DNA of 64,000 nt from Tetraselmis striata (Eukaryota > Chlorophyta > Chlorodendrophyceae > Chlorodendrales > Chlorodendraceae). Position numbers and translations under genes: made by a program. The DNA lies in the NCBI GenBank assembly GCA_006384855.1, contig VCJN01002357.1, positions 124,001 to 188,000 of the forward strand. Direction: 5' to 3'. Each line of letters opens with the position of its first letter. Position 1 is the first letter of the stretch. This document shows positions 1-64,000 of the stretch, piece after piece. Under the pieces are notes generated by a model. That model had not been told where the DNA came from, did no database searches, and was given only the letters and a program-made list of their open reading frames with translations.

Positions 1-1260
1 GGCGGGCCGGGGGGGGTCTGCACACACTGAACAAGCACTCACATTCTTCCTACGAAAGCATGATTCGCAAGAAACTGCCGAACCCTTGCCCATCTAGGAC
101 AAAAACACATGTATCACGAATATGAGCAGAACGACTGGGGGAAGTGTCGCTTCAAAACGCTCCCGGAAAGTCTCTTAATATCATGCGTTTCTTATTATAT
201 ACCCATGAAAGTGCGTCGGCACCTCTACTGCCAATTCGTCGGACTATCAAATAAAGAAACTGCTCACACAGACGAGGGGAGATTACGCAGCAGCACATGT
301 ACTTATTGTGTCACACAATGAGCACACGAGGGTTTGTATGCATTTACAGGTTTTCAGGCAACGGCACAAAGAGAGGGCCCGGATGAAAGGTTTCAGCAGA
401 GGGCATCGACCGGGAGCCTCTCCACAGAGGAACAGCTGCTACAGATCGTCGCTATGACCAGGTGTTGCTGCCACCCTGGAGCGCGTTACGGGCATGGGCC
501 CCTAAAGATAGGGTGCTGAGGAACACCGTCGAAACCGCACGAAACTTGTTAAATCTCGCGCGCTTCATGGGGCACGATGTAACCAAAGAAATGCTACTGC
601 TTTCATTTGCTCACCTGGCTGCTGGGCGTATCCAATATGCTGTCACCGTTCCCACGCCCCGGTCTCTGCGCTGGCCCGGCTGTTGGCACAGCGCCGGGGA
701 CGCAGACACACAGGGGTTACGCGTGCCCACGCACACCCCTGCACGAGTATGGACAGGCATCATATGACCAAGCGGGGGGCATGACGGTGGACACATGATC
801 AGAAATGAAGCACTATTACTGCACTATTACTGCATGTGGCAGCATCTCCTGCTCCCGCCATCATCACAAGTGGTGAGATGCCTAGATATTTCCTTCACTG
901 CCTATCGCTACATAGCAGGCGACCGGGGCAACATGCACTGGACTGGGCGTTGGTGACTCGCTGCGGCGGCCAGAGATGGTGACTGGGGCCATGGTCACGG
1001 TCAGCGGATCTCGTGGCCCCTGTGGTGCGGCACCCGCCACTGGGCCGGCTCAGCCCTGCGATGCCCCTCCGCCGTCCGTTGCAGCTCCTGCACGAGGTTG
1101 AGACCAGTCACTCGCGGGGGTGGCATCGGCGGCCTCCTCCTCGACCCCGGACGGGTGTGGCGCATCCCGCCCAAGCCGCGCTGCCAGCGCTGTCTTGAGC
1201 TTCTGCAGCTCATGGCCCTTGACGATCCTGCAGTAAACGCCCAAACCGGCCGGCCAGCTC
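1..1260. other. Spacer, no gene recognised
   Basis: I see no supported gene. Open frames overlap on both strands, are short, and have no recognisable domain. The stretch ends at the stop codon of the minus-strand GT29-like gene, so its right part probably holds the 3' untranslated region and terminator of that gene. Confidence 0.4.
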
Positions 1261-3609
1261 TCAGGTTGGGTGAATGCCTGGCGACGCTGCATCCCGGCAT
1301 TTCATGCAGGATTGATTGCGCGCAATGGGCCGCTGGGCTTGATTTATGGCAATGCCAATGGAAGCCAATGGTTTGGATTCGGCAATGGCTTGGACAATGC
1401 GCATTGAGCTTTGCCCGCAAGGGAGAGATGGGTGGCGTTTTGGGTGAGGCGGCACTGACCGGAACGCGTCGTAGCGCTGCTCGTACTGCGCGGAGCAGTG
1501 GTGCTCGGCGCCCCAGCCGTGCCGCTGTTCAAACGGCTTTGTCGTCGTGCTCGGCTTCTTGTGGTAGTAGTGCGTCGCAGCCTGGTCAAAGCCATAGATG
1601 GACACCTGGCAGGGGAAGCAGCACCGCAGGATCAGCATGTACTAGCACCGCCCTTTCCTAAGGAGCCCGAGACGGACCGATGGCACATCCAGCCAAATCT
1701 GGGGCAAATTGCGACCGATGGCACATCGCACCTCCCCGCAGAGGTGAAGCGCCAGGAGGGTGCCGAAAAAGCCGGCACTGGTGTCCACGTGCCCGGAGGT
1801 GTTCCAGTGGTGGCCGTCGACGTCCACGGAGGAGTGGTTGTAGAACTCGGGCTGCATGAACTTGCGCACGGCGGCGTGTACCTGGTCGCTCAAGGCGACC
1901 AACGGGCAGGTGCGCCCCTCGGTGGGGTGGCACCTGTGCTGTGTGGAAAACTGTGCGCAGCCCAGCGCATGAAGGCAAGCATGAGTGTTCATTCTCATGG
2001 AGTGTTAATAAACGCTTATTGATATACCCACTCGTGAATTGCAGTCGCTTTGTTCGGCACTACCAGCGTTAATTCGTGTTATGTTTCTCACTGATACTCT
2101 ACACCAACAACATCGGTGGAATGAGTAGTCAATGCAGCGAGATGCAACTGAACATGCGCATGTTCATGCCCAGAAACAGAAACAGCATCAATGCCAGGGA
2201 AGCCGTGGCGTTGGGCTGAGGGGGGCACAGAGCAGGGGACGGGGCGATCTCACCTCGGTGTATGGTGCGCACATCTCCTGCTTGCCCTCGTTGAAGCCGC
2301 AGTACCTGGGTCCACATGGGCCTTTGCTGGTGTGAGGGGGGCGGCTTGACGTAGCTGAACAGGGAGGAAATGGTCCGCCATGGCAGGCGGCATCTTGCAG
2401 AGGTCCTTCCACATACCATACAGGGCAGCGGTGTTGGCGATGTGAGTGTGTGCGCGCTGGGGGGGGGGGGGGGGGGGACTCACACATTGTTTTGGATGCG
2501 GAGCGTGGTGCGCGAGCCGACGTCCCGCTCAAAGCCGACTGTGGGCGCGTCATTGAAGCGGATCCAGGCGGTATGCGCCTCGTCGATGACCTCGCCCATG
2601 CCAGACCCTATTGCAGCAGCAGGGGCAGCGGCGGGCCGCATCGGCTATGCACTCCCCAGTCGCAACTCCTAATGATAAACAACTGTTCTTCCTGAGTGCC
2701 CCCGTCTGACCGAGGGGCCACATGCCCCCCCCCCCCCCCCCCCCCCAGCTTCCCGCTCCGCTGCGGCAGTTTACGGTTGGAAACTCCCTCGGCCTCAGGC
2801 AGGCACTCCAGCTGCCCACTTCGTACCGGTCAGACTGCCGGAGCTGCCGACCAGCGCGCAGGAGGTCCAGTCCGCGTAGTAGGGCAGGTCAGGCCGTGTC
2901 TGCGTCTTCTGCCTGCCCGCACTCACGGCGGCCCAATGGTAGACGCCCCATGTCTCCGGTGCCATGCGGAAACTGGTCGAGGTGAAGCTCGTGTCCTTGA
3001 TGGTTTCCCGGTCGATGCCCTGAGCGGTAGCGCAGGAGACAAGGTGCGCCCCCATGTCAGGGGCGCTCAAGATGCACGGCCCTGCAAGGCCGCGGGGCTG
3101 CTGCGCCTGCCGGGCCCACCTTGAACTTGGGGTCGAATATTGACTGGAAGCAGTGGCGCGATAGCTCCGGCGCGTCCTCCCACAGGGCGGCCGGCTTGGC
3201 GGTGCACTGCCGGGGTGGCATAAGCGATTTTTAAGAATGCAGGGCGGGTGGCCGTCGGCTTTCGGCATGAGACGTGTGAAGGCGGGCGTGGCGGTGCGAC
3301 GCGACGCAGGGCAGGGCTCCCGCGCACCTCGTCGTCTCCGGAAAGCATGGCGGGGCACGCGCAGCGCCCTTCCAGGCAGCTGTGCCGCCCGCACTGCTGT
3401 TCGCATGGCCGGGTGTGCGCGCCGATGCAGGTCATCTGCGCCTTGTCGATGCAGGCATTGGCGCAGCGGATGAACTCCCTCCCTTGGCCCTCCTTCCGCC
3501 GCGCTCGGCAGCGCCCCTGACACTTGGCCAGCATTGCAGGGTAGCAGAACTGCAACTCCCTCTGCAGAGGGGCGCGGGAGGAGGGTGGGATGTTGGTCGT
3601 GGTGGTGGT

Positions 3610-3661
<52 letters not shown>

Positions 3662-5138
3662 AGGGGGGGGGGGGGGGGGGGGCATGCTATACTGCGAAGG
3701 CAGCCGGTTCAGTGCACGCGAAGGCGCAGCTTGGGCGCACCCTAAAGTTCACCAGCTCCTTCTGGATGCAGCCTTCCAGGCAGCCGCCAGTGCACTCGAA
3801 CTTGCAGTGCCTTCAGGGGCGGGAGAGGAAGCAGGGAGGTCAAAGCTGACGCAAGCAGCAGGTACAAGTGTACAACTAGCAGTAGGCACAGGGCCATGCC
3901 GCCCGGCACTCCAGGCAGACATATCCCCACCTGGTGTGGTCGTCGCAGCTCGTTGGCACCACGGAGCAGTTGCTCGCGCAGCTCCCACGGGCGCAGTGCT
4001 GCTTGATGCGGTCCATGAGGCAGGTCCCGCGGCACATGTCCTCGCAGTGCGATGCGCTCTGGCACATCGCTAGGGAGGCGGGAGGGGCAGCGGAGGGGGG
4101 GGGGGGGGGGGGGATGAAGAAGGCGTCAGCGGCTGCCTCGCGCCCTGCTGCGCCCGCCTTGCTGGGTAGGGGTGGGCATCACACCCCCGGTGGTATTCCG
4201 CTCCCAGGCGTCAATCCGCGCTGCGCCGTCCCCAGGGTACGTATTCATGATCGCACGCTTCCACTGCTTCCAATGCATGCTCTGGTCGTTCGCCATCAAT
4301 GTCCCTACAGCCTGCAATTCCGGATGCAGGGCATGCGCAGTCTCAAAGATCCCACACCTGATCCGCACGGCCTACTCTGAGTGTCCCTGGGGAGGTCTGT
4401 GGGAGGCATCCAGACAACGATACACAGTGATGGGCGACACCGACATGCCCAGGCAGGTTGTAACACGTCACAAAACACCTAAACATGGAACCATGACTGT
4501 GTTTGTGTTTCAAACAGCTGCCCGCCAACACGGCAACACCGCCCCTGGCCGCTGGAGAGCAAGAATGGGGGGTGGTCAAGTGCGGTGAAGGAAGGCAGCG
4601 GCGGCATCCCGGCCGGCGATTTTGGGCCGGGGGTGCGGCGGCGGATGCGCCGCTGACCCTTCTGATGTACTGCCACATCGGGCATGCAGATAGCCAGCAC
4701 CTGTGCACCGCCGCTATACACGGCTGCACTTTAGGAGGGTTGGGGGAGTGGATTGGGGTTCTTGCTGTAGGTGTAATAACAAACACGGCAGCACGTGACC
4801 ATTGAAAATGGAAATGAAATGCGTGCATTTCATTTCCAAAATCTGCGTTGCTTGCTTACGAGTGGACCTGGAACGACATAGGCGCTTAGAAGGCGCTGGT
4901 CGCGCACCTTCTTCACCAGGAAGCCTGGTGAGTAGAACTTGCCCACGGGCGGCCACCGGCTGGGGTCCGTCTCCTCGGCGTGGTCGGCGGCAAGACGCGC
5001 CAGTGGCCGCCCTGACTGCTGCATTTCGCGTCCCCGTGCGGCTGGCCGCTGGGATGCTGTCACCCCTGGGCGCAGCAAGGCGAAAAGTAAGGCCGGGAGG
5101 CCCAGCAGCATCGCCAGCCTTGGTAGCTTGCGCCCCAT
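1261..5138 (-). CDS. GT29 sialyltransferase-like glycosyltransferase with cysteine-rich stem (multi-exon)
   Basis: Family GT29 enzymes are type II Golgi proteins that transfer sialic acid or related sugars. ATG at 5138 opens exon 4860-5138 with a basic-plus-hydrophobic anchor (MGRKLPRLAMLLGLPALLFA). Cysteine-rich exons follow: 3931-4069 (CARGSCASNC), 3741-3810 (CKFECTGGCLEGC), 3328-3561 and 3120-3206. Exon 2827-3019 ends in SCALVGSSGSLTG. Exon 2484-2607 continues with HTAWIRFNDAPTVGFE, and together these form sialylmotif L. Exon ending 1732 holds motif S (SAGFFGTLLALHLCGE). The last exon starts VSIYGFDQAATHYYH (motif III) and has HGWGAE (motif VS, H-x4-E). Phases agree at most junctions. The exons between motifs L and S (about 1900-2480) and between 4000 and 4700 are unsettled. 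Family membership is firm. Donor and acceptor sugars are unknown, since many algal and plant GT29 proteins do not use sialic acid. Confidence 0.85.
3611..3682. repeat. (GT)n microsatellite joined to poly-G run
   Basis: About 25 GT dinucleotides (3611-3659) are followed by about 20 G. The run lies in an intron of the GT29-like gene, so the transcript carries C-rich then CA-rich sequence. Long frames reading through it are artefacts of the repeat. Confidence 0.9.
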
Positions 5139-5740
5139 ATCGCCAGCAGATCGACGACGGGCGCTGCGGGTCTGCCTCGTCGTCCGCCGCACACCCTCGG
5201 CCGCGCCTGTGCCTGCGGCAGCGCGCGGACCTTCAAGCTCACGCCGCCCGCAGTCGTCAACCTCGTCAGTCGCTTAGCCTCGTCAGGCAGGAACTCGTAA
5301 ACGACAGCTCTGTCGCGGGCGACAGAGGCAGCGCAGGTAGTCGCTACCACGTCGTCGCAGTCGGGTGGAGACGGAACGTATGCTTTGACTATCCCTGGAT
5401 ACCGCCAGGCGGTTTTGAGGACTTCAGTCAAGTCAATAAGAAAAATCGGCGCGTCGCTCTACTGACCACGATGCTGCGACGTATAGCGACTCTATATATA
5501 ATATTATAATAACTACATACAGGTAATGTATTATAACACGGGACGCGATATTAATATACCTTTCCACATAAGTATGGGGTTTGCGAATTCGATCCACGTG
5601 TTCGTGCGCGGCTACATTGAGATCGGGCGCGCGTGCATGCATTATGTTATATTACTCAAGGTCATTCGTACGGCCGTACGGCTGTGGGGAAATGCCGCGA
5701 TAGCGCGATACACCTAAAATTGCCACGCGGTAGCCGTTGC
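5139..5740. other. Upstream region of the GT29-like gene
   Basis: The first 300 bases upstream of the start remain GC-rich and carry an open minus-strand frame (5060-5431) overlapping exon 1. Beyond about 5480 the DNA turns AT-rich (TATA-like stretch near 5491-5512). A promoter is expected here, but no specific element can be named. Confidence 0.35.
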
Positions 5741-5975
5741 CGTCAACACTTTCATTTAGGCAAAAGCAGGGCTTCTGGCGCTAGCGCTTCAAAACCACAA
5801 ATTGCGCCACTCGTGTGCATAAATAAATTGAATAGGCATGGGACACCACTGTCCCTGTACTCATACCACATCACCCTTGAAATGATAACTATCCACCATG
5901 CACGTAGGGCATTGAAGTTAGGTCATTCACGACCAAGCCCTATGTATCGATGACAGTAGTTTATGGGCAAAAACA
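5741..5975 (+). repeat. Dispersed repeat family R1, copy 1
   Basis: This stretch recurs in reverse orientation at 29556-29772 and in part at 31040-31136. Shared blocks include CAACACTTTCATTTAGGCAA, TGGCGCTAGCGC and CATCACCC. Conceptual translations stay alignable over about 70 residues (CINK..HGTPLSLYSYHITL against [18 protein letters not shown]), which hints at an old coding or RNA-derived mobile element. No terminal repeats were seen, so the family is unassigned. Confidence 0.75.
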
Positions 5976-7178
5976 TGGACAAAATGCGGCTGTGATCGTT
6001 GCACGCGCATGCGGGAGAGAGTTCTCGCGACCTCCTGGCCGTAGGGCAAACTATTCTATAGTAGTGCATGGCCACATGGCTCATGGCCATGCTCGCGCCA
6101 TGGTGAGCCAAGTGTTGGGACGGCAATGGCGTGCACCCTGATGATGCGTCGATGCTGGTTGGAATATTGATGTCAAAGGGGGATCCGGCATAAAGCGGCC
6201 GTGGGCATCGCTCAAGGGGGGGCATGTGCCAAGTACGAGTGGTCCGTGTACGAGTACACGCAAGACGGTGTCCCGTCATCGTGTATCATGTTTCGAGATC
6301 CATTTGGCGACGAAACAGTTTCATGCCAAAGTGTTGATCACACGCTGACACATGCGTCATATTTCGACCTGTTATTTCTAAAACCTCGAAAGTGACGGAT
6401 TGACCTCATACGACCGTGCCGGAGCTGACCGAATTGTAGCTCTACTCGCGTAAATTCAACTGGCATTTATATCAAATTTTTTGACGTTTCTTCGCAACGC
6501 ACCGAGCGATACCGCGAGTTTGAGAGCTGCGCCACAAGGCAGCACTGCAATGCCGATGGTATCACGCCACATCGTGCACGGGCGCACGCGCCACTATGGC
6601 CCCCACCCCACCCAAAAATCTCTTGGCCTCTTTGCTGACACGTTTCCTCGCCCACCCATGGCCATCCCACCAGAAATGGTCTATCTATACATGCGCGGCG
6701 GGGCGTGCGGGGCACAAATCCTCGTTGTTTTCGGGGTACTGGAAACGCTCGGTGTGGCGCAAATGCCACTCGTGTAGGACACTTGTTAGGGCCAAAGAGC
6801 TTGCTTACACCCTATTGTGATAAAGGCTGAGCATAAATGTGCAACATTCCAGGAATTTCAGGTCATAAACCCTAGGTTCAGCTGCCCTACTTTTCGTAAA
6901 CTCGGCGGATTCGGCGAGATAGGGGCCTAGGACTTATGTAGAGGGGTATAGTCGCAATGAACGTGACCACATGGATGCACGACGCGCGCCGATGCGGTGT
7001 TAATACAATAATGTGTAGAAGCGGAAAATCCTGATACATCCTGCTTTTATTTATATGCATATCAAAGTGAGGCGCGGCGCAGCAGCAAGCGGGGGCGCGC
7101 GGCGCGTCAAGATTTTGGAATATTTTTTTTTATAATAAATTTTAAAAGGAATGTGTAGCGACTGTGTCATGTTTACTC
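5976..7178. other. Spacer, no gene recognised
   Basis: Mixed-composition DNA with short overlapping frames on both strands and no recognisable domain. Around 7080-7145 it becomes very AT-rich just before the left direct repeat of the next element. Confidence 0.35.
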
Positions 7179-7425
7179 CCAGTAGTTATTGGGGTTTCCT
7201 TCCAATTGGCGCGCACTTTGCGCGTTCCCCTGCGACACGCTAATCCACGTGGCGCGTCTGCGGCGCGCGTAGCTACACATCCTAACAAGTATGGGCGTGG
7301 ACCGCGGCACGGCGGACATGCTACGGCACTTAATTTAGATGTATAAAAATGCCGCGACAAACAATAGTACGGTTAACTCCATCACATCGTTAATCGACCC
7401 CGCGCGGGGTAGTATTCAATAACTG
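7179..7425 (+). repeat. Left direct repeat of the broken retroelement
   Basis: Shares with 10764-11010 blocks such as ACACGCTAATCCA, GGGCGTGGACCGCGGCAC and GGACATGCTACGGCA in the same order and orientation. Divergence by eye is near 15-20 percent, so the insertion is old. Confidence 0.75.
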
Positions 7426-8029
7426 CGCTTCATAACTAGCAGCGAGGCGTGGGAGGAAGGCCACTGATCACGTAGGGTCTCCTAGCTCTTTCTCGTCCCC
7501 AAGCATGGTGTCAACAAGTGGCGACTCATCATCGACTTGCGCCCCCTCAACTGGTACTGCGAGGAGCGAAACTTGAGCTTCGAGACCCTCGTCCGGCTGC
7601 GCCATCTAGCTCGACCCGGCGACTACATGTTTGTCCATGGACTTGCAAATAGGTTTCTCCGCCGTTGATATTGCCCCTGAAGACCGATACTACTTCACCG
7701 TCGACTACCGTGGCAATCTCTACCGGGTGGCAGGTAGGGCTTCCCATGGGCTGGAGCATAAGCCCCTACTACTTTTGCTCCATCACGATTGCATTCAACC
7801 GGCATCTCCGCCGCCCCGATTTCACGGTCACCCCCAACGGCGTGCGGCGCGGTCCAAATTCAGCATGTGACGACGCCAAACACTACGCCGACACTTACGT
7901 TATCGTCGAATTCTTCCCTAAGTGGACGACTTCTTGTTAGTTCGCGTCGAGCCGAGCGCGATCCCACTCCGTACGAGACCGCATCGCCTCTCTACTTGCG
8001 AAGGTAGTTAGACGCCCGCCGCCACGCAT

Positions 8030-9430
8030 CGCCCCATGAGGAGCGGAGGATCCTGGGTGCGGTAGGCCCGGCGGCACCACCCCCACTTCCACGTGGTGGG
8101 CGGTGGTGACTTCTAAGACCCGCCGTGCCCGGCTGGGTGCGGCAAGGGGGTGACCATGGTGGCCGGTTGTGGCGGGTCCTTGGATCCTGCGACGACCGGG
8201 GAGCCCTATTGGGAGGGGGGGGGGGGGGGGGTCAAATAATACTCGTGGTCCCGGTAGCGCCTGCTGGCGCCGCCGGGCAGCAGCCCGATACGGGGGGCTG
8301 CTAAAAGTATTTCATGTACGACCTCGGCCTCGCGTCGGCCTCTCGTCCGAGATCCGCCTACTACGGGTGGGGAGGGGTCCGTACGACTCGGACGGGGCCA
8401 ACCTACTCGCGAGGGCTGATCGAAATAAAATCGCGCTTTCGTACCTCGGTACGGCCCGCGACCGACCTGCTGAAGATCTGGCGTTACCCCTACCCGTATG
8501 TGTTCCACCTGTGAATAACTCGAATCCCGGCCTAGTACGGAGTAGTGTTTGGCGGCGCCCTGCGGCCAACCCCGTTCGGAACACCCGGGAAACCCTCAGC
8601 CGTCCCGTGAGAACGGGCGAGGGCGGCGAGTGCGAGGAGATAGGAGCCCGGCACCTAAAGGCGAGGCGGGCGTTGGGGGTTGGAGAGGCCGGGCATGGCA
8701 GCGACTCAGGGGCCAAGAGACAATACATGAGCCGGAGTGCCTTGAGGGAGTCGCAACAATGCAGCGGGAGGAGTCCGTTGGCGGTCAGCTCGGTATGACC
8801 CTGGACAGGCGGCTAGAACGACGAGGCGCACTGCGGAGGCGAGCGGCGCGCAGGCGATCAGGACCGGCCTGCCGACCACGGAGCGACGACGCGCATTTTC
8901 CCCTCACGACCCCCTTGGGGATCCTACCGCAAGAGCTCAGGCGGGGGAGATGGAGGCAGCATGGGCGGACCACGGCCGAGGCCGGCGGACCGCCACAACC
9001 GGCGTGGTGGGCGCGATCAACTAACGCCGCGACCTGCGGGATATTTTCAGCGATGGCGGCAGGAGGAGCCAAGACGCAGCACGACGACCGAAGATTGCGC
9101 GGTGCCGGTCCATTACCAATGTACTGGAAAAACTTTTCGGGGGCGGGGCGAATACTATATTCGTAATCCCCCGACTGTCAATTTGTGGTAGTCGCTCGTA
9201 CCGGCGACGACTACCCGTAGTTGTCCGAAAATAACACAGCTATTGATCGCGTGATGGAAGGAGGCAAGGTTTGGAAACGAAAGGGGATGGCCGGAAGCTT
9301 GAGGTGTAATTACACTATATGTGATCCCAGCTATGGTTAGAGATGGCAGGCCCTGAGAGCAACTCAATCTGGGCGGCGGAGAGCAGCAGACTAACAGGTT
9401 GTAATCAATTTCAATTTGGCGAAGCTTGGC
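8030..9430. other. Probable insertion inside the retroelement
   Basis: GC-rich DNA with a poly-G run at 8214-8230 interrupts the polymerase region between its catalytic box and thumb. I recognise no protein in it, and no terminal repeats were confirmed. The boundaries are approximate. Confidence 0.4.
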
Positions 9431-10763
9431 CTCAGCCGACACCCCCAAAAAGCTAGTGGGAGGCAGTGCAACGGCTTGAACATCTCGGCATGGAGTTCGA
9501 CTCTCAGAAGGGGATGATTCGGCCGCCGGAGCGCAAGCTTGAGTCGCTCTCTGCGACGGCCCTCAGCCTCATCCGCCAAGCGAAACGAGACAAACGATGG
9601 GTGCATGTACGGGAGCTTGCGTCCTTGACTGGGCGAGCCAAGTAGTTCCTCTTTCCTCGCCATCAAGCCGGCCCGGTACTACCTTGGCAAGCTGCACGAC
9701 GTGTGCCTCACCAAGGGCTCGAGGAGCGTACGCGTAAATAAGATAACGCACAAGCTCATGTGTGATGACCTCGAGTGGTGGGCCGAGGTCCCGACAGACT
9801 ATAACGGCCGTTCCATCTAGAAGCCTGTCGATATCGTCTATATGCACGTCGACAGCTCCGGCTATTTGTGGGGAGCCGTCCTAAACGAGATCACCGAGAG
9901 GCGCGGCTTCTAGTACGACGGCGATTGCGGGTTGCACATCACCTACCCAGGAGCTCAGAAGTGCCCGGTACGCCGTGCTCACCTTCCTCTCCGAGCTGCG
10001 GGGTCGACATGTATTGCTCCACGAGGACAACATGAGGGCGGTCCACATCCTCGCCCACCACACCCTAATGCCCCCCCCTACTCATGACAGAGCTACGGAA
10101 GTTGTGGTTCACACTCGGCACCAACGACCCCTCCATTCGCGCGCGCTACATCAAGACCACGACGAATATTTGGGCCGACCGCCCCGGCCGCAAGATTATT
10201 GACTACGCCGACTATAGGCGTTCAACCTCCGCCTCTTCAACCACCTCGACAACATATGGGGCCGCCACACCATCAACTGCTTCGCTACGATGGAGAACGC
10301 GCGGCTCCCGCAGGCGCGACCCCTGCGGTGAGGTCACCGACAGCCTGCGCCTTTCCGACGGCTCTTGGCGTCGCGAGCACAACTAGTGCACGCCCCGTTG
10401 TGGCCTGCCTCCACGACGAATTGGTCATCGCACTCCACACCTCCGGCGCGGCAGCCACTGCCATCGTGCCCTATTGGTCGGACCGGAGCTTGCACCATCG
10501 CCTCTCGGAAATGGCATCCGAGGCGGTTGTCTTCCCGCCCTCCCCGGACATCTTCGCGCCCGGCCGCCTCGGCGTGCGCGACGGCATCGGTCCTCCAAAG
10601 TGGCCAGTAGTCGCGTTTTGACTCCCGCTCCGGGCCCGGTAACCAGAACCACTTTTTGACCGCCCCGCGTCTGCCCCTCGGGCCGGCCGGCGGTCCGGGG
10701 TCCTCGGCGACTGGATAGAGCTCGGCAAACCACACAACCCCCTCCCTTTGAAATGCTTGCTAC

Positions 10764-11010
10764 GTGTAGTTACTGGGGCTTCCTTTCGCCTAGCGCGCAC
10801 TAAGCGCGTTCGCCAGCGACACGCTAATCCAACTGGCGCGCATGCGGCGCATGCAGCTACACATTCTAACAAGTACGGGCGTGGACCGCGGCACCGTGGA
10901 CATGCTACGGCATGAAAACTATACGTGGAAAATGCCATAACAAGAGCACATTCAACTCTGGCACATCGTGGTGAGTCGACCCCGCAAGATGTAGTACTCT
11001 ATAAAAACTA
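10764..11010 (+). repeat. Right direct repeat of the broken retroelement
   Basis: Partner of 7179-7425, in the same orientation and with the same block order. It closes the element on the right. Confidence 0.75.
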
Positions 11011-13544
11011 GCGGACTCTCTGCTGTATGTCCCCATCTTCCATCTCCGCGCCCCGCCTACTATGTTGCGGGCCGCGTCCGCCCTTCTTTCCTCACTTCGT
11101 GCTTTCTGATTCTTGCGGGTTGCCGACATGCTTTTGCCCTATAAAACACTATAACCGAAGGCAGGGCGCGTTTTCGGCAGACCATACACCCCCCCATCCT
11201 TGTGAAATTCGTCGAACACCCGTACATTTAGGTACCCGTACGGGTATATATGTAGCGGCGTTTAGGGTCCCAACGATCGCGCAGCCGCGGCGCGCGGCGT
11301 GGCGGGCGCCCGCCTCGGCGCCGGTGCTGATGGGTCGGCTGACGATTGGAAGACGATGATCCGCTGCCGCTGGCCGCTATAGCTGTCGGTAATTGCACCA
11401 CATGTCTACCTGTCTACCTCTTGCTGCTCGATACTATCATCATTTCTTAATGGGGGGGGGGGGGGGGGGGGAGGGGGGGGCGTAGGGAATATTCACATCG
11501 ACCACACGGGACCCGTGTTATATAATACTATAGTAAGAATATAGATTATTAGTCCCAGTCAATCCTAGGTAGTTCTGTTTATAGCGCGCTTTTTTTGAAG
11601 CCCTGATGTAATGATAAGTGCATCGTCCTAGGTAGTTATTCCTGCTTAGCTGCATTTAAATCACTACCGTGTTTAAAATCACCGAAGTACTCCTTCCCTG
11701 AACTCTACACCATCTGACCGCCGTATACCTGTGGTAGGGATGCAGGGTACCTGTACTAACATTGCGAGTTAACGACTATATACTAACATTTATCCTTCCA
11801 GCACTACGTTATTATTGCTTTGAGAGTTTGAGGATCCGTCCGCCAGGGCGCACACGGGCAAAATAGAGTGGTTTCGGAGCGCGAGTGCTTTGGTCAACTA
11901 TACTCCTAGCGACTACTGAGGGGGGATTTTCTGGATAGAATATGTATGCCTCGATCACATAGATAATACAGCGGAAGAATGCTTAATCATGGGTTGGAGT
12001 AGCTCTCATGAGGAATTGTTAGAACATATAGCTGGTATCAATGCTGAGTACCGTGCGGCCATGTACGAATTATTAATTTATACGGTAAACAAAACCGCGT
12101 GTTATTAATTTTGAATCCCGAGATACGTCATTATGTCACGTCCGTATCTGATGTATTATACCATGCGTAAGCCAACAGTCAATTACGCGGTTGGGGCAGA
12201 TGCTCATTAGTGGGGGAGCAATGATGGGTTACCGATGACAGATTATTTATATATGAAATAGTTCATTGAGTATGATATATATGCTGCACTGAGTTGGTAG
12301 CATGAGGTCGTCTTCTACCCATTAACTTCAGCAGTGTCCTGCATCGCTTAACTCTAGGTCAGTGCTAGCCACCTCACTACTCATAAACGACCTCAGCACC
12401 CGACCAGCCTTCCACAGGGGGATAACATCGTCCCTTTCGGAATGCTGACTTGGCTAGATAGGGAATTCATGGCAGGGCGGAGCCGGGAGGCAGAGATGAA
12501 TTGGGGTGGGTGAAATCGCTAATGAAAATACTTCTGTCTTGCCGGCACTTCCGCGCCAGAAACCCGCCCACGCCCCACCATCATGCGCGGATTACGGACG
12601 GCGTAGCCGTGAATCTGTCCTAAACCTGTCTGTTCCCCTCCTACCGCACTTAAGGGTGCCGCCACGGCGGCCTGGTTGAGCGCGCTTAGGGATGGAGCCG
12701 GTTGAGCTCCGCTCTGGCACCCGTCGGAAATTCGGACTGGCCTCCACCGCCCGCAACGCAGAGCAGTCGGCCAGCCCGTCACGGCTGCGGGTGCAACTCC
12801 TGTGAGTTGCACCGGCCTCCTTGACACTCTGGAGGGGCGGAACATGTTGTGGGGGTGCATGCGTTTGGCACTCAATGGTGGCTAGGGGGCACCGACGTGG
12901 TTGACGGGCCGGAGGTTTTTGAGCTTTAGGCAGGCGATAACATGCTCGCTTGCGGCGGCAGTCATCGCCATCATGGTGGCGACCCTCGTCACCCCTGACC
13001 TCCTGAGCGATATTCCGAATCCTGTCCGGATATATACTGGTTGTGGTCGCATATATGTCTCATAGACGCTCGGCCGCGCCAGTGGGTGGGGTCAAGGAAA
13101 GGGGAGCCCAGCGTTAATTGGCGGTTGATTCCATCGGGCCATGGCCACTTCACCCACATAGTTTTGGTGCCGGCCTCTGAACACTATTTTCCCCCAGGTA
13201 TCCACACAAACCTCCTCATCAGATGCGAAGGCCCCAGGGGACCCCAGAAAATCCAAGAGGTGCGAAAAATCAGGAAGGGTCCCGATTTCTTATGGACGGT
13301 GATGTTATTGTACCGGTAGCGGGTTGTCGAAAGTCGTGTAATGCCGATGTTCAAAGCCATGAAATAGCGGGTGCAAGCACGATCCCCTCACCCATACCTG
13401 CTGATGCCCTCTCTAGAAATTGCTACGAGTACGCTTATTGGGGAGACTAACATCTGGCAGCTACCTGGCTTCAATTGTCCGATCATGCTGTTGATTTCCA
13501 ACATTCATACAGAGACAAGTGGGTCTCCAGCGCTGATGGAGCAA
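11011..13544. other. Long spacer, no gene recognised
   Basis: Contains a poly-G run (11451-11478), AT-rich DNA to about 12330 and GC-richer DNA beyond. Frames such as 12519-12875 (minus) have no recognisable domain. I saw no RNA gene. Confidence 0.4.
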
Positions 13545-14300
13545 TCAATCCAGGTACGGCCAGTCATCCCAGGGAGAGAGCATCGCCTGAGGCTTGTATT
13601 GGTACTGCGGGTGACTGGTTGCGAATAGCCTGTAGTAAGCCATGCAGCGGGTGCGGTCGCTGGCGTTGGGGGCGATAGCGTGGCCGGTAAAGTACGGCAT
13701 CAGAACGGCGTCGCCCGCAGCTAGGCAGACCTGCTCCGCCGGCCGAGCGCCCAGTTCCGCTGGCGTGGGCAGCGCTCCCCAGCCGCGGCCCTCGAGCTCC
13801 GCCAGCCCCGCGTGTTGAGCGTGGCCGGCCAACAGGTGGTGGCTACCGGGAAATACGACGAGATTTCCGCAGAAGGGCGCGGGCACATCGCGCAGCGCGA
13901 TGCCGATGATAGCGGTAAAGTTGCGGATGGTGCCCCACGGGTGCATGTCGGTCCCCTCCGGCAGCCCGTCGATATGCCAGCCCAGGTCCCACCAGTCCAC
14001 GGGCGACCAGGCGCTAGGCCCGCCTCCCTCGCAGTGGTATCCAGGCGGCCGCAGCGCAAGCTGCGCCACAGGGCAGTGCTGCAGTGGCCCGGCGATCGCG
14101 GCTAGCAAGTTTGTGCGGCCGTGCCACAGCAGCCCCATCAGCCGGGGGTCCGTTTCCAGCTCGAACTGCAGCTCCGTCGCTTCCGCCTCGCTGATCGAGT
14201 CCACGTTGCCACCGCGCCGGGCCACTGCCTCTAGTAGCGCCTCATTTGCAGCCTTCAAACTTTCCTCTGACGTGAAGCTCGGCAAGAAGGTGAACCTCAC
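13545..14300 (-). CDS. Phytanoyl-CoA dioxygenase (PhyH)-like Fe(II)/2-oxoglutarate oxygenase
   Basis: PhyH-family enzymes hydroxylate lipid or small-molecule substrates using Fe(II), O2 and 2-oxoglutarate. The single open frame of 251 residues has the facial triad: HxD at about residues 109-111 (WHIDG) and the distal histidine at 207 (GHAIAPN). Arginines at 216/218 (SDRTRC) are placed to bind 2-oxoglutarate. GNLVVFPGSH (146-155) is a family hallmark. The length suits the catalytic core. The frame begins with GTG and runs upstream to a nearby stop without an in-frame ATG; the first ATG is residue 55. A short 5' exon joined near 14293 (acceptor-like GTGAG) is therefore likely and not identified. 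Substrate unknown. No adjacent gene in the pathway is evident. Confidence 0.8.
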   Translation of the reverse strand: MRFTFLPSFTSEESLKAANEALLEAVARRGGNVDSISEAEATELQFELETDPRLMGLLWHGRTNLLAAIAGPLQHCPVAQLALRPPGYHCEGGGPSAWSPVDWWDLGWHIDGLPEGTDMHPWGTIRNFTAIIGIALRDVPAPFCGNLVVFPGSHHLLAGHAQHAGLAELEGRGWGALPTPAELGARPAEQVCLAAGDAVLMPYFTGHAIAPNASDRTRCMAYYRLFATSHPQYQYKPQAMLSPWDDWPYLD

Positions 14301-15083
14301 AAGCGGCGCAGCGGCATCGGTTGGTTGACGAGCGCCGCCAGTTCAAAAAAGGAGCCGCGAATTTATGGTGACTACAGCAGATAACAACAATAACACGGGC
14401 GACATTCACTTAACTATATAGCGACTATATTCATCATAAAAAATAAACCAGGGCATAATTTTGAAATCACGAGAAACCCCGCTGCCACCCTTCCATGCAG
14501 ACGAAACAGTTGCATGCTAGTCGCTGCTGCCCCAGCTGATAGATAGGGTATGAAAATGAAATACAGACGAGCAGGAGGTCTGTGCGCACCCAAGCTCGCG
14601 CACCGCCTGCTGATGGGCCTCCACGTCCTCTGCACCAAGCCAGGGCGAGGCGACCCTTGCCGAGCGCGCCATCGAGCAGGACGCTTGGTGGCCCATACCA
14701 AACGCCGCACGCCGCTGACCCCACGCGCACCGGCTCAAATTGCCACCCTCACTAGCATGGCATCGTCGGCTGGTTAGGAGAGGATGATGATTTTGGACCT
14801 TCATTGCTGAGGTTGTGACCGGGGGTGCCATGCTGCTTCTACAGCTGGCGTACTGTGCAACTTGGCGAGCCGACATCTGCGCTGGTGAAAGTCGGCGGGG
14901 CGGCACAGCTCTGCATGCTCTGCAAGGTTTCTGGCGGGCGGGTGGTCGCACTGACAATATGATACCCTGTAGCGATTTACATAATAATTTGACATCAGTA
15001 GCGCCTTATATACCCTACCCTGCCCACTGTGTCGTGATCCGCCCCAGCACGCCCGTTTGGCGTTTTGAATAAATTTACCGCGA
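14301..15083. other. Spacer upstream of the oxygenase gene
   Basis: Holds the expected promoter of the oxygenase gene and a TAGCGACTA-type octamer near 14417. Overlapping frames at 14467-15121 on both strands have no recognisable domain. Confidence 0.35.
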
Positions 15084-15156
15084 CCTAAACGGCCGTCGTA
15101 GAGACGCTGCAAGGGTTTCACTGGTGCCAGTCCTGTCCCGGGGGCGGAAAAAAAAA
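15084..15156 (+). repeat. Dispersed repeat family R2, copy 1
   Basis: The module has AACGGCCGTCGTAG, then CAAGGGTTTCACTGGTGCCA, then GTCCTGTCCCGGGGGCGG and an A-run. The same module recurs at 38171-38287, 42659-42700 (minus), 47863-47935 (minus), 56971-57039 and 60765-60895. A partial copy lies at 15217-15240. The CAAGGG start resembles hAT-type ends. Confidence 0.85.
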
Positions 15157-15835
15157 TAAACAGCAGAATACATAAAATCTAAATAGCTAAAACGAAATTC
15201 GTTGCACACGACATACTAGTCATGTCCCGGGGGCGAAAACAACTCTTGTTCCTACCGCCCTCATACCCGTTTCGCATACTTGAATATTAATTAAGCTACC
15301 GCCTGTAATAGATAATCTTTCGCGAAATATCAACTAATTTCGTCATCGGGGTCATTAGAATACCCTCAATACCACGTAAAAGGAAAGGAAAGCAGCACCG
15401 TCCAACAAGGGAGCTACATCAGTTCTCGCCGTGCAGCTAGTGAGCCCACGCCGCTGTCTTAATACTCGGCATGCAGCATAATCCTTACACATTACCAGGT
15501 CGTCACTCAAAACCGCCAGCGGATGCATTGATTGATGCACATTATTTTGAGGCAAAATTTTCGTGTTTGATAATTTGGTGGTTTGTTGCACATACAGTGA
15601 TATATATTTGTTGCTGATATAAATGACAATATGATGATAAGTTATCGCGCGATGATGCTGGCAGATTCTCACTGAATAGTGTATCATAGGGATGATATAT
15701 TACTAACTCGTCGCCAATCTATCGGTTACGATGCAGATGCGGCAATTATAATGGAAAAAGAAAAGGAAAATACATCATTTGGCTTTTCTTGATAGAAAGC
15801 GAGCCCGCCGCCTAAGGTTGGGTAGCCCCGGCACG
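15157..15835. other. AT-rich spacer
   Basis: Lower-GC DNA with many short frames and no recognisable product. It contains the R2 fragment at 15217-15240. Confidence 0.4.
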
Positions 15836-16350
15836 TCACCGTCCCACAGCCCCGGCAAGAGCGCATAGCCTACTGTCAGCCTGTGCACGGGGTGCGTGCG
15901 TCGCGCCCAACCGGGCGACGCGTAGGGATGCACCGAGCATGAGGGCGCGGGGGGGGGGGGGGGGGGGGGGGGGAGGGTGGGGGCTGTGTACCTCGGCCCC
16001 TTGCCCAAATCTTACACGGTAGCCAACATGGTGGCTCCATGGCACGCACACCAGCCTAGCAGCTACCAGTCCAACACTTCCCGAGCACATACGAAAACTT
16101 GCTGGCGAGGTCGACCGGCAGGGCAGCCCACGATGTCGCGGTGAGTGGGCTTGGGAGGCGGGGGGGGGGGGGGGGGAGGTGGAGGATATCGCAGTTGTCG
16201 TGCCGTCGCTGACCACTATTGCCGTCCGCCCGGGGCGGACGTTTCCTCGAGCGCAAGCTTGTGCCTTGGTGTCCGCTCGCTGGCACGCACCCGGGCGCCG
16301 GAAAGAGGCACGGGGGGGGGGGGGGGGGGGGAGGGGCCGGACGCGCATAT
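15836..16350 (-). CDS. Unassigned minus-strand exons (C-terminal end of an unknown gene)
   Basis: Three poly-G runs on the plus strand (15949, 16159, 16313) would be poly-C in a minus transcript, matching introns of other genes here. A frame reading HVGYRVRFGQGAE ends at a donor-like GAG|GTACAC near 15990. It joins in phase to ADSRLCALAGAVGR and a stop at 15836 through an acceptor-like CAG. Upstream pieces (for example TATSWAALPVDLASKF) cannot be ordered. I do not recognise the product, and the gene model is tentative. Confidence 0.3.
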
Positions 16351-18054
16351 CAGTATAGCATCAGCATCAGATGCGGGCACGTGGTATGTGAAGTGGATAC
16401 CATTGTGGTTTCGGAGCCAAGGCTCGATATTGCTCCGAAACCATGACAACATTTTTCGCTCCCGCCCGGGACATGACCTGATGATAGCAGCGCTTGCGCT
16501 GCTGTTGCACGCCCTCAAACGTGCAGGGTCATGGTCACGGGGGCGCGAAGAATTGCTGACAGTCCTCGCTATCAGTGTAGTGGCATCGTTTCGCACATCG
16601 TCTTGCACGGCTTTATATGACCGGCTTTGCTGCCTAGCTCTCTCCTATACCCCAACAGCTTGATGATCTACATCAGCTGCAGCAACGCTAGCACAGTCGC
16701 TCATCTTATTTTGGTCTTCCGTGCCCCCGCTCGGTATATGAAGCCAATTTCACCAAGACCATATAATGATTTCGTTCGTGCATGTATATACATACTTCAA
16801 ACTTCATACTTTGATCAAGCCCACTTCCCCACATATGTCCTCACTGCAGATACAGCATAGATTAAACAGGGAAATAAATAACTTAAGCAGATCAATGCTG
16901 CCTGCCGCAGTTCTAGACAGCTGGTTCCATACCTGTTTTATGGGCGCCGACGCACCTCCAAGAAAGAAGTCGCCACTTACAACAGAGCGCCTGCCTTTCG
17001 CCCGCCTTATACTAGCAATCCCCGCACACAAGGAAGGACTTATAAGATATGTTCGCCTACAACCGGTACTTTCCCGCCAGTTTGTTGTTTGTACAGTCTA
17101 CCTACTGGCGCACGGTACGTACGGTACTCGTACTTGGATAAATACATATTTGCATCCCATCTTTAGGGGGCCTTCCAGATAAGCAACCTTATGCAAAGAG
17201 CCGCTACGCACCCCCGAAAGTCTCGTGTTCCAGCTTTCTTGTAGGTGCGGCGGCACACATAGTTAGGTGGTGAAATACACAAAATATCAGATAGGTGGCA
17301 ACGGTCGGCTGCCAATCGCACACGGGTTCCTTTTTGTCACCTTTGAAGAGCAATTGTCCATCCACTGCTGTTTCAGTACAGCCTTGAGTTGCTGATCGTT
17401 TAGATGTACACATCGCGTCACATCTATCGATTGTCATGCATGGCTTAATGGACCGGGAATGTGTATCGAAACAGCACAACCAACAGCTGGAGAAGCGTTG
17501 CCCTCCAACGGGCAACAACCGCCGTCAACCGCAGTAATACTTCCATGGCCGGCTGAACTCGTTGGTGATGTTCATCCCTTGCTGGCAGTGGTCCAGGAAT
17601 GCGAAAGGGCGAATACCGATGACGTCTCGGATGAATCGAAAGAAATCCTGGTTTCATTTCATGGTTAAATGGACCGGGTATGGCATTGCACCGCTACATG
17701 GCGTTGTCCGGTGACTGCCTGCATATGTACTGCGCTTTATTAAGTAGACATGGCAACTGAAGCCTGCGTTCTCTCGTTCTGAGGCCACACTACCCATATT
17801 GGCACTGTCGCTCTTTCACCACAACTGTCACGCCACAGTGATTGTCCATGCATTAACAGAAAGTAGAGTGTGCATTAAATTGGGACCCCCATGCTGGGTT
17901 TGCACTTTCTCTATTGCATAGCATCCTAAGCCAGTAGCTGATTTGCACAGCCTGACTGGTATCCCAATCTAGCTACCTGCTGTAGGAAGAAGTCACAATG
18001 CGGACCTTTTCGCGGGCTGCGCGTCTTTATTTGAGCAGACCCAGATGTCAGCCC
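16351..18054. other. Spacer, no gene recognised
   Basis: No domain-bearing frame. A short phrase (ATGGACCGGG with ATGG/TTAA flanks) occurs twice, at about 17440-17460 and 17660-17682, and may mark an old insertion. Confidence 0.35.
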
Positions 18055-18330
18055 CTACACATCCACCTGCATCGGCACCGCCAGGCCCGCACTGCGCAGC
18101 GCTGCTTCGAGCACCTGAGTACGTGCACGCTCTGACGCAAGCGCTGCTTCTGCGTCATCCAGCTTACGGTTGAGCTCCCCAAGGCGGCCTTCCTCCACCC
18201 CACGCACCATGCGCTCCACAAACGCGCGGCCGTCTCCGTCCAGCTTCCCTGCGCGCTCAGCGGACGCACGCTTGGCCACGAAGCCCTCCAGCGAACCCGC
18301 CTGCGCACACTCAGCAAAGGAGCAGCTCGT
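18055..18330 (-). CDS. Coiled-coil coding exon of unknown protein
   Basis: An open minus frame with strong GC preference at third positions ends in VPMQVDV and a stop at 18055. It contains a heptad-like acidic/basic stretch (FVERMVRGVEEGRLGELNRK, then LDDAEAALASERARTQ), so a coiled coil is expected. It starts after an acceptor-like GTGCGCAG near 18305. The upstream exon was not found: the next coding DNA upstream is the last exon of the CDC48-like gene, and its phase does not join. It may be an alternative 3' exon of that gene or a separate small gene. Confidence 0.4.
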   Translation of the reverse strand, partial: TSCSFAECAQAGSLEGFVAKRASAERAGKLDGDGRAFVERMVRGVEEGRLGELNRKLDDAEAALASERARTQVLEAALRSAGLAVPMQVDV

Positions 18331-18560
18331 CAATAACCAGCCAACACTGCGTACTTTGATGGGGCTACTCGTATCATAACCCGTAGTGCGCATTAGGGCG
18401 GTTTGGGATGGACATGGGCATAGAATAACAACGCGATCAGTTATAAAGTAGTCTACAACACACCCAGTGAGGATATCATTCAAGGGTCATGCAGGCATAC
18501 ACATCACCATAACATCATTACATGCGCGTATACCGACGTGTGTGTGTTTTTGTGTGCATG

Positions 18561-21766
<3,206 letters not shown>

Positions 21767-22040
21767 GCCAACAGGCAGGTTCACATGGGGCTTAAAAATG
21801 TGACTAGGCACTGGCTGGGAAATGCTCAGGAGCCTCAACCCACGATACTTTCTTCTTAAACATACAATTGATGATAATCACACAAGCGCGAAAAATGCAA
21901 ATTCACTAGCTAACTAGAAGTCAGCAGTAAATCTATAGCAGTCGCTCTTGCGTTGGGGATTCCGTTCTTGCTGTGTTCCTGTGGTGTCAATTGTCAGGTC
22001 GACACCTGCGTGCGAGTCTGCCGCAACCCGCAACCCCGTC

Positions 22041-22770
22041 TCAGCCAGCTGTCAGGCCACGGACCTGGTGCCCCGTCGGCCGGCTCAGCGGCGGCGCTGT
22101 GCCGTCGCAGGTGTGGCCCTTGCCGCGCTTGCGGTCGTTGAAGCGGCTGTGCGCCACCGCGCCTCCGACCGGCGGCCCGTGCGCCGTCATGCCCGCCGCC
22201 CACCCGGTAGTCTCCAGGCAGTTGCTGTCCTTGGCGGGTGTCGTGCCCACCGGCACGGCAGTGTTGCCGGCGAAGCGGTTCTGCGCGCCCGCACCGCCCA
22301 CGCGCGCCACCTCGGCGTCACCCGCGTTGGCGCCCGCCGCCGCGGCGGCGTTCGCGTCGTCGCGGCCGCTGCTGTGCTGCAACCCCGGCCATGCCGGCGT
22401 GTCCGCCCCACCGCTGAACCAGGAAGTTGAAGACCACCTGCGGTGAGGGGCGAGGCTTAGCTCGAGGGAAGCGTCGAACTTATCGTGGGCCGGGCGGGAT
22501 AAACGTGACGCTGGCACCGGTAGCCAACAACCATCTCGCCAAGGCAGGCTTATATCGAGCCAAGAAGCGAAGTCACCTTACTTCATGTCCAGCATAAGTG
22601 TTGGTTCTTGTAGGGGCGAATGAAAAAGGTCCCGCAGATTCGCCCGATGCATTGCGGCGCTCGGGATAAGTCTCGGTGCACGGGGAACGCTGTCGGCGGG
22701 GATGTGCGCACCATGAGGAGCCGTCGGTGGGAGGCGCCGGCTGGACCAGTGTGTCCACGGGAGCCGACAT
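22041..22770 (-). CDS. Small three-exon gene, unknown function
   Basis: ATG at 22770 (context GAGACCATGTCGG) starts MSAPVDTLVQPAPPTDGSS, up to a GTGCGC donor. A second exon ends at 22582 with FHSPLQEPTLMLDMK before GTAAGG. The third exon (22041-22437) follows CCGCAG and keeps phase. Its codons almost all end in G or C, and it contains two related phrases (VGGAGAQNRF and VGGAVAHSRF), then a basic HSRFNDRKRGKGH stretch. About 180 residues in total. No domain is recognised; it is not membrane-bound by inspection. The acceptor of exon 2 is ambiguous, and a second possible start (MHRANLRDLF) lies at 22652. Its 5' end faces the ABCD transporter gene, so the 780 bp between them may be a shared promoter. 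Confidence 0.55.
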
Positions 22771-23553
22771 GGTCTCGGTGGTTGCCCCTCGAAAGCAACT
22801 AGAAAGCAGGGAGGCTCCTGTTGGTGATAGCAAAGGAGGAGAGGGCCTGCGGGTAACGGCTCAACCTAAGCTGCTGCTCCTCTGTTGTGGTATCAGGTGC
22901 GGTTTGTCTTGCAGGCTTAGTCGTGAGTCGAGAAGTGCTATCAAAGCCGCAGTCGCCGAGCTAAAGAGGTAACACGCGGTGTAGTGTGCTGGAGCTACCT
23001 GTACTCAAGCGGCGCGGTGGCACGAGAAGCGCACGGGCAGGAGAGGAGCCGCGCCTCGCCTGCCATCCGGCCTTTAAGGCCAATTGTACGTCATCGCGCC
23101 CCCATGGCGCGCCACGACAACGGATGCCACCGCATATTTGCACCGCCACGTCCGAACGCCCGGTTCGTCTCGTGTCGGTTCCATTTAACGATTTTTTCAC
23201 CAAACCCTAACCACTGGGTTATTATGCATAAACCCTAGTTAAACCCCCATGCGACGATGTCACGATGTCGAGGGGGCGCGACGATGCTGTGATGACGCAC
23301 AGCACACGCACAGCTGACGAACATGCAGCAGCGGATGACGAGGCTATGATGTTTCCGGAAGTACCAGTACTATACAGCAAGGCTGCGCTTCGCGCACATA
23401 GACCCCGGAGAAGTCTTTTGAGCTGCTGGGCGCCCCCAACGGCGGCAACTTGGCCGCTCTGGCCGAGAACGCTTCGCACTCCCAATCCGGCTGCAGGAAG
23501 CGTTCTGCAGGTAGCTCGGCGCTCCGCGCTCGGTGGCAGGAACCGCGTACGCT
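22771..23553. promoter_or_regulatory. Divergent intergenic region between the small gene and the ABCD gene
   Basis: The region lies between two divergent start codons and should hold both promoters. I see no recognisable core element. Near 23199-23247 there are three CCCTAA/ACCCTAG-type words resembling telobox motifs of plant and algal promoters. Confidence 0.35.
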
Positions 23554-25653
23554 ATGGCCGGCGACGCGCTGGCCGAGGCAATGTCGCCGCAGCAGCGCCG
23601 CGTGCTGGCGGTGCGAACCCCCCCCCCCCCCCCCCCCCGGCGGCCACCCACCCAGAGCTCCTCCCCGATGCCTCGCCGGCGAAATGTCCACATGGGGTGT
23701 TGAAACTGGGGAGCTGGAAGGGGCATTCCGCCTGGAGTTTCTGTGCGTGCCACTTGCGCGCACTGCCGGCTCATTCTCGGCACACCCGGAGCAGCCAGCC
23801 AGGTGCCGAGGTGGGGGTGTTGGGACTGGGTGGGAGCTGGCTAGGCGGCGTGTCACGGGCTTTCAAGAGCTCCTTAGGTACCTGCAGGCATTGCTGCCTG
23901 GCGCTGCCCAAATCCTGCGGCGCCCGTGGAGCTGAGGGGATGCTGGGGATGAATGTTGCACGGAATGTTGCACGGCACCATCGGCGGCACTGGAGCTGGA
24001 GGGCGAACCCCCCCCCCCCCCCCCCCCCCCCCCCCAGCCCGTAGGAGAGAGGGAATGCTGGGGATGAATTGGGTTGAGGTGTGGGGAATGCTGCATGGCG
24101 CCATCGGCGGCACTGGAGCTGGAGGGCGAACCCCCCCCCCCCCCCCCCCCCACCTCTCCCCTCCTCCTCTTCCTCCTTCCCTGAGGTGGCGCGCGTGCGG
24201 TTGCCTGCGCAGCTGGCGCTGGTGGGTGGCGGTAGCGCGGCGTTTGTGCGTGTGAAGGCGCTTCTTTCGGCTGCGCAAGTGGAGCAGGACGCGCTGTGCG
24301 CCGACCTGGGCGGTGGTGCGGGCGGGGGCAGTGGGCCTAAGGTGCGCGTGGACGGCGTCTTCCTCAAGCGCCTACTCAAGATCCTCACCATGTACGACGC
24401 CCTCCCCCACCCCCCCCCCCCCCCCCCTCTCCATGCCCAGCCCCCACCAACTGAGGTCTCCCTCCCTTCCCCCCCTGCAGCTGCGTGCCGGGTCTATTTT
24501 CCAAGGAGGCGGGCCTGATCGCCATCCAGGGCGCCCTGCTCGTCAGCCGCACGCTGCTCACTGAGGCGGTGTCCAGCCTAGAAGGGCGTGTGGGCCGCAA
24601 CATTATGAACGCTGTGAGGGACCCCCCCCTCCCCCTCCTCCCATATACCGTTTGCCCTTCCCCATGCTAATTGTCCAGATGGGTCGCTAGGTTTACATTA
24701 TTGTTCCCCTCCCCTGAAGGGCTGATGTGCCCCCCACCCCCCTCTCTTACGCAGAACTGGCCTGGTTTTATAGACACCAACCTGCAGTTCGCCGCGCTCT
24801 GTGTACCCGCCGCGGTGGTCAACGCGGGGCTTAAGTTCATGCAGAAGCAGATCCAGCTGAGCTTTAGCAGCCGCCTCACACGCCACCTGCACAGCGAGTA
24901 CTGCGGCAACCGCGCCTTCTACGCCGCCTCCGTGCTGGGCGGTGCGCCCCCCCCCTCCCCAACCTCCCCTGTCTACCCCCTGCTCCGCCCTATATCTCCC
25001 GGTACATGCATTCCGCCCTGATCCATCCAGCTGCGCCCCGCAGGGCTGACAAATGCGGACCAGCGCATCACTGAGGATGTCGACAACTTTTGCTTCGCTG
25101 TCAGTGAACTCTACAGCTATACCTTCAAGGTGGGGGCGCCCGTCAGCACGGTAGTGGGGGGCAGCAGCCTCTGCCACTTCAGCGCTGGGGGGCTGCGCTC
25201 CGAGCCCCCCCCCCTCTCTCCCCCCCCCCCCCCCCCAGTTCCTAATGAGGTCAGCCGTCTCCAGCAAGGCGGTAAGTGCATCAGGAAGGGTTGGCCGTCC
25301 ACTGACCCGCCGCAGTGCCCTCTCCATCTGTTGCTCCCCCCCCTTTCCCCCCTCCTCCCCCTTTTCCTTTGCAGCCGCTCCTGGACGTGGTGCTCTTCAC
25401 GCGCACCCTGTCGCGCACCATGGGCTACCGCGCGCAGTTTGCGCTCTATGCGTACTACTTTGGCGCCGGCGCCTTCCTGCGCGCGACGGCGCCGCCGCTG
25501 GCGCGCATGGTGGCGCAGGAGTCGGCGCTGAACGGCTCGTTCCGTGCGGCGCACCAGGTGCCGCCTCCCTCCCCCAACAACAGGAAATGTGGCAACAGAT
25601 GGGTGCTCCGCCATGCCGTTCTCCAGTAGAATCGTCCGCGTGTGCACAGGCAT

Positions 25654-25748
<95 letters not shown>

Positions 25749-28700
25749 GGTGTCTGTGTGTGTATATATATATCTGAACAAATAAATATATGTATGTATA
25801 TGCATACACATAATGCATCCACATATACATATATATATAATATTTATATACACATATATGTATATGTATATGTATACAGATATGATAAAAATGCATGTGC
25901 TAGCCAGACTACCGAAACTGTGAGTCTCATTTGCACGCATTCCCTGCACATGACCCCCCCCCCCCCCCCCCCCCACTTCTTCTCAATCCACTTACAATCT
26001 AACAGCTTAACCATGGCGCGCGGCTCCTGCCATAGATGTCCCCCATCGCTCAATCCTGCCCCCCATGCTTGTCGTTGTCATTACATTGGAGGGGGGGGGG
26101 GGGGGGGGTTCTGTGCGCGTCCCCGGTAGTACACTGAACCAGCGCTGTGCCCTCATTGTATTATACCTGGAACTCGCTACGATTGTGGATGGCTTTGGGA
26201 GCTGTCTGACGGTTCCGAGAAACGACACGGGTATATCAAGGGCACCTGCAGAAACTTTTCGTAGCCGAAGTTGATGTGCCACTTGAAGCTGATTCCTGGC
26301 CCGCAGTTATGTTTCTCTAACTTGTACATTGTACAGTAATGGTTGGGCTCATCAATTACAGGCATGTTACTGACGGCAATCTCATGCAGACAGGCTTAGC
26401 GTCATTGCCACCCCCCACGCGGCCTCGGGATCGCCTCTCCGCTCCCCCATTGGCTGCTGCTCGTGGCTGACTGCGGTGGCCGGCGGGCTGCCTGTGGGCG
26501 CAGAGGCTGGTGAGCTACGCAGAGGAGATTGCGTTCAACGACCCGCCAGCTGGCGCGGCGGAGAAGATGGTGCTCAACCAGCACCTGCAGCGCCTCACCC
26601 GCTTTTCGCACCTCTCCTCGCTGCAGCGCTTCTTCCAGCAGGTTCGCCGGCCCTGCCTACGCCGCCAGCGCTCCCAGGCAGCCCCAACACGCCCACCTCA
26701 CCGGCGCCGCCGATGCACACACCGTTGGCCTGGCCTGACACCTGTGTCCGTGTCACCCGGCCGCCGCCCGCAGATCTGCGACCAGTACTTCATCAAGTAC
26801 ATGGCGAGCGTGATATCCCTGTCGCTGTACGCCGCCTACCAGTACTTCTCGCCCGAGTATGTGGAGCTAGACCTTGCCAAGCGCACCGAGCGCTACATCA
26901 AGACGGGCAAGCGCCCCCTGCTCCCCCACAAACGCCCACGCTCACACTCTTTCCCACCCACACTCGCTGCCTTGCAACCATAAACGCAATTTATGGACTC
27001 ATACGCCAATAGAATGTGCCAACTCGTGCGGTGGGACTGAGCAAATGGCGTTGGGAGAAGCATGTGAGTGGTCGGTCGATCTCCGTGGGAATGGGTCAAG
27101 ACAAGCACGCGCGTAAACAACCCATGTACCCGGGTGCCATGCCTGTTGCGCAGTTGATTATCGGTTAGTAATTCGTGTGCCAATTGGTTCCGTGCACTGT
27201 GATGGTTGATGGATGGGAATTCACTGCCTTGGGTGGTACCTGGGTGGTACCTGGGTGGCATGTGGGCTGGTATGGGTGTGTTGGTTGCCTCTCTGAGCGC
27301 GACTGAGCCTCCCCCCCCCCCCCCCCTGTGGTGGCCATGCTGCTGTCCTGTACCCGTCCTACCCCGCAGTGCGCCTCCTGAGCAACTCCTCCCGCGGCAT
27401 CGGCGACCTGATGCTGGTGTACAAGCGCGTCGCGGGCCTGGCGGGGCACACCTCGCGCGTGGCGGAGCTGCTGGAGGCGGTGCAGCGCCTGTCGCTTGAG
27501 ACGCACCACGAGGCCTTCCTGCGCAACCAGCGGCTCAGGTGCGCACCCCAGTCCCGTGCCCCCCCTCCTCAACACCCGCGCATGAGCATGGCTCACTGAC
27601 CGCATCATTGCGATGAATTATTTTCATCAATGCCTATCCGTACAACATTGTAACTACGTTGCAAGCCTGTGATGATGTGGGTGTTGCTGGCGGTGACCTG
27701 CGGCGCAGCTGTGAGGGCCCGGCTGGCGAGCCGGACCAGGCGGGCCCGAAGGATGTCGCCGCCGACAACCCGCCGGAGCACAAGACCGGTGACGTCATCT
27801 CCTTCCATCGTGTGGCGGTCGACTCGCCCGACGGGACGCCTCTCATCCGGGAGCTCACCTTTGAGGCACCCTCCTCCTCCTCCCCCCCCCTTCCCCCCCC
27901 GCCCTTCTTCCTCTGCTCTCCTTTCCTCCCTCTCTGGGACCGTCAGCGCAGGACAGAGGCGGTGGGAATTGTGGGCTTTTGGCTCAATAGAGAGCCGCAC
28001 TTTGCAAGGTAGGCGAGATGGTGCTAAGTTGATGTCCCCCCCTTCCTTCCCCACTTGGTCGTGGCAGGTTCCGACGGGCAGCCCGGTGATTGTGATGGGC
28101 CCCAACGGCAGCGGCAAGTCCTCCCTCTTCCGCTGCCTGGCAGGTCTGTGGCCGCACCAGGCGGGCGTTGTCACCCGGACGCGCGCAGGCGCCATGTTCT
28201 ACCTTGCGCAGCGCCCCTACCTCGTCACGGGCTCCCTGCGGGACCAGCTGCTCTACCCGCACCCGCCGCGCGCGGTGCGCCGCCCCCTCCTTCTCTCGCT
28301 GCCACACATGCCTGCGGCCACCGCTGCTCTGCTGCTTCGGAGTCCGGCACACCCCGCTCCTCATGCTGCCTCTCCCGCCCAACCCCCTGGCCAGGTCTGG
28401 AATGCCGCCAAAGCGCGCGACAGGAACCAGTTCCCGGGCAACCCGGAGAGGCCCACAGACGCGCTGGACGACCGGCTGCTGATGTGCGCTGCCCCCCTCC
28501 CCCCCTCCCTCCCCCCCCCTCCCTTCAACCAAGTTACTCATGCAAATGGTCAGGGCTGTCAGCGTGTGCAATGGCGTTCAGTGCAGTCGCACGTCGTGGG
28601 TCTGTGCCACAAATAGAAGAAACGATTTTGATGATTGATATGGATTTATGCTAGCTTCATCCCAAAAAGGACCTAATCGATATGAGACTTGATGAAACAA

Positions 28701-30332
28701 CGAAAATATTGTCTTCTTTTGATTAGTCTTGAAGTATTTTGCTTATAATAATCAAGAGTTGTTCGAAAAATCTAATAATCATTAGCTATTTTTGCGTCTA
28801 TTTGGTTTCTTATATTTATTATTGAGAACAGCTAACAGCCACAACTAGGCCAATGTCATTGTTTACTGCCACCGTTGCCTCATTTGAGGCGCTGGAAGAA
28901 TGTCCCAAGCAAGCTTGCAATTCACCGCAGTGTGTCGCCTAAGGCGCGGTCCCTCCGCGCCACCCGCCGCACCTGCCACCCCCGCGCCGCGCTGCTTGCC
29001 AAGCTTTAAACCACTGACACGCGGCGCCGCGTCGCCGGTGGCTCGCAGCTGCTTGGAGGCGGTGGAGCTGAGCTACCTGCTCACCCGCTACGACAGCGGC
29101 TGGGACGCCGTCATCAACTGGCAGGTGCGCAACCGCGCGGCTGGTCCCCCCCCCCCCCCCCCCCCCAACCCCGCCGCACTCTACACGCCTCGCCTTCCCT
29201 CGCCTTCCCTCCCAGCCCTTACCATCCAGCCGGCCCCGCAGCTAACCCAGCTGCGGCATGTCTGACGACAATGAGCGCGCGTGCGGCGCAGGAGGTCCTG
29301 AGCGGCGGCGAGAAGCAGCGCCTGGCGATGGCGCGGCTGCTGTACCACAACCCGCAGTACGCCATCCTGGACGAGTGCACCAGCGCGGTACCCCCCCCCC
29401 CCCCCCCCCCCCCGCCGCCCAACCACCATCATTCCTCTCCCTCACCACATAGCGCCACTCTGCGTGTTCAAAAGGACCCATGTATACTGTCCGGGGGAAA
29501 GCCAAGCTGTATGGATTGGCGCTCTACGAGCGCCGGCTCACCTCTGAGTAAGATTTTGCCCGGAAACCATCGTCATCGACACATAGGGCTTGGTCCGGGT
29601 CGTGAATGACCTAATTTCAATGCCTAGCGCATGGTGGATAGTTATCACACCAAGGGTGATGTGGTATGAGTATGGGGGCAGTGGTGTCTCATGCCCATTT
29701 ATGCACACCAGTGGCGCAATTTGTGGCTGTGACGCGCCAGAAGCCCCGCTGTTGCCTGAATGAAAGCGAACCCACATAGATTTGTAACAGGCCGCAACTG
29801 CGGCTTGCTATCAACCTAAGAAAGCAATCGCTATAATTCCGCCATAGTCCAGTCCTCATTTGACCTCTGGCACGGCTGGGCAGGTTATTCGTAATCGCAG
29901 TGAGTGTTATGACGGCACCCGTAGCCCCCAGGGCACAGTACCCACACCTTGGGGGTTTGCTAGATGTGTGTTGTATTTCACCCTCGCCGGGAAAAGTGAA
30001 ATTATCTAGAAATGAACCAGAATGCAATCAGAAAACGCTACATCCCATCTGTTATTGTAGCGACCTGCGGGCCCAGTTGGACGGTTCGGTGAAGCTGGGG
30101 GTGACCCACTGAGACCCGGTGTCTACGGTTGGCGGCGGATGGATGGTCTGTGCAGGTGAGCGCGGACGGGGAGGTCAAGCTGTACCAGGCGGTCGCGGAC
30201 GCGGGCATCACCGCGCTGTCCATCGCGCACCGCCCCAAGCTGCGCTCCTTCCACACCCACGCCATCATCTTCGAGGGCCTCAGCGCGGAGAACAGCAAGG
30301 GATGGAGGCTGGAGAAGCTGCGGCACTCGTAG
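23554..30332 (+). CDS. Peroxisomal-type ABC half-transporter, subfamily D (PMP70/ABCD3-like)
   Basis: ABCD half-transporters dimerise in the peroxisome membrane and import fatty acyl-CoAs. Fifteen exons keep phase throughout: 23554-23610, 24186-24391, 24481-24613, 24755-24941, 25044-25129, 25375-25557, 26504-26641, 26774-26906, 27370-27538, 27709-27865, 28068-28274, 28395-28483, 29049-29124, 29292-29387 and 30156-30332. The product is 697 residues (human PMP70 has 659). The membrane domain includes [31 protein letters not shown] and [16 protein letters not shown]. The ATPase domain has Walker [11 protein letters not shown]-loop [18 protein letters not shown], signature [16 protein letters not shown], Walker B YAILDE and H-loop SIAHRP. 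Two introns need GC donors (26907 and 27866). The introns carry poly-C runs, a CA microsatellite and an R1 repeat. All catalytic motifs are intact, so a working protein is expected. Confidence 0.95.
23611..24185 (+). repeat. Intron 1 of the ABCD gene with duplicated segment
   Basis: After GTGCGAAC and a C-run, the intron carries two copies of a roughly 110-bp segment (about 23937-24034 and 24053-24150). Both hold GATGCTGGGGATGAAT, GGCACTGGAGCTGGAGGGCG and AACCCCC ending in a long poly-C. This is a recent local duplication. Confidence 0.8.
25558..26503 (+). repeat. Large ABCD intron with microsatellites
   Basis: This 946-bp intron contains about 40 CA dinucleotides (25654-25736), an AT-rich TATATG/TATATA stretch to about 25880, a poly-C run (25955-25974) and a poly-G run (26092-26108). 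Long frames through the repeats are not genes. Confidence 0.9.
29556..29772 (-). repeat. Dispersed repeat family R1, copy 2, inside the last ABCD intron
   Basis: Reverse-oriented relative of 5741-5975, sitting antisense in intron 29388-30155. The exons on both sides still join in phase, so the insertion is tolerated. Confidence 0.75.
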
Positions 30333-32622
30333 CTGCGGTGGTGGCGGTGGCTGCTACGGAGAACCCCCCCCCCCCCCCCTGCCCTCTGCCTAGCATCACC
30401 TGCTCAGTCTGGCCGGACATGCCACTGTCGGGCCTCGTACGTAAACATGACGAGATGGATCCAGGTTGTCGCTGTATGCGTGCGCGCATCCGTGTGTGTG
30501 TGTGTTTGTGGGGGGGGGGGGGTACTAGTAAGCCTGTTAGCCGGCGCAAATATATGGCCGGCTCCTACTGGGCCATACGGACCCCGCTTAAAATGACTCT
30601 AATAATAACCTGCCGGCGCGGGTTGCCATGGCCTGGGACTGGGCTGCTGAAGAAAAAGTTGGATGTGTGTGTGTTTAGTTGGAGGGGACCGGGGGGGGGG
30701 GGGGGGGGGCAAGTGATGGATGTGTCAGAGTCAAAGTAATGGCTGGATTAGCTGTGGGTTGGCGCGTGGCTACCCCCCCCCCCCCCCCCTTGCAACTAGC
30801 CGCCGCTATCATTGTTTACCTACCAATGAGATCATGGCGCTTGCTGTTTTATTTTGAGTACAGAGTGCGGTGTTCGTTTTCGCAAGCCGCAGCGGCTACG
30901 CAGGCCGATCTGTAGGTGAGAAAGGCACCGGGGTGCGCGTTGGTATGTATGGGTCCCATATGTCCCAATGGGTTACATTGTGCACGAGCGCAAAGAAGCC
31001 AGCGTTGATGGCCCGCCTGCATATGTCGTGGCGGAAAAGCTGTCATTGCGGTTGCACATGGATGGCGCAGTGAGTGGTTTTGGAGCGCGCTAGCGCCACA
31101 CGCTCTGCTTCTGACCAAATGAAAGTGCTGTTGGCAGACGACTACCACTACCACGTGGCAGTATCGGGTCTACCGAGCTGCCACAGCAGCATTTCTCCCA
31201 AGCCGCACTACCCTTAGCAACAGCCATGCACGCGTGCACGGTCCTCGATGCAGTCGCATATGTGTATATTTCGATAGAATAATCCCCGAAATCCGGACAT
31301 TTGTGGAGAGGTGTCGATTGAGGAATGCCAATAAGATCGCGCCGTAGTTGCAGCAGCACCAGGAGGACGAAATGGAAACATTGCCGCTTCTTCTCGGCAA
31401 TCCTATATGTTATCCATACCCATGCGCGCGTATAAATGGGATGAACATAGCTACAGACGGGGCGCCTTCTATACAAGAAGGACCTTCCGTACATATCAGT
31501 CGCTGTTTTGCTTGCCTAGACCGTTTTGCGCCGCCTACGGGTGTACCAGAAGGCCTTAATCGTAGAGACGCTTCATCCAAGGGTTGCACGCGCTGACGAA
31601 GAAAGTAGCGAGTGTTTTTGGACGAGGTGGTCCTGGATAAGCATCGCGCCCCCTGTGTGCGTAGGGCATATGGTAGGATACTGCACTTCGGTTTACGATT
31701 ATGTGTAGCCACCTTTGCACTCTCAGGTGCAGTCGCATGGAGTGACCCCTTTCCCTATTCTCCCCCCCTGCCCGAATCCTTTGCCCGCCGCTCGCCCTCG
31801 CGAATGTATGCGCTCCCCTTTCCATTGCACTGATGGAGGTCGAGATGCTTGCTGTGCCCTGTGCCCCCGATGCCGCTACTGCGCTGAAACATCATGCCCT
31901 GATATGCTCGTCTCTTGAATGCCAACACAACGAGATACAGCCAACGCCGACGCACCAATCAGAGCCCTTACGACTTCCCACTTGTCGGATTGGGCTTGCA
32001 TGCAAGCCATATAAACATTCGTTGTAGGCCTGCGACAGTTCGTTTCGTCTAGATTTGACCTCAGGCCCGTTGGGCAGGTTTATATTTCCGGCACCGACGG
32101 CACCTGTAGGCCCTTTTGTACAAAAAAATCCTTGTTACCATGCCGGCAGCGGTATTGCGAATGACCTGCCACTATTGTATTGTTGTCTTCCAACACCAGG
32201 TAGGTACGGGGTACTCGTTACTCTGCAGGCGCTACGGGATTTCGTTCTTCCAGACAGACCATAGCTTCCCCGCGGGCAAGAGGCAGAAGGATGCCTTTTC
32301 AGGTATATGGAGAGTGTTATTTTGTTCAGGGCAGATATCTGAGGAATGTGCAGAAGGGGCACAGACTAGCCATGTGGGGCGCATGCGAGTTCTTGTATGT
32401 CGCGCTCAGAGGTGTAAGGCAGTGTGGAATGGGATATTTACAGAATGGGCAGCGGACCTTGCTAATGCGAACTACATGGTAGGTAAAACAGGGAAATGGG
32501 AGAAAGGCAATTTGAACGCATGCGCGGGGCACAAGGGGCGCCACGGAGGCGCGCCCGTCCCTCAAGCCGTTTACATCATCACAGTCTCACAGTCGCAGCG
32601 TTGGTGTGGGCTCGTCCCCGCC
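30333..32622. other. Intergenic region after the ABCD gene
   Basis: Begins with the probable 3' untranslated region. A poly-C run is at 30365, poly-G runs at 30508 and 30691, another poly-C at 30773, and R1 copy 3 at 31040-31136. Frames such as 32116-32676 have no recognisable domain. Confidence 0.4.
31040..31136 (-). repeat. Dispersed repeat family R1, partial copy 3
   Basis: Reverse complement shares CACTTTCATTTGG, GGCGCTAGCGCG and CCAAAACCAC with the first part of 5741-5975. Only the leading third of the repeat is present. Confidence 0.6.
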
Positions 32623-33926
32623 TCAGTCGCACAGCGCCTCCAGCTGTGTGGCACCGGCGGCGTCCCCGCTTGGTAAAACGTCCCGCATGTCAACTGCGCA
32701 GCGTGACGCCTCACTGTCAGGCGGCGGCCTGTTTTCCGTTGTTCGGGTGGACGCCCATCGGGCGCGTTCGAGTCGCGCGGTGCGTGGCTCTTCCGCACCT
32801 GTGAGCTCCTCCTGTGGCGGCGCCGCCGGCTCAGGGATGCTCAGCTCTTGAGGCGCCTCCTCCACCTGCAGCAGCGGCTCCTCCGCCGCGCTCCGCCTCT
32901 GGTGGCACCCCCGCAAGCAGCCACCGCAGCATCAGAAGGGGGCAATCAGCAGGTGCAGGTTCACTCCGGGTGCAGTATAGAAAGGATCGTATAGAAAGTA
33001 ATCGAAAGGATGAGCACCCGCCCTCGGACGGGCGTAAAACGGGGGTGGCTGCAGGGCATCACGGACAACAGTACGTATACATACACATATATACTATGTA
33101 TGCGTACATGTATTGTGGACATAGGTTGTGGTCGTTTCCTTCCGCGGCTAGCCCATGTACAGCCATGGTCTGTAGATGTACCATTGACAGCTGAAGAGAG
33201 AACGATATAAAGGGGGGGGGAGGGGGGGGGGGGGGGGGGGGGCAACCTCGCGGTTCTTCACCTCCCAGGCGTCCAGCTCCTCCGCCAGCTGTGCCGTCAG
33301 CGCAGGCGGGAACAGTTCCTCCACCAGCAGAGGCTGCCGCTCCCTCTCCTGCTCCTTCCAGCCGGCGCCAGCCAAGCGCTCCACACCACTCTCCGCGTAG
33401 TGCTCGGCCAGCGCCTCTGTCTCAGACGCGCGTGGCGCCGAAGACGGGCGCATCGACAGGCGAGATACTTCCTCTGGCTTGGCCCCCGTGACTGGCCGCC
33501 CCTCGTCGTACAGCTGGAGCCGCTTGCCCTTGCTGGCGGACGGCAATTTTAGGCCGCCCGCGCCTGTGTGCAGCCAGCCAGCAGGGGCATCAGCGCCTCA
33601 CAGCGGGATGTGCGTGGAGCGCCGGCCCCGCTGGCCAAATGGAGGGGATGCATGCATGCAAGCATTGAAAGGGGAGCTCAGGCCGCACCCTTGCTGGAGA
33701 GGCCGCCCAATACGCGCCTCTGGCCCGCAGGCGTGGCTCCAGCCAGGCCGGGTCCGCCCTTGGCAGGCGTGGCGCCGCCCAGGCTGGGGCCACCCTTAGC
33801 GGGCGTGGAGGTAACGTTGGTGATGTTACCCAGAGCGCGGCGGGGCGCTGCCGCCACCCCGCCGGTGGATGCCTGTTTCTGCAGGCCCCCACCCAGGCCT
33901 CCGCCCAGGCCGCCACCCTTGCGCAT
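32623..33926 (-). CDS. Destruction-box protein, securin/mitotic-substrate candidate
   Basis: Three exons join in phase: 33689-33926, 33247-33563 and 32623-32898, giving 276 residues from ATG at 33926. The N-terminus is glycine-rich (MRKGGGLGGGLGGGL). RRALGNITN at residues 29-37 fits the APC/C destruction-box consensus RxxLxxxxN exactly and resembles the boxes of B-type cyclins and of plant securin-like PATRONUS proteins. A threefold TPAKGG/TPAGQ repeat follows, the last ending RRVLGGL, a second box-like motif. The rest is charged, with an acidic tail (EEPLLQVEEAPQEL, PPQEEL) and no cyclin fold. Exon 2 ends GAG|GTTGCC and runs straight into a sense poly-C. Small size, N-terminal box and disordered acidic tail suit a securin, but this is inference; no KEN box was seen. 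Confidence 0.65.
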
Positions 33927-34790
33927 GCCGCCCTGTTGCGGCTGTGGGGTGCATTGGGCTGCGGGGCCTTCCCCGCCGGCAGACAAAAGCGGTGGCCATC
34001 GTCAGCGCAGTGACCCCCCCCCCCCCCCCCCCCCCCCCCAAGGGTGCTGCAGCAGACCAAACTCGTCGCCCGTAGTGCCATAGCTACGCAAGAACGGCAC
34101 TAGGACACGCTTCAGCCTGAAAGCCTGGTGTATCGTGGCCTCCAGGGCCCCAGGCAGCGTGCAAGCGGGAGCTGAGGGGAGGGGGGGGAGGCGGGGTATC
34201 CAGGATGCCACCAGGGTTTGACCAGGTGCCAGGGGACAGCTCGGCAGGCGTTGACAAGGCCAGCGGGGGCCGGGCCGGGGGCAGGGGGGCAGCTCCCCGT
34301 GCCAATAGGGTTCAGGTACGGGGGCGCGCACCTGCGGCTCCCGCCTTGAGCTCTCCTGCCCGGTATATCGGGATGCCGCCGGGCGCACTGTTCTCGTCCG
34401 TCGGCTGATATGGCCGCAGCGTCGCCATTCCGCCCGCCCCACGCGACGGTAGCCCTCAGCGGTACGTCCGCACGCGGTGAGCAGCAGCCAGAAACCTCGC
34501 CGCCGCTGGCGCACAAAGCTACCCGGTATCGGGAACCACCTCAAGTTGTCTGCTATGGCGGATTAAGTGAGCAGCAGTCAGGTATGGCGCGCCGAATGTG
34601 ACGCAGCAGCGCCTTCTGGTCGCGACAACGAGCATTCCCGGATTCGGCGCCCGCCGCACCGCGCGAGCGACGAGCGAGGCGTAGAGGTATTTCATTCGCG
34701 GGGGCGCGTTCCACGCGCGAAATATCTCGTTGTTAAGTATCACATCCAGCGCTAACGGTTACGGTAACATTATGTTACTGATTGAGTTTT
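33927..34790. other. Spacer upstream of the destruction-box gene
   Basis: Includes a poly-C run (34013-34039). A minus-strand open piece near 34040-34150 (FRLKRVLVPFLRSYGTTGDE) could be an alternative upstream exon but was not joined. GC content falls towards 34740. Confidence 0.35.
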
Positions 34791-34975
34791 GATCTAAACT
34801 AGTTTATGGGGTTTCCATCCTTGACCTAATCGCTTTTCAGCTACAAGTGCTGCGCAGTGGTACGGGAACTAGTAACTGTTGTTGCGCCCTTGTTGGGTGC
34901 AGCACGAGTAGACATAAAAGCAGCCAGAACAGCTGAGCCTGCCATCTTCCAGTTTTCGCTGCGTTCCACGCAGCG
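34791..34975 (+). repeat. Split repeat A1
   Basis: Matches 37711-37895 except at about two positions. It opens near ACTAGTTTATGGGG and closes at TCCACGCAGCG. Confidence 0.9.
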
Positions 34976-35149
34976 ATGTAAAAACTGTCTCGTAACCCGT
35001 TGCGAGCAAGGTCACCCCAGGTTGTTCAAGACCACACCCGGCTCGCCACCCGAGTGTGATATTCTCGTCCGTACGTCCGTGCGTTACTATGTCAGATGGA
35101 GAAGAACCCGTCGCTGAGCCGACGCTGCAGTCGCTGAACGCAGATATAT

Positions 35150-35968
35150 ATGAGGGCCCAGTCTTCATTGCTGCGAGAGCTGGCTACAGCTGTGGCACAA
35201 TTGACGGCTCGTGATAGCGTTGTTGATGGAGAAGGGGCACATGGCTCCGGCTCAGGGCAGCGCTTCGCGAGACAGCCGACAGGCAGCGGGGGAGCCGCAG
35301 AGCGCCCCGACTTGCTAGAGCTAGCCCAGAGCGGCCGTGTCGGAGCAAAATCCGTGAGTGCCGAGGATGATTACCTCGCGGTGCCAGAGCTACTGCAGAG
35401 AGCAGAGTCTGGTTACGAGGCCGTTCGACCGGTCAGCCGAGTGCCTGGACTTTTCCCTTTGAGCACCGACCTAACGAACGAGTACCTCAAGCAGGACGAC
35501 CGGCGTCTGCCGGCCCAGGAGGAGTACTTGTGGATGTCGTGCTTCGGGGCCCACATGGCCGCCCTTTTCGTGGCGCTCGACGAGCTACTGCCCTACGTCC
35601 CTTCCAGCAACCAGGACTTCACCCCCTACCTCGCGAGAGCCCGGAACCACGCCGAGGCCATCGACAAGGCGTTTCGGTTTCGTTTGGCCTTCCTACGGAG
35701 GCTCAATGAGATCAAGCGTGTGCACGGTGACCAAGGTGTTCTGGATGTGCTGCGAGCCCAGCATTTTCAGCCTGCTTCGGAGCATCTGGGTTCCGCGATC
35801 TTTGGGGACCTCATGCGGGACTACGAGCGTCGTGTCTTCGAGGCGACCGTTGCCAGCAGCGCCAAGGCGACCGCTACTTCTCGAGTGGCGGCTGCAGCTG
35901 CAGGTCGCGGGCGTGGGCGAGGACGTGGCGGCGGACGTGGACGTGGCCGCGAAGGTGAGCACGAGTGA
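35150..35968 (+). CDS. Gag-like ORF of the recombinase element
   Basis: 272 residues from ATG. The central part is helical with YLARARNHAEAIDKAFRFRL, in the style of Gag proteins of DIRS-type and other retroelements. The C-terminus is an arginine-glycine run (GRGRGRGRGGGRGRGREG), expected to bind nucleic acid. No zinc knuckle was seen. It lies upstream of the recombinase frame on the same strand. Role inferred from position and composition. Confidence 0.6.
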   Translation: MRAQSSLLRELATAVAQLTARDSVVDGEGAHGSGSGQRFARQPTGSGGAAERPDLLELAQSGRVGAKSVSAEDDYLAVPELLQRAESGYEAVRPVSRVPGLFPLSTDLTNEYLKQDDRRLPAQEEYLWMSCFGAHMAALFVALDELLPYVPSSNQDFTPYLARARNHAEAIDKAFRFRLAFLRRLNEIKRVHGDQGVLDVLRAQHFQPASEHLGSAIFGDLMRDYERRVFEATVASSAKATATSRVAAAAAGRGRGRGRGGGRGRGREGEHE

Positions 35969-36004
35969 CGGTGTGGGGCGCCGTTCGCCGGAGCTGCAGG
36001 AGCC

Positions 36005-37630
36005 TTGCGAGGCCACCTTTCGGTGACCGCTGCAAGACGCACCCTTGCAGCTCAACGGCGGGATGAGCGCCCTGTGTCAGGACCTGACCCCCCCACCTTA
36101 CAGACTTCATTTAGACCTTCCTCGGTGCGGCGCTTCTTACAGCTACAGCCGAGTGCGGCTCAACCATCCGCACACCTGCACATGGCGGCTCAACCATCCG
36201 CCTTTCTTACAACCCCATCTCTGCGTTCGTCGGTTGTTACACTACGAGTTACAACCGGTTCGCAACGACCAAGTTTCGCGCGTGTACGTTACGCACGGGA
36301 CAGGCGCTATGAGCGCGAAGGGCGCGCGGGGCGGCCCTCCTACCTGAACCTAGCCCCGCAAACCCGTACTGGAGCTACTGCAAACCCGTCCAGCAACTAC
36401 CGGCCAACCGCCGGGAACCTAACCGCTGCTGCCGAGTACTTTGCGAAGAGTAGCCGTGCCGGTGGAACTCTGTCAGTAAAACGACGCACTTACGTAATCG
36501 ACGAGCCCGCAGCTGTCGCTCCGTGGGCTGCGTCACTGCGATCCCGACTACATGACGCGTTCGGCTCAGACGAGCTAGGCCAGCGGACGCTCGACCTGCT
36601 CTCCAGCTCTCTCAGCGCTCAGACCCTCAAGAGCTACGCCGGCAGGTTGGCTCAGTTCGCTGAGTTCTGCCACGACTCCGAGAACATCAGCCCGCTAGAG
36701 GCGACTACTGCTACTGTTGTTCGGTACGTTGCCTGGATCGGAGAGCGAGGGCATATCGCAGCTAAGTCGCTGCAGCCCTATCTGTCTGCCATCAACACCT
36801 TCTTCGAGCTGCACAACCTCGTCCCGATCGCCAAGGACAGCCTACACCTCACTTCGGCAAGACGTGGGTTAATGTTACGTCAGCGTCGACTGGACGCTGC
36901 CCCTTTGCGTGTCCCTCTGCCTGCGGATGTAGCTTACCGCTTCGTCTCAAAGGCCGAGCTAATTGTGTCTGCTCCTTACCCAGAGTCCCACCTCGACTAC
37001 CGAGCCCTCTTGGCCTCGGTTGTCAACTTCCTGTTCTTTGCCAGGGGCCTTACTGGCGTCTCCTGTCGAGTGCAAGATGTGCATGTCGACACCTACAACA
37101 TCACCTTGCAGATCTACCGCGAGAAGGGTCGCGCCGGCCGGCGGGGACCTGACGACCTGCGCGTACTTCTCCTTCCAGTGTCCGAGCACCCTCGAGTGGC
37201 ACGTCTCTTGCGCTACTTCATCGACAACGTCCAGTCTGTCCCCCTGGTTACTGTTGGCTTGGCTACCTCCAACTTCTGGGCTGTCAATGTGGCTGAGCAG
37301 TCGAAACCTTGGACTGCTACTACGATGTCAGACTGGTTGTCTACAGCAGTCAACCTAGTCAACGCTGCCCCCCCTGCTGGCACTTCCTGGACTTCACACA
37401 GTCTACGCAAGGGCGCAGCCTCTGCAGCAAACGCCATTGGAGCGCCACTGTCCCACATCCGCTACCAGGGCGGTTGGGCCACTAACTCTGATGTCGTTCT
37501 GGACTACATCGACCCCAACGTTCTTCCTTCTCCTGACGCGTGGTTCTTCTTTGGACACATCGCCCCCCTCCGCCACTTCCAAGTCCAACAGGACTCCGCA
37601 GCGGTGGCCTTCCCAGTGCCTCCTTCATGA
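36005..37630 (+). CDS. Tyrosine recombinase of the element
   Basis: An open frame of 541 codons; the first in-frame ATG lies well inside, so the true start is uncertain. After a basic, proline-rich N-terminus, the SAM-like core-binding domain starts near TLKSYAGRLAQFAEFC. The catalytic domain has the first arginine in FFARGLTGV, the HxxR box in HSLRKGAASAANAIG, a GGW at the second histidine/tryptophan position, and the tyrosine in VLDYIDP. These fit the R-H-R-Y layout of DIRS, Crypton and phage-type recombinases that cut and rejoin DNA through a phosphotyrosine. Confidence 0.85.
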   Translation: MRGHLSVTAARRTLAAQRRDERPVSGPDPPTLQTSFRPSSVRRFLQLQPSAAQPSAHLHMAAQPSAFLTTPSLRSSVVTLRVTTGSQRPSFARVRYARDRRYEREGRAGRPSYLNLAPQTRTGATANPSSNYRPTAGNLTAAAEYFAKSSRAGGTLSVKRRTYVIDEPAAVAPWAASLRSRLHDAFGSDELGQRTLDLLSSSLSAQTLKSYAGRLAQFAEFCHDSENISPLEATTATVVRYVAWIGERGHIAAKSLQPYLSAINTFFELHNLVPIAKDSLHLTSARRGLMLRQRRLDAAPLRVPLPADVAYRFVSKAELIVSAPYPESHLDYRALLASVVNFLFFARGLTGVSCRVQDVHVDTYNITLQIYREKGRAGRRGPDDLRVLLLPVSEHPRVARLLRYFIDNVQSVPLVTVGLATSNFWAVNVAEQSKPWTATTMSDWLSTAVNLVNAAPPAGTSWTSHSLRKGAASAANAIGAPLSHIRYQGGWATNSDVVLDYIDPNVLPSPDAWFFFGHIAPLRHFQVQQDSAAVAFPVPPS

Positions 37631-37683
37631 CTTGGCGCTACCCCTTCTCCGTCAATCCACCGCTCTCTCCGTTCGCTCAAGAC

Positions 37684-37709
37684 TGGCAAAACCAGACTCA
37701 ACTTTGAAA
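37684..37709 (+). repeat. Split repeat B1
   Basis: 26 bases, beginning TGGCAAAACCAGACTC, identical to 37989-38014. It abuts A2. Confidence 0.85.
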
Positions 37710-37710
37710 T

Positions 37711-37895
37711 GATATAAACTAGTTTATGGGGTTTCCATCCTTGACCTAACCGCTTTTCAGCTACAAGTGCTGCGCAGTGGTACGGGAACTAGTAACTGTT
37801 GTTGCGCCCTTGTTGGGTGCAGCACGAGTAGACATAAAAGCAGCCAGAACAGCTGAGCCTGCCATCTTCCAGTTTTCGCTGCGTTCCACGCAGCG
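37711..37895 (+). repeat. Split repeat A2
   Basis: Near-identical partner of 34791-34975, lying between B1 and B2. Confidence 0.9.
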
Positions 37896-37988
37896 CCCCC
37901 CCTGACTCCGTTTTCCCTCCACGCTTTTCGCTAAACCTTCCTGCCAATTTCGGCTCTTGACCGTGTAAAACAGCCTGCGCGACCTTTT

Positions 37989-38014
37989 TGGCAAAACCAG
38001 ACTCAACTTTGAAA
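37989..38014 (+). repeat. Split repeat B2, right end of the element
   Basis: Identical to B1. Sequence beyond it shows no further repeat of internal parts, so the element is taken to end here. Confidence 0.8.
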
Positions 38015-38170
38015 CGTGGAAATCTCGCAATTAATATTATAGTAGCCTGGGATGCATCATCGTCGTGGTCAGCAAGTACCGCAAGCGCGCACCTTGAATA
38101 TTATTAGTCTAGCGGAATGCTTTGCCAATATTTGCTAATATCGCTATTTACGGTTATATAAATAAAGACG

Positions 38171-38287
38171 GAGCGTCGCCCACCCACAGCTTTCCGATTG
38201 CTGCATGAACGGCCGTCATATACACACTGTAGTCGCTACCAAGGGATATTTCACTGTTGCCAGCCCTGTTGCGGGGGCGCGAAAAAA
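38171..38287 (+). repeat. Dispersed repeat family R2, copy 2
   Basis: Shares GGAGCGTCGCCCACCCA and AACGGCCGTC with 56930-57039. It then has GTCGCTAC immediately before CAAGGGATATTTCACTG, a diverged R2 core ending in a G-run and A-run. Here the octamer target word directly abuts the CAAGGG end. Confidence 0.75.
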
Positions 38288-39010
38288 GCGCGCAGTGCTT
38301 GGTGTCCGCGCCTTTCCCGGACGCTTTCCGTGTAAAAGTAAAGTAAATACGCTTTCCGTGTATTAACCAACAAGTCACAGAAGTCGTATCTCCTCATAAT
38401 GGAGATAATAATGCTGCGTGTTAATTACATAAGGGCTTTCACAAAATTATGCTGCTTGTAGGGCTGCTCCCCCAGTACTTTGCGTGCATTCTCCGGACGC
38501 TCCCCCTGTAACCAAAAAGTTCTTTGTAGGGCTGCTTGATGACGGTTGTGATGACCTGACTCTTCCCCGTGTGGATGATGACCCCGACTCTCTCCGTGCG
38601 CTGTATTAACCAAACCCCTCTACAGTAGATGATAAATAAGGGCTACGACGATAAATCTCGCTTGCCCCCACACCTCGCGACAGACAGACAAACAGAGCAG
38701 CAGGCGCGGGGCGGATGGACTGCCGCGCGGTCGCGCCAACGGGCGAAGTTGTCGGAGCAGGCACGCCACCTGTGGATAAAAATGACACGCCGCTTCTGAT
38801 TGCATGCCACGAGCACTTTCCTGATCGTCAGTACCGACTGCTGAAAGCTTCACTGCAAAGCTTCACTAGCCACCGAGTCGCCTGCATGCGGGAGAGAGGG
38901 GGAAGACCCCGCTCCTGTTGCTAATGGTGGCTGCTGCGAGGGTCGCCCTATAGTGGCTCCGACTGCCTGCTTGCGACCTCCGCGCAGCGCGGCGGCAGCA
39001 CAGCCGCAAA
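38288..39010. other. Upstream region of the coiled-coil membrane protein gene
   Basis: AT-rich to about 38640, then GC-rich. An open piece at 38715-38924 is possible 5' coding or untranslated sequence without a recognisable domain. A promoter is expected here. Confidence 0.35.
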
Positions 39011-42000
39011 ATGATTCGCCGCGCTGGCGCCGAGCTCGCGGCCGCCGAGCTAGGTGGCGTGCCGCTGTCGCCGCGGTCCCCCAAGGCCTCGGAGCGCAAG
39101 GGCGCTGGGAAGGAGGGTGGTGGCAGCGAGGCGACGGCCGTGCGGGTGCTGCTGGCGCTGTGTGTCGTGGAGCTGGCGCTGTGGGGCTTCGCCAAGGTCG
39201 GGATTACCTGCCCCTAGCTATCCCCGCCTATGCCAGCATAACTACCTGGATCGATTTGCATCACACCCAGCATCCGTTGGCTCAGAGCCACGCGCCTTTT
39301 CGTCCTGCCACGAGCTTGCGCACTGGGCTACCAGAGACGCTTTATCTGGTTGACCGGTTTCCGACCATCGGCAGACAACTTAGCTGCATAGGTGCCGGTG
39401 ATAGGCCCACACCAGGAACGCACCCTGCATCAGCTCCCGAGCCGCCGCGGCCAGCCTAGCCACCAACAATACTGCGGAATCCATGCCCATTTCTGGATGC
39501 CCTCCCCGCTCCCACGGTTTAGGCCCATGCACTCATGTGGCTCCTGCCGGCACACTTACTTCCCCACACCCCCTGCGGCGGCAGCCCTTGGGTCGACCGA
39601 TCGTCCCCATACAGGCACCCAAGCACTTCATGGACGCTCACATCAGGCTCAAACGGGAGGTGCGTGCTGCCCACCTGCGCTCTCCCCTGTGCGTGTCATG
39701 CTCCCAGCTACGCGGACTGAGCGGTCATGCCTGACTTGACTCACTGCAGATTCGGGCGGCCAAGCACATGTTCTCTATGGAAGGGGTAGAGGCCACGCCC
39801 ACCTGCCCCGAATCTGATTCCGAGGCGGTTGCCACGAAGCAGCGCGAAATGACTGACTGCCGGATGCCTGATGCCATCCCGCGCGCAGGATACATTCGAG
39901 CTGCTGCCCAGCGGCAGCGCACTTATGAACTGCTGCCCAAAGGTAGACACAGCTTCACATTCGAAACACCATCCCTACACGGCACCACATATTATAGTCA
40001 TCCTGGCTGCCATCCCATGAATTGCTCCTCCCCCTTTTTTATGTCTCTGCGTGTTGTGAGCAGGACAGGCCACACACCGACGCAGTCTGCATGTGCCTCC
40101 CGGGAAGCGACGTAACTGGCGATCTTATTCCGGCACGTCCCTGGCTGACACAACAAGAGGATACTGCTGCGACAGAGGACACCTTCCGGAGCCTCTACGG
40201 CCCAGGTGCTGCATGTGCCTGCCCATCTCCTCAGTCAGAATGGTGATGTCATGAGGCAACATAGGAGGAAGAGGTAACATGTGATTCTACCTGCTGATCC
40301 CCCGCCCCCCCTCCCCACGGTCGTTCGCCCTCACCGCGTAGAACTTTGGGTGAACATCACCTCGTCCGAAGAGCCGGACCTGAGCAAACTCACCCACATT
40401 CCGCTGGCCAACTACATGAAGCTGGTGGATAAGCACTGCGAGCGAAAGATCCTGCACCAGATGCGCAACGGCTTTGCAGATAAGCGGCTGAACGAGATCC
40501 TGGCGTACCGCAAGGAGATCCGCGTAAAAACTGGCTGCCACCCTGAGGACTATGACCACGAAGAAGGTCCAGCCGCCCGCCCGCCCGTTATCACATCGCT
40601 CAAGGCATACACTGAGCTGGCGGCCTGCCAAGTCATCTGTGCCTCTCTTTTCCTCTGGGCATCTCACCCAGCTCCAAGCTCGCATGTCCGCCTGCCTGAC
40701 CCTTATCTGCCCCGTCGCCAGGCACGTTCTGTGGAGGCACCTACACGGAAAGCACCAAGGTATGGTGGTGGCAGCCGGGCTGCCGTGTGGGCAGTGGCGA
40801 GTTGCCTTGCGTAAGGCTGGCACGCCGGGGCACGCATGCGCTGGAGCGGGTGCATGTGGTCATGCGCGCCGCCCGGTGCGCAGGTGTCGAAGAGCGAGTG
40901 GGTGCGGCAGCAGGAGGCAGAGAAGCTGCGCGCGTTGCGGCTGCGGCAGCACGCCAAAGCGCAGCAGCTGAAGAGAGCTGCTGAGGATGGGCAGGAGGAG
41001 GGCGAGGAGGAGGAGGTGGAGGCAGGGGAGCGTGCGCAGAAGAGCGCCCTGGGGGAGCAGCAGGAGGGGGGTCAGCAGCAGCTGCAGCAGCAGGTAGCCT
41101 CAGAGCGGCACCGCCCTTGGAATATCTGACGGAAAGATCGCCACGGCCTGCGAGACGCCCGACCCGAGCTCATCCTTGCACCGTGAGATCTCACAGTCTG
41201 AGTCGTTGAGGCTGCGCCTGTGTGGCTGCAGGAGGATGCACACCGGCGGACCTTGGCGTCAGAGTTGCGGAGGGTAGCGCTGCAGGATGCCAACGCAGAT
41301 ATCCAAGGTGAGCCCACAAACAAAGGCAGGTGCATGCGGCAATGCTCTCCCGGTTGTCCTGCACCCTGCCTGAGTGCTTCCTGTTGGCCGCAGGGGCATC
41401 AATTGTGATGCCGGGTGGCTCGGCAGGAGTTGCATCTGTGCAGGGGGGGAAGCTCAACGGCACATATGCTGACACCGCCGTGCTGAGCAAGCCCAAGCAC
41501 CTATCCAGAGAAGACGCGGATCGCATGCTCAACCCGTCGACACGCAGCGTGCAGCAGCTGATTCAAGCTTGCGTGCAGCAGGAGAGCCGGGATCGGGTAG
41601 CGCAGGCTCGAGTGGAGGCAGATCGTGTGCGCCACGCCAAGGAGGAGGAGTCCAAGAAAGCGGCCGAGGTGGCCCGCTATAAGGACCTCCTCAAGGTAGG
41701 GTTGCCGCCGCTGCCATGGTGATGGTGAACTACGGCACTGTCGCTGCACGAGAAGTACTATGACTGTGAGGCTCTGTTATGTGTTGCCCCCCCCCCCCCC
41801 CCCCCCCCGCGGCCGGTCCTGTTGCACTGACACTGGTTGCCCTCCCGCTGCACCTGCGCAGAACCTAGAGGACGAAAGCCTGCACAACAAGGCCACCAAG
41901 ATGAAAGAGGGCGTGCGTGCTCAGGCCCAGACGGCCTACAACACCCTGTCTGCCGGTAGGCCATGGCCTGGGATGCCCACGCCTGCGTGCCACGCCGTAA

Positions 42001-42572
42001 AACTCCCTCCAGCGCTGATCAAAGGGAACTGTTTCATTGTGTCTCAGAAACCAAGAGCAAGGCTGAAAGGGCTGCGCTTCTGAGAGCATTCCACATGCGG
42101 TCAAAGGAGTTTGATACAATGAGAGACACATGTCCAAGGCTAAAGGGTGCCCCCCCCCCCCCCCCCCCCCAAACCCAGGCCTTGGGAATCACTTCAATAT
42201 GCTATTGAACTTGCCCGTTTTTGCCTCCTGCGTATTTTCCCCATACTCTTTCAACGGGTCGTGTTTTATGCGTGTGCTAATGGCGAGACTCCTGGCAACC
42301 CTGTGGCAGGCAAATATACCGCACTGGTGGATGAGGGCAACGGGCTAAAGGATCTTACAGCAGACGAGGGCGCCATCAACAAGCTGGACGGGCTGCAGGC
42401 AGAAGCCAAGGAGGCATGGATTGCGTGCAAGGCGGAAGTGGAGGAACTTGAGGGATGGCGCGCAAAGCTGGATGCAGAGGTCCAGAAGCATGCGTCGGAG
42501 AAGTCGACTGTGGACCATATGGCCAACCTGGCAAAGTATCAGAGGCGGCAGAGCGGCGGCCGAAATCAATAA
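39011..42572 (+). CDS. Membrane-anchored coiled-coil protein, unknown function
   Basis: Exon 39011-39196 starts MIRRAGAELAAAELGGVPLS and ends in a hydrophobic helix (VRVLLALCVVELALWGFAK). Exons with matching phases follow: 39615-39659, 39750-39942, about 40061-40204, 40342-40566, 40722-40759, 40884-41093, 41232-41307, 41394-41695, 41862-41955, 42048-42146 and 42310-42572. Only the 39942/40061 junction is unresolved. The total is near 620 residues. The middle and C-terminal parts are charged heptad-like helices (EWVRQQEAEKLRALRLRQH, RVRHAKEEESKKAAEVARY, EAEVEELEGWRAKLDAEV-like stretches) with an acidic insert near 41000. A short cysteine/threonine exon reads TFCGGTYTESTK. One N-terminal membrane segment plus a long coiled coil suggests a tether or structural protein. 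I do not recognise the family. Confidence 0.65.
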
Positions 42573-44000
42573 GCCTGATGCCTCTGTCAGTTTGGGTGTC
42601 TTTAAAGACGCTGTGCGCTTTTCGTTTTGAATCAAAATCAGTGCCATTGTACGATGCGCACTTTTTTTTCGCCCCCGGGACAGGACTGGCACCATTGTAC
42701 GCTGCGCACTTGTACTACACTCTAGTTTGCAGAAATATAGTCCTACCACTACTCGTTTGAATTACGTATTAAGCGCTGGGAAGGAACCGCCCGCTTGGAG
42801 CAGTACAAGTACAACATTACAGCCAACTTATTGAGATGCAGCCCGCACAAGACCGGCCTCTTCCATTTCACCTCTGGAGGCTTTGTTTTGGGGTCGGCGG
42901 TGCAACACATACCATTGCGAGCGGAGCAAATGCGGATTTCGTGGTGAAATGTAGATAGGCGGGCGAAGACGAAGGCGGTGGTGCTTTGAAGCGCTGCCCC
43001 AGACAGCAGTGCCGCGGGCGACTCCGAGCTGCGTGCCGGCGGAATACCCTGCATGCACAGTGGCGCGCCGAGGCCGGCGGAGCCTGGGGGCCCCCGCCAG
43101 TCCAACACGGTAAGAATCGCATCTGTGGTTGTGTGGCAGGTACAGCTAGTCGCTATATTCTGTAGCATCCAAAATCGCTACCTGTACATGTAGTAATGGA
43201 GGTTTTCACCGTTGTGCCCGCCTGTCAGGGTGGCACTACTGTGACACAGTACACAACTGTATGTAGCCTCAGTGTGTACCGGTCTGGTCACAAGGGGTAT
43301 TCCGTTACAGGAAATGAAAGCAGACAAACTGGGCCAGGAATCGCGGAAATAGTCACGCATGTCCCTTGGCGGTACTGATCCGCCTTCCGTTTCGCAAATA
43401 ATCGTTTCGTTTCGCAAATAATAATTCGTTTTGCAAACGTAATCGTCACAAATTTATCACCCGGGGCGAAGATAATCTCGGTGTGTTTCAAGCTATTAGC
43501 GCAGTCGAATCGGCGCATAGCGCCAAAATAGAGGACGACACAGAGAACTGCTACCACAAAGTGGCAATACTCAACCTCTGCCAGAGCATACGCGAACACA
43601 AAAGCCAGGACAACACGCCAAAGAAAAGGTTCTTTGCGGATTATCACTTTAGCGCAAATAAAGCGCTTAGCAGCCCTACGGACCATAGCAGTCCAAGTTG
43701 ATAGAGTGGGCGGGTGATTGTAAGGATTGATTCGCTAATAGTAGGCGACAGCAGCCGGCGCGGCTTTTACAGCTGAGTAAGACTCCGCAGAGTACACCGC
43801 AGCCTGTTACATCAGCATCAGAGACGGGGAGGGGTACGCAGGAGGGGGGGGGGCGACAGTGAGGCACACCACTTGAAAAAGCGGCACCATGCAAAACCAT
43901 AGCTGGAGCCAGTGTCACGGAGACAGTATCACGAGCAGAGTTTTTCTTAAGTCAGATGTTAAGGCAGTCTCGACTCTATCGTCATCTGAATAAAGTCAAA
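42573..44000. other. Spacer with R2 fragment
   Basis: Holds the 3' flank of the coiled-coil gene, R2 copy 3 (42659-42700) and repeats of TTCGTTTCGCAAATAAT near 43388-43430. No domain-bearing frame. Confidence 0.4.
42659..42700 (-). repeat. Dispersed repeat family R2, copy 3
   Basis: The reverse complement carries GGTGCCAGTCCTGTCC and the G-run then A-run. It is flanked by two copies of GTACGATGCGCACTT-like sequence (42649-42663 and 42697-42710). Confidence 0.7.
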
Positions 44001-45199
44001 CTTGTCCCACGGGGTGAGCATTTGCTGCCTCTATTCACGATTCCTAGCAAGTTTTAGTTGTCGGTCTGCAAGACGGCTAGTGCACCAGCACAAATAGTAA
44101 TAGAAGAAAGTGTACATCTAGTAACACCAGCAAGTTCTCTGAAAGCAGAGGACAGCTCTTTCTTCACCTAAGAGTAATGAACTCATGGGCGACCAGCTGA
44201 TAGGAATCAGACACGCCGTTGATGAAAACTGCCATCCCAATCAAAAATGGTGGCATCAGATTCCAGATTAAGTGACCACATGATGTGGAGGCCAAAAGCG
44301 GGCCATATAGATAGTTATGTGAATACCCTTCCAGAACTAAAGTTACGAACTAGTTACAAGGGCAAGAGACACTCGCGCAGGCCAGAACTGCACACTACTC
44401 TACTGCTCAGCCATATAATGCCATGCTGAATATAATTGAGCCAAAGAACCCAGTGCCAGCCTCATAGAGATGGCTTGTCCAATAACGGTTGCCGATTTAC
44501 GCACCGACACTCCGCCTATGTAGACATATGCAGCAGCTTTTCCTTTTACAGTTGCAGTCTGGTCCACATATCTACCCAAACAGAGTAGAAGGTCGCACCA
44601 TCCGCGGAATTGACCATGAACCCAGATGCCTGAGAAGTTGAATAGGAGCAGAATTGCTCTTGTCCATACGTACTCAGCCATAGATCAGACTTTCCAAAGT
44701 CAGAGTTCCTCTCTTGCTGAGAGCACATGCATCCGCAGCAGAAGCTGCCAACAGAAAATCATCTGACTAGGGTAACACAAGTATTCCTTCCCTACGCCAA
44801 TATCTGAGCCGCTCGGAGATAGTTTCTAGCAAAGCCAAAGGGTGTCAGCACTTGTAATCCAAAAGAAAATTATTGAAAACAAAATATCAGTTTTCCCACT
44901 GAGAAAACGGCATATGATTTGCTGGCAAGCGGATGGAACTTCGCATGACTGAAGCCAACTTCAAATTGAAAACAATCACGAGATCGTCTTTTCCCATCAT
45001 ATTTTTGAGGCCTGACGGGCCCTCGCATTTGAATTATTGGTGATCAATCGCCTCATTGACATAACTCATGTAGGTAAGAAGTCCGAGCTTCTCAGAATAA
45101 GGTAAAGGGGCAGTGCCCAGTGGGCTGAGTACCAAAGGTTTTTCAGCCTATATACTAGCACGGCCAGCAGCCAACATCTCATCGAGACATTTATCTACA

Positions 45200-45330
45200 A
45201 ACGCTCATGGGCAGTTTTGCTCATGGGCAGTTTTAAGGTTTTCATGTACAAAAATGGGCATGAGCAGAAATGGGCAGTTGCTCATGGGCAGAAATGCTCA
45301 TGGGCAGTTTTAAGGTTTTCATATACAAAA
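45200..45330. repeat. Short tandem repeat (GCTCATGGGCAGTTTT-like)
   Basis: The phrase GCTCATGGGCAG recurs about five times, twice followed by TTTTAAGGTTTTCAT.TACAAAA. It is immediately left of the ~237-bp tandem array. Confidence 0.8.
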
Positions 45331-45339
45331 TCCACAAAG

Positions 45340-45962
45340 TACCATCAGTGCATCAATGCTCAAAGGCGTCAGGAGCCCATGATGAAAGAGACTGACTCAG
45401 AACAAGCTCGCCTCAGGGGGCTTCATTCTCAGACCAAGTGCTGAAAGGTCAGCAAGGTCATATCATAAAAGCTGATGGCAGCTATCAACCAGCGCTGATT
45501 CAAACATCATATATGCATCATACGCACAAGGCCTCACCAGCACGATCAGCGGCGGGCATAATTACAGTCAACCAAATATCATCCGTGCATCACTGTACAA
45601 GGGCGCGCCAGGAGCCCATGATGAAAGAAACTGACTCAGAATCAGCTAGCCTCAGGAGGCTTCATTTTCAGACCGAATGCTGAACGGTCAGCAAGGTCAT
45701 ATTACAAAAGCTGCTGGCAGCTATCAGCTAGCGTTGATACAAAATCATATATAAACATCACACTCATACGACATCAACACATCAGCAGCGGGCGTAAATA
45801 TAATCATCCAAATATCATCAATTGCATCAATGCAAAAAGGCGTCAGAACCCAAGGATGAAAGAAGCTGAGTAAGAGTCAGCTAGCCTCAGGGGGCTCCAT
45901 TTTCAGACCAGATACTGAACGGTCAGCAAGGTCATATCACAACAGCTGGTGGATGGCATCAT
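45340..45962. repeat. Tandem array, unit about 237 bp, about 2.7 copies
   Basis: Unit starts at about 45364, 45602 and 45839. Each holds GGAGCCCATGATGAAAGA or a variant, CTAGCCTCAGG.GGCT, GGTCAGCAAGGTCATAT and CATCA-rich sequence. It may be part of the surrounding retroelement (for example its untranslated region) or an independent satellite. Confidence 0.85.
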
Positions 45963-47862
45963 TTCAGCGACGCATTTATCGACGAACTCAAATTGATCAT
46001 GGGTAGCAGACCTGCGGATGCGGAACTCAGCTGGAGCAGGGGACCAGTTTTCCATATTTAAGGGAAGCCCTCTTGAATCCAATTCAGAACTCATGAGTTC
46101 TCAAAGCAAATAGACTGCTAAAAAGACAGCTGCTTGTTGAGGGTCCCAACTTCGGACAAGGGAGTGCCTTGATCCTGCACAGACTCATCACCGGGGAACA
46201 AGGAAGGGTCGTTAACAGAGAATAATTCAAGTATGAATTCAAATACTGAACAAAAACCAATGCATAAGGATGCAAAGGACAAAAAGGCATAGGAGCCAAA
46301 TTTGAATCAAAAGCTGATAAGGAACAGCAGCCTCACAGGCATCCTTTACAAACAATCTCTTATAGGAAACAGATGCAGTCTCAGGGCTGCTCATTGCTGC
46401 AGGCAGCAAAATATGCCCAGTGGCATATGTATCAAATTATCATCAAAGTGATGTAAGGATAGCAATGGTATGACAGAATACCAAAATGTTACTCCAATTC
46501 AAAATTTTGAAAAACACAAGCTATGTCACCCTTTCTCCGGGCGGCATTAGGGCAGTTCACTTGAAGGTGGCCAAAAGCACCACACTTATGGCAAGGGCCA
46601 ATCATACGATCATCATAAGGAGGCTGGTACATACTACCGCCAGTACCATTGGCTTGTCAATCACATCGAATTGCCAGCCATGACAGTATAGCATTCATGG
46701 CTGGCAATTATGGCAGGGAATAATCATGGCAACCGCCTCTGCCACGACCACCTCCGTCACGACCACCATCGGCCACCACCACCACCACCACCACCCTTCT
46801 TGCCGGCATTGTTGGTAATCGTAGTCGAAGACTTCGCTTGATGGCCTTCCGAGCTCGTTCGTTAGGAGCCAGAGACATCTCGGGATCGTATATTTCCTCA
46901 CCTCTATACTGCCGAGCAGCCCCTGGACTATACCTATGATGAGTGTACAATATCATAGCTTCTTCATATGAGACACGAAGCACATTCCCAAGTGCTGGTC
47001 GAAGAGCAGACTACTCAGAAGTACCACTAGCTAGCTCAGAAGCAGAGACGGTTTGAGCAGCTTTCATGTCTTTGCTAACGTCTGGATACGACTTAAGAAG
47101 CGCATCATAGAGCTGCCATGCAATAAGAAAATCAGCGAAATGAACTGATAGTGCTGATCGCGAAAGATGTGAGTTGTACCAGAAGAGGCTTCTTTGTACC
47201 CGTCGACAGGCTTGGGAAGCTCTCGAGGCAGATTCCTGGAATCTTTGCCAAACTCAGCATCCTCATCGCTATCGGAGTCCGAGACGTCCCGAACGCGCTT
47301 AGAAGCACGACGATTGATGCCGCCAGCAAGTTCCTTGTCAGACCTTCGGTTGGTCGGGGGTTGGGGGGGGGGGGGGGGGGGGGGGCTAGCCGCCGTCGCC
47401 TCTGCTGTCGCATGCGCGACGATCATCGGGTTGAGCTGCGCCTCCAAGGCCGAGTGACGGGACTCGAGTTGAGCGACTACAGCCTCATGAAAACGACGCT
47501 GCTCAGGAGTAGAAGCGGCGAGTTCGGCAGAGCGGGAAACTCCATCAGAGTTTTGGACGGTGTTGATGGAGTCCGCAAGTTGTTGAATACGCCTCTCAAG
47601 CGGCGAGAGACGAGCCTCCTCACCACGGACACCAATACCAAGGGTACCCCTGCCAATACCACCCGCGCCATGTGAGGCAGCGAGTGAGGGAGTAAGCACA
47701 AGGGCGCCAAGCAAAAGTGCTGCCAAAAGCTAGCACAGGAGAGAACGATTCATTGTGCCGAGCTGATGACAGACTCAGATTCGAAAACGATAGGGGAAAG
47801 TAGACCGTGCCGGTATGACACGAAAGAATGAATTCTATACGGGTACCCCAGTAGCGGCCGCC

Positions 47863-47935
47863 TTTTTTTTTCCCCGTCCCCGGGACAGGACTGGCACCAG
47901 TGAAACCCTTGCAGCCTCTGTACGACGTCCGCGCG
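47863..47935 (-). repeat. Dispersed repeat family R2, copy 4
   Basis: The reverse complement reads GCTGCAAGGGTTTCACTGG, TGCCAGTCCTGTCCCGGG, then GAC and an A-run. It is nearly identical to copy 1. Confidence 0.85.
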
Positions 47936-48203
47936 TTTAGCCAGCAATCCAGTTACGGAAAGCCCTGGCCTGGGTAGGCGAGCCGACAGCACTGAAAAGT
48001 TGAAAACCGGCATTTTCAGACACCGGCCTTCAGCTGTAATCTGCAAGCTGCGTACAGCTACATCCACAGTATTTGAAAACGCTGAGTCATCGTGTAGAGT
48101 ACCAGGTAGCTAGGCGGAATCAGATGTTGCGATAAATGTAGTCAATATAATTACTTGAGCTAGCAGCAGAAGGCGATGTCAATATAAAGCGACTGGTCGC
48201 TAC

Positions 48204-48529
48204 CAGGGTTGGGCTGCAGTCCACTTTCCAGTACTGCAAAATGCAGTGCAGTGCAGTGCAGTGCAGTGCAGTGCAGTGCAGTGCAGTGCAGTGCAGTGCA
48301 GTGCAGCAGGCTGCAGTGCAGGCTGCAGTGCAGACGGTAGTAACACTGAAAATGTTGATTATAGGGAAGGGCGGGACAGAGAAGGGCATATATATATATG
48401 TGTGGGGCACTTTGGGTAACTGCATTGCAACCCCTTTTCGGGAAGTATTGCAGGCTGCAGTGCAGTAGCTTAACTGCAGGCTGCAGTTTCTGCAGTCTGC
48501 AGTGCAGTAGATACTGCAGCCCAACCATG
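48204..48529 (+). mobile_element. hAT-type miniature element, 326 bp
   Basis: Ends are inverted: CAGGGTTGGGCTGCAGT on the left, CATGGTTGGGCTGCAGT as reverse complement of the right (16 of 17). Both flanks carry the same octamer GTCGCTAC (48196-48203 and 48530-48537), the 8-bp duplication typical of hAT transposons. The interior has tandem GCAGT repeats (48241-48306) and clustered GCTGCAGT words, like the subterminal transposase-binding repeats of hATs. No transposase, so non-autonomous. Confidence 0.85.
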
Positions 48530-48663
48530 GTCGCTACCTGTACATGGTCGCCCTGCTTGCGCTACATAGTCGCTGTACATCTATCATCCACACATATCGA
48601 ATTATCAACATTAGTCGAAATCCCGCATCAATCCGTACCTAGCCGTTGCTGTTACTACATGCG

Positions 48664-49001
48664 CCAGAAGTAATGAAGGGGTGGGTCTTGAACCGTGCGC
48701 AGGCTGCACGCCACATGTCGCCAAATTGATTGCCGCCATGTGGGCACATATCCTCATCTTATTACCTCGAGCTAGCGCCGCCCCGCCTAGAAGTCGCGCA
48801 ATTACTGCGATGGCGTATGGCGGACATATACGCATGTACATCTAGCATTGGTGAAATTCATGCTACATCTTGCCAGATGCAAATGCGATACATCGCAAGT
48901 ATGCGGTGTACGTCTAAGCAAGGTTATCTAGGGTATTCCTAAGCCCTACTCTGAAAACATGCGGGGTCATGTCGCGGCTATCTTGTGTCGCGAGCCCATG
49001 G
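48664..49001 (+). repeat. Dispersed repeat family R3, copy 1 (about 335 bp)
   Basis: Direct copy of 52720-53043. Shared blocks include GTGCGCAGGCTGCACGCCAC, TGTGGGCACATATCCTCATC and GAAAACATGCGGGG. No terminal inverted repeat was found. Confidence 0.9.
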
Positions 49002-49051
49002 CCGCGCTTGGTGTATGCGCTTCAAAAAATCAGCCGTGCCCGCCCGCTAGT

Positions 49052-49634
49052 GTGCGACAGTCTCAACAAGATAGAGACTGCAGGGACAAACAAAGGTGGT
49101 GTGCAGTGGTGGTGCAAAGGCGAGAGGCTACAGTGTTTTTCAGCATAGAACAATTGTTTAACACAACGCTTACCACACGGCAGCATTATACAGTACATAT
49201 ACTCGTAGTCTCAGGTACACATTGTACTAGTACACACAGGTACTAACTCGTAGTATATCGTACTCGTATAATTGTCACACTACATTCCGCCCCCCCTGCG
49301 AGAATTCAATTCTCGACATCAGCGGGGTTCGAACTGGTGAACCTTACATCAGGATGCTGGCGCCTTGTAACAATTGAGGCGGTATCAATCCGGCTCCGAA
49401 GCAGTGCGACAGTCTCAACAAGATAGAGACTGCAGGGACAAACAAAGGTGGTGTGCAGTGGTGGTGCAAAGGCGAGAGGCTACAGTGTTTTTCAGCATAG
49501 AACAATTGTTTAATAACACAACGCTTACCACACGGCAGCATTATACAGTACATATACTCGTAGTCTCAGGTACACATTGTACTAGTACACACAGGTACTA
49601 ACTCGTAGTATATCGTACTCGTATAATTGTCACA
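49052..49634 (+). mobile_element. Terminal-repeat miniature element (TRIM-like)
   Basis: Two direct repeats of about 230 bp (49052-49279 and 49404-49634) are almost identical, differing by one 3-bp indel. They flank a 124-bp interior with a CGAGAATT/AATTCTCG hairpin and a GGTTCGAAC tRNA-like word. Repeat ends are TGCGACAG and GTCACA, compatible with TG...CA LTR ends. It has no coding capacity. The near-identity of the repeats implies a young insertion or a recent duplication. Confidence 0.6.
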
Positions 49635-51752
49635 AGTGCGCCCCGGACGAAAAACGGAAAGTGCATGTTAGCAAGAAAATACGCAAAAGTCGCAGTATGT
49701 ATACGCGCGCAGTACATTAGGTCCTAGTGTGGGAGTAAACCGTGTGCGCGGCAGTGCTTAGTCGCATTCGCGCCCGCGCCCGCTAAGTCCGGGGTATGTC
49801 CGCCCACCGTGCGTGCGGCGGGCCCGCCTCACTACGAGGAAGTGTCGAGCTGTCGATGGAACATGCTGTGAGGTCGGCGGGTTGGATTCCTGGTCACTGC
49901 CGTCGTTGGTAGGTTCGTATTGTGCAGTTGGCTGCGGTTGGTCACGTTCAACAGGTTTGCGTCACTCTACTCAGCATGGTTCATTGCAGGTTCAACGGGT
50001 TGGGGTGCGGAGTGTTGCGACACCTCGGCATCCTCGCCAGAGTAATCACCAGATTAGGAAGAGATTCCTGTGTCGGTGCTGGTGAGGGTGGATTGCAACG
50101 AACGCGGTGTCTCGGCATGATCGTGGGTCTGGGTTCAACGACAAGAGGTCGGAACGACAAGAAACTTAGTATAGGACCCCACCGGCCGTAATTGCGGTGT
50201 CTCAGCATACATGGTAGCTCGCAAGAGTAGTCAACAACAGTCCCGACCACAACATATCGGAAGGAAAAGCTGCAAAGAAAGGTGGAGTTCAAGGAGCCCC
50301 GTGGTGGTGCCACGCACACAGTAGGTTCGACACAATTCTCTCGTCGGTTTCGGCCGTAGTAATGTCAAGGCGCCAGTATAGAAAGGACGAAAAAGGACGA
50401 TAGCGGAGAGGATAGAGGAGAAAGGACGATAACGAGGTTGGCGCAAGCACAATAAAGGCACACGCGAACGAGCAGCGGTCGGTAGGTAGAAGCACCAAAT
50501 GTAGCGGGAAGGGTGAGCATGCTACATGCTTCGGCGAGGTGACAAAGGGCTGCGACGAGGGTTGAGCCGTGGAACGTTGTGGAAGTTGGAAGACTGATTA
50601 CACGTACGGTGTGCTGCGGGGGAGAGCTATGTGTGAGGTAGTCAGCATGGTGGATTGGAAGCGTCACCCGCTATGCTGGCATGATTATTGTACAAAGGTC
50701 AATACTCAGATGTTTCATGTTTATACTAATAAAAAGGTTTGTAGGGTTTGGTCATCATGTCACTAGCGACTACGGGTACATGTACCCGTAGCAGTCGTAC
50801 CTCCGGGCGATGGCTTGACGATGCTGCAATAAGGCAGTTACGATTAAATGTTATGTTTTAGGCCCCCCCCCCCCCCCTCAAGTTTCCGCCCCCCCCCCCC
50901 CTCAATTATCTTTTATTACGTTTGACAGTACTTAGTGGGACATGCCCTCAGCTGCATAAAAACTCCCACTTACATGACTTTTCTGCACTCTTTCAGTGCA
51001 TGGCTGTGTGGAGGAGGGTGTTCCCTGCCATATGCAAGCATAAAACGGAGAGGGGTTGGGGCACTTTTTGGAACCATCAGCAAATTACAGTCAACATCAA
51101 GGCAACCCCACCATATGGTGGCCCTATCTACCGCTCGATGTAGTGCTATGCTGCCGCTGACCTGCTGTATGTCGCTGCTTTATAGTACGGTATCGTTTGC
51201 CTGACGATATAGATACCGTTGCCAGCGCACGCGGTGCGGCGGTGAGAGACCTAGCTCAGGCCACCAGCCGCCCAACACTGCTTAAGTACTGAAATGAAAG
51301 TTTTGACCCCAAATTAAAGATCCCCCCCCTCCACCACCCCCCCCCCCCCCCCCCCCCCCCGCCCTCCCCCCTCTCTCAGTTTCTCCGGAAATCCGGTACC
51401 TAAAACACAAATTTCATCGTACGCATCGTAACTGCCTAAGTAAAGTATTCGCGAGAGAATTGCAGTGTGAATATTGGCGGTGCCAATTGTAGTTCATCGT
51501 ACGATTACACATATGATATCGAACGAGTAATTACAACCGCCGGTAAAAAGTAAACTGCCGGTATTCCCACTGCAATGCTCGCGCGGATATTTTTAATTAC
51601 AGCATCGTCATGAGATGTCGGCGGTGTCTCCCGCCTGTGATATAGCCACGATTTATATAGCACGGGTTTAAATACACACGTGTACGACGACGAGTGGTCC
51701 CCTGGAACTGATACTGATGTATATATATGTGTTAAGACCCAGGTACGAAAAT
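49635..51752. other. Spacer with low-complexity C-runs
   Basis: No domain-bearing frame. C-runs at 50862-50876, 50888-50900 and 51318-51361. The octamer AGCGACTA occurs at 50765. Confidence 0.4.
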
Positions 51753-52245
51753 GCCCTGTGTACACACAGGCCGCCCTGTGTATACACAGGTCATATTTTT
51801 AATCGACCTGTGTACACACATGTCATTATTTTGCCTGTGTATACACAGGTCGATACCGTAATGACTTGCGTGTACACGGGTCGTCATATTTACTTTGACC
51901 CACACAGGTCACTTTTTATGACCCATGTACAAACAGGTCAAATAAATAAAGTGATCATGACCCGTGTACACACAGTCAGGTCATTACGGTATCGACATGT
52001 GTATACACGGGTCACCAATGATACCTAAAGCCCGACACCTTGTTTGCACATAGGGAATCTGTGAAATGGTCTGGGTGAAAAACATGTACTTGGGTCATAT
52101 GTCATATGACCTGTGTACAAACAAGGCAGCGAGCGATGTTCGCACTTGGGTCATTTTCCATGACGACCTGTGTGTACACATGGCGATTTCAAGTGACCTA
52201 TGTATACACAAGTCATGGTCAAAATGACATGTGTGCACACAGGTC
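51753..52245. repeat. Array of 13 imperfect palindromes
   Basis: Units at 51753, 51773, 51805, 51832, 51863, 51897 (shortened), 51920, 51959, 51994, 52108, 52165, 52195 and 52226 follow the consensus GACCTGTGTATACACAGGTC, a 20-base perfect palindrome. A partial unit lies at 52411-52428. Spacers are mostly 7-19 bases. ATGAC before and GTCAT after many units extend the symmetry. Two spacers are inverted copies of each other (GTCGATACCGTAATGAC near 51849 and its complement near 51979), so the left half can also fold as one large hairpin. Confidence 0.9.
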
Positions 52246-52719
52246 AATATATTTACATGAGCTAGCAGCAGAAGGCGATATCGGAAATGACCAAAATAAA
52301 AGGCAATCAGAAAGGTCCTCTACAGCGACTGCGGGGTGGAAGCAGTAACATGAGAAGACGCAGAGTGGGCACGAGCACACGCATCAAACTTGGCCATCTG
52401 CACACCATCTGCCATCTGTACACAGGTCAATGCAACGAGTAGGGACAAATCCTTAGTCGCTAGTTGCCACGCACGTACAGCACCCGACAAAGGTCGAGCC
52501 AGTATCCAAGGAACGCTCGAGTCAGCTTAAGTTCCCATGTACATGTATGGTGGTAGTGAGACCGGGAGAGTGACCCAAACTCAGATAGCGACTAGTATCT
52601 CGTCGGGTCGTACATACAACGCATCTGTCTCTATGGTACATGGTATTAAGTACCGCTAGTGTGCTGCCTACACCGGCAGTTAATATTCAGTGTGGAATAA
52701 TGGTACTACAAGAGTCAAC

Positions 52720-53043
52720 AGTAATGAACGGGTGGGTCTTAATCCGTGCGCAGGCTGCACGCCACATGTCGCCAAACTGATTGCCGCTCTGTGGGCACAT
52801 ATCCTCATCTTCCCTCGAGCTAGCTTCCCCTAGTAGTCGCACAACGAATGCGATGGCGTATGGTGGCCACATACGCATTTACATCTAGCATTGGTGAAAT
52901 GCTACATCTTGCCAGATGCGACGAATGCGTTCAATAGCATCTAGGGGATGTACATCTAGGGTTTTTTAGGGGTATTTCTACGCCCAACCCTGAAAACATG
53001 CGGGGACATGTTGCAGTTATCTTGCGTCGCGAACCCATGGCCG
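52720..53043 (+). repeat. Dispersed repeat family R3, copy 2
   Basis: Direct relative of 48664-49001, about 85 percent alike by eye, with small indels. It ends at GCGAACCCATGGCCG against GCGAGCCCATGGCCG. Confidence 0.9.
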
Positions 53044-53613
53044 ACAGGTGAATAGAGTATTTTTCTGCCCACGGGACAGACGAGTTTGAGGGACGATGAA
53101 TATTTGTACGATGAAAACGAAGACGACTACCCGTACGAGTAATCATCGTACAATTGTTAGTTTTAGACGTGATATAATCGCGCCATATTGCCTTTTTCGT
53201 CCAATGCTTTATTTTGGTTGATTTCCCGATCGCCTTTTGCAGCTAGCCCATTCAAAAGTCGTAATAGCGACCAGTAGCGACTAACCGCCTCGCTAAGACC
53301 GATGAAGGAAAATAGGCACCTATTTTCCTCGTAATTCGCGCGAAGCCCCTGCCACGTCGGCACCTCCCGCCCCCCCTTCAGCGGCATGCCACTGGCCGCG
53401 GCATACCACCCTACTCCACTCCGCCGCCACCCGCAGCCGCTATCACCCGCCGCCAAGCGCCCGTCCCGCCCAAGATGGACTCCGCTAGCAACCCCCCCGT
53501 CTCTCGAAGGCGCATCGCGGCGCTAGTAGTTTTATTGCATACCCAGAGCCTCCTACTCGGCATGACATCCGCTATCTACCCAACTTGGCAGCTCGGGCGC
53601 CTTCGCCGTCGGA

Positions 53614-54961
53614 ATGGCGGCGGCATCGCGGGCGTCCGCCGGCGAAGCCGCCGCCAACGCGTTTGCAATGGTGGTGGTTGGTTGCTACGCCAGCGGAGGT
53701 GACGTCACGGGGCTCGTGGCGCAAGGCGCTATCGTTGCAAAGGCTCACCTCAACACCCGCCGGCCTAACCTTGAAAGAGCTGGTTGGTTCGGGTCGACGT
53801 TGTACGTGATCGTTAAGAACTGGGACAGTACCAACTTCCGTTCCGCGTTGCGCCTACCGCGCGAGGCGTTCGATATGGTAGTCAATAAGCTGCAGATCTC
53901 TGGCGCCGTGACCGATAACGAGTGCCATAACCAAAGGTACAGGGTGCCGGCGTGGTTCAAGGTCGCCACCGCTGTGTATCATATGGCCTACGGCGGTGGC
54001 AGCCTTTTTCAGACAGCGTGCGCTGCCGGCGTTGCCATGTACACCGTCCACTGCTACCTGCACGACGTATGCAGGGGCATCTTCATCGAGCTGCGCCCCA
54101 TCTTCATGCACCCTCTCACCCCTGTAGAAGCTGAGCAGTCTCAGCTCCGATTCGCCATGCGTGGGGGAGTCGAGAATGTAGGCCTAGCGGTCGACGGCAC
54201 GCACGTTCCTTGGAAACCCGACAACGCGGACTGGGCGGAGTAGGAGTACCACAACTACAAAGGATGGTACAGCCTCTTGTGTGTCGCAGTCGTGAACTCG
54301 TTCTACATGGTTGTCGACGCGGAGGTGGGGCATCCAGGCAGAGCGGGCGACTCCGGCGTCACTCAAGTTTCGGCTTTCTGGGAGGATATACAAGCTGATC
54401 CATACCGTTGGTTAAGCCCAAGGGGGATTCTGATTAGCGACGGGGCTTTCGGACTCAACGACCTGGTGATGAGCCCCTATCCCAAGGGCAGTTGATTCAC
54501 CGCGAAGCGCAGGTACTTCAACTTCTGCTTCTCCACCACCCGGATTTATGTGGAGCAAGTGTTCGGCATGTGGAAGAATAGGTGGCGAGTTGTGCTTAAG
54601 GAGGGAGAGTTCAAGAGGCGAACTATGAATTTGATAAAATTTGCCACGATGTTTGGTGCTACACAATATTTGCCTCGTGTATGGCAAAGGGGATTACATT
54701 CCACACCCAGGGGAGGACATAGATGCGGAAACCATACTAGAGGTTATGAAAAAATTCCCGCCAGATATGTATGCAAGAAGTGTAGAGCAGCAAATTATTC
54801 AAGAGGAAGAGGAGGAGGCTGTCCGCTTGCAACGCGAGGCGGCGGAGGACCTTCAGCCTGGTGATTTTGAGGAGGATGAGGATGAGGACGATGGGTCGAG
54901 CGCCTCGTCCAGCGGGGAGAAGGACGAAGGCGAGATGACACTCGATGACCCCTACTTCTGA
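53614..54961 (+). pseudogene. Harbinger DDE transposase (DDE_Tnp_4 type), disrupted
   Basis: The frame from ATG 53614 includes an N-terminal helix-turn-helix-like part (LRLPREAFDMVVNKL). The catalytic acids are visible in order: D in LAVDGTHVPW, D in LISDGAFGLND, E in YVEQVFGMWKNRW. A C-terminal LVLHNICLVYGKGD is the usual family tail, followed by an acidic region ending DDPYF at 54961. TAG (54241) and TGA (54493) interrupt the frame, and a frame change lies near 54640. Short introns could explain one of these but no good splice sites flank the TAG. The element supplied its own transposase when active. Confidence 0.85.
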
Positions 54962-55149
54962 ACTTTACTGTAGGCGTAGGAATCGTTCAAAGGTAGGGGC
55001 GGGCAGCCAACACACTGCCATGTTGAAGCGCAGAGATGAAATAGCTATTAAGCTATGGGAGGCCTAACTGCAAGTAATAACTTGCAGCATGGCCGCTACC
55101 CAAGCGATGACGACGACGATGATGATGCGTGATAGCATATTAAAATATT

Positions 55150-55669
55150 TCACTGAAATGAATTCATCATGATTACACAATCATTTTGCTGATCTCCTGT
55201 TGCTGCTCTGGGTTGCATCATGGAAAGCATATTGTTCCTGCCTCTCTCCCCTTCCTCCCTTAAGAAATCAAGCGTGGCATTTTGGGTACTGGCCAAGGTA
55301 GCGGCCATATGCTTGAAGACTTCGCCTTGCTTCCTCTGCCCTTCCTCCATGCAAGCAACGAGATTGTCACTCATCTCTCTGACCGCGGCCATGTTACGTT
55401 CTGCCGCAGCCTGTAGGACGGCTATGTTGCTTTTTCTGCCCCTACCACCTGATCCACCACCCGCCTCAACAGTGTGCTCCGTACAACCGCTACCCAAACG
55501 ATGCTACGCCGGAGCAGCACTAGATCCAGGCCCCCGCCTATTCTTACGTATGGTGCCGCCTAGCGGCGCCATCCTTGGAATGGCCTCATCCCCCATATGC
55601 ATGTGGTCGGCCAAACCATCATCTTTCCCGGTGGCGTCCTCCCTTTCCTCCATGCCGTCCGAGTTTTAG
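55150..55669 (-). pseudogene. Harbinger accessory protein, coiled-coil part
   Basis: The minus frame reads ADHMHMGDEAIPRM, then one in-frame TAG near 55505, then an alanine/methionine-rich coiled coil (NMAAVREMSDNLVACMEEGQ). Harbinger elements encode a second protein that helps the transposase bind DNA, and such proteins often end in this kind of coil. It probably belonged to one gene with 55694-56281. Confidence 0.55.
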
Positions 55670-55745
55670 GGTTTTTAAGGGTTTTAAGTATTTTTAAAAC
55701 ATTGTAAAAACCCCTAAAAACCAAACCCTAAACTCTAAAACCCAT
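55668..55745. repeat. Inverted telomere-like repeats
   Basis: TTTTAGGGTTTTTAAGGG on the left faces CCCCTAAAAACCAAACCCTA on the right across a short AT spacer. The words resemble algal and plant telomere repeats (TTTTAGGG, TTTAGGG) but are degenerate. They lie between the two accessory-protein frames of the Harbinger element. Confidence 0.6.
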
Positions 55746-56281
55746 GTTGGTGCTTGCTTGTTCTTGCTGCCCCTAGGCCGGCCACGCGGGCGCTTGGTGG
55801 CTGGCGGCGGCGGATCGATGTCCTCTGCCACCATGCCGCTGTCCGCCGGTGCTGCCGTCCCTGACGGTCTCCGGCCGTCCCTCCTCTCTTCAGCCTCCTC
55901 GCCAGGCTCGACGGGGGGGGGGGGCTGCTGTGCCCCAGTCGCCAGCAGCGTCTGCGAGTCGACCGCGGTGGGAGCGCTGGTCGCGGGGGGAGCAGGCTCA
56001 ACGCGCGGCGCCATTGTAGCTCGCGCTGTAGCTGTCGGCATCACAAGGCCGCTCTCCTTGATGCCGAGCTTCGGCTCTAGGCACTCAGAGCACAGCTTGC
56101 GCACAGCCACGTCCTCGGTAGGCTCATGGGCCTCGCCGAGGTCCGGCACGAGCTGCGCGTACTCGGTCTGGCAGACGTGGTGAAGAAACGCTGTCGCGTA
56201 GCGGCCACACGACTCCAAGTCGGGCGCAAACCCCATGCGTGGGGCGAGGCAATACTTGCCATAGCAACAACGAGGCGACAT
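55694..56281 (-). CDS. Harbinger accessory protein, N-terminal part with AT-hook
   Basis: 195 residues from ATG 56281. The N-terminus is cysteine-containing (MSPRCCYGKYCLAPRMGFAP; later KLCSECLEPKLG). A disordered proline/glutamate linker leads to KRPRGRPRGSKNK, a classical AT-hook that binds AT-rich minor groove. The stop lies beside the telomere-like repeat. Opposite in direction to the transposase, as is usual in this superfamily. It could continue into 55150-55669 through an intron. Confidence 0.65.
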   Translation of the reverse strand: MSPRCCYGKYCLAPRMGFAPDLESCGRYATAFLHHVCQTEYAQLVPDLGEAHEPTEDVAVRKLCSECLEPKLGIKESGLVMPTATARATMAPRVEPAPPATSAPTAVDSQTLLATGAQQPPPPVEPGEEAEERRDGRRPSGTAAPADSGMVAEDIDPPPPATKRPRGRPRGSKNKQAPTWVLEFRVWFLGVFTMF

Positions 56282-56929
56282 TCTCTCTAGGGGTGTGTGT
56301 TGGTTGTGTCAGGCGTGAGTCGGAGACTGCGAGAGAGGGATAGGGTTCGTGTGCGGTGCAGTTTGTATGGGCGGATCCGCTGTGCTCCGGTTCAAAAATA
56401 GGGGAAGGGGGGGGGGGGGGGGGGGCTCTCCGGGAATTTCGTGAATACCGCACAATAGACGGAACACATAAAGGAATCTACGCGGGCACCGATTCGCAGA
56501 TGGAATAAATGATAAAAAGATCTGCGACCCCCCCCCCCCCCCCCCCCAACGAATATTCTTTATTCGTTACGAGGACCGGCTCGCGACTACGAGGAATGTA
56601 TGGAAAATCGCATACGAGGAAAATAGGTGCGGCGGCACCTCGACAAGGTACATCCCGGTTGATGCATTAGCCTTTCGGGGTTCGAATGAGGCAATGGTCT
56701 ACGGGGTATGCCAGACCTACGACTGCAGTTGGCGCACGAGGTCAAGTGCTGGGGCGGCTTCGGCCGATGTCCCGGGGCGAACTTTGCGTTACTTTTACCC
56801 CGCTAAGACCTTCATCGGCCTTAGCGAGGAGGTAATCGTCGTCATTTTGTCGCGATACCTGTATCTGTCACTGGCCCTTAATTAGTCCTGCAGAATGCTT
56901 CGGCAATTCGCTTGATGACTATTTAATAC

Positions 56930-57039
56930 CGAGCGTCGCCGACCCAGGGCTTTCCGTAGCTGGATTGCTCCCTAAACGGCCGTCGTAGGGACGCTGCAAG
57001 GGTTTCACTGGTGCCAGTCCTGTCTCGGGACGGAAAAAC
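56930..57039 (+). repeat. Dispersed repeat family R2, copy 5
   Basis: The core at 56971-57039 is nearly identical to copy 1. The preceding GAGCGTCGCCGACCCA block links it to copy 2 at 38171. Confidence 0.85.
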
Positions 57040-58640
57040 AAACTGTACCTGCCTGCTGTAGACGCAACTCTTACTTTACAGAAACCACCACTAAATTGTA
57101 CGAGATTGTACGATATGTACCACCCCATGACAAATAAGGTTACTGGGGCAGATATGGAGATGTTGCGGCGTAAATTTCAAAGCGTATAGTTCGTCATATA
57201 TTCGGGATTCGAACGGAACAAAACCTGTAAACATCATGCACGTGGTCTTACTCCCGATTCAAGCTCGACATACGTGGCGCTTTGATAGGATTTTGGCGGC
57301 TGTTGAAATGAATGTGCCAAGTGGCATCCAGTATATTAAGCAGAAACTGCTCCTGGTACTGGTACGGATTGGTCGAAAGATGCTTCGATGTTTTCGCAAA
57401 GTATCCGCATAGGTACCGGGTAGGAGGTATCTGTAGTACCATTATACTACAAGTGCTGCCGGCGGCGGGTAGTAATCCTTGCAGGCGGTACCCGTACGAG
57501 TACCATACATATATTGTATATCATATATGCTTGTGTGTATGTATGTACTGTGTATATGGGTGTGGCTTTCACTATATATACACGAAGCGGCATGTCTTTA
57601 TATCCCTATACTTATGCGGCGTATTAAGCGGAAGCAATATACATCTATTTTTAATAATATACATTTATATACATATACACATAAAAATCAACAACATACA
57701 GATACTGTGAGGGAATATGCGCGTGGTGGTGAGAGACAGTGCTATTCCACTGTGGTGGTGGTTGAATATGATCTCTTTACATGCCGTCAGGCGCCGTGCC
57801 TGATATATCAGGCGGCGCGATGCGGCCGGCAGGGCGCGGGAGCAGCCCGTCATCTGACGGGCGCGCGCCACGCGCCTATTGTGCTATGGTGATTAGGGCT
57901 AGTGAGGGTATAGGATATATCCTCACAGATACATACATATGTGTGCATATATGTGTGTGTATGTGCCCGTATATATACGTGTACTTATATATGTACGGTT
58001 TTAAATATTGCACCTCCACAACTAAGTATAGGGATGAATAAATGCCGCTCGATGGCTATATGCGGAACCCGACAACTAAACATAACAAGCATACAACATA
58101 TTATTGTGGTATGGCCCTAAATCTATAAATCATTATTAGCGCCAGCAATATATTTGCGCGCATCACGGATGAGACGAGGGATAGATTCGTCTCGATCATT
58201 ATAATTACATACGCGGTATTGTGGCGGCGGTAGCTAAGTATCCATGTATGTAATCAATGACAACTCCGTGTATATGTGCGGGCGGGCAAGTCAGGCGGCA
58301 ATATATATACCGGCGGCATGCGCTAGCCAGTAGTTGAATGTTCAATAATCACTACCCGTCGCCGCGCACTTCCGCATGCCGCTGCCTGCGCGGGTGAGCG
58401 GAGCTCAGCTTGGAGGCGGCCGTGGGGGCTAATATCTGAGGTGTAGGAAGTGGGCATGCGGGGTAGGTTTTAGACATTTTTAGGGTTCCGGGAATGCGCC
58501 GTACGTACATTAGGCGGCGGGGACGAGGTGCGGTCTCATTATTATATTTAGGGTACTCTAGCCCTACATAGTACATACAATAATACCAGTGTACTCGTAC
58601 TCTACAGCATGCGGACTGCCCAGCATCATGCGTCGCCCCC
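57040..58640. other. AT-rich spacer with simple repeats and hairpins
   Basis: TAT/TGTAT simple repeats at 57505-57700 and 57920-58010. Perfect hairpins include GCCTGATATATCAGGC (about 57798) and CCCGTCATCTGACGGG (about 57847). No domain-bearing frame. Confidence 0.5.
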
Positions 58641-59460
58641 GCCGCCGCCGCGCCATTTCCAGTATCAATACCGGTACTACCACACCCGCTCCCCTCCCCA
58701 ACCCCGTAGCCACACCACCGCCGGCGCGCATCCCCGAGTCACCCGCGGCACCTTACGAGTCAGCTTTACATCACCTATCTTCGCCTATCGGTCCGCACTT
58801 CATGGTGATGACTCGCTCCACATGCGTGCCGCCCGCCATGGCCCACATATAAGCTGCACCCTCCCCGCCCCACTGCCCCCAACAACCACATAGGCTCCCC
58901 TCCCCAACCCCGCGCAGCCACACCACCGCCGGCGCGCATCCCCGAGTCACCCGCGGCATCGTCCGAGGTAGCTTCACTGCACGTTTTTTCGTCCGTCGCG
59001 GTCCGCACATCACGGTGATGACTCCGCATCGCGTCGCCCGCCATGGTCCAAGCCGCACCCCTTTGCTCCGCCCATCCCACAACCACATCCGCTCCCCCCA
59101 CCATCCCCGTAGTCACACCACCGCCGGCGTGCATCCCCGAGTCACCTGCGGCACCGTCCGAGGCAACTTCACCTACAACACCTTTTCCGCCCGTCGCTCG
59201 GTCGGCACTTCACGGTGATGACTCCGCATGCGCACCGCCTGCCATGGTCCAAGCCGCACCCTCCCGCCCCCCCTTCCCCCAGTCACACCCGCTCCCCTCC
59301 CCGACCCGCCCGCAGCCAAACCACCTACCGCCGGTGCGTATCCCGGAGTCACCCGCGGCATCGTCCGAGGCAGCTTCACATCATCCTTTTTTCGCCCGTC
59401 GGTCCGCACATCACGGTGATGCTTCCGCATGCATGCGCGCCGCCCACAGTGGTGTGGTTT
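58641..59460. repeat. Minisatellite, unit about 204 bp, four copies
   Basis: CGGTGATGACTC or its variant recurs at about 58804, 59010, 59214 and 59414. Each unit has CCGGCGCGCATCCCCGAGTC, CCGCGGCA.CGTCCGAGG, a GTCCGCACATCACGGTGATG block and GCCATGGTCCAAGCCGCACC. Open frames (59043-59483 plus, 59173-59469 minus) run through two units but not the whole array, so coding is not supported. Confidence 0.85.
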
Positions 59461-59565
59461 GCACCGCAAGATTCAAGACATGAAGATCGATGAGGCGGCG
59501 CTCATTCTCGAGTGGGCTTCAAGCAACTTTGAGGTTGCATTGTACTGTCTTATAGCGGTAGCGAC

Positions 59566-60306
59566 CAAGGTAGTGCCGAGCTCACATCAACCGAGTTCGG
59601 TTCGGACCGAAATGGATTTAGGGAGTTCGGCCGAATACAGTTCGGACCAAACTGAACCGCGGTTCGGACTAAATTGAACAAATAAACTATCCGAACTGCC
59701 CGAACCGAATTGGGTTCGGTCCGAATTGCCACCAAACTACCACCGAAATGCGGTCTCAATATGCCTAGAACTGGCTAGTGAAAAGGTTAAAATATGCAGT
59801 GGCGACATGTTGTAGGCCACATTTTGGTGTCTTTGGATGTCTCCATGATCTCATCGCCACGTTCATGCCATATGATGTGATGGGCGGCGACCCCATATCA
59901 TGTTGATAGTGGACATGGTTTAGGTTTCATTGGTTCATGACATGTGATGGGCGGCGACTCCACATCATGTTGATAGTGGACAAAGGTTTAGGTTTAATTG
60001 AGTGTTGGAGTGTGGAAGTGATGTTTGTTGGACAGCTGAATGGCGGCTGTGCACCTTTGCTTCTTGGGAGGGGTTATGGGGCGTGAGCGGCAAGTTTCTC
60101 ACCGTAGAACACCTTATCTCCATGCATGTGCGGACGCTGCGGTAGGTCGCTGGGGTCATATCTGTTGAGTTGCGGTCTAATTCGGAGACCCCCAGTTCGG
60201 ACGATTTTCGAGGCAGTTCAGTACGAACTGAATTTCGGGGGGTTCAAATCGGTTTCGGCCCGAACTCCCGGACCACCCCGAACTGAACTGAGGCACAACC
60301 CTGCTG
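59566..60306 (+). mobile_element. Non-autonomous hAT-like element, 741 bp
   Basis: The left end CAAGGTAGTGCC pairs with the reverse complement of the right end, CAGCAGGGTTGTGCC, with a 3-base gap. Flanking octamers are GTAGCGAC (59558-59565) and GAAGCGAC (60307-60314), 7 of 8 alike. Both subterminal zones are crowded with GTTCGG/CCGAAC words in both orientations, as in hAT ends. There is no transposase. Confidence 0.65.
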
Positions 60307-60764
60307 GAAGCGACTAGTTTCTTATACCTGTATTTATTTATTTTCTCGATGATGAAGCAATTTGTATTTAGGTTTTTACTTGCGCTTTTGTAATTCACAC
60401 CAGTAGCTACCGGTACTGGTGTGCTGCTTGTCATATCGTGATCATCAGCATCACGAGCCTGCAGCTGCTGGCATCAGCGCAACGATTCGTCAGCGGCGCA
60501 CCGTCAGTAGCAGCAGGAGTTCGTTCAGGTACCGCCCTGTACCGGTAGCAGTATTTTGTTTGCGTATTCGAAGAATCACAAGTATATATCCTATATATGT
60601 TCCTCACATATATGGGGGTGGGAATTATAAAAATGTTAACTGTGGGTACTGGCGGATCATCATCAGCGGTCGACTGTATATGGGGTCTATTATAGACCGC
60701 ACATCGAAAAAACAAAAATCAATTTCGATCATTTAATCGTTGATCGCTACACCACTGGCCGCTA

Positions 60765-60895
60765 TGGCTGCAAGGGTTTCACAACATCCCGATCCCTGTT
60801 ATAACCAACATCATAAAATAGAGCTCCAAGGGTTTCACAAAGGGTTACCCCTGGTTTCACGGGTGCCAGGCCTGTCCCGAGGGCGGAAAAAAACT
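60765..60895 (+). repeat. Dispersed repeat family R2, rearranged copy 6
   Basis: Two CAAGGGTTTCAC starts (60771 and 60829) precede one GGGTGCCAGGCCTGTCCC core with GCGG and A-run. This looks like a duplicated or nested copy. Confidence 0.75.
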
Positions 60896-62434
60896 GATGT
60901 AGTCGCTAGTACTGGTCTGGTACCGGTACCTGGTACGCATGATTTTACGATGAATAGCAATTTAGTAACAGCATATCTATTAAAATCCGTGTACCGCCGT
61001 ACTTCAGTAGCATGTACGAGAATACAATGTCCCAACATACTACTGGGCGGACATGCAGCTCGTACACAGCTGGACAATTGAACATGTGGCGTTTCACGAT
61101 CGTACGAGGTACTTGCAAGTACCCCCCGAACCCTGTCGCCGCCGGCGATGTCCGCGTTGCGCTGGCCACAGCAGATCTGTCCCCCATACGAGGGGCAGCC
61201 GTTTTATCCGCCATTTCCGACGGCTCGAGTCGCCGTGACAATTCGGATCCCGGGTGTCCGCTTGGCGTTTCCGCTTTCGCCATATCCTGACCGGCGGACA
61301 ATAAAGGCGTCGTGCAGGGCGCGGACTGACAGCGCGGATGGCGTCGGCGCGTGGGAGGTGCCTCGAGCCGTCAGCGCCCCGCTGTCCGGTAACCTCCGCG
61401 TCCGCCGTGCGCGCACTACTGCTCGTGAGCACCCACTCCTGCGGTTGCCATACTCCCCCTATCCAGCCCCGGCTGCGCCTCAGAGCGTTGTGCCTCGGTG
61501 AGCAGCCCTGGGCAGCCCAACGAACATCGCTGAAGCACGCCATCCGCCCGGGCGTTCTCCGGTGGCGCATCCGGAACATCCCTGCTCGTGCCCCTAAATC
61601 CGTCCGGCCCTGCGCCGCGCCTGCCCTGCAGGTGCGGCTCCTCCCACATCTGGCTCTCCACGCCCGGTGGCAAACCGCCCCGGTGCGCGCCTCACGCCAC
61701 ATCTTCCTCTGCGTCCCCTTTCTTTCGGCCTGGGCCTTACCTATCCGCTGCCTCCCGTGCCGCTTCAACCCCACCCCTGAAGCTTGGCGATCGACCGCTT
61801 TCCACTTCGTTGCTGCACCAGCGCGCAACAGCCGTACTGGTACCGGCCGATAGAATGGTTATGTAGTCGCCGAACGCACGTGCAGGGTTCTATCCCTGAC
61901 TCTCGCCACCGCCCCTGCCTATCGGCCTCGCGCCGCACTACCTGTCTTCGCTCGCCCCGCACGAACCACGCCGCCCCTTGTAACGGGCAGGCTGTGCCAT
62001 GGTGTATATGCTGTCGCCGCCGTCAGTCGGGCGAGGCGAGCACATCCGCCGCCGTCCATCAAAGCGCCGTTGGGCTGCCCGTCGTGTCACCGCACCCAGC
62101 GCCTGCCCTTTCCAGCTCTACCGGGCGGCCTTCCCCTCAACGGCCGCAGCGCCTAGTCGCTTCCCTAGTGCCTTTCGTTATGCACCGCAGCGGGTTAGCC
62201 AGCGCGATGCGGCTCCGCGAGAAATCGTGTCAGGCCCGACCCTCGACCACGTGCCAACTGCGGAGAATGATTCACCGACCTAGTTCATTTGACCACATCT
62301 TGGAATACGCCAGTGCCCTTATTCAGTCGCTGCATCTCCTCACCCTCTGCCCACGCCTCTCGCAGGGCTCGCAACCCGCTGCGTACGCTTTCCGGCTGAG
62401 GGGTGCTGCACTTGGTTTGCCTTTACTCTTGCAG
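60896..62434. other. Spacer, possible 5' region of the winged-helix gene
   Basis: GC-rich from 61100, with long overlapping frames on both strands (61094-61828 minus, 61784-62764 plus) that lack recognisable domains. Upstream untranslated exons of the next gene may lie here; the acceptor at 62432-62434 requires at least one. Confidence 0.35.
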
Positions 62435-62461
62435 GACAGCTGGGCAGGGCAGGACAGCTCC

Positions 62462-64000
62462 ATGGGGCGCACCGGTGCGCGATCTTTTGCGACGCCCCCC
62501 GCCCTGAGCGCTAAGTCCTCCTCATCCGGAGCAGGCATCGATGCCTTGTGCGACGCTGCGGCTGCAGCCACCTGTAGGAACCCTTTCTCGCCCCCCTTCC
62601 GATCCCCGTTTGCTTCCAATCTCATCGTCGCAACATGTCACCCGCGCCTCCATCTCTCCTCCCTCTCCCCTCAGCTCCATCTCTCTGCGCCCGCCGTCGC
62701 TGCATGCGGCCCAGCCGCTGTTTTGCACCCTTATGTTGGTATGGTCGTTATCCTAGCGAGGTAAGCCTTGAATGCAGACTGTCGTCACAGGGTCTCATGG
62801 TTTTGACACTGTTCGTCATTTACAGTTGACAGTAACTAGGATTTGTGGCCAGTGGGTAGGATGGGGGTTGGGGTAAGCTTTATCTTGGGCTGAGCACTCC
62901 TGGCATCTGATGCCAAGGGTGCCCGGAACGAGGCGGCCCAACTAGCGGCAACAAAGTCTACCCCCTCCCCCCCCTGCTCCTCTTCTCCTCCTCTTTGGGC
63001 TGTAAAGTCTGTGGCGCAGAGCCATTCTTAGCTTCAATCCCCTGCTAGTGAGCTTGCTGAGACTGCCCCCACCTTCGTTCAGGTTCTGAGATGGACCCAA
63101 AGACAGGCATGAAGAAGCAGGTGAGATGATGACATATACTTGCATGTGCTGATGCAAACTAACCGGGTGGAGCTGATCCTTGCATTCCTGTTCCTCATCA
63201 GATTGTGGAAGTCGAGGCATTTTCCTCTGTACATGACATGATTCATGCCGCCATCCTTCACTACGGCCCACCCGCAACGCTGCGCCAGGCATGGCTGCCT
63301 ATCCCACTCTTTATCACCTCCCGAGTCAAGCCCTTGTCCTGTGCTGCGGTCTCTCAAACACGCGCCATTGATCCATTTCCCTGCAGATCTACCAGGCATG
63401 TCAGGAGCGCGGACGCATTGCCTATAAGCGGACTGGAGGCTCACGGCTCATCACCCATAACGATCACTGGAAGAGTCAGATCCGCCATGCGCTCTACACA
63501 AGCGGACGCTTTGAGAGGTCCGGACTCTGTCAGATGTTAGCTCTTCCTGCTGCTGTGCCTACTCGTCATTCTGACACATGGGAGTTTGTGTTTTACTGCG
63601 CAGAACCGCTCCTGAAGTGGACCTCTGGCTTATTGCCAAAAGTCATGCCCAATCAGGGCCCCTCACGACTACGGTGGCAATCTTTGCAGGTGTGCCTGCG
63701 CTCTTCAGTGCGTGGCTACATGCACACCTGGACGATGCGGATGCGGGGTGTCTGCCACCCTTGAATGGCGCTGATCTGCTTTGTGGCTGCGCAATCTTTC
63801 AGATGAAGATGCACCAGACAGCTCAATCTGCGAGGCGTCGCGTGTGGGGGCAACAACCGAAGCCATTGGTGCTGGCACTCAGGCCACATCGCCAGTCGTC
63901 CGTCCCAACTTGCGCCATGGTAGCACCGTGCGCCCGGCGTCACAGCTACCTATTGCCACACCTCCTGCAGAAGCCTCCCTGCGGGGCTCTCCACAGGGCA
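62462..64000 (+). CDS. Winged-helix (forkhead-like) protein, 5' part, runs off the window
   Basis: Six exons join in phase: 62435-62573 (ATG 62462), 63083-63120, 63202-63288, 63387-63517, 63604-63689 and 63803 to the end. The second and fourth exons carry VHDMIHAAILHYGPPATLRQ, then IYQACQERGRIAYKR and WKSQIRHALYTSGRFER. Helix, IY-helix and W.SQIRHAL recognition segment resemble the forkhead layout (WKNSIRHNLS in true forkheads); a linker-histone-like winged helix is the alternative. DNA binding is inferred. An alanine-rich N-terminus precedes it, and a Ser/Thr/Pro-rich tail follows. Intron 3 seems to use a GC donor (CAG|GCATGG, 63289), although a GT donor further on would add about 11 residues. 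The 3' end is outside the window. Confidence 0.55.

Follow-up and report, generated by a model that had tools for sequence, protein, structure and literature searches.

A tyrosine recombinase element with PAT-like split repeats and without reverse transcriptase in the genome of Tetraselmis striata

Ngaro and VIPER/TATE elements carry a Gag-like ORF, a tyrosine recombinase (YR) and split direct repeats, and they encode reverse transcriptase (RT) and RNase H, in Ngaro without a methyltransferase. Polymerase functions can be missing in other types of elements, and the non-autonomous TR-GAG of plants lacks the polymerase ORF and keeps the gag domain. TRE5-A.2 of Dictyostelium has no ORF2 and is mobilised in trans, as stated in a passage of PMC5633606. 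Cryptons encode a YR but no polymerase, and in the part of PMC3212892 that describes them they have no long direct repeats, the terminal ones being short, 4–6 bp in several groups, or absent. YR retroelements are thought to combine a Crypton-like recombinase with an LTR-type Gag-RT unit (a section of PMC4157794).

The element described here occupies positions 34790–38014 (3225 bp) of the window, by which we mean the whole stretch of 64,000 nt analysed (positions 124,001–188,000 of contig VCJN01002357.1 in assembly GCA_006384855.1 of the host, Tetraselmis striata), and has the order A1 - ORF1 - YR - B1|A2 - B2 without an RT. Like Cryptons it has a YR and no polymerase, but it differs from them by its split direct repeats of 186 and 26 nt and by a second selected ORF; the earlier statement that Cryptons lack such repeats agrees with the description in the part of PMC3212892 cited above. 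The YR and the split direct repeats, and tentatively a Gag-like ORF, are shared with Ngaro and VIPER/TATE, but the RT-RNase H of these elements is not encoded, and in contrast to TRE5-A.2 and TR-GAG, which are non-LTR or LTR elements, a selected integration enzyme is kept in addition. The element is also close to PAT-like elements, represented by the RT1 family of the same genome, with the same A1 ... B1|A2-B2 layout, nearly equal repeat lengths and spacing, a YR with 39% identity over 361 residues (E 2e-75), and ORF1, UGA and YR in one frame. RT1 however carries RT and RNase H and weakly matches Dam, none of which applies to the element, and the A repeats differ in sequence. No Gag and YR element without RT was recognised from titles and the beginnings of abstracts in the parts of the open literature that were covered, which concerned YR and DIRS elements, split repeats and non-autonomous elements.

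Repeats and coding regions of the element

The features of the window copy are as follows.

34790..34975, + strand, terminal repeat A1, 186 nt, first bases TGATCTAAAC, located by repeat comparison, with an identical start in 30 copies
Inside A1, 55 nt ahead of its end, + strand, putative TATA-like motif CATAAAAG
34910–35000 (region folded), + strand, hairpin closing A1, z -3.2
35150..35968, + strand, open reading frame ORF1, tentatively Gag-like, with a Gly/Arg-rich C-terminus
35966..35968, + strand, in-frame UGA followed by CGG, at the boundary of ORF1 and ORF2, read from the sequence
35969..37630, + strand, ORF2, 553 codons, with a tyrosine recombinase at residues ~184–540
37684..37709, + strand, repeat B1, 26 nt
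37710..37895, + strand, repeat A2, 186 nt, adjoining B1
37896..37988, + strand, spacer between A2 and B2, read from the sequence
37989..38014, + strand, terminal repeat B2, 26 nt

The PAT-style layout proposed in the sequence-only reading was confirmed, as A1, B1|A2 and B2 could all be located and B1 meets A2 with no gap. The end given there, 38014, is correct, and the start, 34791, is one base late. The two A repeats differ at 2 positions over 186 nt, in accordance with the approximately 2 of 185 sites counted earlier, and B1 and B2 show no difference. The B1|A2 unit has the sequence expected for a B2|A1 circle joint, and the PAT-like arrangement A1 ... B1-A2-B2 was found in all 30 copies that were fetched.

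ORF1 shows no Pfam family above cut-off, and the label Gag-like therefore depends on its position, the Gly/Arg-rich tail and a weak similarity to ORF1 of RT1 (BLASTP E 0.094; hhalign score 25.3, E 0.0083, probability 4.8%, with 20 shuffles giving 19.4 or less), which tentatively suggest such a role. A single-sequence fold gave a mean pLDDT of 43.6. The open frame has 276 codons in the window copy compared to 322 in nearly all of 142 scored matches, which is due to 4 extra bases near the start.

ORF2 matches the phage-integrase SAM-like family at 6e-8 and Phage_integrase at 1.3e-3, the latter below its cut-off, and weakly resembles Cre (best E 0.009). It contains the boxes SHSLRKG and GGW...DYID, which we take to have catalytic roles. 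The YR is the only recognisable enzyme in a Pfam search of ORF1 and ORF2; neither has a match to an RT or RNase H family or to a putative methyltransferase (MT/Dam), and an RT hidden within one of them was rejected for want of a family match. ORF1, UGA-CGG and YR lie in one frame in the element family, in RT1, and in an older copy with 83% identity, where the frame is broken further downstream. Part of PMC3542737 includes UGA-CGG among the readthrough contexts found in RNA viruses, and readthrough of the UGA may occur between ORF1 and ORF2.

Copies, ends and absence of a reverse transcriptase

The search for further copies found many, with 670 exact occurrences of the B1|A2 junction 33-mer in the host genome (the reversed pattern gave 0), 38 whole-length DNA matches at 99–100% identity, window copy included, and at least 142 scored matches to ORF1 and at least 78 to the YR. 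The 30 best-matching copies differ on average by 0.4%, and the 30 fetched copies have constant element ends and different flanking DNA. The family has been amplified recently, as had been claimed for the copy itself, but the window copy is among the more diverged, with 26 differing columns compared to a median of 6 for the other 29. The copies fetched and scored are those most similar to the window copy, so the diversity and damage of the family are understated. In 28 of the 30 copies ORF2 is open along its whole length of 553 codons (L030 has a stop at 455 and L022 was unreadable with the motif used), and 77 of the 78 scored YR matches, which are best-scoring and hence biased, have no stop. 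Three further copies were opened: L032 is whole and open, L033 has an ORF2 split by a frameshift, and L031 is without the right end. A1 and A2 are identical in 27 of 30 copies. Variants present in a single copy number 3 in A1, 1 in A2, 6 in the A2-B2 spacer, 41 in ORF1 (4 of which are the insertion of the window copy) and 59 in ORF2, with 0 in B1, B2 and the leader, and pN/pS among the 30 copies is 0.23 for ORF1 and 0.35 for ORF2. Tandem arrays with a spacing of about 2916 bp are also present, and no relatives were confirmed in viral contigs.

All 30 fetched copies have a pyrimidine directly 3' of B2. They share no consistent duplication of the target site, the flanking duplication being 0 in 21, 1 in 6, 2 in 1 and 3 in 2. 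An intact B2|A1 joint gave 0 exact matches in the host genome, and contig C764 has two fusions of B2 to an A1 without its first 17 nt, indicating that B2-A1 joints do form.

On contigs C2–C441, 73 ORF1 markers were listed, 55 of which could be paired with a junction and 18 of which had no exact junction marker. The spacing from ORF1 to the junction is 1864–2023 bp in 53 of the 55 paired copies, which leaves no room for an RT, or RNase H, as the sequence-only reading had noticed. The remaining two span 8759 bp (C389) and 10611 bp (C29); the former contains a strong RVT_1 match in a 1553-codon frame that was taken for an inserted Gypsy-type element. Among the copies that could be judged, none was found to have an RT of its own. 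The 33-mer at the ORF1/ORF2 boundary is rarer (166 exact) than that of ORF1 (489), but this reflects sequence variation and not an RT, since it is absent from 33 and present in 20 of the 53 normally spaced copies. The best 150 scored matches of an RVT_1 search were mostly long, high-scoring polyprotein frames, among which DIRS-type RTs were not rankable.

The older copy with 83% identity has the same layout without RT. Compared to this copy, dN/dS is 0.17 for ORF1 (3 stops dropped), 0.15 for ORF2 codons 184–553 encoding the YR part (2 stops and 20 gapped codons dropped) and 0.32 for codons 1–183 (1 stop dropped), and by these ratios ORF1 and the YR are judged to be under purifying selection. 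The element is therefore not a fresh deletion, and a simple recent deletion was rejected; two independent losses of RT, one in the element family and one in the older copy, are less likely.

Relatives in the same genome

The RT1 family is 4.9 kb long with 93 scored RT matches, and has A repeats of 181 nt, B repeats of 27–30 nt and a distance from A2 start to B2 end of 302 nt compared to 305 in the element. RVT_1 was matched at 9.7e-12, and RNase H and Dam below cut-off. The layout and joint motifs are common to both families, and by layout and domains we read RT1 as PAT-like. Its YR is the nearest among the YRs of this genome that were compared, and the YRs of two other families, L045 (score 50, with 200 shuffles reaching up to 56) and L046 (tblastn E 0.23), are not detectably close. 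The B repeats are alike, with 0 of 1000 shuffles reaching the score, and the A2-B2 tail scores 78 compared to 70 or less in 300 shuffles, but the whole A repeats (score 82.5; shuffles mean 72.7, maximum 99.5) are not alignable above shuffles, so the RT of RT1 would need to work on a foreign template. No RT-bearing relatives were found that have identical repeats and from which this copy could be a simple internal deletion; the repeats of the relatives found are similar but different.

Two types of shorter elements were also found. A 1.86-kb derivative has RT1-type ends and broken ORFs in the two copies opened, and suggests that help in trans is feasible. A passenger family of about 2.5 kb has ends like those of the element, and neither Gag nor YR was matched in the three copies opened. 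One large spacing in this family, 6269 bp on C579, is an insertion that has 216-bp direct repeats as its termini and does not match the proteins of RT1 or of the element family, and further large spacings are 8889 bp (C55) and 10110 bp (C63).

A decayed related element, W2, is located in the same window.

7169..11207, + strand, W2, by repeat and protein homology
7169–7422, + strand, W2 A1, repeat
7447–7978, + strand, RT pieces, protein homology
9439–10633, + strand, RT, RNase H and Dam pieces, protein homology
10724–10753, + strand, W2 B1, repeat
about 10754–11004, + strand, W2 A2, repeat
about 11176–11207, + strand, W2 B2, repeat

No match to Gag or YR was found in W2 at E <= 1, and there are 24 bases from A1 to the RT homology and 90 from the Dam homology to B1. 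A1 and A2 are 76% identical, and W2 is frameshifted at several points and interrupted by about 1.5 kb. The start of A is nearer to that of the element in W2 (A1 z 4.95, 0 of 1000 shuffles; A2 z 3.43, 7 of 1000) than in RT1 (z 2.63, 10 of 1000), but W2 B1 (z 4.71) is no nearer than the B of RT1 (z 4.59).

Proposed cycle and alternatives

The element probably represents an RT-less PAT-like lineage of the DIRS order that keeps a selected Gag and YR, borrows RT and RNase H in trans and integrates by its own YR. It would thus retain the parts that give specificity, namely its own Gag, YR and split repeats, and take RT/RNase H, perhaps the methylase too, from RT-bearing relatives such as RT1. Transcription should start inside A1 and stop in or before B2, and the RNA would be packaged by Gag and then copied by the borrowed RT. 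The internal B1|A2 unit would be the template for the missing terminal sequences, the circle would be closed, and the YR of the element would insert it without target duplication. We infer the RNA step, the borrowing, the identity of the family that supplies the RT, and the circle. The abundance in the same genome of RT1, which is RT-bearing and read as PAT-like and has the nearest YR among those compared, supports the idea of a polymerase borrowed in trans, one of the two possibilities raised by the sequence-only reading.

The other possibility, a DNA-only YR transposon similar to Cryptons, in which the YR would excise a circle and reinsert it, with ORF1 and the split repeats as remnants or in another role, is less supported and seems unlikely to us. 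It would fit with the YR as the sole recognisable enzyme, the spacing in 53 of the 55 judged copies, too short for an RT, the lack of a consistent target duplication and the B2-A1 joints on C764, and part of PMC3212892 proposes that Cryptons transpose via circles. Purifying selection on ORF1 (dN/dS 0.17) has however no known need in such an element, a DNA circle does not need a second internal joint although A2 and B1 are kept identical to A1 and B2, and among the YRs compared the nearest is that of an RT-bearing family. The selected ORF1 and the identity of the repeats point, indirectly, to an RNA/cDNA cycle; under the reverse-transcription model for Ngaro and PAT in a section of PMC6681497, A1/A2 and B1/B2 are expected to be nearly identical when inserted. 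DNA recombination could also homogenise A1 and A2, and tandem arrays exist.

That the element is a non-autonomous derivative of the usual kind, formed by deletion from an RT-bearing element and moved wholly in trans with its ORFs as passengers, is improbable. Such elements do coexist in this genome (the 1.86-kb RT1 derivative and the ~2.5-kb passenger family) and damaged copies such as L031 and L033 occur, but ORF2 is open in 28 of 30 copies and nearly all scored YR matches are free of stops, dN/dS of 0.17 and 0.15 argues for maintained coding capacity, the RT-less layout predates the present burst, and a parent that has both RT and the same repeats was not found. Most improbable of all is a split two-component retroelement, in which the element supplies Gag and YR and a partner of the W2 type with similar ends supplies RT, RNase H and methylase. 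The order A1 - RT/RNase H/Dam pieces - B1|A2 - B2 without Gag or YR, and the closer A start, favour it. It relies however on one W2 copy, decayed, frameshifted and interrupted, which may have arisen by deletion from an old complete element, and we regard this reading as less probable because the B repeat of W2 is no nearer to the element than that of RT1. If it were true, neither half would be mobile alone, and the two halves would share one genome and, here, a single window.

If instead the preferred reading of an RT-less lineage with a borrowed RT is true, a selected and successful Gag and YR lineage without RT would mean that the modules are separating again, and the family would constitute a natural test of RT service in trans within the DIRS order. 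It would also outline a plausible path linking retroelements with YR transposons that are free of RT.

Layout and copies of the element

The element carries a Gag-like ORF1 and ORF2, a tyrosine recombinase (YR), in the same frame with a single TGA between them. In the window copy A1 and A2 are direct repeats of 186 nt with 2 differences, B1 and B2 are identical repeats of 26 nt, and B1 runs directly into A2, which makes the junction B1|A2 the sequence expected from joining the ends of the element (the joint B2|A1). ORF2 matches the Pfam SAM-like integrase domain (6e-8) and, below cut-off, Phage_integrase (1.3e-3), with a weak similarity to Cre (best E 0.009) near the HSLR and Y boxes, and a Pfam search with ORF1 and ORF2 gave no match to reverse transcriptase (RT), RNase H or methylase families.

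Features of the window
34790-38014: whole element, 3225 bp
35966-35971: UGA-CGG between ORF1 and ORF2, common to an old relative and to RT1, an RT-bearing PAT-like relative in the same genome
7169-11207, + strand: W2, an old, decayed PAT-type element with A1, B1|A2 and B2, and pieces of RT, RNase H and the Dam region

The host genome comprises 2903 contigs and 224 Mb, with a GC content of about 58% around the copies. A DNA search against it gave 41 scored matches, namely the window copy, two fragments, and 38 other full-length copies, 37 of them at 99% and one at 83% identity. At least 78 YR and at least 142 ORF1 matches were scored, best matches first, and the exact 33-mer across B1|A2 occurs 670 times, its reversed pattern not at all. 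This search for other copies had been proposed in the sequence-only reading, whose observation of an element with YR and split repeats and lacking RT is confirmed by the layout, the Pfam results and the exact junctions.

The 30 copies fetched differ by 0.4% on average, a value that understates the diversity of the family since they are the best matches to the window. They have identical ends and unlike flanks, the first downstream base is a pyrimidine in all 30, and the flanking duplication has a length of 0 in 21, 1 in six, 2 in one and 3 in two. The window copy is not the best-preserved member, with 26 differing columns, four of them an insertion close to the start of ORF1, against a median of 6 in the other 29. 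Three more loci were examined since their YR stood outside the best matches; L032 is a whole, open copy, a frameshift splits ORF2 in L033, and the right end is missing in L031 (C619:19500-28900). L031 also holds a 942-codon frame at 426-3251 (+), which by eye resembles an RT of another kind, and the genome holds many long RVT_1 polyprotein frames. At L034, L035 and L027 (contigs C1898, C1077 and C1452) copies of the family, of the old relative and of a passenger family lie head to tail in one orientation, about 80-325 bp apart and with differing gap sequences, a spacing that seems closer than chance would give. The window also has a tandem repeat at 45329-45952 (period 239, 2.6 copies).

Absence of RT and the RT-bearing relatives

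On contigs C2-C441, 55 of the 73 exact ORF1 markers could be paired with an exact junction marker; the other 18 have no such partner and stand outside the spacing count. The ORF1-to-junction span is 1864-2023 bp in 53 of the 55 pairs, typically 1990, and there is therefore no room for RT in those copies. The C389 span of 8759 bp contains a strong RVT_1 match in a 1553-codon frame, which is what an inserted Gypsy-type element would give, and the C29 span of 10611 bp retains the ORF1/ORF2 boundary marker.

The old copy, which lies on C1898 and is 83% identical, likewise lacks RT and keeps the order A1-ORF1-ORF2-B1|A2-B2; its A1 and A2 have diverged from each other to 89% identity. Between a family copy and the old copy, with stops and gapped codons left out, dN/dS comes to 0.17 in ORF1, 0.32 in codons 1-183 of ORF2 and 0.15 in the YR part. 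Decay of the old copy contributes to this divergence, so the active lineage was, if anything, under stronger selection. Among the 30 copies pN/pS is 0.23 for ORF1 and 0.35 for ORF2. Most simply, an ancestor that lacked RT persisted for a time sufficient to leave signs of selection in both proteins; two independent losses of RT, in the family and in the old copy, are less likely.

An RT-bearing relative is present on the same contig; its RT, used as query against the genome, yielded 93 scored matches. RT1 (copies L039 and L040) is 4.9 kb, with A repeats of 181 nt, B repeats of 27-30 nt and 302 from the A2 start to the B2 end. It encodes ORF1, an 849-codon RT frame (RVT_1 9.7e-12, with RNase H and Dam under their cut-offs) and YR; YR follows in the frame of ORF1 after a single TGA, and RT is in an overlapping frame. 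The YRs of RT1 and of the element are 39% identical over 361 aa (E 2e-75), TGACGGTGTGG surrounding the TGA is common to the family (29/30 copies), the old copy and RT1, the B repeats are alike at a score reached by none of 1000 shuffles, and the A2-B2 tails score above all 300 shuffles. The A starts are less alike (10 of 1000 shuffles reach the score), and alignment of the whole A repeats is not above shuffles. YR, TGA context, B and tail thus match but the whole A repeats do not, indicating that the element is related to RT1 yet is no deletion of RT1 itself. An RT-bearing parent reduced by simple deletion, as considered in the sequence-only reading, is not borne out, RT1 being related but not the parent and the old copy equally RT-less. 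L045 (C793) belongs to a YR family with RT and a Dam-like domain whose YR is not above shuffles against the element, and L046 (C1324), sampled at a YR frame and at the part of pol that ends in RNase H/Dam, to one with a Dam-like domain and a YR at tblastn E 0.23; neither YR is detectably close to that of the element.

The RT, RNase H and Dam-region pieces of W2 show 36-57% identity to the pol of RT1, and W2 has no Gag or YR match. Its RT homology starts 24 bases past A1 and stops 90 short of B1, with an interruption at about 7980-9430. Compared with RT1 as a neighbour of the element, W2 has the nearer A start but not the nearer B. W2 could be an old copy that deletion has cut down from a complete element, or else the partner in a split system.

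Possible route of movement

UGA-CGG is among the readthrough contexts of RNA viruses listed in PMC3542737. The TGA is followed by 553 open codons in 28/30 copies; ORF2 stops at 455 in L030, and L022 is unreadable with the motif used. Stop-codon readthrough giving a Gag-YR fusion is plausible. Relative to the old copy, 6 of codons 1-72 of ORF2 have changed synonymously and 9 non-synonymously, and this stretch shows no sign of selection.

In the PAT/Ngaro model of reverse transcription the internal B1|A2 unit supplies the terminal sequences missing from the RNA. According to PMC6681497, the model implies that A1/A2 and B1/B2 are near-identical at insertion. A1 equals A2 in 27/30 copies, and single-copy variants number 3 in A1, 1 in A2, none in the leader or B, 6 in the A2-B2 spacer, 41 in ORF1 (4 inserted columns included) and 59 in ORF2, the repeats and leader being variant-poor relative to the ORFs. 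Because A carries CATAAAAG, 55 nt upstream of its end, transcripts may begin within A, in which case A2 would have to restore most of A every cycle. The identity of A1 and A2, the variant-poor repeats and leader and the presumed restoration of A favour an RNA route with a borrowed RT and the element's own Gag and YR, which we consider moderately probable. A DNA-only route seems unlikely; in its favour no RNA trace was seen, and repeats can be homogenised by DNA recombination too, as tandem arrays suggest. Such arrays on C2249 and C348 have a spacing of about 2916 bp, that of A-interior-B units with one joint in common, and at L044 (C764:24600-34500) units of about 3203 bp stand in tandem, with B2 fused twice to an A1 without its first 17 nt, which looks like circles with imperfect joints inserted into a resident copy. 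The intact B2|A1 joint has no exact match in the genome. Of the two explanations first offered, a polymerase in trans is preferred to a separate DNA-only class.

A 1.86-kb element bounded by RT1-type ends has broken ORF1 and YR pieces in the two copies examined. Neither Gag nor YR was matched in three examined copies of the passenger family, which is about 2.5 kb long and has ends like those of the element. Both cases suggest that ends alone are enough for movement in trans. An A-start pattern has 375 matches, and 24 same-strand pairs at 1956-2147 bp are found among the 100 places listed. At L043 (C579:28200-34900) a passenger copy is interrupted by a different element, one that has 216-bp direct repeats. 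The 1.86-kb element and the passenger family further suggest that ORFs are lost from passive derivatives in this genome, whereas the element has kept its own. With RT-RNase H and methylase, two defining features of the PAT-like group, missing, the element is a variant and not a full member; its YR, joint and layout indicate that it probably comes from the same stock as RT1, and it would work like a PAT-like element.
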